This document shows, in pieces, positions 1 to 64,000 of a DNA stretch of 64,000 nucleotides. This DNA comes from Streptomyces eurocidicus (GTDB taxonomy: Bacteria > Actinomycetota > Actinomycetes > Streptomycetales > Streptomycetaceae). Under the pieces are notes generated by a model. It saw nothing but the letters and a program-made list of their open reading frames with translations, was not told the DNA's origin and did no database searches. The stretch is taken from the NCBI RefSeq assembly GCF_002891295.1, contig NZ_LGUI01000008.1, positions 124,001-188,000 on the forward strand. The letters are read 5' to 3'. Made by a program: the position numbers and the translations under genes. The first letter of the stretch is position 1; each line of letters starts with the position of its first letter.

Positions 1-384
1 GTCGCCCTGGACCTGCGCCTTGACGCCCTTCGGGCCCTCATCGCGAATGATCTTGGCGACCTTCTTCGCGTTCTCCTGCGAGATCCCCTCCTCGATCGAG
101 GCGAAGATCTTGTACTCCTTGCCGGAGGGCTGCGGCTCGCCGGCGTCCAGGGACTTCAGCGAGATGCCGCGCTTGACCAGCTTGGTCTCGAAGATGTCGA
201 GAACGGCCTTCACGCGCTCCTCGGCGTTGGCCCGCATCTCGATCTTCTCGCCGGACCATGCGATCGAGGCGCCGACGCCCTTGAAGTCGTAGCGCTGCGA
301 GATTTCCTTGGCGGCCTGGTTGAGGGCGTTGTCGACCTCCTGCCGCTCGACCTTCGAGACGATGTCGAAACTGGAGTCGGCCAT
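1..384 (-). CDS. YajQ family nucleotide-binding protein (partial, C-terminus off the left edge)
   Basis: The reading frame starts at the ATG complementary to 382-384 and stays open to the window edge, giving 128 residues of a family that is usually about 160 long. It opens [16 protein letters not shown] and contains QRYDFKG and KLVKRGIS segments that I recognise as YajQ. Members are small cytosolic proteins with two ferredoxin-like folds; some bind cyclic di-GMP or other nucleotides, but the cellular role in actinobacteria is not settled. The gene is transcribed away from the neighbouring tRNA-Tyr. Family assignment is firm, function is not. Confidence 0.9.
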
Positions 385-571
385 ATTGAGTTGGCTCCTC
401 GTACGTAGATCCATCAGGGGTGCGGCCGGGGTGCCGCCCCGCCAGCCTAGCCACCCGGGGGGCCGGTGAGCGGTGAGGAATCGAGTGGCGGACCACCCCA
501 GGTCATCGGGTATGGTTTACGTCGTTGCCACGGAGCACCACCGCAAGGCGGAATCCGGGGCGGCAACCCTT

Positions 572-653
<82 letters not shown>

Positions 654-659
654 CATGTG

Positions 660-690
660 AAGGCCCTCTCCTTACGGAGAGGGCCTTCTG
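660..690 (+). terminator. Terminator after tRNA-Tyr
   Basis: A perfect 12-bp stem (660-671 with 676-687, TTAC loop) starts a few bases after the tRNA and is followed by CTGTGTTG. It probably ends the tRNA-Tyr transcript. Confidence 0.8.
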
Positions 691-780
691 TGTTGTCCGG
701 GGAGCCCCGGCTTCGAAGGATCATGTGATCTGCGGCACGCGCGGGCGGATCAAGCCACCGGATCCCGCGCCCGCCCGGCC

Positions 781-1437
781 CTACGTCAGCGACTTCACGG
801 CTTCCGCCACCGGCGTGTCGCCCCCGATCAGCTCCAGGGTCCGCCCCGCGGTGCCCGGCTCGGCCAGCAGCGCCGCCAGGACGGCCGCGACGTCGTCACG
901 GGTCACGTCGCCCCGGCCCGTGGACTCCGCCAGCCGCACCAGGCCCGTCCCGGGCCCGTCCGTGAGCCGGCCGGGCCGCAGGATCGTCCAGTCCAGACCG
1001 GCCCGGGAGCGTACGTCCGCGTCCGCGGCGCCCTTGGCCCGCAGATACGCGGCAAAGACCGGATCCGTACCCTCCGGAGGCTCGCGGTCGGCGCCCATGG
1101 ACGAGACGACGACGAAGCGCCGGACCCCGGCCGCCTCCGCCGCGTCCGCGAAGAGCGCCGCCGCGCCCCGGTCCACGGAGTCCTTGCGGGCGACCCCGCT
1201 GCCCGGCCCGGCACCGGCCGCGAAGACGGCCGCGTCCGCGGACTCCAGGTGCCGTACGAGGTCGCCGACCGACGCCGACTCCAGGTCGCACACCACCGGT
1301 TCGGCACCCGCGGCGAGCACGTCGCCCGCCTGTGCGGCCCGGCGGACGACCCCCGCGACCTCGTCCCCGCGCCCGGCGAGCAACCGCTCCAGCCGCAGCG
1401 CGATCCGACCATGTCCACCCGCGATGACAATGCGCAT
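781..1437 (-). CDS. NAD(P)-binding SDR-type oxidoreductase (atypical SDR)
   Basis: A 218-residue protein starting at MRIVIAGGHGRIALRL; the alternative start nine codons upstream adds residues before the nucleotide-binding strand, so the inner ATG is preferred. The N-terminal GGHGRIA motif is a glycine-rich dinucleotide loop, and FVVVSSMGADR, YLRAKGAAD and LDWTILRPGRLTDGPG match the atypical short-chain dehydrogenase group (NmrA/YwnB-like), whose members bind NAD(P) and act as small reductases or redox sensors. The YxxxK catalytic pair appears as YLRAK. It converges with tRNA-Tyr. The 47-nt gap to the next minus-strand gene suggests the two may be cotranscribed. Substrate unknown. Confidence 0.85.
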   Translation of the reverse strand: MRIVIAGGHGRIALRLERLLAGRGDEVAGVVRRAAQAGDVLAAGAEPVVCDLESASVGDLVRHLESADAAVFAAGAGPGSGVARKDSVDRGAAALFADAAEAAGVRRFVVVSSMGADREPPEGTDPVFAAYLRAKGAADADVRSRAGLDWTILRPGRLTDGPGTGLVRLAESTGRGDVTRDDVAAVLAALLAEPGTAGRTLELIGGDTPVAEAVKSLT

Positions 1438-1484
1438 GATCCGACCGTACGCGCTGTACCGCACACCGCCAGAGGGCCGCGCCC

Positions 1485-2756
1485 TCAGGACGGCTCGCCG
1501 CCGCGCGACGACTGCCGGGGCAGCTCCAGGGCCGCCGCGACCGAGGTGTCGCAGTACTCGCGCACCGCGCTCGTCCGGGCCACCACCCGCCCCCGGTGCA
1601 CCACCAGCCGGCTGTACGCCAGCGAGAGCACCCCCTCGATCCGCTCGCCGCGCACGGCCAGCAGCTCCGCCGGGAAGCCCGCCTCCACCCGCACTTCCGG
1701 CAGCCCCATCGCCGCCCGGGCCCGCCCGCTCACCGCCTCGTACGCCTCGTCCGGGCGCAGCTCGCCGCGCGAGGCCAGCAGGAACGCGGCCTCCAGCGGG
1801 TCGCCCCGGCCCACGGGATTCGCCGCGTCGCGCAGCGCGCCGCTGCCCGCCGTCACCCGCACCCCGGCGGCGCGCAGCAGCCGTACCGGCGCGCAGGTGG
1901 ACACCCGCGCTCCCCGCTGTTCGAGCGTGCCGCAGTCACCCTGCGGCAGGCAGGACACCGTCACCCCGGCGGCCGCGAGCCGCTCGGCGGCCCGCGCGGC
2001 CGGCTCGTACGGCATCCGGCCGAGGCCGCCGCAGGGGCCGAGGGTGACCCCGGGGCGCAGGCCGCCCGCCATCGCGGCGAGCCGGGCGAGCCGGGCCGGG
2101 TCGTCGGCGTCCGTGTGCAGGTCGACGGGGCAGCCGTGCTCGGCGGCCAGCCCGAGCGCGGCCTCGGCGTAGCCGATCGGGTCCGGGTCGAGGTCGGGGC
2201 AGCCGCCCACGGCCGCGCCCATCTTCACGGCGTCCCGCAGCATGGCCAGGCCGTCGGCCCCGGCGACGCCGGTCAGCAGCCTCGGCACGGCGACCGTGCC
2301 GAGGTCCGTGAGGCCGCGCAGCGCCCGCCGGGCCTGGAGCACGGCCTCCAGCGAGCGCAGGCCCTGGACGTCGCCGATCCGGACGTGCGCGCGCAGCGCC
2401 GTGGCGCCGTGGCCGAGCTGGAGCAGGGCGGCCTCGGTGGCCCGGCGCTGGACGTCCTGGGCGGCGTACGGGACGGGGCCGTCGGCGTCCGCGGTGAGCG
2501 CGGTGTCGGGGTGGGCGTGCGGCTCGGCGGGCGCGGGCAGCAGCAGATAGCCGCCGAGGTCCACCCGGGGGCCGGGGGCGAGGCTGCCCGCGGTGCCGAC
2601 CGCCTCGATGCGCCCGTCGCTGAGGCGGACGTCCACGGTGCGGCCGTCGGCGAGCCGGGCGCCGCACAGCAGCAGGACGCCGTCGCCGGGCGGCGCGGCG
2701 GGCGGAGTGGCGTCTCCCCCGGGGTTTTTCGGGGGCTGCGGCTGGCTGTCGGGCAT
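1485..2756 (-). CDS. CodA-like amidohydrolase family protein, probably catalytically impaired
   Basis: A 423-residue protein starting at the ATG at 2756, preceded by GGAGGAG. From residue 28 it follows the amidohydrolase layout: a small beta domain, then the HxH pair EPHAHPD (H80, H82) at the barrel entrance and VDLHTDADD (H214). It aligns by eye with E. coli cytosine deaminase along its length. The CodA glutamate in HCDE is replaced by Ala217, the second-half metal or catalytic His in TASHTT by Pro241 (LGPCGG), and the GHDD aspartate by GSGA around residues 304-307. Two N-terminal metal ligands and one His survive. The first 27 residues are a proline-rich extension. It could be a ligand-binding or structural relative rather than a deaminase. 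Confidence 0.8.
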   Translation of the reverse strand: MPDSQPQPPKNPGGDATPPAAPPGDGVLLLCGARLADGRTVDVRLSDGRIEAVGTAGSLAPGPRVDLGGYLLLPAPAEPHAHPDTALTADADGPVPYAAQDVQRRATEAALLQLGHGATALRAHVRIGDVQGLRSLEAVLQARRALRGLTDLGTVAVPRLLTGVAGADGLAMLRDAVKMGAAVGGCPDLDPDPIGYAEAALGLAAEHGCPVDLHTDADDPARLARLAAMAGGLRPGVTLGPCGGLGRMPYEPAARAAERLAAAGVTVSCLPQGDCGTLEQRGARVSTCAPVRLLRAAGVRVTAGSGALRDAANPVGRGDPLEAAFLLASRGELRPDEAYEAVSGRARAAMGLPEVRVEAGFPAELLAVRGERIEGVLSLAYSRLVVHRGRVVARTSAVREYCDTSVAAALELPRQSSRGGEPS

Positions 2757-2910
2757 CGCGCTCCTCCGGGGGCCGGGGCGTGCATGATCACGCAGCGTGT
2801 TCCGAGCGTAGGGCGCGTTCGGATCGGCTTCGAGCAGGCGACGAATAGTCGTACCGGTGTGGTGCCGAAGGGCCGGGAAGGGGCCCGTGGGGCGGCCTCC
2901 GGATACGGAT

Positions 2911-2939
2911 TTCACCTTCGGCGGCCAACCGTGTAATGT
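2911..2939 (+). promoter_or_regulatory. Promoter for tRNA-Thr/tRNA-Met (and perhaps rpmG)
   Basis: TTCACC (2911-2916) and TAATGT (2934-2939) are separated by 17 nt. The predicted start near 2946 lies about 5 nt before the tRNA-Thr 5' end, a typical stable-RNA arrangement. Assigned by eye. Confidence 0.6.
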
Positions 2940-2950
2940 CTTCCTCGCTC

Positions 2951-3023
2951 GCCCCAATAGCTCAGTCGGCAGAGCGTCTCCATGGTAAGGAGAAGGTCTA
3001 CGGTTCGATTCCGTATTGGGGCT
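2951..3023 (+). tRNA. tRNA-Thr (anticodon GGT)
   Basis: A 73-nt tRNA with acceptor pairing GCCCCAA (2951-2957) to TTGGGGC (3016-3022) and discriminator T3023. The anticodon stem CTCC/GGAG encloses ATGGTAA with GGT central. The T arm contains GGTTCGATTCC. No encoded CCA. Confidence 0.96.
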
Positions 3024-3038
3024 CTGGTGTGTGGGTGT

Positions 3039-3058
3039 TCCTCATCTTCGGATGAGGA
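3039..3058 (+). other. Hairpin between tRNA-Thr and tRNA-Met
   Basis: TCCTCATC (3039-3046) pairs perfectly with GATGAGGA (3051-3058) around a TTCG tetraloop. It lies between the two tRNAs and probably serves RNA processing or partial termination; no T tract follows. Confidence 0.6.
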
Positions 3059-3074
3059 GCCCTCCCGCATCACA

Positions 3075-3147
3075 GCGGTGTAGCTCAGTCGGTAGAGCAA
3101 GCGGCTCATAATCGCTGTGTCACCGGTTCAAGTCCGGTCACCGCTAC
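3075..3147 (+). tRNA. tRNA-Met (elongator, anticodon CAT)
   Basis: A 73-nt tRNA. The acceptor stem AGCGGTG (3075-3081) pairs fully with CACCGCT (3140-3146), discriminator A3147. The anticodon loop is CTCATAA, giving CAT. A fully paired first acceptor base pair (A-T) indicates elongator rather than initiator tRNA. Confidence 0.95.
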
Positions 3148-3152
3148 ATGTA

Positions 3153-3190
3153 GTAGCCGATTGTGGGGTCGGTCCTCCGATCGGCTACTC
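3153..3190 (+). terminator. Hairpin between tRNA-Met and rpmG
   Basis: AGTAGCCGAT (3153-3162) pairs perfectly with ATCGGCTACT (3181-3190), followed by CTTGTC. It sits 5 nt after tRNA-Met and 40 nt before the rpmG start, so it may end or attenuate the tRNA transcript ahead of rpmG. Confidence 0.6.
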
Positions 3191-3230
3191 TTGTCTGCGT
3201 TCATCCGTCCATCCGTCAAGGAGCACTCAC

Positions 3231-3395
3231 GTGGCTGCCACCGACGTCCGCCCGAAGATCACGCTGGCCTGCGTGGAGTGCAAGGAGCGGAACTACATCA
3301 CCAAGAAGAACCGGCGTAATGACCCGGACCGTCTTGAGATGAAGAAGCACTGCCCTCGCTGCAAGGCTCACACCGCGCACCGCGAGACGCGATAA
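3231..3395 (+). CDS. rpmG: 50S ribosomal protein L33 (zinc-binding form)
   Basis: A 54-residue L33 starting at GTG 3231 (ribosome site AAGGAG about 8 nt upstream). The two pairs CVEC and CPRC mark the zinc-ribbon (C+) form; the rest is basic, with [12 protein letters not shown] typical of L33. L33 sits near the E site of the large subunit. The gene is preceded by two tRNAs and followed, after a hairpin, by two MaoC genes, the same neighbourhood as the mycobacterial rpmG2-hadA-hadB region. Streptomycetes usually carry several rpmG copies; this is the one linked to hadAB and secE. Confidence 0.97.
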
Positions 3396-3411
3396 AGACA
3401 GGCTAGCTCGT

Positions 3412-3441
3412 GAGGCCGTCCCCATCCTTGGGGGCGGCCTC
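3412..3441 (+). terminator. Terminator after rpmG
   Basis: GAGGCCGTCCCC (3412-3423) pairs with GGGGGCGGCCTC (3430-3441) with one G-T wobble. It separates rpmG from the MaoC pair. Confidence 0.7.
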
Positions 3442-3494
3442 GCGGCATATCTCCATCCTTTTCCACGCAAGTCCAGCCAGGAGGTAGCGAGCCC

Positions 3495-3947
3495 ATGGCG
3501 CTCGACCAGTCCTTCGTCGGACGGACCTACCCGGCCACCGATCCGTACGAGGTCGGCCGGGAGAAGATCCGTGAATTCGCCGAGGCCGTGGGCGACGCCC
3601 ACCCGGCGTACACCGACCCCGAGGCGGCCAAGGCGCTCGGTCACCCCGATGTGATCGCCCCGCCCACCTTTGTGTTCGCTATCACGTTCCGGGCCGCCGA
3701 GCGCGTCGTCCAGGACCCGCAGCTGGGCCTGGACTACAGCCGCGTGGTGCACGGCGACCAGAAGTTCGCCTACACCCGCCCGGTCCGCGCGGGCGACCGC
3801 CTGTCGGTCACCTCGACGATCGAGTCGATCAAGTCCATGGCGGGCAACGACCTGGTGTCGGTCCGCGGTGACGTCCACGACGAGCACGGCGAGCACGTCG
3901 TGACCGCGTACACGATGCTGGTGGCCCGCGCGGCCGAGGAGGCGTGA
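3495..3947 (+). CDS. HadA-like MaoC family protein (non-catalytic hydratase subunit)
   Basis: A 150-residue single hot-dog-fold protein resembling the HadA/HadC subunits of mycobacterial (3R)-hydroxyacyl-ACP dehydratase. The position of the catalytic SGDxNPIH motif reads VGDAHPAYTD (residues 32-41), so the catalytic His is Tyr39. This fits the known division of labour in which HadA or HadC stabilises substrate binding and HadB supplies the catalytic Asp-His. Its TGA (3945-3947) overlaps the ATG of the next gene by one base, indicating translational coupling and a 1:1 complex. A role in the dehydration step of fatty acid or other ketoacyl metabolism is likely; the substrate in streptomycetes is unknown. 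Confidence 0.85.
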   Translation: MALDQSFVGRTYPATDPYEVGREKIREFAEAVGDAHPAYTDPEAAKALGHPDVIAPPTFVFAITFRAAERVVQDPQLGLDYSRVVHGDQKFAYTRPVRAGDRLSVTSTIESIKSMAGNDLVSVRGDVHDEHGEHVVTAYTMLVARAAEEA

Positions 3948-4378
3948 TGGCTGCCCGGATTTCCTTCGACGACGTCGAGGTCGGCCAGGAGCTGCCGGCG
4001 CAGACCTTCCCGGTGACGCGCGCGGACCTCGTGCGCTACGCGGGCGCCTCCGGCGACTTCAACCCGATCCACTGGAACGAGAAGTTCGCCAAGGAGGTCG
4101 GGCTGCCGGACGTGATCGCGCACGGCATGTTCACCATGGCCGAGGCCGTCCGCGTGGCGACCGACTGGGCCGGTGACCCGGGCGCCCTGGTCGAGTACGG
4201 GGTGCGCTTCACCAAGCCGGTCGTCGTGCCGAACGACGACGAGGGCGCGGTCATCGAGGTCAGCGCCAAGATCGGCGCGAAGGACGACGAGGCCCGCACG
4301 GTCCGCGTCGACCTCCTGGCCAAGAGCGCAGGCCAGAAGGTACTGGGCATGTCCCGCGCAGTGGTCCGCCTGGCCTGA
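3947..4378 (+). CDS. HadB-like MaoC family dehydratase (catalytic subunit)
   Basis: A 143-residue MaoC protein. The hydratase-2 motif is intact: YAGASGDFNPIHWNEKFA, with Asp37, Asn39 and His42, followed by GLPDVIAHGM. It should perform reversible hydration/dehydration of a (3R)-hydroxyacyl thioester together with the upstream HadA-like protein. ATG 3947 is chosen over GTG 3944 because it overlaps the upstream stop in a TGATG arrangement and gives the family start MAARISFDDVEVG. A strong terminator follows. Confidence 0.88.
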   Translation: MAARISFDDVEVGQELPAQTFPVTRADLVRYAGASGDFNPIHWNEKFAKEVGLPDVIAHGMFTMAEAVRVATDWAGDPGALVEYGVRFTKPVVVPNDDEGAVIEVSAKIGAKDDEARTVRVDLLAKSAGQKVLGMSRAVVRLA

Positions 4379-4401
4379 TACCGGCCGACAAGCAAGCCGC
4401 C

Positions 4402-4435
4402 GTAAGGGGCGCCCGCAACGGCGGGCGCCCCTTAC
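4402..4435 (+). terminator. Strong terminator after the MaoC pair
   Basis: A perfect 15-bp stem (4402-4416 with 4421-4435, loop AACG) begins 24 nt after the stop codon. There is no U tract, as is usual in high-GC actinobacteria. Confidence 0.8.
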
Positions 4436-4482
4436 GCATGCCAGGACACCCGCCGCGGGCCCGGACGACGACGGAGGGTGAC

Positions 4483-4605
4483 GGGGCCGCAGGGGGTGCC
4501 CCGGAATGCTGCCGGATATTTGCGGGCGGCGACGGTTCGGGGCACGCGTGACAGGAACGGCTCCCGCCCGTAAATATCCGATTCCGGGGCACCCCCGGAG
4601 GCCCC
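4483..4605. repeat. Long imperfect inverted repeat upstream of murB
   Basis: Left arm 4492-4529 and right arm 4564-4596 are reverse complements apart from a 5-nt insertion (GCTGC, 4508-4512) and one substitution. Both arms contain GGGGTGCCCCGGAAT, CGGATATTT or its A variant, and CGGGCGG. A GGCCCC match extends the repeat outwards to about 4483 and 4605. The 34-nt centre holds GACGGTTCGGGGCACGCGTG. It fills the noncoding gap between the MaoC operon and murB. It could be a miniature inverted-repeat element or an RNA structure. No protein is encoded. Confidence 0.7.
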
Positions 4606-4665
4606 GGCGCCCGGCCCGCACCACGGCCCCGAACCCCCGCGGAGCGCCCCCGTACCCTTGTGCGC

Positions 4666-5721
4666 GTGCAGGAACTCCACGATGCCCCCCTCGCCCCCCT
4701 GACCACCTTCCGGCTCGGCGGCCCCGCCACCCGGCTCGTCACCGCGGTCACCGACGACGAGGTCGTCGCCGCTGTCCGCGAGGCCGACACGACCGGGACG
4801 CCGTTGCTGATCATCGGCGGCGGCAGCAACCTCGTCATCGCCGACAAGGGCTTCGACGGCACCGCCCTGCACATCGCCACCAGCGGCTTCACCCTCGACG
4901 GCACCGACCTCGAGCTCGCCGCCGGCGAGAACTGGTCCGACGCCGTGGCCCGCACCGTCGAGGCCGGCCTCGCGGGCATCGAGTGCCTCGCCGGCATCCC
5001 CGGCTCCGCGGGCGCCACGCCCGTCCAGAACGTCGGCGCGTACGGCCAGGAGGTCTCCCAGACCATCACCGAGGTCGTCGCCTACGACCGGCACGCCGAC
5101 GAGACCGTCACCATCCCCGGCGCGGACTGCGACTTCTCCTACCGCCACAGCCGCTTCAAGCAGGACCCCGCGCGCTACGTCGTCCTCCGCGTCCGCTTCC
5201 GGCTGGAGGACGCGGACGGGCTGTCCGCGCCCCTGCGCTACCCCGAGACGGCCCGCGCCCTCGGCGTCGAGGCCGGCGACCGGGTGCCCGCCGCGACGGC
5301 CCGCGAGACGGTCCTGAAGCTGCGCGCCGGCAAGGGCATGGTGCTCGACCCCGAGGACCACGACACGTGGTCGGCCGGGTCGTTCTTCACCAACCCGATC
5401 CTCACGACGGCGGAGCACGAGGCGTTCCTGGCGAAGGCGGCCGAACGCCTCGGCGCCGACGTCATGCCGCCCGCCTTCCCGGCGGGGGAGGGGCTCGTCA
5501 AGCTCTCCGCCGCGTGGCTGATCGACAAGGGTGGCTTCACGAAGGGGTACGGGTCGGGCCCGGCGCGCATCAGCACGAAGCACACGCTGGCGCTGACGAA
5601 CCGGGGCGAGGCCACCACGGAGGATCTCCTCGCCCTTGCCCGCGAGGTTCGCGACGGGGTCCGGTCGGCGTTCGGGGTGACGCTGGTGAACGAGCCGGTG
5701 ACGGTCGGGGTGGCCCTGTAG
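4666..5721 (+). CDS. murB: UDP-N-acetylenolpyruvoylglucosamine reductase
   Basis: Flavoprotein that reduces enolpyruvyl-UDP-GlcNAc to UDP-MurNAc with NADPH in peptidoglycan precursor synthesis. The FAD-binding domain shows LGGPATRL, IIGGGSNLVI and AGIPGSAGATPVQNVGAYGQ. The C-terminal substrate domain has YRHSRFK, KLRAGKGM, GSFFTNP (the Ser proton donor) and a terminal NEP. The extra loop and Tyr of type I (E. coli-like) MurB are present. The start is either GTG 4660 or GTG 4666. A TACCCT box at 4653-4658 lies 7 nt before 4666, which suggests a leaderless mRNA starting there, so 4666 is chosen (351 aa). It converges with the adenosine deaminase gene. Confidence 0.95.
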   Translation: MQELHDAPLAPLTTFRLGGPATRLVTAVTDDEVVAAVREADTTGTPLLIIGGGSNLVIADKGFDGTALHIATSGFTLDGTDLELAAGENWSDAVARTVEAGLAGIECLAGIPGSAGATPVQNVGAYGQEVSQTITEVVAYDRHADETVTIPGADCDFSYRHSRFKQDPARYVVLRVRFRLEDADGLSAPLRYPETARALGVEAGDRVPAATARETVLKLRAGKGMVLDPEDHDTWSAGSFFTNPILTTAEHEAFLAKAAERLGADVMPPAFPAGEGLVKLSAAWLIDKGGFTKGYGSGPARISTKHTLALTNRGEATTEDLLALAREVRDGVRSAFGVTLVNEPVTVGVAL

Positions 5722-5764
5722 CCGACGGTCGGGGTCTCGTCGCTGGGTGCGGCCCGGTGGGTGG

Positions 5765-5808
5765 GTTGTGCCCACCCGTTCCGCCCCAGCGGAACGACTG
5801 CCCACAAC
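5765..5808. terminator. Bidirectional hairpin between murB and add
   Basis: CGTTCCGC (5777-5784) pairs with GCGGAACG (5789-5796), and an outer GTTGTG/CACAAC pairing (5765-5770 with 5803-5808) extends it. It lies between convergent genes and ends 7 nt before the add stop codon. Confidence 0.6.
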
Positions 5809-5814
5809 CGTCCG

Positions 5815-6858
5815 TCAGGGCGCGAGCCACTCGTCGACGCCGCGAAGCAGCCGCTCCCGGGTGGCGGGCGGCGCCGCCGACCCCCGGATCGACTGCCGGG
5901 CCAGTTCCGCCAGCTCCGGGTCCGTGAAGCCGTGGTGTTCGCGGGCCAGCTCGTACTGCGCGGCGAGCCGGGAGCCGAAGAGCAGGGGGTCGTCCGCGCC
6001 CAGCGCTATCGGCACACCGGCCTCGAAGAGCGTGCGCAGCGGGACGTCCGACGGCTTCTCGTAGACGCCCAGGGCCACATTGGACGCGGGGCAGACCTCG
6101 CAGGTCACCCCGCGCTCGGCGAGCTTCCGCAGCAGCCGGGGGTCCTCCGCGGCGCGCACCCCGTGGCCCACCCGGCCCGCGTGCAGGTCGTCCAGGCAGT
6201 CCCGGACGCTGCTCGGGCCCGACAGCTCGCCGCCGTGCGGCGCGGCCAGCAGACCGCCCTCGCGGGCGATCTCGAAGGCGCGGTCGAAGTCACGGGCGAG
6301 ACCGCGCCGCTCGTCGTTGGAGAGCCCGAAGCCGACCACGCCCCGGTCCGCGTAGCGCACCGCGAGGCGGGCCAGCGTACGGGCGTCCAGGGGGTGCTTC
6401 ATGCGGTTGGCGGCGACGAGGACGCGCATGCCCAGCCCGGTCTCCCGGGAGGCGCTGTCCACCGCGTCGAGGATGATCTCCAGCGCGGGGATCAGACCGC
6501 CCAGCCGAGGGGCGTACGAGGTGGGGTCGACCTGGATCTCCAGCCAGCCCGAGCCGTCGCGGACGTCCTCCTCGGCGGCCTCGCGGACCAGCCGCCGGAT
6601 GTCCTCGGGAGAGCGCAGACAGGACCGCGCGATGTCGTACAGGCGCTGGAAGCGGAACCAGCCGCGCTCGTCCGTGGCGCGCAGCTGCGGAGGCTCGCCG
6701 CCGCTCAGCGCCTCGGGGAGGTGCACCCCGTACTTGTCGGCCAGCTCCAGCATGGTCGACGGGCGCATGGACCCCGTGAAGTGCAGGTGCAGATGGGCCT
6801 TCGGCAGCAGTCGAAGATTTCTTTCAGCGGCTCCGCCGCGGGCAGGGACACTCTCCAT
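5815..6858 (-). CDS. add: Adenosine deaminase family protein
   Basis: A 347-residue amidohydrolase of the adenosine/AMP deaminase branch, converting adenosine to inosine for purine salvage. Zinc-site elements are present: KAHLHLHFTGSMRP at the N-terminus, APHGGEL with the catalytic Glu, VGHGVRAA, and a GADDPLLFG turn in place of the commoner SINTDDP. A start at MESVPARGG is chosen; an upstream ATG at 6882 would add 8 residues. Transcribed toward murB and downstream of the aminotransferase gene. The altered GADDP turn leaves the exact nucleoside specificity open. Confidence 0.88.
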   Translation of the reverse strand: MESVPARGGAAERNLRLLPKAHLHLHFTGSMRPSTMLELADKYGVHLPEALSGGEPPQLRATDERGWFRFQRLYDIARSCLRSPEDIRRLVREAAEEDVRDGSGWLEIQVDPTSYAPRLGGLIPALEIILDAVDSASRETGLGMRVLVAANRMKHPLDARTLARLAVRYADRGVVGFGLSNDERRGLARDFDRAFEIAREGGLLAAPHGGELSGPSSVRDCLDDLHAGRVGHGVRAAEDPRLLRKLAERGVTCEVCPASNVALGVYEKPSDVPLRTLFEAGVPIALGADDPLLFGSRLAAQYELAREHHGFTDPELAELARQSIRGSAAPPATRERLLRGVDEWLAP

Positions 6859-6942
6859 CCCAGGATCCTGCCGTACGAGCATGACAACCGGAAGGGACTT
6901 TCCTGGACCGGCCACCGAAACGGGAGCGGTCCGAAAAGACTT

Positions 6943-6972
6943 GCGGGCCCCCGGCGACAGCCGGGAGCCCGC
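6943..6972 (-). terminator. Terminator after the aminotransferase gene
   Basis: GCGGGC-c-CCCGGC (6943-6955) pairs with GCCGGG-a-GCCCGC (6960-6972) around GACA, just past the minus-strand stop codon at 6994. Confidence 0.7.
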
Positions 6973-6993
6973 GAGCGTGGGGGAGGGCAGGCG

Positions 6994-8241
6994 TTACGCC
7001 TTGGCCTCTCCCAGCAGCTTCTGGATCCGGGAGACGCCCTCGACGAGGTCCTCGTCACCCAGGGCGTAGGACAGCCGCAGGTAGCCCGGGGTGCCGAACG
7101 CCTCGCCCGGGACCACGGCGACCTCGACCTCGTCGAGGATCAGCGCGGCCAGCTCGACGGAGGTGGCGGGGCGCTTCCCGCGGATCTCCTTGCCGAGCAG
7201 CTCCTTCACGGACGGGTAGGCGTAGAACGCGCCCTCCGGCTCGGGGCAGAGCACGCCGTCGATCTCGTTCAGCATCCGCACGATGGTCCGGCGGCGGCGG
7301 TCGAAGGCGACGCGCATCTCGGCGACGGCGTCCAGGTCACCGGAGACGGCGGCCAGGGCGGCGATCTGTGCGACGTTCGACACGTTGGACGTGGCGTGCG
7401 ACTGGAGGTTGGTCGCGGCCTTGACCACGTCCTTGGGGCCGATGACCCAGCCCACCCGCCAGCCCGTCATGGCGTAGGTCTTGGCGACGCCGTTGACCAC
7501 GATGCACTTGTCGCGCAGCTCGGGGACGACCACCGGCAGGGAAGAGAACTCCGCGTCGCCGTAGACGAGGTGTTCGTAGATCTCGTCCGTGAGCACCCAC
7601 AGGCCGTGCTCGGCGGCCCAGCGGCCGATCTCCTCGACCTGGTCGCGGGTGTACACCGCGCCGGTCGGGTTGGACGGGGAGACGAAGAGGACGACCTTGG
7701 TGCGCTCGGTGCGCGCGGCCTCCAGCTGCTCGACGGAGACCCGGTAGCCGGTGGTCTCGTCGGCGACGACCTCCACCGGGACACCGCCCGCGAGACGGAT
7801 CGACTCGGGGTAGGTGGTCCAGTACGGGGCCGGGACGATGACCTCGTCACCCGGGTCGAGGATCGCGGCGAACGCCTCGTAGATGGCCTGCTTGCCGCCG
7901 TTGGTCACCAGGATCTGGGCGGGGTCGACCTCGTAGCCGGAGTCGCGGAGCGTCTTCTCCGCGATGGCCTTCTTCAGCTCGGGGAGCCCGCCGGCCGGGG
8001 TGTAGCGGTGGAAGCGCGGGTCGCGGCACGCCTCCACGGCGGCCTCGACGATGTAGCCGGGGGTGGGGAAGTCGGGCTCGCCGGCGCCGAAGCCGATCAC
8101 CGGGCGCCCGGCGGCCTTGAGGGCCTTGGCCTTGGCGTCCACGGCGAGCGTCGCCGACTCGGAGATCGCCCCGATGCGGGCCGAGACCCGGCGCTCGGTG
8201 GCGGACTGTACGGGGGGCTGGGAGGGGGTCGCAGCGGTCAT
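6994..8241 (-). CDS. aspC: Pyridoxal-phosphate aminotransferase (aspartate aminotransferase type)
   Basis: A 415-residue fold-type I aminotransferase of the Thermus-like aspartate transaminase subgroup. Motifs in order: [52 protein letters not shown] with the Schiff-base lysine, SNVSNVAQ, and the carboxylate-binding Arg in YLRLSYA. It should transfer amino groups between aspartate and 2-oxoglutarate in the cytosol; some relatives also accept prephenate or LL-diaminopimelate-pathway substrates. ATG 8241 (MTAATPSQ) is preferred to the ORF start three codons earlier. It lies upstream of add on the same strand and diverges from the tRNA-Trp/secE unit. Confidence 0.93.
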
Positions 8242-8323
8242 ACCCCGCATCGTCGCAGACGGCGGCCGAAGGGGTCACGCGCCCGGTGGAACCGGCCTTC
8301 CCAGGGTGTCCCGGGCGAAGCTG

Positions 8324-8353
8324 TTCGACGGCGGCCGCCGGAACACGTACACT
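8324..8353 (+). promoter_or_regulatory. Putative promoter for tRNA-Trp and secE-nusG
   Basis: TTCGAC (8324-8329), 18-nt spacer, TACACT (8348-8353), about 80 nt before the tRNA. Spacing and -10 box fit the housekeeping sigma consensus; other weak boxes exist nearer the tRNA. Confidence 0.4.
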
Positions 8354-8436
8354 CATGGCTCGTTGGCCCCTCACAGGCGATCCGATCGACGCACAGCGTG
8401 CGTACGACCGGATGCTGTACGTTGAGGGAACCACAA

Positions 8437-8509
8437 AGGGTCGTAGCTCAATTGGTAGAGCACTGGTCTCCAAAACCAGCGGTTGGGGGTTCAAGTCCCT
8501 TCGGCCCTG
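8437..8509 (+). tRNA. tRNA-Trp (anticodon CCA)
   Basis: A 73-nt tRNA. AGGGTCG (8437-8443) pairs with CGGCCCT (8502-8508), discriminator G8509. The anticodon stem CTGGT/ACCAG holds CTCCAAA, so the anticodon is CCA. It is followed closely by secE, the same tRNA-Trp-secE-nusG order as in mycobacteria, so it is probably cotranscribed. Confidence 0.97.
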
Positions 8510-8618
8510 CTACACGCATCTTCACCAGGTTGCGTGCTTGCGTAGGTAATGAAATGCACCGCCGTGCGGCTCAACCGGGCGCGGCACGGCTCACGACCCG
8601 GATTCAGGTGAGGACGTA

Positions 8619-8909
8619 GTGACGGAAGCCCTTGGCTCCACCGCGACGCCTGAGAGCGGTCGTCCCGAGGACGAGGTGGCCACCAAGAAGGGCCGCCGCG
8701 GTGGGAAGCGCGGGAAGAAGGGCCCCTTCGGCCGCCTCGCGCTCTTTTACCGTCAGATCGTCGCCGAACTTCGCAAGGTCGTCTGGCCCACGCGCGGCCA
8801 GCTCTCGACTTACACCACCGTGGTGATCGTCTTTGTCGTCATCGTCATCGGCCTTGTCACCGTGATTGACTATGGGTTCTCCAACGCCGTCAAGTACGTC
8901 TTCGGCTGA
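8619..8909 (+). CDS. secE: Preprotein translocase subunit SecE
   Basis: A 96-residue SecE with one membrane segment (about residues 66-85) preceded by the conserved amphipathic stretch [17 protein letters not shown]. The N-terminal 40 residues are charged and end in a lysine/glycine-rich run. SecE clamps SecY in the SecYEG channel. GTG 8619 follows AGGACG. It is 80 nt before nusG, the standard secE-nusG pair. Confidence 0.96.
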
Positions 8910-8989
8910 ACCCGCGCGTAGGGCGGCTGCTTCCAGGAGAGCCGCCCCTTCGCACGTTCCACCCCTTGAAGCCAGGAAGAAGCAGCCAC

Positions 8990-9871
8990 GTGTCTGACCC
9001 GAACCTGAACGACGCCGTCGACTCCGTCGAGGCGGCAGAGGCCGACGTCGACGCGGCTACGGCCGAGGTCGAGGGCGACGACACCGCTCAGGAGATCGTC
9101 GAGAACGCCGACGGCATCGACGAGCTCGATGCCGAGGACGCCGCGCTGGGCGAGCCGGCCGAGCAGGCCGCCATCCACGTCGAGGGCGACGCCGAGTCCG
9201 AGGCCGCCGCCGCGGTCGAGGCCGACGAGGAGCCCGCCGAGGAGCAGGCCCCGGTCGACCCGGTCGCCGCGCTCCGCGACGAGCTGCGTGGTCTGCCCGG
9301 CGAGTGGTACGTCATCCACACCTACGCGGGCTACGAGAACCGCGTGAAGACCAACCTCGAGCAGCGCGCCGTCTCGCTCAATGTCGAAGACTTCATCTTC
9401 CAGGCCGAGGTGCCGCAGGAAGAGGTCGCGCAGATCAAGAACGGCGAGCGCAAGACGGTCCGCCAGAACAAGCTCCCGGGCTACGTCCTGGTGCGCATGG
9501 ACCTGACGAACGAGTCCTGGGGCGTCGTCCGCAACACCCCGGGTGTCACCGGCTTCGTCGGCAACGCCTACGACCCGTACCCGCTGACCCTGGACGAGAT
9601 CGTCAAGATGCTCGCCCCGGAGGCCGAGGAGAAGGCCGCCCGCGAGGCCGCCGAGGCCGAGGGCAAGCCGGCGCCGTCCCGCAAGGTCGAGGTCCAGGTC
9701 CTGGACTTCGAGGTGGGCGACTCGGTCACCGTCACGGACGGCCCCTTCGCGACGCTGCAGGCGACGATCAACGAGATCAACGCCGACTCGAAGAAGGTCA
9801 AGGGCCTCGTCGAGATCTTCGGTCGCGAGACCCCGGTCGAGCTCAGCTTCGACCAGATCCAGAAGAACTAG
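8990..9871 (+). CDS. nusG: Transcription termination/antitermination factor NusG
   Basis: A 293-residue NusG starting at GTG 8990 ([10 protein letters not shown]). Residues 1-90 are an Asp/Glu/Ala-rich extension typical of actinobacterial NusG. The NGN domain begins at [16 protein letters not shown] (about 105) and binds the RNA polymerase clamp. The C-terminal KOW domain contains [15 protein letters not shown] and ends in FDQIQKN; in other bacteria it contacts Rho or S10. E. coli NusG is about 180 residues, so the difference lies in the acidic tail and an inserted [14 protein letters not shown] segment. A terminator-like structure follows. Confidence 0.97.
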
Positions 9872-9896
9872 TTCCTTCTGGACGAACGCTTCCGAA

Positions 9897-9942
9897 CAGG
9901 TCAGATCAGCTGCTCGCAGCCGGTCTGACCTGCTCGGTTTTT
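9897..9942 (+). terminator. Terminator/attenuator between nusG and rplK
   Basis: CAGGTCAGA (9897-9905) pairs with TCTGACCTG (9924-9932), with an inner GCTGC/GCAGC pairing, and is followed by a T-rich run (TTTTTGG from 9938). One of the few hairpins here with a U tract. Confidence 0.7.
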
Positions 9943-9968
9943 GGCCGCAGCATGTTACCCGTTATCGT
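9941..9968 (+). promoter_or_regulatory. Putative rplK-rplA promoter
   Basis: TTGGCC (9941-9946), 16-nt spacer, TATCGT (9963-9968), 65 nt before rplK and immediately after the nusG terminator. Confidence 0.4.
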
Positions 9969-10032
9969 GGTGCGGTATGCCTGCGCGCACTGTGCGCGGG
10001 CAAAAAACTCTCACTAGGACCCGGAGAGAGCA

Positions 10033-10467
10033 ATGCCTCCCAAGAAGAAGAAGATCACGGGGCTTATCAAGCTCCAGATCAGCGCCGGTGCCGCCAACCC
10101 GGCCCCGCCGGTCGGCCCCGCGCTGGGTCAGCACGGCGTCAACATCATGGAGTTCTGCAAGGCCTACAACGCCGCGACCGAGTCGCAGCGTGGCATGGTC
10201 GTGCCGGTGGAGATCACGGTCTACGAAGACCGTTCCTTCACCTTCGTGACCAAGACTCCGCCGGCCGCGAAGCTGATCCTCAAGGCCGCGGGCGTGGAGA
10301 AGGGCTCCGGCGAGCCCCACACCAAGAAGGTCGCGAAGATCACCCGCGACCAGGTCCGGGACATCGCCACCACCAAGATGCCCGACCTGAACGCCAACGA
10401 CCTCGACGCCGCCGAGAAGATCATCGCGGGCACCGCCCGTTCGATGGGCGTCACGGTCGAGGGCTGA
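10033..10467 (+). CDS. rplK: 50S ribosomal protein L11
   Basis: A 144-residue L11 ([16 protein letters not shown]). The N-terminal domain has [24 protein letters not shown] and the C-terminal RNA-binding domain ends in [12 protein letters not shown]. It binds the GTPase-associated centre of 23S rRNA, is needed for RelA activation (relC mutations in streptomycetes map here), and is the thiostrepton target region. The proline-rich segment is unaltered. First gene of the rplK-rplA pair. Confidence 0.99.
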
Positions 10468-10544
10468 TCAAGCCACCCCAAGCGGTACCCGTGGAAGGGC
10501 CGGCGCGGTCCGCACCACGACTCCATAACCACTGAGGAGAAGCA

Positions 10545-11261
10545 GTGAAGCGCAGCAAGACTCTCCGCGCTGCGGACGCCAAGATCGAGGCGGAGCGCCT
10601 GTACGCCCCCCTCGAGGCCGTCCGTCTCGCGAAGGAGACCTCCGCCACCAAGTTCGACGCGACCGTCGAGGTTGCCATGCGTCTGGGCGTCGACCCGCGC
10701 AAGGCCGACCAGATGGTCCGCGGCACCGTGAACCTTCCGCACGGCACCGGTAAGACCGCCCGGGTCCTGGTCTTCGCGACCGGTGACCGTGCTGCGGCCG
10801 CGGAGGCCGCCGGCGCCGACATCGTCGGCTCCGACGAACTGATCGACGAGGTCGCGAAGGGCCGTCTGGACTTCGACGCCGTCGTCGCCACCCCGGACCT
10901 CATGGGCAAGGTCGGCCGCCTCGGCCGCGTGCTCGGCCCGCGTGGTCTGATGCCGAACCCGAAGACCGGTACGGTCACCCCGGACGTGGCGAAGGCTGTC
11001 ACGGACATCAAGGGCGGCAAGATCGAGTTCCGCGTCGACAAGCACTCGAACCTGCACTTCATCATCGGCAAGGTGTCGTTCGATGAGGCCAAGCTGGTCG
11101 AGAACTACGCTGCGGCGCTGGAGGAGATCACCCGTCTCAAGCCCTCCGCCGCGAAGGGTCGCTACATCAAGAAGGCGGCCATGACCACGACGATGGGCCC
11201 CAGCATCCCGCTGGACTCCAACCGCACCCGCAACCTCCTCGCGGAGGACGAGACCGTCTGA
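10545..11261 (+). CDS. rplA: 50S ribosomal protein L1
   Basis: A 238-residue L1 starting at GTG 10545 behind GAGGAG. Contains [28 protein letters not shown] and [15 protein letters not shown], the conserved rRNA-binding features. L1 forms the mobile stalk at the E site. The residues shown are family-typical; a strong terminator follows. Confidence 0.99.
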
Positions 11262-11293
11262 GACGCGTCTCGTAGCGTGTGACACACGTTGTG

Positions 11294-11334
11294 GGCCGGG
11301 CCCGCACCCCTCGGGGGTGCGGGCCCGGCCTTTT
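11294..11334 (+). terminator. Strong terminator after rplA
   Basis: A perfect 17-bp stem (11294-11310 with 11314-11330, TCG loop) followed by TTTT, 33 nt after the stop codon. The following stretch to about 11550 is extremely GC-rich, with no gene or clear signal that I can see. Confidence 0.9.
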
Positions 11335-11555
11335 GTGTACGGCCGTGGGCGGGCCCCGCACGCGCCCGCCGGGGCCCGCGCGGCTCTGGACGGCCCGCAC
11401 GGGGCCTCAAGCGGCCTTGGCACCCCCGCGGCCCGCGTCCGGCGCCGCCGGGGCGGTCGGGCCCGCCGCCCGCCCCGTTCCGGGCCGCCGGTGCCCGCGT
11501 CCCCGGCCCGGCGGCCGGTGCCGCTGTGGCCTCGGTCTCCTTCCCCCGGGTCGAT

Positions 11556-11585
11556 TTGCCTGTGGGCGAGCCGTTCGCGTACCTT
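11556..11585 (+). promoter_or_regulatory. rplJ-rplL promoter
   Basis: TTGCCT (11556-11561), 18-nt spacer, TACCTT (11580-11585). The predicted start near 11592 precedes the structured L10 leader. Confidence 0.6.
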
Positions 11586-11591
11586 GATGCG

Positions 11592-11817
11592 GAAGCCAAA
11601 GACCGCTGGTCGTTGCTGTGCCTTCGCAAGAAGGCGTGGTGGCCGAAGGATCCGCTAGCTGCGGGCGACCTGCGCAGGTGATTTGAGGATGAACTCCCGT
11701 GAGGACCCCTGGTCCGAATGGTCGAGTGCACGCCCCGAGCGCCTGCGCCGGGGCGTTTCGTTTTGCCCAGGTCCCTTCGCGTAGCGGTCCGAATCACCCG
11801 GAAGGAGGCCGAGGCTC
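11592..11817 (+). promoter_or_regulatory. L10 leader with intrinsic attenuator
   Basis: About 225 nt of untranslated leader before rplJ. In other bacteria L10 (with L7/L12) binds such a leader and represses rplJL. Here the proximal half contains GCGGAAGCCAAAGACCGC and AGGATGAACTCCCGTGAGG, consistent with the conserved L10-binding fold. Downstream, ACGCCCCG (11730-11737) pairs with CGGGGCGT (11749-11756), followed by TTCGTTTT: a textbook intrinsic terminator 54 nt before the start codon. Regulation by premature termination is inferred. Confidence 0.7.
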
Positions 11818-12378
11818 ATGGCGAGGCCCGACAAGTCTGCTGCGGTTGCCGAGCTGACGGACAAGTTCCGCAGCTCGAACGCCGCCGTTCTGACTGAGTA
11901 CCGCGGTCTCACCGTGGCGCAGCTCAAGACGCTGCGTCGTTCGCTCGGTGAGAACGCCCAGTACGCCGTGGTGAAGAACACGCTGACCAAGATCGCGGCT
12001 GGCAACGCCGGGATCACGCTGGAGGACGAGCTTTTCGCTGGTCCGACGGCTGTCGCCTTCGTCACCGGTGACCCGGTGGAGTCGGCGAAGGGTCTTCGTG
12101 ACTTCGCCAAGGAGAACCCCAACCTGATCATCAAGGGCGGTGTCCTTGATGGCAAGGCGCTGTCCGCCGATGAGATCAAGAAGCTTGCGGACCTCGAGTC
12201 CCGCGAGGTTCTGCTCGCCAAGCTGGCGGGTGCCATGAAGGGCAAGCAGTCCCAGGCTGCCGCGCTCTTCCAGGCCCTGCCCTCGAAGCTGGTCCGCACC
12301 GTGGACGCGCTTCGCGACAAGGTCGAGCAGGGCGGTGCCGGTACGCCGGCTCCCGTCGAGGCCGAGGCTGCCGAGTAA
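11818..12378 (+). CDS. rplJ: 50S ribosomal protein L10
   Basis: A 186-residue L10 ([20 protein letters not shown]) with the rRNA-binding stretch [14 protein letters not shown] and YAVVKNTL. The C-terminal helix that carries L7/L12 dimers ends in an Ala/Glu-rich tail. ATG 11818 follows GGAAGGAGG. It should both build the ribosomal stalk and repress its own leader. Confidence 0.99.
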
Positions 12379-12489
12379 TTCGGGCTCACGCCTGAATCAC
12401 TCGCGTCCGTCACGGTCGCAGCGGGCCCTACGTACGCCCGCCGAAATGTACATCCGGCACCTGCCGAATTAGTGGAAGGATCGCCCATC

Positions 12490-12873
12490 ATGGCGAAGCT
12501 CACCCAGGACGAGCTGCTCGCGCAGTTCGAGGACATGACCCTCATCGACCTCGCCGCGTTCGTGAAGGCGTTCGAGGAGAAGTTCGACGTCACCGCCGCT
12601 GCCCCGGTCGCCGTCGCCGCTGCCGGTGGCGCCGCTGCCGCCGCCGAGGCCGTTGAGGAGCAGGACGAGTTCGACGTCATCCTCACCGCCGCCGGTGACA
12701 AGAAGATCCAGGTCATCAAGGTCGTGCGCGAGCTGACCTCCCTGGGTCTGAAGGAGGCCAAGGACCTCGTCGACGGCACCCCGAAGCCGGTCCTCGAGAA
12801 GGTCGCGAAGGACGCTGCGGAGAAGGCCGCCGAGGCCCTCAAGGGCGCCGGCGCCTCCGTCGAGGTCAAGTGA
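12490..12873 (+). CDS. rplL: 50S ribosomal protein L7/L12
   Basis: A 127-residue stalk protein starting at ATG 12490 ([16 protein letters not shown]). N-terminal dimerisation helices, an Ala/Gly/Val-rich hinge ([18 protein letters not shown]), and the C-terminal factor-binding domain with [21 protein letters not shown] and [14 protein letters not shown]. It recruits EF-Tu and EF-G. A terminator follows. Confidence 0.99.
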
Positions 12874-12907
12874 CCCACGGAGTCTCCTGACTCCTTGTTT
12901 CACGTAT

Positions 12908-12941
12908 CAAGGGCGATCACCCATGCGGGTGGTCGCCCTTG
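12908..12941 (+). terminator. Terminator after rplL
   Basis: A 15-bp stem (12908-12922 with 12927-12941, ATGC loop, one wobble). It separates rplJL from the rpoBC promoter region and may be leaky, as it is in other bacteria. Confidence 0.75.
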
Positions 12942-12961
12942 GGCGTTCCCGCGACGGCTTG

Positions 12962-12989
12962 TTGCCCTGAGGCCAGGGGCGAGTATGGT
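12962..12989 (+). promoter_or_regulatory. rpoB promoter
   Basis: TTGCCC (12962-12967), 16-nt spacer, TATGGT (12984-12989), predicted start near 12996. A further weak TACACT box is visible near 13246. Confidence 0.55.
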
Positions 12990-12995
12990 GATCAT

Positions 12996-13413
12996 CGGTG
13001 TCTGCCGAGCGGGCAGCCGCTCGGGCGCCACGGGAGGCACCCGGAGGCCGAGGGGCCTTGACGAACGGCACGCCGCGCGCGATTCTCAGGGGCGCGTCGC
13101 CACATCGATCCAGGGCCCCAGGCATGGATCGCAGGCGAAGAGGGAAGCCTTGCTCCAGGCATGAGGAACAACAGGATCCCGGAGGGAGAGATTGGTATCG
13201 CACCGGTCTCCGGAAATCCGCTCTGGACATCAGTGGGCCAAGTGGCTACACTGACCCTTTGCGCTGCCTGTTAGCTGCTCCCTGCCCGTCACCAGGGGCA
13301 TGCCCACTGTCGAGCCATGCTGATGGAAACCCGCTGAGCTGGGATTTCTCTCGTATGCACGGAGTGGGGCCGGTACGCGCGTAGTGAGTCCGAGCCCTCG
13401 GAAGGACCCCCTC
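12996..13413 (+). promoter_or_regulatory. Long untranslated leader of rpoB
   Basis: About 420 nt without a credible gene. CCGAGCGG (13005-13012) pairs with CCGCTCGG (13017-13024) near the predicted 5' end. Autogenous control of rpoBC at a leader is known in enterobacteria; whether this leader does so is inference. It could also contain a second promoter. Confidence 0.45.
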
Positions 13414-16896
<3,483 letters not shown>

Positions 16897-16903
16897 CGGG
16901 TCT

Positions 16904-16931
16904 GGTGGGGGCCCCGCAAGAGGCCCCCACC
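16904..16931 (+). other. Hairpin between rpoB and rpoC
   Basis: GGTGGGGGCC (16904-16913) pairs perfectly with GGCCCCCACC (16922-16931), 8 nt after the rpoB stop and 87 nt before rpoC. It may be an RNA-processing or stability element, or a partial terminator that tunes the rpoB:rpoC ratio. Confidence 0.6.
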
Positions 16932-17017
16932 GTCCCCGGACCCCCAGACCACTGATGTAGAGCCCATACCTCGCTAGCGCGAGAGGGCACGACCCCTGAA
17001 AGAGGGATTGACGACAA

Positions 17018-20917
<3,900 letters not shown>

Positions 20918-20936
20918 GACGCGAGCGGTACGTCAC

Positions 20937-20972
20937 GCAGGGCGGTCATTCCTTCGGGGGTGGCCGCCCTGC
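20937..20972 (+). terminator. Terminator after rpoC
   Basis: GCAGGGCGGTCA (20937-20948) pairs with TGGCCGCCCTGC (20961-20972), one wobble, 20 nt past the stop codon. Confidence 0.75.
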
Positions 20973-20991
20973 GGCGTTCCCTCCGGGGCGC

Positions 20992-21219
20992 GGGTGCCGC
21001 TGCGCGGGGCTTTGTCCCCTACCCGCCCCTTCCCGTAACCGGGGCTGGCGCCCCGGGCCCCCGTTCCGCGCTGACGCGCGGTGGCCTCAAACGCCGGCCG
21101 GGCTGGATTTTCGCCCGGTTCCGGGCAACAACTCAGCCCGTCCGGCGTTTGAGGACCGGGGTTCGGGGCGGAGCCCCGTTCGGGAAGGGGCGGGGTGGGG
21201 AAAAAGCCCCGCGCAGCGG
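20992..21219. repeat. Large nested palindromic repeat, copy 1 (rpoC-rpsL gap)
   Basis: The outer arms 20997-21035 and 21181-21219 are complementary at 36 of 39 positions (beginning CCGCTGCGCGGGGCTTT). The inner arms 21085-21105 (CCTCAAACGCCGG...) and 21134-21154 match at 20 of 21. No reading frame inside looks coding. The same architecture recurs at 51951-52100. The element fills much of the 700-nt gap between rpoC and rpsL. Confidence 0.8.
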
Positions 21220-21370
21220 GCCGCGCACCCTCACCACCCCGCCGTGACTCATCGCACAACCCGGGATCGATCTCCCGAAACCGGGCGGTAGTCACCCGTT
21301 CGGCGGAACCGGGTACCCATAATTGCGACATACGACGCACATCGGGTCGTCCACCGCGTGTGCATTTGTT

Positions 21371-21399
21371 TTGACCGCAGCCCATGCGGTAGGTACGCT
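21371..21399 (+). promoter_or_regulatory. str operon (rpsL) promoter
   Basis: TTGACC (21371-21376), 17-nt spacer, TACGCT (21394-21399). One of the best sigma-70-type promoters in the window; predicted start near 21406, giving a leader of about 210 nt before rpsL. Confidence 0.7.
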
Positions 21400-21537
21400 C
21401 TGACCTTGTGCCTGGGGTGTCCCTGGGCTCTCGTGCGTGCCTTCAAACCGCGCGAGGGACCCGGTGCCGAGCGGTTTCGACCGGCTCGGAGACACCGAAA
21501 TCTGTGCCCATCCGCCTCCGGCGGGGGTCTGCAGCTT

Positions 21538-21562
21538 CGACACACCCGACCGCGTGGGTCGG
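21538..21562 (+). promoter_or_regulatory. Leader hairpin shared with the rpsJ leader (copy A)
   Basis: Within the rpsL leader, CCGACC (21546-21551) pairs with GGTCGG (21557-21562) around a GCGTG loop. The surrounding 25 nt match positions 28774-28798 of the rpsJ leader at 24 of 25 bases. It ends 54 nt before the rpsL start. Function unknown; candidate binding site for a ribosomal protein or other regulator. Confidence 0.65.
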
Positions 21563-21616
21563 TGTTTGCTCCCAGGTTAGTTTTATCGTGATCGGCACAC
21601 AGAAACCGGAGAAACG

Positions 21617-21988
21617 GTGCCTACGATCCAGCAGCTGGTCCGAAAGGGCCGGCAGGACAAGGTCGAGAAGAACAAGACGCCCGCGCTCGAGGGTTCGCCC
21701 CAGCGTCGTGGCGTCTGCACGCGTGTTTTCACGACCACCCCGAAGAAGCCGAACTCGGCGCTCCGTAAGGTCGCGCGTGTGCGTCTGACCTCCGGCATCG
21801 AGGTCACCGCTTACATTCCGGGTGAGGGCCACAACCTGCAGGAGCACTCGATCGTGCTCGTGCGCGGTGGCCGTGTGAAGGACCTGCCGGGTGTTCGCTA
21901 CAAGATCATCCGCGGCTCCCTCGACACGCAGGGCGTCAAGAACCGTAAGCAGGCTCGCAGCCGCTACGGCGCCAAGAAGGAGAAGTAA
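21617..21988 (+). CDS. rpsL: 30S ribosomal protein S12
   Basis: A 123-residue S12 starting at GTG 21617 behind CGGAGAA. The decoding-centre loops are wild type for streptomycin response: [10 protein letters not shown] with Lys43 and [10 protein letters not shown] with Lys88. The basic C-terminus RYGAKKEK is standard. It is the first gene of the str operon and is followed by rpsG after 2 nt. Confidence 0.99.
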
Positions 21989-21990
21989 GA

Positions 21991-22461
21991 ATGCCTCGTA
22001 AGGGCCCCGCCCCGAAGCGCCCGGTCATCATCGACCCGGTTTACGGCTCCCCCCTGGTGACGTCGCTCATCAACAAGATCCTCCTGCACGGCAAGCGCTC
22101 CACCGCCGAGCGCATCGTGTACGGCGCCATGGAGGGTCTGCGCGAGAAGACCGGTAACGACCCGGTCATCACCCTCAAGCGCGCCCTCGAGAACGTCAAG
22201 CCGGCTCTCGAGGTCAAGTCCCGCCGCGTCGGTGGCGCCACCTACCAGGTGCCGGTCGAGGTCCGTCCGGGCCGCGCCTCCACCCTGGCGCTCCGCTGGG
22301 TCGTGGGTTACTCCCGCGCCCGTCGCGAGAAGACCATGACCGAGCGCCTCATGAACGAGCTCCTGGACGCCTCCAACGGTCTGGGCGCTGCGGTCAAGAA
22401 GCGCGAGGACACCCACAAGATGGCCGAGTCCAACAAGGCCTTCGCGCACTACCGCTGGTAG
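21991..22461 (+). CDS. rpsG: 30S ribosomal protein S7
   Basis: A 156-residue S7 ([20 protein letters not shown]) containing [15 protein letters not shown] and the C-terminal NKAFAHYRW. It nucleates assembly of the 30S head. In E. coli S7 is the translational repressor of the str operon; the very short rpsL-rpsG gap fits translational coupling. Confidence 0.99.
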
Positions 22462-22500
22462 TCGCTACCCCCATCGAGATCCGAGAGAAGACTGAGCCAT

Positions 22501-24624
<2,124 letters not shown>

Positions 24625-24664
24625 TCCAGCTCTCGTCTCCACAGACGAAGCTCACGCTTTAGGC

Positions 24665-24736
24665 TTGACACCGACTGTCGGGGCATACCGCCGCAAACCG
24701 TAAGGTTTGTGTCGGGTGCCCCGGCGGACGGCACCC
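24665..24736 (+). promoter_or_regulatory. fusA-tuf intergenic promoter-like box and two hairpins
   Basis: TTGACA (24665-24670) is a consensus -35; the best -10 candidate, TACCGC about 15 nt downstream, is suboptimally spaced. Two hairpins follow: CAAACC/GGTTTG (24694-24699 with 24704-24709, GTAA loop) and GGGTGCC/GGCACCC (24714-24720 with 24730-24736). Separate tuf transcription is plausible, given the very high EF-Tu demand. Confidence 0.45.
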
Positions 24737-24796
24737 CAGAAGATCACCTGGCGCCGATGAAGTAAGGCGTACAGAACCACTCCGTAGGAGGACCCA

Positions 24797-25990
<1,194 letters not shown>

Positions 25991-26011
25991 GTCTTCTTAC
26001 TTGAAGGTCTG

Positions 26012-26047
26012 AAAGGGCCCGCACATCCTCGGATGTGCGGGCCCTTT
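26012..26047. terminator. Strong bidirectional terminator between tuf and the PIG-L gene
   Basis: A 17-bp perfect stem (26012-26028 with 26031-26047, flanked by AAA/TTT) lies between two convergent genes and should work for both strands. Confidence 0.85.
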
Positions 26048-26079
26048 CGCTTGCCCCGGCGGCGCCGCCGGCCGCGGGC

Positions 26080-28200
26080 TCAGCCGTGCGGGGTCTCCGG
26101 GCGCCACAGCCAGGGGCTCGCGTCCGGGCTCATCCCCGTCACACAGAGCCGGTGCTCCGCGTCCACGGCCATCGCGGCGGTGCCCACGGGCACCAGCTTC
26201 GCGTCCGCGCGGACGGTCTCGGAGTCGCCGGAGGCGTCCGTGAGCTGTATCTCGCCGTTCACCGCCCGCCCCAGCACCAGCACGGTGTCCCCGCTCCCGC
26301 GCACGGGCAGCGGGAGAGCGTCGAGCGGTCCGTAGCCGGCGAAGTCGTGCAGCTCGGTGCTCGCGGGCGACTCCGAGCCCGGGGTGAGGCGGTACACGGT
26401 CGGCTGCTCGGCCGCCGGGCCGCGGTAGACGAGCACCAGCTCCCCGTCGCCCCCGAGGGCCGCGCCGGGCAGCCCACCGGGCTGGGGGAGGCCCTTGAGC
26501 GGCTGGTACCGGACCGGCTGTCCCGGGGCGTCCTGGGTCCAGTGGTGGACCGTGTCGCGCCCCGTGCCGAAGACGTGGACGCGCCGCTCGGCGTCCAGCA
26601 CCGCGGTGAGGCCGTCCTGGATCTCCTGGCCGTGCAGGCTCTGCCACTTCCCCCAGGTGCCGTCGGCCTCCCTGACCCGGCCGGAGACGCCCTTGCCGGC
26701 GTTGCGGACGAAGAGGTGCACCCGCCCGTCGGGGGCGGCGACGGCGGCCGGCATGCCCACCCGGCGGCCGCGGTCGGGCCGGTGCTCGGGGTTGCCGAGG
26801 CCCTGCCACGCCTTGAAGGGCCCGTCCGGGGAGCGCTGCTCCAGCACCACGATCTCGCGGGTGTCGGGGCGCCCTCGGCCCTCCAGCGCGGAGAACCGCA
26901 GGGCGAACAGGAGCCGGCGCCCCTCGGAGTCCCGCACGGAGGCCAGCGCGGGGGCCAGGGGGCCGCCGCCGAGGTTCTGCGGCTCGCCCCAGCGGCCGCT
27001 GCCGGCGGAGGTCTCCGCCCAGCGCACGGCCTGGGTGCCGAGCACGCCGTACGCCTCCAGGCGGCCGGCCTTGTCGGTGCCGGGGGCCGCGGTGGGGCCC
27101 CCGTAGCGGTAGTGGGTGGAGCGGATCCAGCCCTTGCGGTTCTTCAGGGGGCGGTCGCCGCCCTGGCCGTAGTCGCCGCAGCCCGCGGGGTTGCCGCAGT
27201 CCCAGGACGGGTCGCCGCCGTACGCCTCCACCAGGCGGTGCTTCTGCTCCACGACCTCGGGCGGCAGATTGTGCGGCCAGCGCTGGTTGTAGTAGCCGCG
27301 GAAGGCCGTGGTGACGAAGCGGGGCGGGTGGCCGTCGCGCTTGGTGCTGTCGGCCACCCACTGCGAGAGCGCCTTCCAGGTGAAGAGCGCGGTCGGGGTG
27401 TGGTCGCGGTGGTCGGAGCAGGCCCCGTAGTCGTTGTCCTTGGGGTGGGTGGCGTCGTGGACCTGGTAATCGGGGTCCGGATCCATGGTGTGGATCACCG
27501 TCGGCTTGAACCGGTCCAGCAGCGTCGCCAGGGTGTCCACCAGGGTGTCGTGGTGGTAGGTGCTGCTGGTGGTGCAGGGCGAGCCGGTGGCGACCAGGGA
27601 CTGCATGGCGCCCTCGGGGCGCTCCCAGAGCAGCGGCAGCCGCATGTCGCCGGCCGAGAGCATGGCGATGTTGAGGAACACCAGCTGGGCCCTGCGATCG
27701 CCGTTGACCAGCTCGTTCGTCTCGGCTCTCACCCCGCCGCCCAGGTCCAGGACGGACTTCTTCCAGGACGCGAACCGGTCCAGGCCCAGCATCTCGGCGT
27801 ACGCCTGGCGCAGGCCCTGGTGGCGCGCCGAGGAGTAGGCCGCCTTGTCGGGCTTGCTCTTGGGCATGCCCTCGATCCAGTTCTGGCCCACGGCCTCGCC
27901 GGCCGTGACATAGACGGACACGACCGGCACCCCGGCCCGCACGATGTGCTCCGCGTCGGGGTTCATGAAGTACAGGTCGTCGTCCGGGTGGGCCATCACC
28001 TGGAGCAGCAGGGACGCCTTGGCGTTGTTGAACGACTGAGTCGCATGGGGGTCCACGGCCCTTATGGGAACGCTGGGGGAGGGCTTGGGCTTACCGGGGC
28101 CGCCCCCGCCCGTACAGCCCGCGGCCAGGGCCGCCGAGCCCGCGGCGAGACCCGCGAGCGCGGTCCGGCGGGATATCACCATGCGCTGTGAGATGTTCAA
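26080..28200 (-). CDS. Exported lipoprotein with PIG-L/LmbE deacetylase domain
   Basis: A 706-residue protein. The N-terminus has a twin-arginine signal (SRRTALAG, residues 10-17) followed by a lipobox LAAGC, so it is probably a Tat-exported lipoprotein anchored at Cys29. The catalytic domain shows VMAHPDDD (68-75), the Zn-binding His-Pro-Asp-Asp motif, and SDHRDH (262-267) as a likely third ligand. PIG-L enzymes remove N-acetyl groups from sugars. Residues from about 380 on are a beta-rich, propeller-like region of unrecognised specificity. TTG 28200 is chosen because GGACGGAG precedes it by 8 nt; ATG 28182 has no ribosome site. It is the only gene between the str and S10 clusters, and it faces tuf. 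Confidence 0.85.
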   Translation of the reverse strand: MNISQRMVISRRTALAGLAAGSAALAAGCTGGGGPGKPKPSPSVPIRAVDPHATQSFNNAKASLLLQVMAHPDDDLYFMNPDAEHIVRAGVPVVSVYVTAGEAVGQNWIEGMPKSKPDKAAYSSARHQGLRQAYAEMLGLDRFASWKKSVLDLGGGVRAETNELVNGDRRAQLVFLNIAMLSAGDMRLPLLWERPEGAMQSLVATGSPCTTSSTYHHDTLVDTLATLLDRFKPTVIHTMDPDPDYQVHDATHPKDNDYGACSDHRDHTPTALFTWKALSQWVADSTKRDGHPPRFVTTAFRGYYNQRWPHNLPPEVVEQKHRLVEAYGGDPSWDCGNPAGCGDYGQGGDRPLKNRKGWIRSTHYRYGGPTAAPGTDKAGRLEAYGVLGTQAVRWAETSAGSGRWGEPQNLGGGPLAPALASVRDSEGRRLLFALRFSALEGRGRPDTREIVVLEQRSPDGPFKAWQGLGNPEHRPDRGRRVGMPAAVAAPDGRVHLFVRNAGKGVSGRVREADGTWGKWQSLHGQEIQDGLTAVLDAERRVHVFGTGRDTVHHWTQDAPGQPVRYQPLKGLPQPGGLPGAALGGDGELVLVYRGPAAEQPTVYRLTPGSESPASTELHDFAGYGPLDALPLPVRGSGDTVLVLGRAVNGEIQLTDASGDSETVRADAKLVPVGTAAMAVDAEHRLCVTGMSPDASPWLWRPETPHG

Positions 28201-28470
28201 CTACATGACTCCGTCCCGTTGTGCACAGGCAGTCCCCGGCTGTCCCGGCGTGATAGGGGACGACGAGGGCCGCGCGTCGGTTGCCCAAGACCACGGCAAA
28301 CCCCGGCAAGGGTGGGTAAGGACCGCCGGGTGCTGAGCGACCCGGGCGACCTAGGAGGATAGAGCGACGGACGAGGCGCAGGACAACTGGAGCTGGCTGG
28401 TGTAACGGTGCGGGCTGCTGTGCAGCGTGGATCTCTGCGACCATAGTGTCCTGTATGTCGGCGGGGTGGT

Positions 28471-28498
28471 TTGACAACTGAGCCGGTCGGGGTACCTT
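28471..28498 (+). promoter_or_regulatory. S10 operon promoter
   Basis: TTGACA (28471-28476), 16-nt spacer, TACCTT (28493-28498). It drives rpsJ with a predicted leader of about 370 nt. A CCTCCC/GGGAGG hairpin lies in this leader (28577-28591). The remaining part of the 28201-28470 gap, upstream of the PIG-L gene, shows no gene. Confidence 0.7.
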
Positions 28499-28773
28499 CT
28501 TCGGCCACGATTGGCGCCTCTTCGGGCACGTATGGCACACTGTTCAGGTTGCTCGGTTGAGTGCCGATGCTGCGCGCCTCCCGCCGGGAGGACTGGAAGC
28601 GAGTCCCGCAGTACTCGTCACCCTTCGCGCTCCTCAGAAATGAGGGGCCAGGGGTGGAAGTACGGGAATCTTCCGGGAAGTGTCAGCGGGGCCCCTTCCA
28701 GGCACTCGGTGGGTGTCCTTCCCCCACAGCCCTCATCAGGGACTTTCCTTCGGGAAATTTGCTGGAGCGGGTG

Positions 28774-28798
28774 CGACACGCCCGACCGCGTGGGTCGG
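28774..28798 (+). promoter_or_regulatory. Leader hairpin shared with the rpsL leader (copy B)
   Basis: CCGACC (28782-28787), loop GCGTG, GGTCGG (28793-28798). The 25-nt block differs from 21538-21562 by a single A/G at its seventh base. It ends 76 nt before the rpsJ start. The two operons it precedes encode most of the translation apparatus, so a shared trans-acting regulator is a reasonable inference. Confidence 0.65.
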
Positions 28799-28873
28799 AG
28801 AAGGACGGCGCTTCGCAAGAGGCGCGACACACCGAGTCCCAGAGCGTACGAGAGACAGGACTACGAAGTAGCC

Positions 28874-29182
28874 ATGGCGGGACAGAAGATCCGCATCCGG
28901 CTCAAGGCCTACGACCACGAGGTCATCGACTCCTCGGCGAAGAAGATCGTCGAGACGGTGACCCGCACTGGTGCGTCGGTCGCAGGCCCGGTGCCGCTGC
29001 CCACTGAGAAGAACGTGTACTGCGTCATCAAGTCGCCGCACAAGTACAAGGACTCGCGCGAGCACTTCGAGATGCGCACGCACAAGCGCCTCATCGACAT
29101 CCTCGACCCCACGCCGAAGACGGTTGACTCGCTCATGCGCCTCGACCTGCCGGCGGGCGTCGACATCGAGATCAAGCTCTGA
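28874..29182 (+). CDS. rpsJ: 30S ribosomal protein S10
   Basis: A 102-residue S10 starting at ATG 28874 ([19 protein letters not shown]), ending VDIEIKL. It contains [20 protein letters not shown], the loop that penetrates the 30S head. S10 (NusE) also pairs with NusB and NusG. First gene of the S10 operon; it follows a long structured leader. Confidence 0.98.
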
Positions 29183-29195
29183 GGTGACGACCAAG

Positions 29196-29840
29196 ATGAC
29201 GAAGAACATCAAGGGCGTCCTGGGCGAGAAGCTCGGCATGACCCAGGTCTGGGACGAGAACAACCGGGTCGTCCCGGTGACCGTCGTCAAGGCCGGTCCG
29301 TGCGTCGTGACGCAGGTGCGCACGAACGACGTCGACGGTTACGAGTCGGTCCAGATCGCCTTCGGCGAGATCGACCCGCGCAAGGTGAACAAGCCCCTCA
29401 AGGGTCACTTCGCCAAGGCCGACGTCACCCCCCGCCGTCACCTGGTGGAGCTCCGCACCCCTGACGCCAGCGAGTACACGCTGGGCCAGGAGATCACCGC
29501 GGCCGTGTTCGAGTCCGGCGTCAAGGTTGACGTCACGGGCAAGAGCAAGGGCAAGGGCTTCGCCGGTGTCATGAAGCGTCACAACTTCAAGGGCCTCGGC
29601 GCCGGTCACGGCACCCAGCGCAAGCACCGCTCGCCCGGTTCCATCGGTGGCTGCGCCACCCCGGGCCGCGTGTTCAAGGGCCTCCGCATGGCGGGCCGCA
29701 TGGGCAACGAGCGGGTCACCACCCAGAACCTGACCGTCCACGCCGTTGACGCGGAGAAGGGCCTGCTCCTGATCAAGGGCGCGGTTCCTGGTCCGAACGG
29801 CGGCCTCGTCCTGGTCCGTACCGCGGCCAAGGGGGCCTGA
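29196..29840 (+). CDS. rplC: 50S ribosomal protein L3
   Basis: A 214-residue L3 starting at ATG 29196 ([20 protein letters not shown]). The long loop toward the peptidyl-transferase centre contains [15 protein letters not shown] and the [13 protein letters not shown] segment, where resistance mutations to pleuromutilins and linezolid arise in other bacteria. An upstream in-frame GTG exists (29184) but gives a less typical start. Confidence 0.98.
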
Positions 29841-29847
29841 GGTAACG

Positions 29848-30498
29848 ATGAGCACCATTGACATCCTTTCGCCGGCAGGCGACAAGGCCGGGACCGTCGA
29901 GCTCCCCACGGAGATCTTCGACGCGAAGGTCAGCGTTCCGCTGATCCACCAGGTCGTCGTCGCGCAGCTGGCCGCTGCCCGTCAGGGCACGCACAAGACC
30001 AAGACCCGTGGCGAGGTCCGCGGCGGTGGCAAGAAGCCTTACCGCCAGAAGGGCACCGGTCGCGCCCGTCAGGGTTCGACCCGCGCGCCGCAGTTCGCCG
30101 GTGGTGGCGTCGTGCACGGTCCCGTGCCGCGTGACTACTCGCAGCGCACCCCGAAGAAGATGAAGGCCGCCGCCCTCCGTGGCGCCCTCTCGGACCGCGC
30201 GCGTCACTCCCGCATCCACGTCGTCACCGACGTGGTCGAGGGTGCGGTCTCCACCAAGGCCGCGAAGGGCCTGTTCGGCAAGATCTCCGAGCGCAAGAAC
30301 GTGCTCCTGGTCGTCGAGCGCTCCAACGAGGCCGCGTGGCTGTCCGCCCGCAACCTGCCCCAGGTGCACATCCTGGAGCCGGGCCAGCTGAACACGTACG
30401 ACGTGCTCGTCTCGGACGACGTGGTCTTCACCCAGGCCGCCTTCGAGTCCTTCGTGTCTGGCCCCAAGGCCGTTGAGACCGAAGGGAGCGAGGCCTGA
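29848..30498 (+). CDS. rplD: 50S ribosomal protein L4
   Basis: A 216-residue L4. The internal loop [23 protein letters not shown] (shown here by its ends KTRGEV and KGTGRAR) lines the exit tunnel. In E. coli L4 is the S10-operon repressor; nothing here shows whether that mechanism operates. Its TGA overlaps the rplW ATG by one base. Confidence 0.98.
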
Positions 30499-30821
30499 TG
30501 ACTGAGGCCGTCGTCACCAGCAAGACCTTCTCGGACCCGCGTGACCTCCTGGTCAAGCCGGTCGTCTCCGAGAAGAGCTACGCGCTGCTGGACGAGAACA
30601 AGTACACGTTCATCGTCGACCCGCGCGCCAACAAGACCCAGATCAAGCAGGCCGTCGAGGCGGTCTTCTCGGTCAAGGTCACCGGGGTCAACACGATCAA
30701 CCGTCAGGGTAAGCGCAAGCGCACCAAGACCGGTTTCGGCAAGCGCGCCAACACCAAGCGCGCCATCGTGACCCTCGCCGAGGGCGACCGTATCGACATC
30801 TTCGGCGGCCCGGTCTCCTAA
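30498..30821 (+). CDS. rplW: 50S ribosomal protein L23
   Basis: A 107-residue L23 with [20 protein letters not shown] and [16 protein letters not shown]. It sits at the tunnel exit, where trigger factor and SRP dock. Translationally coupled to rplD through a TGATG overlap. Confidence 0.98.
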
Positions 30822-30860
30822 CGGAGTCCGAGTCGTCCGGAATCGGACGAGGACTGAGAA

Positions 30861-31697
30861 ATGGGTATCCGCAAGTACAAGCCGACGACCCCGGGCCGTC
30901 GTGGCTCCAGCGTCGCCGACTTTGTCGAGATCACGCGGTCCACGCCGGAGAAGTCGCTGGTCCGCCCGCTGCACAGCAAGGGCGGCCGTAACAACGCCGG
31001 TCGTGTGACCGTTCGCCACCAGGGTGGTGGCCACAAGCGCGCCTACCGCGTGATCGACTTCCGTCGTCACGACAAGGACGGCGTGCCGGCCAAGGTCGCT
31101 CACATCGAGTACGACCCGAACCGCACCGCGCGCATCGCGCTTCTGCACTACGCAGACGGCGAGAAGCGCTACATCATCGCCCCGGCCAAGCTGAGCCAGG
31201 GTGACCGGATTGAGAACGGCCCCGCGGCCGACATCAAGCCGGGCAACAACCTCCCGCTCCGCAACATCCCGGTCGGTACCACGATCCACGCGATCGAGCT
31301 CCGTCCCGGTGGTGGCGCCAAGTTCGCCCGCTCCGCCGGTTCGTCCGTGCAGCTGCTGGCGAAGGAGGGCCAGTACGCCCACCTGCGCATGCCGTCCGGC
31401 GAGGTCCGCCTGGTCGACGTCCGCTGCCGCGCCACGGTCGGCGAGGTCGGCAACGCCGAGCAGTCGAACATCAACTGGGGCAAGGCCGGCCGTATGCGCT
31501 GGAAGGGCGTTCGCCCGACCGTCCGCGGTGTCGCGATGAACCCGGTCGACCACCCGCACGGTGGTGGTGAGGGTAAGACCTCCGGTGGTCGCCACCCGGT
31601 CTCCCCGTGGGGTCAGAAGGAGGGTCGTACTCGTTCTCCCAAGAAGGCGAGCAACAAGTACATCGTCCGCCGCCGCAAGACGAACAAGAAGCGCTAG
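30861..31697 (+). CDS. rplB: 50S ribosomal protein L2
   Basis: A 278-residue L2 ([20 protein letters not shown]). The functionally required region [17 protein letters not shown] with the conserved His is intact, and the C-terminus is strongly basic (RRRKTNKKR). L2 is near the peptidyl-transferase centre and joins the subunits. Confidence 0.99.
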
Positions 31698-31709
31698 GAG
31701 CGGGTTTAG

Positions 31710-31991
31710 ATGCCGCGTAGTCTCAAGAAGGGGCCCTTCGTCGACGACCACCTCATCAAGAAGGTGGACGCCCAGAACGAAGCCGGCACCAAGAACGTCA
31801 TCAAGACCTGGTCCCGTCGCTCCATGATCGTGCCGGCCATGCTCGGCCACACGCTCGCGGTGCACAACGGCAAGACGCACGTCCCGGTGTTCGTCACCGA
31901 GTCGATGGTCGGCCACAAGCTCGGCGAGTTCTCGCCGACCCGCACCTTCCGCGGCCACGTCAAGGACGACCGCAAGTCGAAGCGCCGCTAA
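31710..31991 (+). CDS. rpsS: 30S ribosomal protein S19
   Basis: A 93-residue S19 ([20 protein letters not shown]) with [20 protein letters not shown] and the C-terminal KDDRKSKRR. Head protein that forms a complex with S13. Twelve nucleotides after rplB. Confidence 0.98.
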
Positions 31992-32033
31992 GGCGGGGTG
32001 TGAACGACTATGACTGACACCGAAGGGACAACC

Positions 32034-32381
32034 ATGGAAGCCAGGGCCCAGGCGCGGTACATCCGCGTCACGCCCATGAAGGCCCGCCGCGTGGTGGACC
32101 TCATCCGTGGCATGGATGCCACGGAGGCTCAGGCGGTCCTGCGTTTCGCCCCGCAGGCCGCGAGCGTGCCGGTTGGCAAGGTGCTTGACAGCGCCATCGC
32201 CAACGCTGCACACAACTACGACCACACCGACGCCTCCACGCTGGTCATCAGCGAGGCGTACGTGGACGAGGGCCCGACCCTGAAGCGGTTCCGTCCGCGT
32301 GCCCAGGGCCGTGCCTACCGGATCCGTAAGCGGACCAGCCACATCACCGTGGTCGTCAGCAGCAAGGAAGGAACCCGGTAA
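32034..32381 (+). CDS. rplV: 50S ribosomal protein L22
   Basis: A 115-residue L22. ATG 32034 ([19 protein letters not shown]) is the usual streptomycete start and follows GAAGGGA; an in-frame ATG at 32010 would add 8 residues. The beta hairpin lining the exit tunnel ([17 protein letters not shown]) is present. Its TAA overlaps the rpsC ATG. Confidence 0.95.
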
Positions 32382-33211
32382 TGGGCCAGAAGGTTAACCC
32401 GCACGGGTTCCGGCTCGGCATCACCACCGACTTCAAGTCGCGCTGGTACGCCGACAAGCTGTACAAGGACTACGTCAAGGAAGACGTTGCCATTCGTCGC
32501 ATGATGACGAAGGGCATGGAGCGCGCCGGTATCTCGAAGGTTGAGATCGAGCGCACCCGCGACCGCGTCCGCGTCGACATCCACACCGCTCGTCCGGGCA
32601 TCGTCATCGGTCGCCGCGGCGCCGAGGCCGACCGCATCCGCGGCGAGCTGGAGAAGCTGACCGGCAAGCAGGTTCAGCTGAACATCCTCGAGGTCAAGAA
32701 CCCCGAGGTGGACGCTCAGCTGGTGGCCCAGGCCGTCGCCGAGCAGCTGTCCTCCCGCGTCTCCTTCCGTCGCGCCATGCGTAAGAGCATGCAGTCGACG
32801 ATGAAGGCCGGCGCCAAGGGCATCAAGATCCAGTGTGGTGGTCGTCTCGGCGGTGCCGAGATGTCCCGCTCTGAGTTCTACCGCGAGGGCCGTGTGCCCC
32901 TGCACACGCTGCGCGCCAACGTCGACTACGGCTTCTTCGAGGCCAAGACGACCTTCGGTCGCATCGGCGTCAAGGTGTGGATCTACAAGGGCGACGTCAA
33001 GAACATCGCCGAGGTCCGCGCCGAGAACGCCGCCGCCCGTGCGGGCAACCGCCCGTCGCGTGGTGGCGCCCAGGACCGCCCGGCCCGTGGCGGTCGTGGT
33101 GGCGAGCGTGGCGGCCGCGGCCGCAAGCCGCAGCAGAACGCCGCTGCCGAGGCCCCCAAGGCCGAGGCCGCTGCCGCTGCTCCGGCTGAGTCCACCGGAA
33201 CGGAGGCCTGA
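32381..33211 (+). CDS. rpsC: 30S ribosomal protein S3 with long RG-rich tail
   Basis: A 276-residue S3. The N-terminal KH domain includes [16 protein letters not shown] and the C-terminal domain [20 protein letters not shown]. After about residue 215 the protein carries an unusual Arg/Gly-rich tail ([20 protein letters not shown]) and then an Ala/Glu/Pro-rich end, about 60 residues beyond E. coli S3. S3 forms the mRNA entry channel; such tails occur in actinobacteria, with unknown role. Confidence 0.98.
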
Positions 33212-33216
33212 CCGAC

Positions 33217-33636
33217 ATGCTGATCCCTCGCAGGGTCAAGCACCGCAAGCAGCACCACCCCAAGCGCTCTGGCATGGCCAAGGGTGGCACCGAGCTCGCT
33301 TTCGGTGAGTACGGCATCCAGGCCCTGACCCCGGCCTACGTGACGAACCGGCAGATCGAGTCCGCTCGTATCGCCATGACCCGTCACATCAAGCGTGGCG
33401 GCAAGGTCTGGATCAACATCTACCCGGACCGTCCGCTCACGAAGAAGCCGGCCGAGACCCGCATGGGTTCCGGTAAGGGTTCCCCCGAGTGGTGGATCGC
33501 GAACGTCAAGCCCGGTCGGGTGATGTTCGAGCTGTCCTTCCCGAACGAAAAGGTTGCTCGTGAGGCGCTGACCCGCGCCGCGCACAAGCTTCCGATGAAG
33601 TGCCGCATTGTTCGGCGCGAGGCAGGTGAGTCGTGA
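33217..33636 (+). CDS. rplP: 50S ribosomal protein L16
   Basis: A 139-residue L16 ([17 protein letters not shown]) with [19 protein letters not shown]. It helps position the acceptor stem of A-site tRNA; the evernimicin/avilamycin-sensitive surface lies here. Its TGA overlaps the rpmC start region. Confidence 0.98.
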
Positions 33637-33860
33637 TGGCCGCTGGTATCAAGGCGACCGAGCTGCGTGAGCTGAACGACGAGGACCTCGTCGCGAAGCT
33701 CCGTGAGGCCAAGGAAGAGCTGTTCAACCTCCGTTTCCAGGCGGCGACCGGACAGCTCGAGAACCACGGTCGGCTCAAGTCCGTCCGTAAGGACATCGCC
33801 CGGATCTACACCCTGATGCGTGAGCGCGAGCTCGGCATCGAGACGGTGGAGAGCGCCTGA
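33636..33860 (+). CDS. rpmC: 50S ribosomal protein L29
   Basis: A 74-residue, two-helix L29 ([20 protein letters not shown]) with [18 protein letters not shown] 33636 overlaps the rplP stop (GTGATG); GTG 33633 is the alternative. It binds near the tunnel exit. Its stop overlaps the rpsQ ATG. Confidence 0.96.
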
Positions 33861-34141
33861 TGAGCGAGAAGAATGTGACTGAGACGAACGAGCGCGGCTT
33901 CCGCAAGACCCGTGAGGGTCTCGTCGTCAGCGACAAGATGGACAAGACCGTCGTCGTCGCCGTCGAGGACCGTGTCAAGCACGCGCTGTACGGCAAGGTC
34001 ATCCGCCGTACGAACAAGCTCAAGGCGCACGACGAGCAGAACGCTGCCGGCGTCGGCGACCGCGTCCTCATCATGGAGACGCGTCCGCTGTCGTCCAGCA
34101 AGCGCTGGCGCATCGTCGAGATCCTCGAGAAGGCCAAGTAA
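33860..34141 (+). CDS. rpsQ: 30S ribosomal protein S17
   Basis: A 93-residue S17 with [22 protein letters not shown] and the C-terminal [14 protein letters not shown]-fold primary binding protein of 16S rRNA. Last gene before a 103-nt gap that contains two strong hairpins. Confidence 0.98.
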
Positions 34142-34144
34142 TTT

Positions 34145-34211
34145 CTGAGGGGGTTTCCCCTCAGATAAGTTCCGCCAGGCTCGGCGTGGGGCTTCGGGCG
34201 ACCGAAGCCCC
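34145..34211 (+). terminator. Double hairpin at the S10/spc operon boundary
   Basis: CTGAGGGG/CCCCTCAG (34145-34152 with 34157-34164, GTTT loop) begins 4 nt after rpsQ. A second perfect 10-bp stem GGGGCTTCGG/CCGAAGCCCC (34188-34197 with 34202-34211) follows. The first may be a partial terminator; the second lies 34 nt before rplN. They separate the S10-type and spc-type gene groups. Confidence 0.65.
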
Positions 34212-34244
34212 CGCCGGGAACCGGCAGACGATCAGGAGATAGAC

Positions 34245-34613
34245 GTGATCCAGCAGGAGTCGCGACTTCGGGTCGCCGACAACACTGGTGCCAAGGAGAT
34301 CCTTTGCATCCGTGTTCTCGGTGGTTCGGGTCGCCGCTACGCGGGCATCGGTGACGTCATCGTCGCCACCGTCAAGGATGCGATCCCCGGTGGCAACGTG
34401 AAGAAGGGTGACGTCGTCAAGGCCGTCATCGTTCGCACCGTCAAGGAGCGCCGCCGTCCCGACGGCTCGTACATCCGCTTCGACGAGAACGCGGCCGTCA
34501 TCCTCAAGAACGACGGTGACCCCCGCGGCACCCGTATCTTCGGCCCCGTGGGCCGAGAGCTGCGCGAGAAGAAGTTCATGAAGATCGTCTCGCTCGCGCC
34601 GGAGGTGCTGTAA
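34245..34613 (+). CDS. rplN: 50S ribosomal protein L14
   Basis: A 122-residue L14 starting at GTG 34245 ([18 protein letters not shown]) behind AGGAGA. Contains the intersubunit-bridge residues typical of L14 and ends VSLAPEVL. First gene of the spc group. Confidence 0.99.
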
Positions 34614-34616
34614 CCG

Positions 34617-34940
34617 ATGAAGATCAAGAAGGGCGACCTGGTTCAGGTCATCACCGGTAAGGACAAGGGCAAGCAGGGCAAGGTCATCGTGGCCTACCCG
34701 GCTCAGGACCGTGTCCTCGTCGAGGGTGTCAACCGGGTCAAGAAGCACACCAAGGCCGGTCAGACGGCTCGTGGTTCCAAGACCGGCGGCATCGTCACGA
34801 CCGAGGCCCCCATCCACGTCAGCAACGTTCAGCTGGTTGTGGAGAAGGACGGCAACAAGGTTGTCACTCGTGTCGGTTACCGCTTCGACGACGAGGGCAA
34901 CAAGATCCGCGTTGCCAAGCGCACCGGTGAGGACATCTGA
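34617..34940 (+). CDS. rplX: 50S ribosomal protein L24
   Basis: A 107-residue L24 with the KOW motif [19 protein letters not shown] at the N-terminus. Assembly initiator of the large subunit. Its TGA overlaps the rplE ATG. Confidence 0.98.
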
Positions 34941-35500
34941 TGACTGCCACCACCAACGCGCCGCGTCTCAAGCTGCGCTACCGCGAAGAGATCATCGGCA
35001 AGCTGCGTGAGGAGTTCTCCTACGAGAACATCATGCAGGTGCCCGGTCTGACCAAGATCGTGGTCAACATGGGTGTGGGCGACGCCGCCCGCGACTCCAA
35101 GCTGATCGAGGGCGCCATCCGCGACCTCACCACGATCACGGGCCAGAAGCCCGCCGTCACCAAGGCTCGCAAGTCCATCGCGCAGTTCAAGCTGCGTGAG
35201 GGCCAGCCGATCGGCGCCCACGTCACCCTCCGTGGTGACCGCATGTGGGAGTTCCTGGACCGCACCCTGTCGCTCGCGCTGCCGCGCATCCGCGACTTCC
35301 GTGGTCTGTCCCCGAAGCAGTTCGACGGTCGGGGCAACTACACCTTCGGTCTCACGGAGCAGGTCATGTTCCACGAGATCGACCAGGACAAGATCGACCG
35401 CGTCCGGGGTATGGACATCACCGTGGTCACCACGGCGACCAACGACGACGAGGGCCGCGCCCTCCTTCGTCACCTCGGCTTCCCCTTCAAGGAGGCGTAA
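34940..35500 (+). CDS. rplE: 50S ribosomal protein L5
   Basis: A 186-residue L5 with [20 protein letters not shown] and the P-site-facing loop. It binds 5S rRNA and contacts S13 in the head bridge. TGATG coupling with rplX. Confidence 0.99.
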
Positions 35501-35505
35501 CCGAG

Positions 35506-35691
35506 ATGGCGAAGAAGTCTCTGATCGCTAAGGCTGCCCGCAAGCCCAAGTTCGGTGTGCGTGCGTACACCCGCTGCCAGCGCTGCGGCCGCCCGCACTC
35601 CGTCTACCGCAAGTTCGGCCTGTGCCGCGTGTGCCTTCGTGAGATGGCTCACCGTGGCGAGCTGCCGGGCGTGACCAAGAGCTCCTGGTAA
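35506..35691 (+). CDS. rpsZ: 30S ribosomal protein S14, zinc-binding type Z
   Basis: A 61-residue short S14 ([20 protein letters not shown]) with the zinc ribbon CQRCGRPH...CRVCLREMA. This is the C+ form; zinc-independent paralogues in streptomycetes are normally encoded elsewhere under Zur control. Also called rpsN. Confidence 0.98.
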
Positions 35692-35921
35692 CAACCCACT
35701 TGGGTTGACCAGGGCTCTCGGTAAGCATCCTGGACGGCGGTCGCCCGACCCCGGTCTCCACGCGTGGCGTTCGCGCTCGCGTAGAGTGGAAGGGTTGGGC
35801 GCCCGCCGCCCATGACCGTCTTACTACGCCGTAGGTCCCCGCGCCGCACCCGCTCCGACACAGCTCGGGGAGAGGGATGGCGCAGATAGGAAACCACGGC
35901 GAGAGAGGCCGAAGGCCAAAC
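35692..35921 (+). other. Gap between rpsZ and rpsH with a small hairpin
   Basis: The 230-nt gap contains CAACCCA/TGGGTTG (35692-35698 with 35701-35707) immediately after the rpsZ stop, and a TAGAGT box near 35783 that could be a -10 but has no convincing -35. No gene is visible. Confidence 0.4.
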
Positions 35922-36320
35922 ATGACCATGACCGATCCGATCGCAGACATGCTGACGCGTCTGCGAAACGCTAACTCGGCATACCACGACTCCGTGTCGA
36001 TGCCGCACAGCAAGATCAAGTCGCACATCGCGGAGATCCTCCAGCAGGAGGGCTACATCACCGGCTGGAAGGTCGAGGACGCCGAGGTCGGCAAGTCCCT
36101 GACCCTCGAGCTGAAGTTCGGCCCGAACCGCGAGCGCTCGATCGCCGGCATCAAGCGTATTTCGAAGCCGGGCCTGCGGGTCTACGCAAAGTCCACCAAC
36201 CTGCCGAAGGTCCTCGGCGGCCTGGGCGTGGCGATCATCTCCACGTCCCACGGTCTCCTGACCGGCCAGCAGGCCAGCAAGAAGGGCGTGGGTGGGGAAG
36301 TCCTCGCCTACGTCTGGTAA
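35922..36320 (+). CDS. rpsH: 30S ribosomal protein S8
   Basis: A 132-residue S8. ATG 35922 ([19 protein letters not shown]) is chosen because it gives the family N-terminus; earlier in-frame starts only add a non-conserved leader. C-terminal [20 protein letters not shown] is standard. In E. coli S8 represses the spc operon. Confidence 0.97.
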
Positions 36321-36342
36321 CCAGGGAACGGAGGAATAGCCA

Positions 36343-36882
36343 ATGTCGCGTATTGGACGGCTGCCCATCCAGGTTCCCGCTGGTGTGGACGTCACCATCG
36401 ATGGCCGTACGGTGCACGTGAAGGGTCCCAAGGGCTCCCTCACGCACGCCGTTGCCGCGCCCATCGAGATCGCTAAGGCCGAGGACGGCACCCTTGTCGT
36501 CACTCGTCCGAACGACGAGCGTCAGAACAAGGCCCTGCACGGCCTGTCCCGCACGCTGGTGGCGAACATGATCACCGGCGTGACCGCGGGCTACAGCAAG
36601 GCTCTTGAGATCAGCGGTGTCGGTTACCGCGTCCAGGCGAAGGGCTCCAACCTGGAGTTCGCCCTGGGCTACAGCCACCCGATCCTGATCGAGGCCCCCG
36701 AGGGCATCACCTTCAAGGTGGAGTCCCCGACGAAGCTCAGCGTCGAGGGCATCGACAAGCAGAAGGTCGGCGAGGTCGCCGCCAACATCCGCAAGCTTCG
36801 CAAGCCCGACCCCTACAAGGCCAAGGGCGTGAAGTACGCGGGTGAGGTCATCCGCCGCAAGGTCGGAAAGGCGGGTAAGTAA
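36343..36882 (+). CDS. rplF: 50S ribosomal protein L6
   Basis: A 179-residue L6 ([20 protein letters not shown]) with two tandem beta domains and C-terminal [19 protein letters not shown]. It binds the sarcin-ricin region. Confidence 0.99.
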
Positions 36883-36885
36883 GCC

Positions 36886-37269
36886 ATGGCATACGGTGTA
36901 AAGATCGCCAAGGGTGACGCGTACAAGCGCGCCGCCAAGCAGCGTCGCCACATCCGCATCCGCAAGAACGTGTCGGGTACGGCGGAGCGTCCGCGCCTCG
37001 TCGTGACGCGTTCGAACCGCAACATCGTTGCTCAGGTCATCGACGACCTCAAGGGTCACACCCTTGCGTCGGCGTCGACCCTGGACACCTCGATCCGCGG
37101 TGGCGAGGGCGACAAGTCCGCGCAGGCCAAGCAGGTCGGCGCGCTCGTCGCCGAGCGGGCGAAGGCTGCCGGCGTCGAGGCCGTCGTGTTCGACCGCGGT
37201 GGCAACCAGTACGCCGGGCGCATTGCCGCTCTGGCGGACGCCGCCCGCGAAGCCGGGCTGAAGTTCTAA
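36886..37269 (+). CDS. rplR: 50S ribosomal protein L18
   Basis: A 127-residue L18 ([20 protein letters not shown]) with [20 protein letters not shown] and [19 protein letters not shown]. 5S rRNA-binding protein, 3 nt after rplF. Confidence 0.98.
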
Positions 37270-37314
37270 GCCCCGGTTCCGGAGCTAGCGGACGTAACAG
37301 AGAGAGGTAATCCA

Positions 37315-37917
37315 ATGGCTGGACCCCAGCGCCGCGGAAGCGGTGCCGGTGGCGGCGAGCGGCGGGACCGGAAGGGTCGCGACGGTGGCGCTGCCGCCGA
37401 GAAGACCGCGTACGTTGAGCGCGTTGTCGCGATCAACCGCGTCGCCAAGGTTGTCAAGGGTGGTCGTCGTTTCAGCTTCACCGCGCTGGTCGTGGTGGGC
37501 GACGGTGACGGCACCGTAGGTGTCGGTTACGGCAAGGCCAAGGAAGTTCCCGCGGCCATCGCCAAGGGCGTCGAAGAGGCCAAGAAGAGCTTCTTCAAGG
37601 TCCCGCGTATCCAGGGCACCATCCCCCACCCGATCCAGGGTGAGGAAGCGGCGGGCGTCGTCCTGCTCAAGCCCGCGTCCCCCGGTACCGGTGTTATCGC
37701 CGGTGGCCCGGTCCGCGCGGTCCTCGAGTGCGCCGGCGTTCACGACATCCTGTCGAAGTCGCTCGGTTCGTCGAACCCGATCAACATCGTGCACGCCACG
37801 GTGGCAGCGCTCAAGGGGCTTCAGCGTCCCGAGGAGATCGCCGCCCGTCGTGGTCTGCCGCTGGAGGACGTCGCCCCCGCCGCTCTGCTGCGGGCGCGTG
37901 CAGGGGCGGGTGCGTAA
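37315..37917 (+). CDS. rpsE: 30S ribosomal protein S5
   Basis: A 200-residue S5. N-terminal Gly/Arg/Asp-rich segment (residues 1-25), dsRBD-like domain with [23 protein letters not shown], the spectinomycin-loop region being wild type, and [20 protein letters not shown]. Its TAA overlaps the rpmD ATG. Confidence 0.98.
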
Positions 37918-38099
37918 TGGCTCGCCTCAAGGTCACGCAGGTCAAGTCCTACATCGGTAGCAAGCAGAACCACCGCGACACCCTGCGTTCGCTCGGGCTC
38001 AAGCGCCTGAACGACGTGGTTGTCAAGGAGGACCGTCCCGAGATCCGCGGCATGGTGCAGACCGTCCGCCACCTCGTGACGGTTGAGGAGGTCGACTGA
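37917..38099 (+). CDS. rpmD: 50S ribosomal protein L30
   Basis: A 60-residue L30 ([20 protein letters not shown]) with [23 protein letters not shown] overlap with rpsE, 1 nt before rplO. Confidence 0.97.
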
Positions 38100-38100
38100 C

Positions 38101-38556
38101 ATGGCGGAGCAGAACCCGCTGAAGGTCCACAACCTCCGGCCCGCCCCGGGCGCCAAGACCGCCAAGACCCGTGTGGGTCGTGGTGAGGCGTCCAAGGGTA
38201 AGACCGCCGGTCGTGGTACCAAGGGCACCAAGGCCCGTTACCAGGTTCCGGAGCGCTTCGAGGGTGGGCAGATGCCCCTCCACATGCGTCTCCCGAAGCT
38301 CAAGGGCTTCAAGAACCCGTTCCGTACCGAGTTCCAGGTTGTGAACCTGGACAAGCTGGCCGCGCTCTACCCGCAGGGTGGCGAGGTCACGGTGGCCGAC
38401 CTGGTCGCCAAGGGTGCGGTTCGTAAGAACCAGCTCGTCAAGGTCCTGGGCCAGGGCGAGATCTCCGTGGCGCTGCAGGTTTCGGTTGACGCCGTCTCCG
38501 GCTCCGCCAAGGAGAAGATCGTTGCCGCTGGCGGCACGGTCACCGAGCTCGTCTGA
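38101..38556 (+). CDS. rplO: 50S ribosomal protein L15
   Basis: A 151-residue L15. ATG 38101 ([19 protein letters not shown]) directly follows the rpmD stop. The Gly-rich rRNA-binding extension contains [14 protein letters not shown] and [15 protein letters not shown] strong hairpin follows before secY. Confidence 0.98.
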
Positions 38557-38572
38557 GCTCTTTGAACCGACG

Positions 38573-38604
38573 ACCGGGGATGTCCCAAAAGGGGCATCCC
38601 CGGT
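38573..38604 (+). terminator. Terminator after rplO
   Basis: ACCGGGGATGTCCC (38573-38586) pairs with GGGGCATCCCCGGT (38591-38604), AAAA loop. It sits 16 nt after the rplO stop and divides the ribosomal genes from secY-adk. Confidence 0.8.
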
Positions 38605-38657
38605 TGGTCGTTCCTAGGGGGGCACGGTCGCCGGTAAGGTGGCGTGCACTGTTAACC

Positions 38658-38686
38658 TCCGCACGGGCCCTGTCCGTGCGGATTTT
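38658..38686 (+). terminator. Second hairpin with T run upstream of secY
   Basis: TCCGCACGG (38658-38666) pairs with CCGTGCGGA (38674-38682) and is followed by TTTT. It lies about 70 nt before the secY start, so it may act as an attenuator of a secY-specific transcript; TAAGGT near 38635 and TTGACT at 38685-38690 are promoter-like fragments, but I cannot assemble a complete promoter. Confidence 0.5.
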
Positions 38687-38758
38687 GACTGATATGTATT
38701 CGTCGATCCTCAAGACCGTCACCTCTCGCGTCTCTGCGTGAGAGGCGCAGGAGGCACC

Positions 38759-40072
38759 GTGCTCACCGCGTTCGCCCGAGCGTTCAAGACGCCCGACCTG
38801 CGCAAGAAGCTGCTGTTCACGCTCGGCATCATGGTGCTCTTCCGGCTCGGTGCTCATGTACCGGTCCCGGGTGTTGACTACCAGAACGTCCAGACGTGCA
38901 TGGATCAGGCCAAGAGTGGTCTGGGCCTCTTCGGCCTCGTGAACATGTTCAGCGGCGGTGCGCTGCTGCAGATCACGATCTTCGCGCTCGGGATCATGCC
39001 CTACATCACGGCGAGCATCATCCTCCAGCTGCTCACCGTCGTCATCCCACGGCTGGAAGCCCTCAAGAAGGAGGGACAGTCGGGCCAGGCGAAGATCACG
39101 CAGTACACGCGTTATCTGACCGTCGCGCTCGCCATCCTCCAGGGCACCGGCCTGGTGGCCACCGCCCGTAGCGGCGCCCTCTTCGGCAACTGCACGGTCG
39201 GCAACCAGATCGTCCCCAACCAGTCGATCTTCACCACCGCCACCATGGTCATCACGATGACCGCGGGTACCGCGCTGATCATGTGGCTCGGTGAGCTCAT
39301 CACCGACCGCGGCATCGGCAACGGCATGTCGATCCTGATGTTCACGTCCATCGCCGCGGGCTTCCCCAGCGGCCTGTGGGGCATCAAGCTCCAGGGCAAG
39401 CTGATGGGCGGCTGGCTGGAGTTCGCGCTGGTCATCATCTGCGGTCTGGCCATGGTCGCGCTGGTGGTCTTCGTGGAGCAGGCCCAGCGGCGGATCCCGG
39501 TGCAGTACGCCAAGCGCATGATCGGCCGCCGTTCCTACGGCGGTACGTCGACCTACATCCCGCTCAAGGTCAACCAGGCGGGCGTGATCCCGGTCATCTT
39601 CGCCTCGTCGCTGCTCTACATCCCGGCGCTGCTCGTCCAGTTCACCGGCTCCAAGGCCGGCTGGGCGAACTGGGTCAACGCCAACCTCGTCAAGGGTGAC
39701 CACCCGATCTACATGGTCACCTACTTCCTGCTGATCGTCTTCTTCGCCTTCTTCTATGTCGCCATCTCCTTCAACCCCGAAGAAGTTGCCGACAACATGA
39801 AGAAGTATGGTGGGTTCATTCCGGGCATCCGGGCCGGTCGTCCCACCGCGGAGTACCTGAGCTACGTGCTGAACCGCATCACGTGGCCGGGGTCTCTCTA
39901 CCTGGGGCTGATCGCCCTGGTGCCCACCGTGGCACTGGTCACACTCAACGCGAACCAGAACTTCCCGTTCGGGGGAACCAGCATCCTGATCATCGTGGGT
40001 GTCGGTCTGGAGACTGTGAAGCAGATCGAGAGCCAGCTTCAGCAGCGCAACTACGAAGGGTTCCTCCGCTGA
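38759..40072 (+). CDS. secY: Preprotein translocase subunit SecY
   Basis: A 437-residue, ten-span channel protein. GTG 38759 is chosen (AGGAGG 6 nt upstream; MLTAFARAFKTPDLRKKLLF). It contains the plug region after the first span and the cytoplasmic loop GRRSYGGTSTYIPLKVNQAG. It forms SecYEG with the SecE encoded at 8619. Its TGA overlaps the adk ATG. Confidence 0.97.
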   Translation: MLTAFARAFKTPDLRKKLLFTLGIMVLFRLGAHVPVPGVDYQNVQTCMDQAKSGLGLFGLVNMFSGGALLQITIFALGIMPYITASIILQLLTVVIPRLEALKKEGQSGQAKITQYTRYLTVALAILQGTGLVATARSGALFGNCTVGNQIVPNQSIFTTATMVITMTAGTALIMWLGELITDRGIGNGMSILMFTSIAAGFPSGLWGIKLQGKLMGGWLEFALVIICGLAMVALVVFVEQAQRRIPVQYAKRMIGRRSYGGTSTYIPLKVNQAGVIPVIFASSLLYIPALLVQFTGSKAGWANWVNANLVKGDHPIYMVTYFLLIVFFAFFYVAISFNPEEVADNMKKYGGFIPGIRAGRPTAEYLSYVLNRITWPGSLYLGLIALVPTVALVTLNANQNFPFGGTSILIIVGVGLETVKQIESQLQQRNYEGFLR

Positions 40073-40731
40073 TGCGAATCGTCCTCGTCGGACCTCCCGG
40101 CGCCGGCAAGGGTACGCAGGCCGCGTACCTCGCCAAGAACCTCGCGATCCCGCACATCTCGACGGGCGACCTCTTCCGGGCGAACATCAGCCAGGGCACG
40201 CCGCTCGGTCAGAAGGCGCAGGAGTACATGCGCGCCGGTCAGCTGGTGCCGGACGAGGTCACCATCGGCATGGCCAAGGACCGCATGCAGCAGGAGGACG
40301 CCGCCGGCGGCTTCCTGCTGGACGGCTTCCCGCGCAACCTGGCCCAGGCCGAGGCGCTGGACGCGATCCTCAAGGCCGACGGCCAGCGCCTCGACGGCGT
40401 CCTGGACCTGGAGGTCCCGGAGGACGAGGTGGTCAAGCGGATCGCCGGTCGCCGGATGTGCCGCAAGGACAGCGGCCACATCTTCCACGTGATCTACAAC
40501 CCGCCGAAGACCGAGGGCGTCTGCGACGCCTGCGGCGGCGAGCTGTACCAGCGCGAGGACGACAGCGAGGACACCGTCCGCAAGCGCCTCGAGGTCTACC
40601 ACAGCGAGACCGAGCCGATCATCGACTACTACAAGGCCCAGGGCCTCGTGGTGACGATCTCCGCGCTCGGCAAGGTCGGCGAGGTCACGGAGCGCGCGAT
40701 GGCCGCGCTGGAGCGCGAGAGCGCCTCCTGA
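40072..40731 (+). CDS. adk: Adenylate kinase (LID with incomplete zinc set)
   Basis: A 219-residue adenylate kinase that interconverts ATP, AMP and ADP. The P-loop is GPPGAGKGT (residues 8-16). The AMP site includes DGFPRNLAQAE. The LID is of the long type: the zinc pattern CxxC...CxxC appears as C130-R-K-D133 and C151-D-A-C154, so Asp replaces one cysteine. Coupled to secY through TGATG, the conserved order secY-adk-map. Confidence 0.97.
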   Translation: MRIVLVGPPGAGKGTQAAYLAKNLAIPHISTGDLFRANISQGTPLGQKAQEYMRAGQLVPDEVTIGMAKDRMQQEDAAGGFLLDGFPRNLAQAEALDAILKADGQRLDGVLDLEVPEDEVVKRIAGRRMCRKDSGHIFHVIYNPPKTEGVCDACGGELYQREDDSEDTVRKRLEVYHSETEPIIDYYKAQGLVVTISALGKVGEVTERAMAALERESAS

Positions 40732-40753
40732 CCGCCTGATCGACGGCTTCTCC

Positions 40754-40787
40754 ACGGCCGCGGTGCCCCTCGGGGTACCGCGGCCGT
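40754..40787 (+). terminator. Terminator after adk
   Basis: A 16-bp stem (40754-40769 with 40772-40787) containing one G-T wobble. Between it and map lies a GC-rich stretch (about 40800-40925) of repeated CAGCGG/GGGCCGG units without a gene. Confidence 0.8.
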
Positions 40788-40951
40788 AGTGTTGGTGGTC
40801 GAACAGCAAGCAGCGGCAGCGGCAGCGCCACCTGGGGCCGGAGCGGCCCGGGCGGGCCGGAGCGGCCACCGCGGTCACAGGGGCCGCAGGGGCCGCCGCG
40901 GTACGAAGCGGACGCGCGCGGCACCGTCGCGATACCAAGGAAGGCGCCCAT

Positions 40952-41788
40952 ATGGTCGAGATCAAGACCCCGGACCAGATCGCGAAGATGCGCGAGGCGG
41001 GGCTGGTCGTCGCCGCCATCCACGCGGCCACCCGTGCGGCGGCCGTGCCGGGGGCCACCACCAAGGATCTGGACGAGGTCGCCCGCAAGGTGCTGGCCGA
41101 GCACGGCGCGAAGTCGAACTTCCTCGGGTACGGCGGCTTCCCCGCCACGATCTGCACCTCGGTGAACGAGGTCGTGGTCCACGGCATCCCGGACACCAGG
41201 ACCGTCCTCAAGGACGGCGACATCATCTCCATCGACGCCGGCGCGATCGTGGACGGCTGGCACGGCGACGCGGCCTTCACGGCCTTCGTGGGCACCGGTC
41301 ACGCCCCGGAGCTGATCGAGCTCTCCCGGGTGACCGAGGAGTCGATGTGGGCCGGCATCGCCGCCGTGAAGAACGGCAACCGCCTGGTGGACATCTCCAA
41401 GGCCATCGAGGGCTACATCCGCCGCCAGCCCCGCCCGGCGTCGGGGAAGTACGGGATCATCGAGGACTACGGCGGGCACGGCATCGGCTCCGAGATGCAC
41501 ATGGACCCGCACCTGCTGAACTACGTCTCGCGCAAGCGCGGCAAGGGCCCCAAGCTGATCCCCGGCTTCTGCATCGCGATCGAGCCCATGGTCAGCCTCG
41601 GCACGGCGCGCACGCATGTGCTGGCCGACGACTGGACGGTCCTCACGGACGACAAGACCTGGTCCTCGCACTGGGAGCACTCGGTCGCCCTGACCGAGGA
41701 GGGCCCGCTGGTCCTGACCGCGGTGGACGGCGGCAAGGCGAAGCTGGCCGAGTACGGCGTGACGGCGGCGCCGGACCCGCTGGCCTGA
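40952..41788 (+). CDS. map: Methionine aminopeptidase (type I)
   Basis: A 278-residue aminopeptidase that removes initiator methionine. The five metal ligands are visible: Asp95 (IDAG), Asp106 (HGDAAFT), His176 (GGHGIG), Glu211 (IEPM) and Glu242 (HWEHS). The N-terminus matches the short bacterial type without the zinc-finger extension. Own ribosome site AAGGAAGG. Located between adk and infA, as is typical. Confidence 0.98.
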   Translation: MVEIKTPDQIAKMREAGLVVAAIHAATRAAAVPGATTKDLDEVARKVLAEHGAKSNFLGYGGFPATICTSVNEVVVHGIPDTRTVLKDGDIISIDAGAIVDGWHGDAAFTAFVGTGHAPELIELSRVTEESMWAGIAAVKNGNRLVDISKAIEGYIRRQPRPASGKYGIIEDYGGHGIGSEMHMDPHLLNYVSRKRGKGPKLIPGFCIAIEPMVSLGTARTHVLADDWTVLTDDKTWSSHWEHSVALTEEGPLVLTAVDGGKAKLAEYGVTAAPDPLA

Positions 41789-41963
41789 TCCTCGGCCCAG
41801 CCCCCGGGCCCGGTCCCAGGCCCTGGCCGCCGACCCGCCGGACGGAGTCCGGCGCAGCCGGCCGAAGCTTGTGAGGCGCCCCGGCGCCGAGCCCGCGAGG
41901 GTGGTGTCGGGGGGAGCGGCCCGCTGGCGTAAGGATCAACGCGGCTGGGCAGTCACCCCTGGA

Positions 41964-41993
41964 TTAGTCTTTCGGGTTGCCCTGACGTAGACT
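41964..41993 (+). promoter_or_regulatory. infA promoter
   Basis: TTAGTC (41964-41969), 18-nt spacer, TAGACT (41988-41993), 115 nt before infA. The rest of the 319-nt gap after map is GC-rich, with no gene; direct CAGCAGCTT/CAGCTTGTCAG repeats occur just before the start. Confidence 0.5.
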
Positions 41994-42107
41994 GACGCGT
42001 CGGCTCTCGTGTATCCGCATGCCCGCTTGTCAGCAGCTTTACAGCAGCTTGTCAGTGGGCCGCACAGCACGAGAGTTGATCAAGGTAGCCGATTCGAAAG
42101 GCGAAGC

Positions 42108-42329
42108 GTGGCCAAGAAGCAAGGTGCCATCGAGATCGAGGGCACCGTGATCGAGTCTCTGCCGAACGCAATGTTCAAGGTGGAGCTCCAGAACGGTCAC
42201 AAGGTCCTCGCGCACATCAGCGGCAAGATGCGGATGCACTACATCCGCATCCTCCCGGATGACCGGGTCGTCGTGGAGCTGTCTCCCTACGACCTGACGC
42301 GTGGCCGGATCGTCTACCGCTACAAGTAG
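42108..42329 (+). CDS. infA: Translation initiation factor IF-1
   Basis: A 73-residue OB-fold protein starting at GTG 42108 ([20 protein letters not shown]). It contains [20 protein letters not shown] and ends GRIVYRYK. It binds the A site of 30S during initiation. The longer upstream frame is not part of the family. Confidence 0.98.
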
Positions 42330-42391
42330 ATCTTGTCGACGCCCCTCGTTCCCGTGGGGTGACGGCACTGACCCGGAGAACCTGACATCCC

Positions 42392-42505
42392 ATGAAGGTC
42401 AAGCCGAGCGTCAAGAAGATCTGCGACAAGTGCAAGGTGATCCGCCGTCACGGCCGGGTCATGGTCATCTGCGACAACCTGCGCCACAAGCAGCGCCAGG
42501 GCTGA
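42392..42505 (+). CDS. rpmJ: 50S ribosomal protein L36
   Basis: A 37-residue L36 ([19 protein letters not shown]), with CDKC, Cys27 and the final HKQRQG forming the zinc-binding (C+) type. It lies between infA and rpsM, as in most bacteria. Too short for automatic ORF calling at usual cut-offs. Confidence 0.96.
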
Positions 42506-42679
42506 CGCAGGACCTGCACTCCGCAGTTCTTCGCGCGACGCGAGCAAAACGTACATACGCAGAACCCGTCCAGTCTCACTGGCGATACCTCCGGCGGGGG
42601 CCGGGGACCCGGAACGTACCTAGTACGGCGGCCGGGAAAGGTTCTGTGTCAGACCCCCGAGAACATCTGGAGCCATTGA

Positions 42680-43060
42680 ATGGCACGCGTTTCCGGTGTT
42701 GACATCCCGCGCGACAAGCGTGTGGAGGTTGCACTCACCTACGTCTTCGGTATCGGCCGCACCCAGTCGCAGGCGACTCTCGCCGCCACCGGTGTGAACC
42801 CGAACACCCGCGTTCGTGACCTTCCCGAAGAGGACCTGGTCAAGATCCGCGAGTACGTGGACGCCAACCTCAAGACCGAGGGTGACCTCCGTCGCGAGAT
42901 CCAGGCCGACATCCGCCGCAAGGTCGAGATCGGCTGCTACCAGGGTCTGCGTCACCGTCGTGGCCTGCCGGTCCACGGTCAGCGCACCAGCACGAACGCT
43001 CGTACCCGCAAGGGCCCGCGTCGCGCCATCGCCGGCAAGAAGAAGCCGGGCAAGAAGTAG
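42680..43060 (+). CDS. rpsM: 30S ribosomal protein S13
   Basis: A 126-residue S13 ([20 protein letters not shown]) with [11 protein letters not shown] and the basic C-terminal [14 protein letters not shown]. Head bridge and P-site tRNA contacts. Confidence 0.99.
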
Positions 43061-43163
43061 TCCTCAGCGGACGCTGCGGTGAACCGGGGGGCGACCCCCG
43101 AGGCCCGCATTCCAGCGGTCTTCGCTGTAGGACCGACCACCTCCCTCCATTCAGGAGTCAGAC

Positions 43164-43568
43164 ATGCCCCCCAAGGGACGTCAGGGCGCTGCCAAGAAGG
43201 TGCGCCGCAAGGAAAAGAAGAACGTCGCCCACGGGCACGCTCACATCAAGAGCACGTTCAACAACACCATCGTTTCGATCACGGACCCGTCCGGCAACGT
43301 GATCTCCTGGGCCTCCGCCGGCCACGTCGGCTTCAAGGGCTCGCGCAAGTCCACCCCCTTCGCCGCGCAGATGGCCGCCGAGTCGGCTGCCCGTCGCGCG
43401 CAGGAGCACGGCATGCGCAAGGTCGACGTCTTCGTCAAGGGTCCGGGTTCCGGTCGTGAGACCGCCATCCGTTCGCTGCAGGCGACCGGCCTCGAGGTTG
43501 GCTCCATCCAGGACGTCACCCCGACCCCGCACAACGGCTGCCGTCCCCCGAAGCGCCGCCGCGTCTGA
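43164..43568 (+). CDS. rpsK: 30S ribosomal protein S11
   Basis: A 134-residue S11 with [20 protein letters not shown] and C-terminal CRPPKRRRV. The N-terminal 20 residues are basic and ATG 43164 gives the actinobacterial start. A large hairpin separates it from rpoA; rpsD (S4) is not found here. Confidence 0.98.
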
Positions 43569-43620
43569 TCCGTCGGGCCGCGAGGCCCGCTGATCATCTT
43601 CGCGCCGCTTCGTACGGCAC

Positions 43621-43656
43621 ACGGGCGGTACGGCTCCTCGGGGCCGTATCGCCCGT
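43621..43656 (+). terminator. Terminator-like hairpin between rpsK and rpoA
   Basis: A 14-bp stem (43621-43634 with 43643-43656, one wobble), 52 nt after rpsK. Promoter-like TACCCTTGTAGTAC follows. It allows rpoA to be regulated apart from rpsM-rpsK. Confidence 0.7.
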
Positions 43657-43715
43657 ACCCTTGTAGTACCTCAGGGCATCAAATAGTGGGTGTCCATGAC
43701 TGAAGGATTCATCGC

Positions 43716-44738
43716 ATGCTGATCGCTCAGCGTCCCTCGCTGACCGAAGAGGTCGTCGACGAGTTCCGCTCCCGGTTCGTGATCGAGCCGCTGGAGCCGG
43801 GCTTCGGCTACACCCTCGGCAACTCCCTGCGTCGTACGCTCCTCTCCTCGATCCCGGGTGCGGCTGTCACGTCCATCCGCATCGACGGTGTCCTGCACGA
43901 GTTCACCACCGTGCCGGGCGTCAAGGAGGACGTCACCGACCTCATCCTGAACATCAAGCAGCTGGTCGTCTCCTCGGAGCACGACGAGCCGGTCGTGATG
44001 TACCTGCGCAAGCAGGGCCCGGGTCTGGTCACCGCCGCCGACATCGCCCCGCCGGCCGGCGTCGAGGTGCACAACCCCGACCTGGTCCTGGCGACCCTGA
44101 ACGCCAAGGGCAAGCTGGAGATGGAGCTGACCGTCGAGCGCGGTCGCGGCTACGTCTCCGCCGTCCAGAACAAGCAGGTGGGCCAGGAGATCGGCCGTAT
44201 CCCGGTCGACTCCATCTACTCGCCGGTTCTCAAGGTCACCTACAAGGTCGAGGCGACCCGAGTCGAGCAGCGCACCGACTTCGACAAGCTGATCGTCGAC
44301 GTCGAGACCAAGCAGGCCATGCGCCCGCGCGACGCCATGGCGTCCGCCGGTAAGACCCTGGTCGAGCTGTTCGGTCTGGCCCGCGAGCTCAACATCGACG
44401 CCGAGGGCATCGACATGGGCCCGTCCCCGACGGACGCCGCCCTGGCCGCCGACCTGGCGCTGCCGATCGAGGAGCTCGAGCTCACCGTTCGGTCGTACAA
44501 CTGCCTCAAGCGCGAGGGCATCCACTCCGTGGGTGAGCTCGTCGCCCGCTCCGAGGCCGACCTGCTCGACATCCGCAACTTCGGTGCGAAGTCGATCGAC
44601 GAGGTCAAGGCGAAGCTGGCCGGCATGGGCCTGGCCCTCAAGGACAGCCCGCCCGGATTCGACCCGACCGCCGCCGCGGACGCCTTTGGCGCCGACGACG
44701 ACGCGGACGCGGGTTTTGTGGAGACCGAGCAGTACTAA
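43716..44738 (+). CDS. rpoA: DNA-directed RNA polymerase alpha subunit
   Basis: A 340-residue alpha subunit. The N-terminal dimerisation domain includes [17 protein letters not shown] and the C-terminal domain (about 250-320) contains [20 protein letters not shown] with the 265-type UP-element determinant region. An acidic tail ends it. Assembly platform for RpoB and RpoC. Confidence 0.99.
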
Positions 44739-44783
44739 GAGCTCGGGCCGTTACGGCCTGATCTTGGCTGCGGGTCCGGCTTC

Positions 44784-44822
44784 GGCTGGTCGCGCAGTTC
44801 CCCGCGCCCCTCACGGGGCGTG
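44784..44822. repeat. Dispersed GC-rich repeat between rpoA and rplQ
   Basis: The block beginning GGCTGGTCGCGCAGTTCC and ending in the small CGCCCC/GGGGCG hairpin (loop TCAC) is, as I recall it, a common intergenic repeat in streptomycetes. Only one copy lies in this window, so its repetitive nature cannot be shown here. Confidence 0.4.
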
Positions 44823-44902
44823 GGTCTTCGACGGGCAACCGCCCGCTCGGATACTGACTCCGGTACCTGATACGGCCGGGGCAGACACCTAGGAGAAACA
44901 CC

Positions 44903-45367
44903 ATGCCGCGTCCCACCAAGGGTGCCCGTCTGGGCGGCGGTGCCGCGCACGAGAAGCTGATGCTGGCGAACCTCGCCAAGTCGCTCTTCGAGCACGGCCG
45001 CATCACGACCACCGAGGCCAAGGCCCGTCGCCTTCGTCCGGTCGCCGAGCGTCTGATCACCAAGGCGAAGAAGGGCGACATCCACAACCGTCGCCAGGTG
45101 CTGCAGACGATCACGGACAAGGGCATCGTTCACGTGCTCTTCACCGAGATCGCCCCGCGCTTCGCCGAGCGTCCGGGTGGCTACACCCGTATCACCAAGA
45201 TCGGCAACCGTCGTGGCGACAACGCCCCGATGGCCGTGATCGAGCTCGTCGAGGGCGAGATCGCCAAGAAGGCGACCGTCGCCGAGGCCGAGGCCGCCAC
45301 CAAGCGTGCGGTCAAGGAGTCCGAGGCTGCCGCCGAGGCTCCGGCCGAGGAGTCCAAGGACGCCTGA
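44903..45367 (+). CDS. rplQ: 50S ribosomal protein L17
   Basis: A 154-residue L17 ([20 protein letters not shown]) with [20 protein letters not shown]. After about residue 118 it has an Ala/Glu/Lys-rich acidic tail ([20 protein letters not shown]) not found in E. coli. Last ribosomal gene of the alpha operon. Confidence 0.98.
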
Positions 45368-45386
45368 CGCATCTGATGCGTGCAGT

Positions 45387-45425
45387 GGACGGGCCCGTTC
45401 CCTCATCGGGGGAGCGGGCCCGTCC
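45387..45425 (+). terminator. Terminator after rplQ
   Basis: GGACGGGCCCG (45387-45397) pairs with CGGGCCCGTCC (45415-45425), 20 nt past the rplQ stop and 28 nt before truA, so truA may need its own promoter. Confidence 0.75.
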
Positions 45426-45452
45426 CGCATTTTCTGAAAGAGGGAAAACGCG

Positions 45453-46307
45453 GTGAGTGACGAAGTTGAGCCCGGCTTTGTGCGGGTGCGGCTGGATCTG
45501 TCGTACGACGGCAAGGACTTCTCCGGCTGGGCCAAGCAGCGCTCGGGCCTGCGCACGGTGCAGGGCGAGATCGAGTCCGCCCTCCGTACGGTGACGCGGT
45601 CGTCCGAGACCTATGAGCTGACGGTCGCCGGCCGTACGGACTCCGGGGTGCACGCCCGGGGCCAGGTCGCGCACGTCGACCTGCCGGCCGAGGTGTGGGC
45701 CGAGCACGAGGAGAAGCTGCTGCGCCGGCTGGCCGGCCGGCTGTCGCACGATGTGCGGGTGTGGAAGATCTCCGAGGCGCCGGCCGGATTCAACGCGCGC
45801 TTCTCGGCGATCTGGCGCCGCTACGCCTACCGGGTCACGGACCACATCGGCGGTGTGGACCCGCTGCTGCGCGGTCATGTCCTGTGGCACGACTGGCCGT
45901 TGGACGTGGAAGCGATGAACTCCGCGTCCAGGGCGCTGCTCGGGGAGCACGACTTCGCCGCGTACTGCAAGAAGCGCGAGGGTGCGACGACCATCCGTAC
46001 GCTCCAGCAGCTGAGTTGGGAGCGCGACGCGTCGGGCATCGTCACGGCGACCGTGCGCGCGGACGCCTTCTGCCACAACATGGTGCGTTCGCTGGTGGGC
46101 GCGCTGCTGTTCGTCGGCGACGGGCACCGGCCGGTGGACTGGCCGGGCAAGGTGCTGGCCGCGGGCGTGCGGGATTCGGCGGTGCACGTGGTGCGGCCGC
46201 ACGGGCTGACGCTGGAGGAGGTCGGCTATCCGGCGGACTCCGAGCTCGCCGCGCGGAATCGCGAGGCGCGCAACCGCAGGACGCTGCCGGGCGCGGGCTG
46301 CTGCTGA
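45453..46307 (+). CDS. truA: tRNA pseudouridine(38-40) synthase
   Basis: A 284-residue TruA. The catalytic Asp63 is in [13 protein letters not shown], followed by the conserved tRNA-binding segments including the [16 protein letters not shown] stretch and [17 protein letters not shown] 45453 follows GAAAGAGGG. It modifies U38-U40 in the anticodon stem of many tRNAs. Convergent with the glycosyltransferase gene. Confidence 0.97.
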
Positions 46308-46460
46308 GCGCTCCGCGGGAACTCCGGCGAGGCATCCGCGGATGCGTCGTGGCCGGTCGCGCCCACGCGGCGGAGCCGCACCATGTCGCAGCCCCGTGCC
46401 CCTTCGGGGCGCCACGAACCGCATCGGACTTCGCCGAGCCCGCTCAGGGGTGGAAAGAAG

Positions 46461-46497
46461 AAGCCGGGCGGGCCGCACACAGCGGCCCGCCCGGCTT
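46461..46497. terminator. Bidirectional terminator between truA and the glycosyltransferase gene
   Basis: A perfect 16-bp stem (46461-46476 with 46482-46497, ACACA loop, AA/TT ends). A GCATCCGCGGATGC palindrome (46332-46345) and a CCCCTTCGGGG hairpin near 46400 are also in this 205-nt gap. Confidence 0.8.
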
Positions 46498-46512
46498 TCG
46501 CTTTTCCGGCCG

Positions 46513-48642
46513 TCAGGACGCCGGGACGCTGATCGCGAGGTCGCTGTTGACCGTGAAGTACGGCTTCACGCCGTCGACCGTCGGATAGAGATCCGTCTTG
46601 TTGCGGTCGACGATGTCGCCGATCAGGCGGGCGATCTTGATGGGCTCGCCGTCCGGGGTCAGGCGCAGGGCCAGGTCCCAGATGGTGCCCTCGTCGCCGA
46701 CGCTGCGGGCGGCGCGGACCTTGTCGTACGGCAGGCTGACCGTGAAGCTCGACTCGTCGACGACGGTGACCTCGGCCGTGATCTTCTCGGCGGTGTCCAC
46801 GCGCGGCGTGCCGACCACGACGGGGTTGCTGTCGGCGGTGAACTCGGTGCCGTGCAGGGTGCCTTCGATCGTGACCGTGGTCTTGTCCTGGCGCACCGCG
46901 CGGGCCTCGGCGTGGGCGGTGCGGTGCCAGGCGCGCAGGGCGAGGAAGCCGTCGACCGTCGGGTAGGGCACCCACCAGGTGAAGGGGGCTCCGGTCAGGG
47001 GCTCCAGCTCCACCAGGCCGCGGCCCTCGGCGAGGTGCGAGACCACGCGGCGGCGGGCGCCGTCGTCGCCGCGGACGACGTGGAGGTCCCAGCGGCCCTC
47101 GCCGAGCTTGAGCTCGCGGCGGTCGAGGACGGCCGTCCAGGGGCCCTTGGGGTCGGCCGGCGCCCGGAGGGGCACCGCGACGGGCTTGCCTTCCTTGCGG
47201 CGGGTGACCGTCAGGGAGAGCTTGTCGCCGGAGAGGCCCTTGCGGTCGACGGAGACGACGATGTTGCCGGCGGCGTCGACGCGGCAGGAGGCGGTGCAGC
47301 GCAGCGGCTTGCGGACGATCTCCTTGAGGACGGCCTTGACCGGCGGGGTGGCCGGCTTGGCGACGCCCCGGCGGAGCGGCCGGAGGATCTTGCCTGCGGT
47401 GCGGCGCAGCATCTTCGACAGCGGTACGGGCGCGGGCTTGGGCTCGGCGTCGGCGGTGGTGCCGCTCGCGGGGGCCTTGGCCGGCTTGGCCGTGGCGCCG
47501 GTGTCGCCGCCGAGGCTCGCGATGAGCTCCTCGTAGCGGCGGGCGATGGCGTCCGGGTGGTAGCGCTCGGCGGAGACGAGGGCGGCCCGGCCCATGGTGC
47601 GCCGCAGCTCGTCGTCCTCGATGAGCTTCAGCAGGCCCTTGGCGATGGCGTCGCTGTCGAGGTTGGTGACGAGGAGGCCGTCGTGGCCGTCGCTGATGAT
47701 CTCGCCGGGGCCGTGCGGGCAGTCGGTGGCGACGACGGGCACGCCACAGTTCATGGCCTCCACGATCGTCATGCCGAAGGACTCCTCGCGGGAGGTCACG
47801 GCGGCGATGGAGCCCTTGGCCCACTCGGTCTCGATGGGGGAGTGGGCGCCCATGAGGGTGATGTGGTCGTTGAGGCCGAGCTGGTCGATCTGCTCGCGGA
47901 GCTTGGCCTGCTGGGGGCCGCGGCCGTAGATGCGCAGCTTCCAGTCGGGGCGGGCGGCGGCCACGGTGGCCCACGCCTTGACCAGCAGGTCGTAGCGCTT
48001 GACGGGGATGAGGCGGCCGGCGGCGACGACCAGCTTGGCGCTGCCGTCGGAGGGCTCGACCTCGGAGGCCGGGACGCCGTTCGGCAGGGCGATCAGCTTG
48101 GTCTTGATGCCGGGGAAGTGCTCGCGGTGGGTCGCGGCGTCCGCGTCGGAGACGGCGGTGTGGGCGTCCAGGTGCGGGATCGCCCGGTCCTGGGCGACGC
48201 GGATGTTCGGCTCGTGGGTGCCGTAGATCCGGTGCTCCTGGCCGATCCTCAGATAGCGGTCCTGGCCGAACTCGGCGAGGTACATCACCAGGCCGGGGCG
48301 GGTGGCGATCACGACGTCGGCGTCGGTGCGGGCGAGGTGCTCCGCGACGCGCTTGTCGGTGAGGGCGCTGAAGTGCGCGCCCTTGGCCTCGACCGGCGGG
48401 ATGTGGGTGCTGTCCTGCTGGAGCAGGGGGTTGTCCCGGTCGGCGCCGGTGTCGGCGCGCTGGTCGATCAGGTGGACCAGCTTGACCTTGCGGTCCAGGG
48501 GGAGTTTGGGCGTGCCGCCGGTGCGGTGGATCGACACGATCTCCACGTCGTGCCGGGCGGCGAGCGCGCCGGCGACGTTGAACGTGGAGCGGATCGTGCC
48601 GCCGATGCCGTAGGCGTTCTGCAACAGGAAAGAGATCTTCAT
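46513..48642 (-). CDS. GT4-type glycosyltransferase with unrecognised C-terminal module (paralogue 1)
   Basis: A 709-residue protein starting at MKISFLLQNAYGIGGTIRS. Residues 1-390 form a GT-B glycosyltransferase of family 4: GIGGTIRS near the N-terminus, VAAGRLIPVKRYDLLVKAW, and the donor-binding EESFGMTIVEAMNCGVPVV. A Pro/Ala-rich linker then leads to about 270 residues of beta-rich sequence (WDLHVVRGDDGARRRV, WWVPYPTVDGFLALRAWHRT) with no family that I recognise. The neighbouring gene encodes a full-length paralogue. No signal peptide or membrane span is visible, so it should act in the cytosol. Possible roles are cell-wall polymer, teichoic acid or exopolysaccharide synthesis. Confidence 0.85.
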   Translation of the reverse strand: MKISFLLQNAYGIGGTIRSTFNVAGALAARHDVEIVSIHRTGGTPKLPLDRKVKLVHLIDQRADTGADRDNPLLQQDSTHIPPVEAKGAHFSALTDKRVAEHLARTDADVVIATRPGLVMYLAEFGQDRYLRIGQEHRIYGTHEPNIRVAQDRAIPHLDAHTAVSDADAATHREHFPGIKTKLIALPNGVPASEVEPSDGSAKLVVAAGRLIPVKRYDLLVKAWATVAAARPDWKLRIYGRGPQQAKLREQIDQLGLNDHITLMGAHSPIETEWAKGSIAAVTSREESFGMTIVEAMNCGVPVVATDCPHGPGEIISDGHDGLLVTNLDSDAIAKGLLKLIEDDELRRTMGRAALVSAERYHPDAIARRYEELIASLGGDTGATAKPAKAPASGTTADAEPKPAPVPLSKMLRRTAGKILRPLRRGVAKPATPPVKAVLKEIVRKPLRCTASCRVDAAGNIVVSVDRKGLSGDKLSLTVTRRKEGKPVAVPLRAPADPKGPWTAVLDRRELKLGEGRWDLHVVRGDDGARRRVVSHLAEGRGLVELEPLTGAPFTWWVPYPTVDGFLALRAWHRTAHAEARAVRQDKTTVTIEGTLHGTEFTADSNPVVVGTPRVDTAEKITAEVTVVDESSFTVSLPYDKVRAARSVGDEGTIWDLALRLTPDGEPIKIARLIGDIVDRNKTDLYPTVDGVKPYFTVNSDLAISVPAS

Positions 48643-48804
48643 GGCGGTGTCTGCGCGGCGCGTCTCGGGCGTCGCGTCCGTCCTTCCCCCTGGGCCTGGG
48701 TGTCCGGGTCGTCCCTCTGGGATCACCACGGGACTTGTCTACGTCGGGTGCGGTCCGATCCGTCGGTTAAGACCCTTGGGCGGGATTTCGGTTGCCTGCG
48801 AAGC

Positions 48805-51003
48805 CTACATTGTGGCTTGAGTCACATCCCGTACGTCAAGGGTGAGATCGTTCTCGGGATCGAACACGGGTCGTACGGCCACGGGGCCGCGGATCGCGTG
48901 CTCCAGGGTACGGGCGGGCTGCACGTCGGTGCGCTTGCGGTCCACGCTGTCGCCCGCGAGGCGGCCGAGCGGGACCAGCGGGCCGCCGGGGGAGAGCCGC
49001 AGCCGCAGCGGCCAGACGTCGCGCGCGGTGCCGCGCCGGCCGAGGAGGAGCGGGTAGGGCAGGGTCGCGCGCAGCCGCCAGGGGTCCTGGACGGCGGCCG
49101 GCAGCTCGATGTCGTAGGCGCTGTCCAGGGGCGACACGGCGACGAGCGTGACGGCGGTGCCCGGCGGCAGCGGGGCGGCCGCGCCGTACAGGGTGGCGGC
49201 GACCGTGAGGGAGTCCGCGCCGACGTGGATCATGTCGAGTTCGGCGTGTGCGGGCCGGTGCCAGGTGCGGAGCGTGAGGGAGCCCGCGGCGGTGGTGTAG
49301 GGCACCCAGGCGGTGACCTGTGCGGCGTCGGCGGCCAGGGCGAGGTTCAGCAGCCGGGCCTGTTCGACGAGCGTGCTGCGGACGCGGGCGCGCGTGCGGT
49401 CGTCGGCGCGCTCGACGTAGAAGTCCCAGCGGCCCTCGGCGAGCGGGGTGGCGGCCCGGTCGAGGACGGCGGTGTACGGGCCCCGGCCGGCCTCCGGGCG
49501 CCGGAGGGGCAGCTCGACGCGCTGTCCGGGCGCGGTGCCCTCGGTGCCGCGCAGCTGCGCCACGAGGGTCAGGTGTTCGCCGCCGAGCCCGGCGCGGGGC
49601 AGCCGGACGGCGAGTCCGCCGTCCGGGGTCGCGCGGGCGGCGGCCCGGGGGCGCAGCGGCTTGAGTGGCGTGGGGGCCGTGGGGAGCGGCGTGGGCGCGG
49701 GTGCAGGGGGTTCGGGCCTGCGGCGCAGCGGGCGGACGATGCGGGCGGCCGTGCGGCGCAGGGCGAGCGCGGGTGCGGGGGCGGCCTTGGGGTCGGCCGC
49801 GGGCCGGGGCGCGGGCGGCGGGGGCAGCAGCTCGGGGCGGAGCTCCCGGACGATCTGTTCGAAGCGCTCGGCGATGCGGTCCGGGGTGTAGTGGCGGGCG
49901 GTGGCGCGGGCGGCGGTGCCGAGGTCGGCGCGCCGGGCCGGGTCGTCGGCGAGCGCGGCGAGAGCGGTGGCGAGGGCCGCTTCGTCGGCCACGGGTACGA
50001 GGACGCCGTCGACCCCGTGGGTGATCAGTTCCCGGGGGCCCACGGGGCAGTCGGTGGAGATCACGGGGACACCGCAGTGCATGGCGTCGACGACGGTGAG
50101 GCCGAAGGACTCGGCGTCGGAGGCGGAGACGCCGATGGCGGCCTTGGCCCACTCGGTCTCGGTGGTGGGGTGCGGGCCCATCAGGAAGGCGCGGTCGCTC
50201 AGCCCGAGCGCTTCGACGAGGGCGCGCAGCCGGGCCCGGTCGGGGCCGCGCCCGTAGATCCGCAGGGACCAGCCGGGGCGCTCCGCGGACATTGCCGCGA
50301 AGGCGCGTATCAGTAGGTCGAAACGTTTCGCCGGGACGAGGCGGCCGACGCCGACGACGATCCGGGAGGTGCCGTCGGACGGTTCGACGTCGGGGGCGGG
50401 CACGACGTTGGGCAGGCACCGGACCAGGCGCGGGAGCCTGGGCAGCCGGGCCCGGTAGGCGGTGGCGTCCTGTTCGGTGACCGTGAGGAAGCCGTCCAGC
50501 CGGGCGATCGCCGTGTCGCGCGCGGCGCGGACCTCCGCGTCGTGGGCGTCGTATGTCAGGTGGTCGTGGGCCAGCCGCAGGAAGGCGGGCCCCGGGTTCT
50601 CCGGGCCGCCCCGGCGGTCGTCCGCGGCCCGGGCGAGGTAGCCGATCAGGCCGGGGCGGGTGGCGATCACCACGTCCGCGTCGGTGGCCTGGAGGTACTG
50701 GGTGATCCGGAGGTCGGCGAGGCGGGTGAACATCCGGGTCGAGCCCTCGGCGCCGGTCAGCACGGCGCTGGGCTGGTGCTGGAGCTCGTTGTCGTTCTCG
50801 GAGCCCGGCGCGTCCCGGCGGACGTCGATCAGGGACGTCAGCCGGACCCGGCGGTGCGGGGGCAGCCCGGGGGCGTCCGCGCTCCGGAAGACGGAGACGA
50901 GCTCCACCTCGTGCCGGGCGGCCAGCGCGCTCGCGAGGCCGGTGGTGGCGCGGACGGTGCCCCCGGCTCCGTAGGAGTCGTGGACGAGAAGCGCGATCTT
51001 CAT
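48805..51003 (-). CDS. GT4-type glycosyltransferase with unrecognised C-terminal module (paralogue 2)
   Basis: A 732-residue paralogue of the next minus-strand gene, starting MKIALLVHDSYGAGGTVRAT. The glycosyltransferase half has VGVGRLVPAKRFDLLIRAF and ESFGLTVVDAMHCGVPVI. The linker is Pro/Ala/Arg-rich. The C-terminal half repeats the motifs GRWDFYVERADDRTRARV and WVPYTTAAGSLTLRTWHRPA. It precedes paralogue 1 by 162 nt, close enough for one operon with internal initiation. Gene duplication is the simplest explanation. Substrates unknown. Confidence 0.85.
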   Translation of the reverse strand: MKIALLVHDSYGAGGTVRATTGLASALAARHEVELVSVFRSADAPGLPPHRRVRLTSLIDVRRDAPGSENDNELQHQPSAVLTGAEGSTRMFTRLADLRITQYLQATDADVVIATRPGLIGYLARAADDRRGGPENPGPAFLRLAHDHLTYDAHDAEVRAARDTAIARLDGFLTVTEQDATAYRARLPRLPRLVRCLPNVVPAPDVEPSDGTSRIVVGVGRLVPAKRFDLLIRAFAAMSAERPGWSLRIYGRGPDRARLRALVEALGLSDRAFLMGPHPTTETEWAKAAIGVSASDAESFGLTVVDAMHCGVPVISTDCPVGPRELITHGVDGVLVPVADEAALATALAALADDPARRADLGTAARATARHYTPDRIAERFEQIVRELRPELLPPPPAPRPAADPKAAPAPALALRRTAARIVRPLRRRPEPPAPAPTPLPTAPTPLKPLRPRAAARATPDGGLAVRLPRAGLGGEHLTLVAQLRGTEGTAPGQRVELPLRRPEAGRGPYTAVLDRAATPLAEGRWDFYVERADDRTRARVRSTLVEQARLLNLALAADAAQVTAWVPYTTAAGSLTLRTWHRPAHAELDMIHVGADSLTVAATLYGAAAPLPPGTAVTLVAVSPLDSAYDIELPAAVQDPWRLRATLPYPLLLGRRGTARDVWPLRLRLSPGGPLVPLGRLAGDSVDRKRTDVQPARTLEHAIRGPVAVRPVFDPENDLTLDVRDVTQATM

Positions 51004-51143
51004 GAGCGTGTGGACGGGCGGAGCTCCAGGAACGCCACGCCGACCCCTCCCCTGCCGGTTGTATCGGACAGCCGTTCAGAGGGTAACCGTGCTTCCGGGC
51101 GTGGCGAGCGGACGGACTCCGGGAGCGCTGGGAGGGTGGAAGC

Positions 51144-51926
51144 GTGAAGGCGATGGTGACGGTCTCCGCGGTCGTGGCCCTCGGGCTGACCGCCGGGTGC
51201 GGTGGCGGTGGCGGCGCGGACGGAACCGGCAGGTCCGGGCGTGCGGGCGGGGTCCGGGGCGAGGGAAAGGACGCGCGCGACGCCGTGCGGGTGCTCAGCC
51301 CGGCCCAGCTGAAGCACGTCGAGCTCGGGGCGCGCGAGGTGCCCGGCTTCCAGATCGAGAAGGCGGGCGAGAGCGCGGCGGGCGGCGGCCGGCCGGGCAC
51401 GGACCGGGCGCCGTGCCGCCCGCTGGTCGACGTGCTGGGCTCGCAGCCGCGGCCCCGGCCGGCGGCGTCCGTGGTGAACACCTTCGCCAAGGCGGGGGAG
51501 GGCCTGGACTTCGAGGGTCTGATGGGCATGATCCGGGTCTCCACATACGCGCGGGACGGCGCGGCCGCCACGCTCCGGGGCCTCCGGTCGGCGGCCGAGG
51601 CGTGCGCCGACGGCTTCGGGATGCGTACGGGCGAGGGCGAGCCGCAGGAGTTCGCGTCGGTGCGGTCGCTGCCGGCGCCGGAGCTGGGGGACGAGGCGGT
51701 GGCGTACCGCCTGGAGAACGCGGCGGAGCGGGCCCCGAGCCTGATCACGGTGGTGCGGTCCGGCAGCACGCTGGCGATGTTCTTCGCGACGAGCCTGTCG
51801 GACCCGGAGGACGTGGAGATCCCGCCGGAGCTGGTGCGGGCGCAGGTGGCGAAGGTGGAGGGGGCGGAACGGAAGGCGCCTACGGTGGCGCCTCCGCCGG
51901 GGTCCGGGGGCCGGGGGAGGGGGTGA
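51144..51926 (+). CDS. Predicted lipoprotein
   Basis: A 260-residue protein starting at GTG 51144, with a short signal peptide and lipobox LTAGC (Cys19), followed by a Gly/Arg-rich linker. The rest (residues about 45-240) is a single soluble domain with LSPAQLKHVELGAREVPGF, reminiscent of mycobacterial sensor/lipoprotein domains, and two cysteines that could bond. The C-terminus is Pro/Gly-rich. It diverges from the glycosyltransferase operon. Function unknown. Confidence 0.8.
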   Translation: MKAMVTVSAVVALGLTAGCGGGGGADGTGRSGRAGGVRGEGKDARDAVRVLSPAQLKHVELGAREVPGFQIEKAGESAAGGGRPGTDRAPCRPLVDVLGSQPRPRPAASVVNTFAKAGEGLDFEGLMGMIRVSTYARDGAAATLRGLRSAAEACADGFGMRTGEGEPQEFASVRSLPAPELGDEAVAYRLENAAERAPSLITVVRSGSTLAMFFATSLSDPEDVEIPPELVRAQVAKVEGAERKAPTVAPPPGSGGRGRG

Positions 51927-51950
51927 GGCGGGGGACAGTGTGGGGTAGGG

Positions 51951-52100
51951 GGTGCCGCTGCGCGGGGCTTTTTCCCCTACCCGCCCCTTCCCGAATGTCC
52001 TCAATCGCCGGACGGGCTGATTTCAGCCCGTCCGGCGATTGAGGACCGGGGTCCGGGGCGGAGCCCCGGTTCGGGAAGGGGCGGGGTGGGGACAAAGCCG
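51951..52100. repeat. Large nested palindromic repeat, copy 2
   Basis: The inner arms 51997-52020 and 52023-52046 are perfectly complementary over 24 bp with a 2-nt loop (GTCCTCAATCGCC...). The outer arm 51955-51993 starts CCGCTGCGCGGGGC and pairs imperfectly with about 52072-52100. Same architecture as 20992-21219. It lies between convergent genes and partly overlaps the spacer used by both. Confidence 0.85.
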
Positions 52101-52124
52101 CCCGCAGGGCACCCCCCCGCCGCC

Positions 52125-53060
52125 CTACGCCTGCTTCTGCCTGCCCGGGGTCGCGCTCGGGGCCGGGGACGCCACCGATGCCTTCGCCTGCTGGTCCGCT
52201 CTCGCCCTGATGCGGCGGAACGTGTAGTCCGCCACGTCCCGGCCCGCCGTCAGGGCCTCCTTGTCGTCCTCGCCGACGGCTTTCCCGCTGGTGTAGCCCG
52301 CCACCGTGAAGTACGCGTAGCGCCCCTCCGCGTTCGCCGTGAGGCGGCACGCCGCCCCGCGGCAGAAGTCCGGGGTGTCGTCGCCCGACAGGGAGGAGAC
52401 GTTCCCCGTCGACTGCTCCTTCGCCTTGTCCGCCGCGGCCTTCGTGTCGAAGACGGCGACGCCGACCGTGACCGCGACCCCGTCCCGTACGTACGTCGCG
52501 CGCAGCAGCTCGCGGCAGCCGTTGTCGGTGAGGACGGAGCCGAGGCCGCCCTGGGTGGCCGAGGCGCAGTCCGTCGTGGTCGCCGTGGCCACGCGCTTGT
52601 ACTTGCGCTTGTCGAGGACCGGCCTGGAGTGCGGGAAGAGCGTCTTCGTGCTCAGCGGCGCCTTGTCCTTCTCGGCGCTGGCTATGAACTCGCTCGGGTT
52701 CGGCGGGGGCGGCGGCGCGACCTTGGAGAAGGACGGCTCCGGGGACGCCTGGGCGCTCGGGGCGGCCGTCGTCTTCCCGCCGCCGCCCGAGGAGGCCACG
52801 GCCGTCGCCACGATCGCCGCGACGGCGCCCGCGGCCAGCACTCCGCCGCCCACGAAGAGCAGCCTGCGGCGCCGGCCCCGGTGGGCGGTGTCGTCCGCGA
52901 GCGCCGCCCAGTCGGGTGTCTGCGGCGCGCCGGTCGCCGCGCCGGGGACACCGGGCCCCCAGGGGGCGGGCGGCTGCGGCGGAGGCGGGCCCCACTGCGG
53001 CGGTATCGGCTGATGGGGATCCCCCGGGGCCCCCTGCGGCCCTCCCTGCCCAAAGCTCAT
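52125..53060 (-). CDS. Membrane-anchored protein of unknown function
   Basis: A 311-residue protein. Residues 1-60 are Pro/Gly-rich and cytoplasmic, a basic RGRRRR precedes one membrane span (about 67-90), and the external part (100-311) contains four cysteines and repeated DGVAVTVGVAVFD-like strands. ATG 53060 has no ribosome site, but TACGAT lies 7 nt upstream, so a leaderless transcript is plausible; ATG 53069 is the alternative. Overall layout resembles actinobacterial membrane-anchored septation or sensor accessory proteins, but I cannot assign a function. Confidence 0.75.
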   Translation of the reverse strand: MSFGQGGPQGAPGDPHQPIPPQWGPPPPQPPAPWGPGVPGAATGAPQTPDWAALADDTAHRGRRRRLLFVGGGVLAAGAVAAIVATAVASSGGGGKTTAAPSAQASPEPSFSKVAPPPPPNPSEFIASAEKDKAPLSTKTLFPHSRPVLDKRKYKRVATATTTDCASATQGGLGSVLTDNGCRELLRATYVRDGVAVTVGVAVFDTKAAADKAKEQSTGNVSSLSGDDTPDFCRGAACRLTANAEGRYAYFTVAGYTSGKAVGEDDKEALTAGRDVADYTFRRIRARADQQAKASVASPAPSATPGRQKQA

Positions 53061-53116
53061 GGCGTGCATCGTAATCGGGTTGGTCGGGGGCCCGGGCGGC
53101 GGCGACAATCCCTCTC

Positions 53117-54736
53117 ATGGGACACGTGGACGCGGCACATCTGGAGTACTACCTTCCCGACGGACGGGTGTTGCTCGGCGACGTCTCGTTCCGGGTCGGG
53201 GAGGGCGCCGCGGTGGCCCTCGTCGGCGCGAACGGCGCGGGCAAGACGACCCTGCTCCGCCTGATCGCGGGCGAGCTCCAGCCGCATGGCGGCTCCGTTT
53301 CGGTCACGGGCGGCCTCGGTGTGATGCCGCAGTTCGTGGGGTCGGTCCGGGACGACCGCACGGTTCGCGACCTGCTGGTCTCCGTGGCCCAGCCGCGTAT
53401 CCGGGAGGCCGCGAGGGCGGTCGACGAGGCCGAGGCCGCGATCATGGAGAGGGACGACGAGGCCGCGCAGATGGCGTACGCCCAGGCCCTCTCCGACTGG
53501 GCCGAGGCCCGGGGGTACGAGGCGGAGACCGTCTGGGACATCTGCACGACGGCCGCGCTCGGCGTCCCCTACGACAAGGCGCAGTGGCGCCAGGTCCGCA
53601 CCCTCTCCGGCGGTGAGCAGAAGCGGCTGGTGCTGGAGTCGCTGCTGCGCGGTACGGACGAGGTGCTGCTGCTCGACGAGCCGGACAACTATCTGGACGT
53701 CCCCGGCAAGCGCTGGCTGGAGGAGAAGCTGCGCGAGACGAAGAAGACCGTCCTCTTCGTCTCCCACGACCGCGAGCTGCTGGCCCGTGCCGCCGAGAAG
53801 ATCATCAGCGTCGAGCCCGGCCCGGCCGGCAGCGACGTCTGGGTGCACGGCGGCGGCTTCGCCACGTACCACGAGGCCCGTAAGGAGCGCTTCGCCCGTT
53901 TCGAGGAGCTGCGCCGCCGCTGGGACGAGAAGCACGTCCAGCTGAAGAAGCTGGTGATCAATCTGCGGCAGGCCGCCGCGGTCAGCCATGAGATGGCCTC
54001 CCGCTACGCCGCGGCCCAGACCCGGCTGCGGAAGTTCGAGGAGGCCGGGCCGCCGCCGGAGCCGCCGCGCGAGCAGGACATCCGGATGCGGCTGCGCGGC
54101 GGGCGCACCGGCGTGCGCGCCGTGACCTGCGAGGGGCTGGAGCTCACGGGGCTGATGAAGCCGTTCGACCTGGAGGTCTTCTACGGCGAGCGGGTCGCGG
54201 TCCTCGGCTCGAACGGCTCGGGGAAGTCCCACTTCCTGCGGCTGCTCGCCGGTGACGGCGTCGCGCACACGGGCGCCTGGAAGCTGGGCGCGCGGGTCGT
54301 GGCCGGGCACTTCGCCCAGACCCACGCCCACCCCGAGCTGCTGGGCCGCACGCTGGTCGACATCCTGTGGACGGAGCACGCGAAGGACCGGGGCGCCGCG
54401 ATGTCCGTGCTGCGCCGGTACGAGCTGGAGAAGCAGGGCGACCAGCGCTTCGAGAAATTGTCGGGCGGCCAGCAGGCGCGCTTCCAGATCCTGCTCCTGG
54501 AGCTGGCCGGCACCACGGCCCTGCTCCTGGACGAGCCGACGGACAACCTTGACCTGGAGAGCGCGGAGGCGCTCCAGGAGGGGCTGGAGGCGTACGAGGG
54601 GACCGTGCTGGCCGTCACGCACGACCGCTGGTTCGCGCGGTCCTTCGACCGGTTCGTGGTCTTCGGCGCGGACGGGCTGGTGCGGGAGGTGCCGGAGCCG
54701 GTGTGGGACGAGGGCCGGGTGGCCCGTAAGCGGTAG
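53117..54736 (+). CDS. ABC-F family ATPase
   Basis: A 539-residue cytosolic protein with two fused nucleotide-binding domains and no membrane segments. Domain 1 has GANGAGKTT, LSGGEQKR and LLLDEPDNYLD; domain 2 has GSNGSGKS, LSGGQQAR and LLDEPTDNLD. The inter-domain linker (about 255-325) is helical and basic, the region that reaches the ribosomal E or P site in ABC-F proteins. Antibiotic-resistance and translational-throttle (EttA-like) members both have this layout. The rather short linker favours a housekeeping role, but this is inference. Confidence 0.9.
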   Translation: MGHVDAAHLEYYLPDGRVLLGDVSFRVGEGAAVALVGANGAGKTTLLRLIAGELQPHGGSVSVTGGLGVMPQFVGSVRDDRTVRDLLVSVAQPRIREAARAVDEAEAAIMERDDEAAQMAYAQALSDWAEARGYEAETVWDICTTAALGVPYDKAQWRQVRTLSGGEQKRLVLESLLRGTDEVLLLDEPDNYLDVPGKRWLEEKLRETKKTVLFVSHDRELLARAAEKIISVEPGPAGSDVWVHGGGFATYHEARKERFARFEELRRRWDEKHVQLKKLVINLRQAAAVSHEMASRYAAAQTRLRKFEEAGPPPEPPREQDIRMRLRGGRTGVRAVTCEGLELTGLMKPFDLEVFYGERVAVLGSNGSGKSHFLRLLAGDGVAHTGAWKLGARVVAGHFAQTHAHPELLGRTLVDILWTEHAKDRGAAMSVLRRYELEKQGDQRFEKLSGGQQARFQILLLELAGTTALLLDEPTDNLDLESAEALQEGLEAYEGTVLAVTHDRWFARSFDRFVVFGADGLVREVPEPVWDEGRVARKR

Positions 54737-54804
54737 GGCGGCGCGGGGGTCCTGCGGCGCGTCGGGGTGCTCTCGGGTGCGGCCGGGTGCCCCCCCCGGC
54801 GTCC

Positions 54805-54856
54805 GGGGCTCCCCTCCGGGGGCTCCCCTCCGGGGGCTCCCCTCCGGGGGCTCCCC
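54805..54856. repeat. 14-bp tandem repeat (3.7 copies) downstream of the ABC-F gene
   Basis: The unit GGGGCTCCCCTCCG recurs at 54805, 54819 and 54833, then partially at 54847. Each unit is itself nearly palindromic. It lies 68 nt after the ABC-F stop codon and well before the rplM promoter; no reading frame covers it. The rest of the 54737-54990 gap is GC-rich and otherwise featureless. Confidence 0.8.
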
Positions 54857-54997
54857 GTAGTGCCCTGGGGCTCCCCTGCGGCGTCCGGGGTGCCTCCCCG
54901 TGGCGGCCGCGAGCGAGGGGAAAACCTTGCCCCCGCAGGTCAGCGCGGTGCCGCGGCCCGTGGGCTCGCCGCCCGAGGCGACTAGTGGGACCATGTT

Positions 54998-55027
54998 TTG
55001 ACCCAGCCCGCACGCGGCCGGTACTCT
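54998..55027 (+). promoter_or_regulatory. rplM-rpsI promoter
   Basis: TTGACC (54998-55003), 18-nt spacer, TACTCT (55022-55027). The predicted leader of about 200 nt contains a GTCCGGG/CCCGGAC hairpin (55112-55118 with 55126-55132) and further GC stems near the start codon. Confidence 0.65.
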
Positions 55028-55236
55028 ACGAGTTCGTTATGCGTATTGGCTAGTCGTTCTCACGCGAGGGGCCCTTACGCTTGTCCGTCGGTCGACATTC
55101 CGCCGGTGCGTGTCCGGGTTGCGTCCCCGGACCGTCGCCAGGGTGGTCTGTCCGTCCGGAGGACCGTGTCAGGACCCGTCCCCTCAGCCCTCACGGGCCT
55201 GGGGAGACCCCACTCGAAGAAGCGAAGGCTACGACC

Positions 55237-55683
55237 GTGCGTACGTTCAGCCCCAAGCCCGGCGATGTCCAGCGCCAGTGGCACATCATTGACGCGCAGG
55301 ACGTTGTCCTGGGCCGTCTGGCCTCTCAGGCCGCCAACCTCCTGCGTGGCAAGCACAAGCCCGTGTACGCCCCGCACATGGACATGGGTGACTTCGTCAT
55401 CATCATCAACGCCGACAAGGTTCACCTGTCCGGCAACAAGAAGACCCAGAAGCTGGCGTACCGCCACTCCGGCTTCCCGGGTGGTCTCCGTGCCGTTCGT
55501 TACGACGAGCTGCTCGACAAGAGCCCCGAGAAGGCTGTCGAGAAGGCCATCAAGGGCATGGTTCCCAAGAACTCCCTCGGCCGTCAGATGCTCTCGAAGC
55601 TGAAGGTCTACTCGGGCAGCGAGCACCCGCACGCCGCCCAGCAGCCCGTCCCGTTCGAGATTACCCAGGTCAAGCAGGGCTAG
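55237..55683 (+). CDS. rplM: 50S ribosomal protein L13
   Basis: A 148-residue L13 starting at GTG 55237 ([20 protein letters not shown]). It contains [19 protein letters not shown] and [13 protein letters not shown]. Upstream in-frame starts extend into untranslated leader. It forms an operon with rpsI. Confidence 0.98.
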
Positions 55684-55726
55684 TCCCGGCCACCGCCGAC
55701 CAGACAGAAAGTATCTGAGGAGAATC

Positions 55727-56242
55727 GTGGCTGAGACCACCGCCGAGACCCCCGTCATCGACGACGAGGTTGGCGTCGAGGAGTACACCACCGAGACCGA
55801 GGTCGTCGAGTCGGAGTACACCTCCGAGTCGCTGGCTTCCCGTTTCGGTGACCCGCAGCCGGCCGCCGGCCTGGGCCGTCGCAAGAACGCCATCGCCCGC
55901 GTCCGGATCGTTCCGGGCTCCGGCAAGTGGAAGATCAACGGTCGCACCCTTGAGGACTACTTCCCCAACAAGGTGCACCAGCAGGAAGTCAACGAGCCCT
56001 TCAAGGTGCTCGAGCTCGACGACCGCTACGACGTCATCGCCCGCATCGCGGGTGGCGGCGTGTCCGGCCAGGCCGGCGCCCTGCGCCTCGGTGTGGCCCG
56101 CGCCCTGAACGAGGCGGACGTGGACAACAACCGCGGCCCGCTGAAGAAGGCCGGCTTCCTGAGCCGCGACGACCGCGCGGTCGAGCGCAAGAAGGCCGGT
56201 CTCAAGAAGGCCCGTAAGGCCCCGCAGTACAGCAAGCGCTAA
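55727..56242 (+). CDS. rpsI: 30S ribosomal protein S9 with acidic N-terminal extension
   Basis: A 171-residue S9 starting at GTG 55727. Residues 1-45 are an acidic Glu/Thr-rich extension ([19 protein letters not shown]) lacking in E. coli. The core starts at [17 protein letters not shown] and ends with the tRNA-contacting KAPQYSKR. Such a tail is common in actinobacteria, with no proven role. Confidence 0.98.
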
Positions 56243-56266
56243 ACAAGCGGCTTCGCTGCTATTGCT

Positions 56267-56308
56267 CGAACGCCCCGGCGGCACGCTCCGTGCCCGCCGG
56301 GGCGTTCG
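56267..56308 (+). terminator. Terminator after rpsI
   Basis: A 15-bp perfect stem (56267-56281 with 56294-56308) 24 nt after the stop codon, ahead of glmM. Confidence 0.85.
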
Positions 56309-56432
56309 GCTATCGGCGGCACGGGGCGTATACCTGGATGTATCCGGCTGCAACGCTCCGGTCCCGGACTCGACACCTTGATGTGCGGGGGCCCGCTCGC
56401 GGGACCCGTACCGCGTTTTTCGGAGGACACCA

Positions 56433-57791
56433 GTGGGACGACTCTTCGGTACGGACGGTGTGCGCGGCGTCGCCAACGCCGATCTGACGGCTGAGCTCGC
56501 GCTCGGCCTGTCGGTCGCCGCGGCGCATGTGCTCGCCGAGGCGGGTACGTTCGAGGGCCACCGCCCCGTGGCCGTCGTCGGGCGAGATCCGCGCGCGTCC
56601 GGGGAGTTCCTGGAGGCCGCCGTGGTGGCCGGGCTCGCCAGCGCCGGCGTCGACGTCCTGCGGGTGGGCGTGCTGCCCACGCCGGCCGTCGCGTACCTCA
56701 CGGGGGCGCTCGGCGCGGACCTCGGCGTGATGCTCTCCGCGAGCCACAACGCCATGCCGGACAACGGTGTCAAGTTCTTCGCCCGCGGCGGTCACAAGCT
56801 CGCCGACGAGCTTGAGGACCGGATCGAGCAGACCTACCGCTCGCACGCCTCCGGCGAGCCCTGGGACCGGCCCACGGGCGCCGGCGTCGGCCGTGTCCGC
56901 GACTACGACCAGGGCTTCGACAACTACGTCGCCCACCTGATCGGCGTACTGCCCAACCGCCTCGACGGCCTCAAGGTCGTCATCGACGGCGCCCACGGCG
57001 CGGCCGCCCGGGTCTCCCCGGAGGCGTTCGCGCGGGCCGGCGCCGAGGTCGTCACGATCGGCACCGAGCCCGACGGTCTCAACATCAACCACGAGTGCGG
57101 CTCCACCCACCTGGAGAAGCTGCGGCACGCCGTCGTCGAGCACGGCGCGGACCTGGGCGTCGCCCACGACGGTGACGCCGACCGCTGCCTGGCCGTGGAC
57201 GCCAAGGGCAACGAGGTCGACGGCGACCAGATCCTGGCCGTCCTGGCCCTCGCCATGCGCGAGTCCGGCGCGCTGCGCAAGAACACCGTCGTCGCCACCG
57301 TGATGTCCAACCTGGGCTTCAAGCTGGCCATGGAGCGCGAGGGCGTCGACTTCGTCGAGACCGCCGTCGGCGACCGCTACGTCCTGGAGGAGATGAAGGC
57401 CCACGGCTACGCCCTCGGCGGCGAGCAGTCCGGCCATGTCATCGTCCTCGACCACGCCACGACCGGCGACGGCACCCTGACCGGCCTGATGCTGGCCGCC
57501 CGGGTCTCCGCCACCGGCCGGTCCCTGGCCGACCTGGCCGGCGTCATGGAGCGGCTGCCGCAGGTCCTGATCAACGTCCGCGACGTCGACAAGACCCGGG
57601 TTACGTCCTCGCCCGAGCTCACCGAGGCCGTCGAGACCGCCGAGCGCGAGCTGGGCTCCACCGGCCGGGTGCTGCTGCGCTCCTCCGGCACCGAGCCGCT
57701 CGTCCGCGTCATGGTGGAGGCCGCCGACATCGAGCAGGCGCGCACGATCGCGCAGCGCCTCGCCGACGTCGTGAAGTCCGCCCTGGGGTAG
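56433..57791 (+). CDS. glmM: Phosphoglucosamine mutase
   Basis: A 452-residue alpha-D-phosphohexomutase converting glucosamine-6-phosphate to glucosamine-1-phosphate. The phosphoserine loop is SASHNAM with Ser104; the metal loop DGDADR is at 246-251; sugar- and phosphate-binding segments GEQSGH and [11 protein letters not shown] follow. GTG 56433 follows GGAGGA. It acts between glmS (encoded 1.6 kb downstream) and GlmU on the path to UDP-GlcNAc. Confidence 0.98.
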
Positions 57792-57808
57792 CCCCGGGCT
57801 GTAACGAC

Positions 57809-57848
57809 GCGCCGCCCCGCCCGGAACCGCTTCCGGGCGGGGCGGCGC
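57809..57848. terminator. Bidirectional terminator between glmM and coaA
   Basis: A perfect 18-bp stem (57809-57826 with 57831-57848, CCGC loop) between convergent genes. Short GTGTGTGCCCG repeats follow (about 57850-57890). Confidence 0.85.
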
Positions 57849-57892
57849 GCGTGTGTGCCCGTGTTGTGTGCCCGCGTGTGTGCCCGCGGGCG

Positions 57893-58888
57893 TCAGAGCT
57901 TGCGCAGGGAGAGCCGCTGCACCTTGTGGTCGGGGCCCTTGCGCAGGATCAGGTTGGACCGGCCGCGCGTCGGCGCCACGTTCTCCAGCAGGTTGGGCTT
58001 GTTGATGGTCCGCCAGTTCCGGTGCGCGTAGTCCATGGCCTCCTCCTCGGAGACCTGGGTGTACCTGCGGAAGTACGAGTCGGGGTCCTGGAAGGCGGTC
58101 TTCCGGAGCTTTTTGAAGCGCTCGTAGTACCAGCGTTCGATGTCCTCGGCGCGGGCGTCCACGTACACGCTGAAGTCGAAGAAGTCGGCGAGCCCGACGC
58201 GGGTGCGGCCGTCGGTGCCCGGCAGCGCCGGCTGGAGGACGTTCAGGCCCTCGATGATCAGAATGTCCGGGCGGTGCACGGTCAGCCGCTCGCCGGGCAC
58301 GATGTCGTAGATCAGGTGGGAGTAGACGGGCGCGGAGACCTCGTCGCGGCCCGCCTTCACATCCGCGACGAAGCGGGTCAGGGCGCGCCGGTCGTAGGAC
58401 TCGGGGAAGCCCTTCCGCGACATCAGGCCGCGGCGGTGCAGCTCGGCGTTGGGCAGCAGGAAGCCGTCCGTGGTGACCAGCTCCACGCGCGGGTGCTCGG
58501 GCCAGCGGGCCAGCAGTGCCTGGAGGAGACGGGCGGTGGTCGACTTGCCGACCGCGACGCTGCCCGCGACGCCTATGACGAAGGGGGTGCCCGGCTGCGA
58601 GCCGTGGCCCCGGTCGCCGGCCTCGCCGAGGAAGGTGTTCAGCGTGCCGCGCAGTTGGCTGGTCGCGCCGACGTAGAGGTTCAGCAGGCGGGACAGCGGC
58701 AGGTAGACGTCGCGGACCTCGTCGAGGTCGATCACGTCGCCGAGCCCGCGCAGCCGCTCGACCTCGTCGGCGGTCAGCGGCAGCGGGGTGTTCTCGCGCA
58801 GCGCGCTCCATTCCGTACGCGTCAGGTCCACGTACGGGGACGAGTCGGCGCGGCGGCGGTGCTGCGGCTGCTCTGTGGTGGTCGGCAC
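57893..58888 (-). CDS. coaA: Type I pantothenate kinase
   Basis: A 331-residue kinase that phosphorylates pantothenate, the committed step to coenzyme A. The P-loop [12 protein letters not shown] is at 106-117; [19 protein letters not shown] and IIEGLNVLQ complete the active site. GTG 58888 gives [17 protein letters not shown]. It converges with glmM; acpS, which uses coenzyme A, lies nearby. Confidence 0.97.
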
Positions 58889-59079
58889 GGGCCCATTGTG
58901 CGCGGGTGACGCTCAGTGCTCACTTCCGGGTGCTGGGTGAGGGCGTTCTTGTGCGGTTTGTGTGGCTCGTGCGGTTCCAGGCAACTCCAGAAGGTGAAGT
59001 TCCCCGAGGGCTCTGTACCTACTGGCCGGTCAGTACTAGCGTCCCTGCCTCCTGACCGCCGCACCATGCTGGGGACGCC

Positions 59080-59394
59080 GTGTTGGTCATCCTTACCGTC
59101 CGTGCCGCCGTACGCAGGCTCGTCTGCCGTGATCGCCGCCGCCCGGCGGCCCTACCGGGCTGCGCGGAAGGCCGCGCCCGCCCGCGCGGCGCCGTGCGCG
59201 GCCGCCGGCCCCGCGAGGACTTCGCCGCACAGGTGTGCGGTGAGCTGAGCGCGGAGCTGCCGGACGAGGACCTGGGCCAGGACCTCGACGACTGCCTGGA
59301 CCGCTACGAGCTGGGCAGCAAGCCGCGCTGCGAGGAGGTCGAGTACCTGGAGCTGGTCCAGGAGGCCATCGACCGCATCGAACGGGGCCGTTGA
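59080..59394 (+). CDS. Small acidic protein of unknown function
   Basis: A 104-residue frame starting at GTG 59080 (MLVILTVRAAVRRLVCRDRR). Residues 1-45 are basic. Residues 46-104 are strongly acidic with LSAELPDEDLGQDLDDCLDRYELG and a final helix LELVQEAIDRIER. It lies 48 nt upstream of the glmS ATG. There is no clear ribosome site, so it may be a genuine small gene or a fortuitous frame. Confidence 0.45.
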   Translation: MLVILTVRAAVRRLVCRDRRRPAALPGCAEGRARPRGAVRGRRPREDFAAQVCGELSAELPDEDLGQDLDDCLDRYELGSKPRCEEVEYLELVQEAIDRIERGR

Positions 59395-59441
59395 GCCATT
59401 GGTGGCACCTCGGGCGGGGCCTGAGCCGTACGCTGCTGCGC

Positions 59442-61289
59442 ATGTGCGGAATCGTTGGCTATGTGGGAGGGCAGTGCGCCCTCGACGTCGTATTGGCAGG
59501 GCTGCGGCGGCTGGAGTACCGCGGCTATGACTCGGCCGGGGTGGCGGTCCTGGCCGACGGCGGGCTCGCCTCGGCGAAGAAGGCGGGCAAGCTCGCCAAC
59601 CTGGAGAAGGAACTCTCGGACCGGCCGCTGCCCTCCGGCCCCACGGGCATCGGCCATACCCGCTGGGCCACCCACGGCGGTCCCACCGACACCAACGCCC
59701 ACCCGCACCTCGACAACGCGGGCCGGGTCGCGGTCGTCCACAACGGCATCATCGAGAACTTCGCGGAGCTGCGCGCGGAGCTCGCGGAGCGGGGCCACGG
59801 CCTGGAGTCCGAGACCGACACCGAGGTCGTCGCCCATCTGCTGGCGGAGTCCTTCTCCTCCTGCGGCGACCTCGCCGAGTCCATGCGGCAGGTGTGCCGC
59901 CGCCTGGAGGGCGCGTTCACGCTGGTCGCGGTGCACGCCGACGAGCCGGACGTGGTCGTCGGCGCCCGCCGCAACTCCCCGCTCGTGGTCGGCGTCGGCG
60001 ACGGCGAGGCGTTCCTCGCCTCCGACGTCGCCGCCTTCATCGCGCACACCCGGGAGGCGATCGAGCTCGGCCAGGACCAGGTCGTCGAGGCCCGCCGGGA
60101 CGGCGTCACCGTCACGGACTTCGACGGCGCGCCCGCCGACGTCCGCGCGTACCACGTGGACTGGGACGCCTCGGCCGCCGAGAAGGGCGGCTACGACTAC
60201 TTCATGCTCAAGGAGATCGCCGAGCAGCCGAAGGCGGTCGCGGACACCCTGCTGGGCCGCATCGACGCGGCGGGGTCGCTGTCGCTGGACGAGGTGCGCA
60301 TCCCCGCCTCCGTACTGCGCGAGGTCGACAAGGTCGTCATCGTGGCGTGCGGCACGGCGTACCACGCCGGGATGATCGCCAAGTACGCCATCGAGCACTG
60401 GACCCGCATTCCGTGCGAGACGGAGCTGGCGAGCGAGTTCCGCTACCGGGACCCGATCCTGGACCAGCGGACGCTGGTGATCGCCATCAGCCAGTCCGGC
60501 GAGACCATGGACACCCTGATGGCCCTGCGGCACGCCCGCGAGCAGGGCGCGAAGGTCCTCGCGATCTGCAACACGAACGGCTCGACGATCCCGAGGGAGT
60601 CGGACGCCGTCCTGTACACGCACGCGGGCCCCGAGGTCGCCGTGGCCTCCACGAAGGCGTTCCTCACCCAGCTGGTGGCCTGCTATCTGGTCGCCCTGTA
60701 CCTGGGCCAGGTGCGCGGCACCAAGTGGGGCGACGAGATCGTCTCGGTGATCCGTGAGCTCTCCGAGATCGCCACGCAGGTGGAGGAGGTCCTGGAGACC
60801 ATGGAGCCGGTGCGCGAGCTGGCCCGCTCCCTGGTCGACAAGAACACCGTCCTCTTCCTCGGCCGGCACGTCGGCTACCCCGTGGCCCTGGAGGGCGCCC
60901 TCAAGCTCAAGGAGCTGGCGTACATGCACGCCGAGGGCTTCGCGGCGGGCGAGCTCAAGCACGGCCCGATCGCCCTGATCGAGCACGACGTGCCCGTGGT
61001 CGTCGTCGTCCCGTCCCCCCGGGGCCGCTCGGTCCTGCACGACAAGATCGTCTCCAACATCCAGGAGATCCGCGCCCGGGGCGCCCGTACGATCGTCATC
61101 GCCGAGCGCGGCGACGAGGCGGTCCGCCCGTACGCCGACCACCTGATCGAGATCCCCGCGACGCCCGTCCTGCTCCAGCCGCTGGTCGCCACCGTGCCGC
61201 TGCAGGTCTTCGCCTGCGAGCTGGCCACGGCCCGCGGCAACGAGGTCGACCAGCCGCGCAACCTGGCGAAGTCGGTGACGGTCGAATGA
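59442..61289 (+). CDS. glmS: Glutamine-fructose-6-phosphate aminotransferase (isomerizing)
   Basis: A 615-residue GlmS making glucosamine-6-phosphate from fructose-6-phosphate and glutamine. Cys2 (MCGIVGYVG) is the glutaminase nucleophile; the N-terminal domain also has [14 protein letters not shown] and [11 protein letters not shown]. Two SIS sugar-phosphate domains follow ([18 protein letters not shown]) with C-terminal [15 protein letters not shown]. The ATG at 59442 lies 7 nt after TACGCT, so the transcript may be leaderless. Its TGA overlaps the acpS ATG. Confidence 0.98.
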
Positions 61290-61654
61290 TCGTGGGAGTC
61301 GGCATCGACGTCGCCGAGATCGACCGCTTCGACGCGGCCCTCCGGCGCACCCCCGCCATGGCCGAACGCCTGTTCCTGGAACGCGAGCTGTACCTCCCGA
61401 GCGGTGAGCGCCGGGGCATCGCCTCCCTGGCGGCCCGCTTCGCCGCGAAGGAGGCTGTGGCCAAGGCGCTGGGTGCTCCGGGGAATCTGCTCTGGACGGA
61501 CGCCGAGGTCACGACGGAGAGCAGCGGGCAGCCGCGGCTGGTGGTGACGGGGACGGTGGCTGCTCGGGCGAAGGAGCTGGGGGTGACGTCTTGGCATGTG
61601 TCGCTGAGCCATGACGCGGGGGTCGCTTCCGCTGTGGTGATCGCGGAGCGGTAG
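61286..61654 (+). CDS. acpS: Holo-[acyl-carrier-protein] synthase
   Basis: A 122-residue AcpS transferring 4'-phosphopantetheine from coenzyme A to acyl carrier proteins. [11 protein letters not shown] carries the Mg-binding Asp and [13 protein letters not shown] the conserved Glu and Lys. ATGA overlap with glmS indicates translational coupling. It is the primary-metabolism type, not the larger Sfp type. Confidence 0.97.
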
Positions 61655-61673
61655 CGCGGGGCCGCGCGTGCCA

Positions 61674-61708
61674 GGGTGAACGGCCCACGCTGCGTGGGAC
61701 GTTCACCC
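61674..61708 (+). terminator. Terminator after acpS
   Basis: GGGTGAACG (61674-61682) pairs with CGTTCACCC (61700-61708), and an inner CCCACG/CGTGGG stem (61684-61689 with 61693-61698) extends it. Confidence 0.8.
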
Positions 61709-61710
61709 GT

Positions 61711-61756
61711 CCCTGTCACAGGGCAGGGGTACCGTTCTGGTGTCGAGTCAGAACGG
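61711..61756 (+). promoter_or_regulatory. Promoter/operator region of the first XRE gene
   Basis: CCCTGTCACAGGG (61711-61723) is a perfect palindrome. It is followed by TACCGT (61730-61735), a -10 candidate, and by CCGTTCT (61732-61738) with AGAACGG (61750-61756), a 7-bp inverted repeat. The ATG is 8 nt later, after GGAGCTC. The same layout recurs at 63133-63180. An autoregulatory operator is likely by inference. Confidence 0.55.
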
Positions 61757-61764
61757 AGCTCAGT

Positions 61765-62949
61765 ATGCCCCCGTATTTCGGCGAACACACCGGCGCGCGG
61801 GTCGCGCACGCGCGCAAAGCGCGCCGGCTGACGCAGCGCGAGTTGGCCGACCTCTCGCACGTCTCCTACAGCACGCTCACCAAGGTGGAGCAGGGCGTCC
61901 TGCCGTCGAGCCCGTCGGTGACCGGAGCCCTGGCCCGGGCCCTCTCCGTGCCCGTCGCCGAGCTGACCGGGCAGCCGTATCTCGACGAGTTGCGCCATGA
62001 GCAGCTGGACGGCCTGATCCAGCCGATCCGCGAGGCGCTGAACATCTACGACCTCGGGCCCGACCCGGACGTGGCGCCCCGCCCCGTCGACGAGTTGGAG
62101 GCCCACGCCGAGAGGCTGTGCGCCTTGGTGCGCGTGGCGCACATCAAGCAGGTCGCGGCCGAGCTGCCCGGCCTGATCCACGAGGCGACGACCGCCGCGC
62201 ACGCATCCGGCGGCGGGCCCCACTGGCGGGTGCTGGCCAGCACGTACCGCACGGCCTACGACGTGACGACCAAGCTCGGATTCTTCGACCTCTGCACGGT
62301 CGCGCTGGACCGGCTGGACTGGGCGGCCCAGCGCGCCTCGGACCCGGTCCTGGCCGGGATGCGGCAGTACTTGCGGGCCCTGGCCTATCTGCGCGCCGCC
62401 GACTACCGGACGGGCGAGCGGCTGGTGCGGCTGGGGATGGCCACCCTGGAGCAGGCGGACGCGGGCCGGGTGCGCGACGTGGTGACCGGGCAGCTCCACC
62501 TGGGCGCCGCCGTCCTGGCCGGCCGCGACAAGGACGAGGGCACCGCCGAGGGGCACCTCGACGAGGCGCGGCGCCTGGCGGAGCGGACGGGGGCGGCGGA
62601 GGAGGTGCACTGGCTCTCGTTCGGGCCGACGAACGTCGGCGTCCATCGCGTGAGCGTCCTCGCCGAGCTGGACCGTTACCCGGAGGCCCTGCGTGTGGCG
62701 GAGGAGACGCCGATCCCCAAGAACTGGCCCCCGTCGAGGCAGGCCCACCACTGCTCCGAGATGGCCCGCGCCCAGATGTGGACCGGCCGGACGGACGCCG
62801 CCTTCGGGAGCCTCCGACAGGCGCGCAAGCTGGCGCCGCAGCAGACGCGCTACCACCCGACGGTACGGGAGACGTATGCGGGGCTGGAGTCGGCGCGACG
62901 CCGGATGCCGGAATCGTTCGCCAACTTCGGGTCATGGCTGCGGGTGTGA
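61765..62949 (+). CDS. XRE-family helix-turn-helix regulator with TPR-like C-terminus
   Basis: A 394-residue protein. Residues about 10-65 form a helix-turn-helix domain (LTQRELADLSHVSYSTLTKVEQG). Residues 75-390 are helical repeats with the segment GQPYLDELRHEQLDGLIQPIREALN, shared with the next gene. Similar streptomycete proteins combine a DNA-binding head with TPR-like repeats that can bind peptides or partner proteins. ATG 61765 is supported by GGAGCTC. Its tandem paralogue lies 240 nt downstream. Confidence 0.85.
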   Translation: MPPYFGEHTGARVAHARKARRLTQRELADLSHVSYSTLTKVEQGVLPSSPSVTGALARALSVPVAELTGQPYLDELRHEQLDGLIQPIREALNIYDLGPDPDVAPRPVDELEAHAERLCALVRVAHIKQVAAELPGLIHEATTAAHASGGGPHWRVLASTYRTAYDVTTKLGFFDLCTVALDRLDWAAQRASDPVLAGMRQYLRALAYLRAADYRTGERLVRLGMATLEQADAGRVRDVVTGQLHLGAAVLAGRDKDEGTAEGHLDEARRLAERTGAAEEVHWLSFGPTNVGVHRVSVLAELDRYPEALRVAEETPIPKNWPPSRQAHHCSEMARAQMWTGRTDAAFGSLRQARKLAPQQTRYHPTVRETYAGLESARRRMPESFANFGSWLRV

Positions 62950-63098
62950 CGGTTGGGTGACGCGTGGGCCTGAGGGTATCGGTGAGGACTGATGGTTCCG
63001 GTCTTGCCGCAGCGCAGATGGAGAAGATGGGCGACGCCGTGGCGTGCCCTGCTGAGCGGTGCTGATTGCGATCGGGTGGTGTGCATTCGCCGATGCGA

Positions 63099-63127
63099 CG
63101 AACGGCCCCCGAACCGGGGGCCGTTCG
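63099..63127 (+). terminator. Terminator after the first XRE gene
   Basis: CGAACGGCCCCC (63099-63110) pairs perfectly with GGGGGCCGTTCG (63116-63127). It ends the first XRE gene before the second promoter region. Confidence 0.75.
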
Positions 63128-63132
63128 CCTTT

Positions 63133-63180
63133 CTCCCGGCTGTGCCGGGAGTACCGTTCCGAGTGTCGAAGTCAGAACGG
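63133..63180 (+). promoter_or_regulatory. Promoter/operator region of the second XRE gene
   Basis: CTCCCGGC/GCCGGGAG palindrome with a TGT spacer (63133-63151), TACCGT (63152-63157), CCGTTCC (63154-63160) and AGAACGG (63174-63180), then GAGCTCAGT and ATG. The positions relative to the start codon match those at 61711-61756, with a 13-nt instead of 11-nt inverted-repeat spacing. Confidence 0.55.
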
Positions 63181-63188
63181 AGCTCAGT

Positions 63189-64000
63189 ATGCCCGACGAG
63201 ATTGACAAGTACATCGGCGCGCGGATCGCGGAACGGCGCGCGGACCGGGGGCTCACTCAGCAAGGGCTGGCGATGCGGGCCCATGTCTCCAAGTCGCTGC
63301 TGTCGAAGGTGGAGTGTGGGCAGCGGCCCGCGTCGCCCGAGCTCGTCGCAGCTTGCGCGCGCGGCCTGGGTGTGATGCCCGCCGACCTGCTGGGGCAGCC
63401 CTACCTCGACGAGTTGCGGCGTGATCAGCTGGATCTGCTGATCCAGCCCATCAGGGAGGCTCTGAATGTGCACAACCTCGGCCACGACCCGAGCGTCCGG
63501 CCCCGCCCGCTGGAACAACTGGCCGACGATCGCGACCGTATCTGCCTGCTCGTACACGAGACCGATCTCCGGAAGGCCGCGGCGGATCTGCCCGCTCTGA
63601 TGGTGGAGGCGATCGCCGTGGCCCACGCCACCGGCGATCCCCGGGCGTGGGCCCTGCTGGGCGGGCTGGACCGGGTGGCGTTCAACGTCGCGGCTAAGTT
63701 CGGGTTCCACGACCTTTCGCTCCTGGCCGCCGGCCGGGCGGAGTACGCGTGCGAGCGCGCTCAGGATCCTTCGCTGGCGGCGATGGCGAAGTGGATGCAC
63801 GCCATCGCCTGCCTGCGCTCGGGCGAGTTCGCGACCGGCAAGCGCCTGCACGCGATGGGGGTCAGGTACGTGGAGGACGCCGCTGAAGGGCTTGAACGGG
63901 ACGCGGTGATGGGGCAGATGAACCTGGCGGCCGCCCTGCTTGACGTCCGGTGCGGCGAGGCGGACGCGGCGCGGGGACATCTGGAGGAGGCCGAGCGGTT
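63189..64000 (+). CDS. XRE-family regulator, second tandem paralogue (partial, cut by the right edge)
   Basis: The frame begins at ATG 63189 and remains open to the window end (270 residues). A helix-turn-helix domain (GLTQQGLAMRAHVSKSLLSK) is followed by GQPYLDELRRDQLDLLIQPI, matching the upstream paralogue, and helical repeats such as AFNVAAKFGFHDLSLLAAG. The C-terminus is missing. A recent tandem duplication is indicated by shared upstream sequence and protein layout. Confidence 0.85.
   Translation, partial: MPDEIDKYIGARIAERRADRGLTQQGLAMRAHVSKSLLSKVECGQRPASPELVAACARGLGVMPADLLGQPYLDELRRDQLDLLIQPIREALNVHNLGHDPSVRPRPLEQLADDRDRICLLVHETDLRKAAADLPALMVEAIAVAHATGDPRAWALLGGLDRVAFNVAAKFGFHDLSLLAAGRAEYACERAQDPSLAAMAKWMHAIACLRSGEFATGKRLHAMGVRYVEDAAEGLERDAVMGQMNLAAALLDVRCGEADAARGHLEEAER

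Follow-up and report, generated by a model that had tools for sequence, protein, structure and literature searches.

A conserved inverted repeat over the probable promoters of HTH-TPR regulator genes in Streptomyces, a candidate autoregulatory operator

In Streptomyces, regulators of the XRE type are numerous and have been little characterised (accessible part of PMC6262351). One of them, WhiJ9 of Streptomyces venezuelae, is an XRE protein that binds downstream of its own promoter, and whiJ9 transcription goes up 2-fold on loss of WhiJ9 function, for which autorepression has been argued by the authors (accessible part of PMC10294661). It was also reported that the Caulobacter XRE paralogues RtrA, RtrB, CdxA, and CdxB, together with the phage protein TgrL, recognise similar DNA motifs and have largely overlapping binding profiles (accessible part of PMC10688885). 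A further group, RRNPP/RRNPPA (Rap, NprR, PlcR, and AimR), comprises pheromone/peptide systems for quorum sensing, which are recognised by an HTH with a TPR superhelix and by an exported pheromone gene next to the regulator.

The locus described here stands at the right end of the window, i.e., the whole 64,000-nucleotide stretch of Streptomyces eurocidicus DNA that was analysed (G000:C11:124001-188000; source genome 7.93 Mb). It consists of two neighbouring regulator genes on the same strand, located behind two genes that we take to be glmS and acpS. Before each of them lies a shared block, TACCGTTC-N13 (gene 1) or N15 (gene 2)-GAACGGAG-N6-ATG. The features are as follows.

61674..61708, + strand: terminator-like hairpin 3′ of acpS (-27.6 kcal/mol, z -5.4; presumed role)
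61711..61723, no strand: small palindrome CCCTGTCACAGGG before gene 1 (from sequence; its place varies in relatives)
61730..61735, + strand: probable -10 box TACCGT of gene 1 (from conservation; presumed promoter use)
61732..61756, no strand: predicted operator 1, CCGTTCT-N11-AGAACGG, 6-base arms 13 bp apart (from sequence, conservation, and profile)
61755..61758, + strand: Shine-Dalgarno GGAG of gene 1, overlapping the right arm (from sequence)
61765..62949, + strand: gene 1, regulator of 394 aa with an XRE-type HTH (PF13560) and a TPR fold (from Pfam and a predicted model)
63100..63126, + strand: terminator-like hairpin 3′ of gene 1 (-29.2 kcal/mol, z -3.8; presumed role)
63133..63151, no strand: small palindrome CTCCCGGCTGTGCCGGGAG before gene 2 (near copy in G463, absent from the wider family)
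63152..63157, + strand: probable -10 box TACCGT of gene 2 (from conservation; presumed promoter use)
63154..63180, no strand: predicted operator 2, CCGTTCC-N13-AGAACGG, 6-base arms 15 bp apart (from sequence and profile; all 27 bases also in G463)
63179..63182, + strand: Shine-Dalgarno GGAG of gene 2, overlapping the right arm (from sequence)
63189..64000, + strand: gene 2, XRE-HTH regulator paralogous to gene 1, truncated at the window edge (from Pfam)

The hairpins at 61674-61708 and 63100-63126 are probably the ends of the acpS and gene 1 transcripts. Gene 2 runs past the window edge and is whole in L001 (3189-4442), where it encodes 417 aa. HTH_31 (PF13560) is matched by the products of gene 1 and gene 2 at 39.8 and 50.9 bits, respectively (gathering cut-off 27). 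In agreement with the original prediction, both proteins contain GQPYLDELR(H/R)(E/D)QLD within otherwise diverged coding regions (46-47% protein identity), and the elements that it named before each gene, a palindrome, TACCGT, the inverted repeat, GGAGCTCAGT, and ATG, all occur in that order and place. GGAGCTCAGT is found at 61755-61764 with ATG at 61765 in gene 1, and at 63179-63188 with ATG at 63189 in gene 2. At both genes the left arm coincides with the probable -10 box, so named from conservation, and the right arm abuts the Shine-Dalgarno sequence; the predicted overlap of the repeat and the probable -10 box is present, the left arm overlapping TACCGT. The two upstream regions had been described as matching, which holds for the arms and the order of the elements. 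It does not hold for the palindromes CCCTGTCACAGGG and CTCCCGGCTGTGCCGGGAG, which are unlike in sequence, or for the arm distance (13 vs 15 bp); because the spacers differ by 2 bp, the two operators are alike in arms and order, not in length.

Rightward of gene 2 follow a 53-aa ORF (from L001 4585; no Pfam or NCBIfam match), an HATPase_c_2 protein, a TIGR04188 methyltransferase (423 bits, cut-off 380), a MerR regulator, and a trypsin-NACHT protein, beyond which lies an opposite-strand ORF that is presumably nnrE. A partner gene was sought on this side: a scan of five proteins, reaching to L001 10140, detected no XRE domain and no match to DUF397. A C-terminal DUF5753 is typical of WhiJ-like proteins, and none was found up to E 0.1 in a Pfam scan of the gene 1 and gene 2 proteins. 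The likeness to WhiJ9, as described in the accessible part of PMC10294661, lies in the XRE-type HTH, the many paralogues per Streptomyces genome, and a site by the own promoter. However, the WhiJ9 site consists of direct repeats downstream of the promoter, whereas an inverted repeat over the probable -10 box is found here, and WhiJ9 has DUF397 (BldB) partners within a WhiJ/BldB paralogue network (same part of PMC10294661), in contrast to the TPR-fold C-terminal part here and the lack of a DUF397 match in the five downstream proteins. In the accessible part of PMC10688885, the Caulobacter proteins RtrA, RtrB, CdxA, and CdxB and phage TgrL act on other target genes and have DNA-binding domains that are 64-80% identical. 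Here, the shared site precedes the genes of the regulators, and the HTHs are far more diverged. No title on this motif or family was present among the literature matches listed.

With regard to the fold, the predicted model of the gene 1 product comprises an HTH and a TPR part (mean pLDDT 89.3, pTM 0.76; 29-sequence alignment). It lies near MalT domain III (Z 19.8), Rap (Z 18.6), and AimR (Z 18.2), and unrelated eukaryotic TPR proteins rank equally high. Among solved structures searched by sequence, seven matches were obtained up to E 1, six of which fall in the HTH region; the seventh (ORF126, E 0.76) aligns with residues 268-311. The HTH-then-TPR-superhelix order is the same as in NprR and PlcR, and the TPR part aligns with Rap, AimR, and NprR at Z 16.6-18.6 with 6-14% sequence identity. 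The HTH and TPR superhelix of RRNPP/RRNPPA proteins are both present on the predicted model, a shared fold that shows no function; the likeness to these pheromone/peptide systems is one of predicted fold alone. The predicted TPR part likely senses a ligand.

A search for relatives of the window protein P0002 in 392 genomes sampled from the genus was positive at E<=1e-70 in 101, the source genome being one of these. Most of these matches (left out were, e.g., G266, G067, G298, G333, G367, and G188, and the second matches of G204 and G043), together with five named records, all five from Streptomyces, formed the upstream set. It gave 119 genes, 115 of which were kept (at least 100 bits, match from the first 30 residues, distinct context), with 113 distinct upstream regions. 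A two-part weight matrix with a free spacer, fitted without pairing information and applied throughout without refitting on shuffles, placed the gapped motif above the maximum of 565 shuffled controls in 106 of the 113 regions; the other seven (L042, L043, L045, L065, L075, L091, and L100) were without it. The conserved parts are TA..GT (the -10 box), TC, GAAC, and GGAG, followed by six bases to the start codon in 79 of 106. Alignment of 105 of the 106 motif-bearing regions showed T1, A2, and T6 of TACCGT each in 99%, and no -35 element was conserved among them. The upstream palindromes were dropped as a part of the operator, since conservation at -60 to -4 relative to TACCGT does not exceed 0.55 bits in the same 105 regions.

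The GAAC of the right arm is conserved at 0.9-2.1 bits per position and belongs to neither promoter nor Shine-Dalgarno sequence, so the element is kept beyond what those signals need, as had been predicted. In addition, the arm pair at L258 and L257 persists though the Shine-Dalgarno sequence has moved away, an indication that the arm is a site independent of that signal. The 6-base arms are spaced 12 to 19 bp apart across relatives. In 620 kb around family genes, matrix matches above 16 all fall at family gene starts (135/135 rows). The original prediction hinged on the repeat being kept at orthologous loci, and it mostly is: the gapped motif is present in 23 of 26 gene 1 orthologues of at least 69% identity (window's own counted), the score being below shuffles in L042, L043, and L045, and a 27th orthologue (G463) has the left arm CCGTGC. 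The exact pattern TACCGTTC-N10..26-GAACGGAGCTC occurs in only two of 295 genomes because the bases after GGAG vary; a single-protein scan of genome contigs yielded just five relatives.

The pairing of the two arms was assessed on a MAFFT alignment of 68 distinct operators, from 99 distinct sites listed, with five measures. Pairing is found in 85.8% of arm cells, as opposed to 81.5% in shuffles. Cells with a change on either side of the pair number 28 compared with 10.9 in shuffles, and none of 500 shuffles is as high; when the partner is slid by 1-3 columns, 4-9 double-changed cells remain instead of 28. Two measures of the same test are weak, namely pairs changed on both sides (5 vs 3.3; 49/500 shuffles as high) and pair types (14 vs 11.4; 32/500 as high). 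At the inner position 7, 76 of 106 operators have a pair (TA, CG, or AT), compared with 41.6 on average and at most 59 under permutation. Positions 1-6 show 8 double changes, where permutations average 2.4 and reach up to 9. Tree-corrected independent pairs at position 7 average 4.8 in the same and 1.2 in the opposite direction (median p 0.29, not significant). As a putative binding site, the dyad has good support from its place and from the counts, and weaker support from independent events. In keeping with an autoregulated operator, it overlaps the core promoter, as judged by conservation, and its symmetry is kept in relatives.

In the own genome, TACCGTTC-N4..34-GAACGG occurs three times compared with none for the reversed control, the third match (L021) having arms only 5 bp apart. 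The site profile finds two significant matches in the 7.93 Mb (E 1.4e-10 and 7e-10; next 0.29), and this pair of sites is not due to chance. With regard to a wider regulon in this genome, no further strong site was found, and the four weaker model matches (E 0.29-3.2) do not stand before HTH-TPR genes. Three of the four other paralogues with a complete HTH in the genome (L009, L012, and L014) are without the dyad and the fourth (L010) has a variant site; the partial matches L013 and L015 have no site either.

A sequence-only model of the site, searched across relatives, gave 81 sites at E<1e-3 in 51 genomes, sites of the model's own training set included: two in the own genome, 28 in 12 chosen relatives, 11 of which have a site at this threshold (the exception is G065, best 0.00145), and 51 more in 197 genomes of the order. 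Among these 197, scanned with stricter filters that may lose weak sites, 41 carry at least one site, the own genome and G310 included; exactly one site at that threshold is present in 30 of the 41, and one of the 41 (G406) is outside the window's genus. The gene directly behind the site is of the HTH-TPR type in all 81 cases (L225, L229, and L230 assigned via reading frames), and no site found at E<1e-3 precedes a gene of another kind. Two of these genes are broken copies (L155, interrupted; L225, decayed after the HTH), and that of L233 is cut by a contig end. The window family profile behind the HTH (residues 80-394) is matched at E<=1e-3 by 78 of the 81 proteins, the other three being the decayed L225 and L229 and L230, which were extracted in the wrong frame. 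Against the full-length profile, 31 of 81 score under 300 bits, counting truncated L155, L225, and L233 and misframed L229 and L230, and in the most distant members (e.g., L198 and L235) much of the score comes from the HTH. Pfam detected the HTH above cut-off in all of ten divergent proteins and the TPR weakly, below cut-off, in four of them (L159, L168, L210, and L235).

The full dyad is kept before proteins about 27-36% identical to P0002 (L157, L159, L167, L169, L165, and L144), with 26.9% for L157, 28.1% for L159, and 29.7% for L169. The model was built from close relatives, so the search is not circular for these last three. Of the listed weak matches in relatives (E 0.001-1), a subset was looked at: L153, L170, L171, L175, and L180 stand before HTH-TPR-type genes, L162, L163, L164, L177, and L178 do not, and L176 and L179 have no site by the weight matrix. 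On a tree of 63 HTH-TPR genes the site extends over deep branches, with at least nine label changes needed; operator-bearing genes are over-represented by choice, so that the tree shows deep-branch spread only.

The element is real and of an ordinary kind. We consider, with a probability of about 0.7, that each gene encodes a one-component regulator whose own product, as a dimer, binds the dyad on its own promoter and represses it. The protein's XRE helix-turn-helix would form the N-terminus, followed by a MalT/RRNPP-like TPR superhelix as the presumed sensor of a ligand or partner, and the dimer would bind CCGTTC(T/C)...AGAACGG. The dyad would extend from the probable -10 box across the start site to the edge of the Shine-Dalgarno sequence; lying over the -10 box and start, the bound protein would exclude RNA polymerase and keep its own level low, with open-complex formation blocked by the dimer. 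Ligand on the TPR part could then alter operator occupancy. The operator and promoter block would be common to many HTH-TPR regulators of Streptomyces. Autorepression seems the natural reading by analogy, as for the whiJ9 site (accessible part of PMC10294661). Of the auto- and cross-regulation originally proposed, comparison among relatives supports autoregulation of each gene by its own product, probably autorepression.

Self-binding is put first among the readings of which protein binds. The sites stand before genes for DNA-binding proteins, which argues for it. Moreover, among 162 genes the differences between operators go with those of the HTH when the TPR part is controlled for (partial r 0.128, higher than in any of 500 permutations), and they do not go with those of the TPR part (partial r -0.06). 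The HTH link is small (r about 0.13) and partly due to one clade; of the 25 columns most informative on spacer type, eight lie in the HTH, which holds 59 of 393 columns. Points against autoregulation are the 12-19 bp arm spacing, unusual for a rigid dimer, and the own-genome relatives L009, L012, and L014 that lack the site. The main puzzle is one operator before proteins with diverged recognition helices (e.g., YS..K, KS..K, and TE..A in GRSxEWVKAIE types), at positions that align with DNA contacts of the 434 repressor. Simple self-recognition would not predict such constancy of the arms; either specificity contacts are made elsewhere, or several proteins read one site, or another factor is involved.

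That other factor might be a common trans-acting regulator, e.g., one master, controlling the HTH-TPR genes as a set in place of their own products. One operator kept while recognition helices differ would fit it, as would the spread of the site over deep branches in the 63-gene tree, in which operator-bearing genes are over-represented. Such a factor is nevertheless unlikely, given that 81 of 81 strong sites precede genes encoding DNA-binding proteins, that operator differences track the HTH, weakly, and that the site is present in genomes without any window-like member. In G471, G493, G412, and G440 the best P0002 match reaches only E 4.3e-34 (nothing at 1e-20 in G440), yet the operator is present in each, before a divergent member; a window-like protein is thereby excluded as the binder in these four genomes, and no window-like master is needed. 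We regard it as very improbable that the block is no more than an efficient promoter with its ribosome-binding site, left by a recent duplication: TA...T is its most conserved part and GGAG is well kept, but the full dyad also precedes the distant proteins (about 27-36% identical) described above, the right-arm GAAC is part of neither signal, the arms covary in counts, and three of the four other complete-HTH paralogues in the genome lack the dyad, the fourth having a variant. A leader RNA hairpin hiding the Shine-Dalgarno sequence was also considered, since the right arm abuts GGAG and the gene 1 sequence can fold into a stem. It was rejected as extremely improbable: the left arm is the probable -10 box, which would put the transcript start inside the spacer; the gene 2 sequence fails to form the stem, and the z-scores are -0.9 and -0.5; and where only one side has changed, the pair is lost in 77 cells and replaced by another standard pair in 16.

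A different question is whether the tandem pair forms a dedicated cross-regulatory unit, in which each protein binds both operators or heterodimers are formed. The arms and the 10 bases before ATG are identical at the two genes, spacers of 12-15 bp occur with one type of recognition helix, VSYSTLTKVEQG, and the tandem family pairs in G058 and G150 also have two operators each. Identical arms together with such tolerance make cross-binding possible, and on these grounds it is plausible between the pair members; nothing here requires it. A dedicated unit is nonetheless rather doubtful, and cross-regulation, the other half of the original proposal, is not specifically supported. The recognition helices of the two proteins differ (e.g., residue 35 Y vs K), and among 12 gene 1 loci of at least 69% identity compared with wide flanks, ten have no second family gene (L022, L023, L024, L244-L248, L250, and L251). 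The other two are L242, with another paralogue, and L279 in G463, the one other genome with the same pair among those examined. In G463 the gene 2 orthologue is 96% identical with all 27 operator bases kept, and the gene 1 orthologue is 83% identical with the altered left arm CCGTGC. Gene 1 is still downstream of acpS in L022, L024, L250, and L251, with 2-4 kb between them in L022 and L250. As gene 1 is mostly alone, the arm is altered in G463, and other tandem pairs exist, the tandem arrangement appears to have arisen repeatedly by duplication or insertion and does not look like a fixed device of two genes.

The interest of the probable autoregulatory operator lies in its reach across the genus and in its conservation as opposed to the diverging recognition helices, which makes the block a test case of how an operator can stay constant under such divergence. 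For the large HTH-TPR group, a predicted operator also offers a direct handle, as a 40-bp binding probe and as a DNA marker for members. More tentatively, and with the odds against it, the block might be an identification mark of Streptomyces HTH-TPR regulators, several diverged paralogues reading one operator as a cross-talking network that measures total HTH-TPR protein, or all answering to one binder.

Graspetide-type genes occur near some members. The TIGR04188 methyltransferase is an example at the present locus, and an ORF cluster with a TIGR04187 ATP-grasp ligase representative was found at four of the 115 relatives; the group may thus include regulators of peptide natural products.

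At a third HTH-TPR regulator gene of the same genome, the putative operator, a dyad of the type CCGTTC(T/C)...AGAACGG, occurs in a variant form and is accompanied by a short leader ORF.

L010 about 2640-2780 (C14), reverse strand: site variant and leader ORF upstream of the third own-genome HTH-TPR gene

Here the site variant is followed by the Shine-Dalgarno sequence and ATG of an 18-codon leader ORF and then by the regulator. The same arrangement, with a leader ORF of 17 codons, is found at L264. Translational coupling is suggested at both loci by the position of the leader stop, which overlaps or abuts the regulator start.

The region upstream of the L265 paralogue lacks the canonical arms and, on inspection by eye, carries in the same place a different dyad, CCTGCTGT-N13-ACAGCAGG, which could be an operator with changed specificity. 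An intact-looking putative operator is also retained at broken copies of the HTH-TPR gene (L155/L182 and L225).

The genes near the tandem regulator pair, in the region running past the right end of the window, include the following.

L001 5195-6325: ATP-grasp peptide maturase-type methyltransferase (TIGR04188, above cut-off)
L001 7513-10140: trypsin-like plus NACHT protein

No ATP-grasp protein was detected among the five scanned proteins downstream of the pair in L001. In relatives, within at most 3.6 kb of available sequence behind each gene, a TIGR04188-kind ORF cluster, whose representative scores below the cut-off (320 vs. 380), is located downstream of 15/115 HTH-TPR genes, and an ATP-grasp ORF cluster downstream of 4/115. 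Another cluster, of proteins of ~166 aa (e.g., ORF g26_+_1465_198), follows 29 of the 115 genes at a median distance of 136 bases from the stop codon; neither Pfam nor NCBIfam gave a hit for the cluster representative at E 0.001. The trypsin-like plus NACHT protein is also present beside gene 1 (61765-62949) relatives in L022, L024, L250, and L251.
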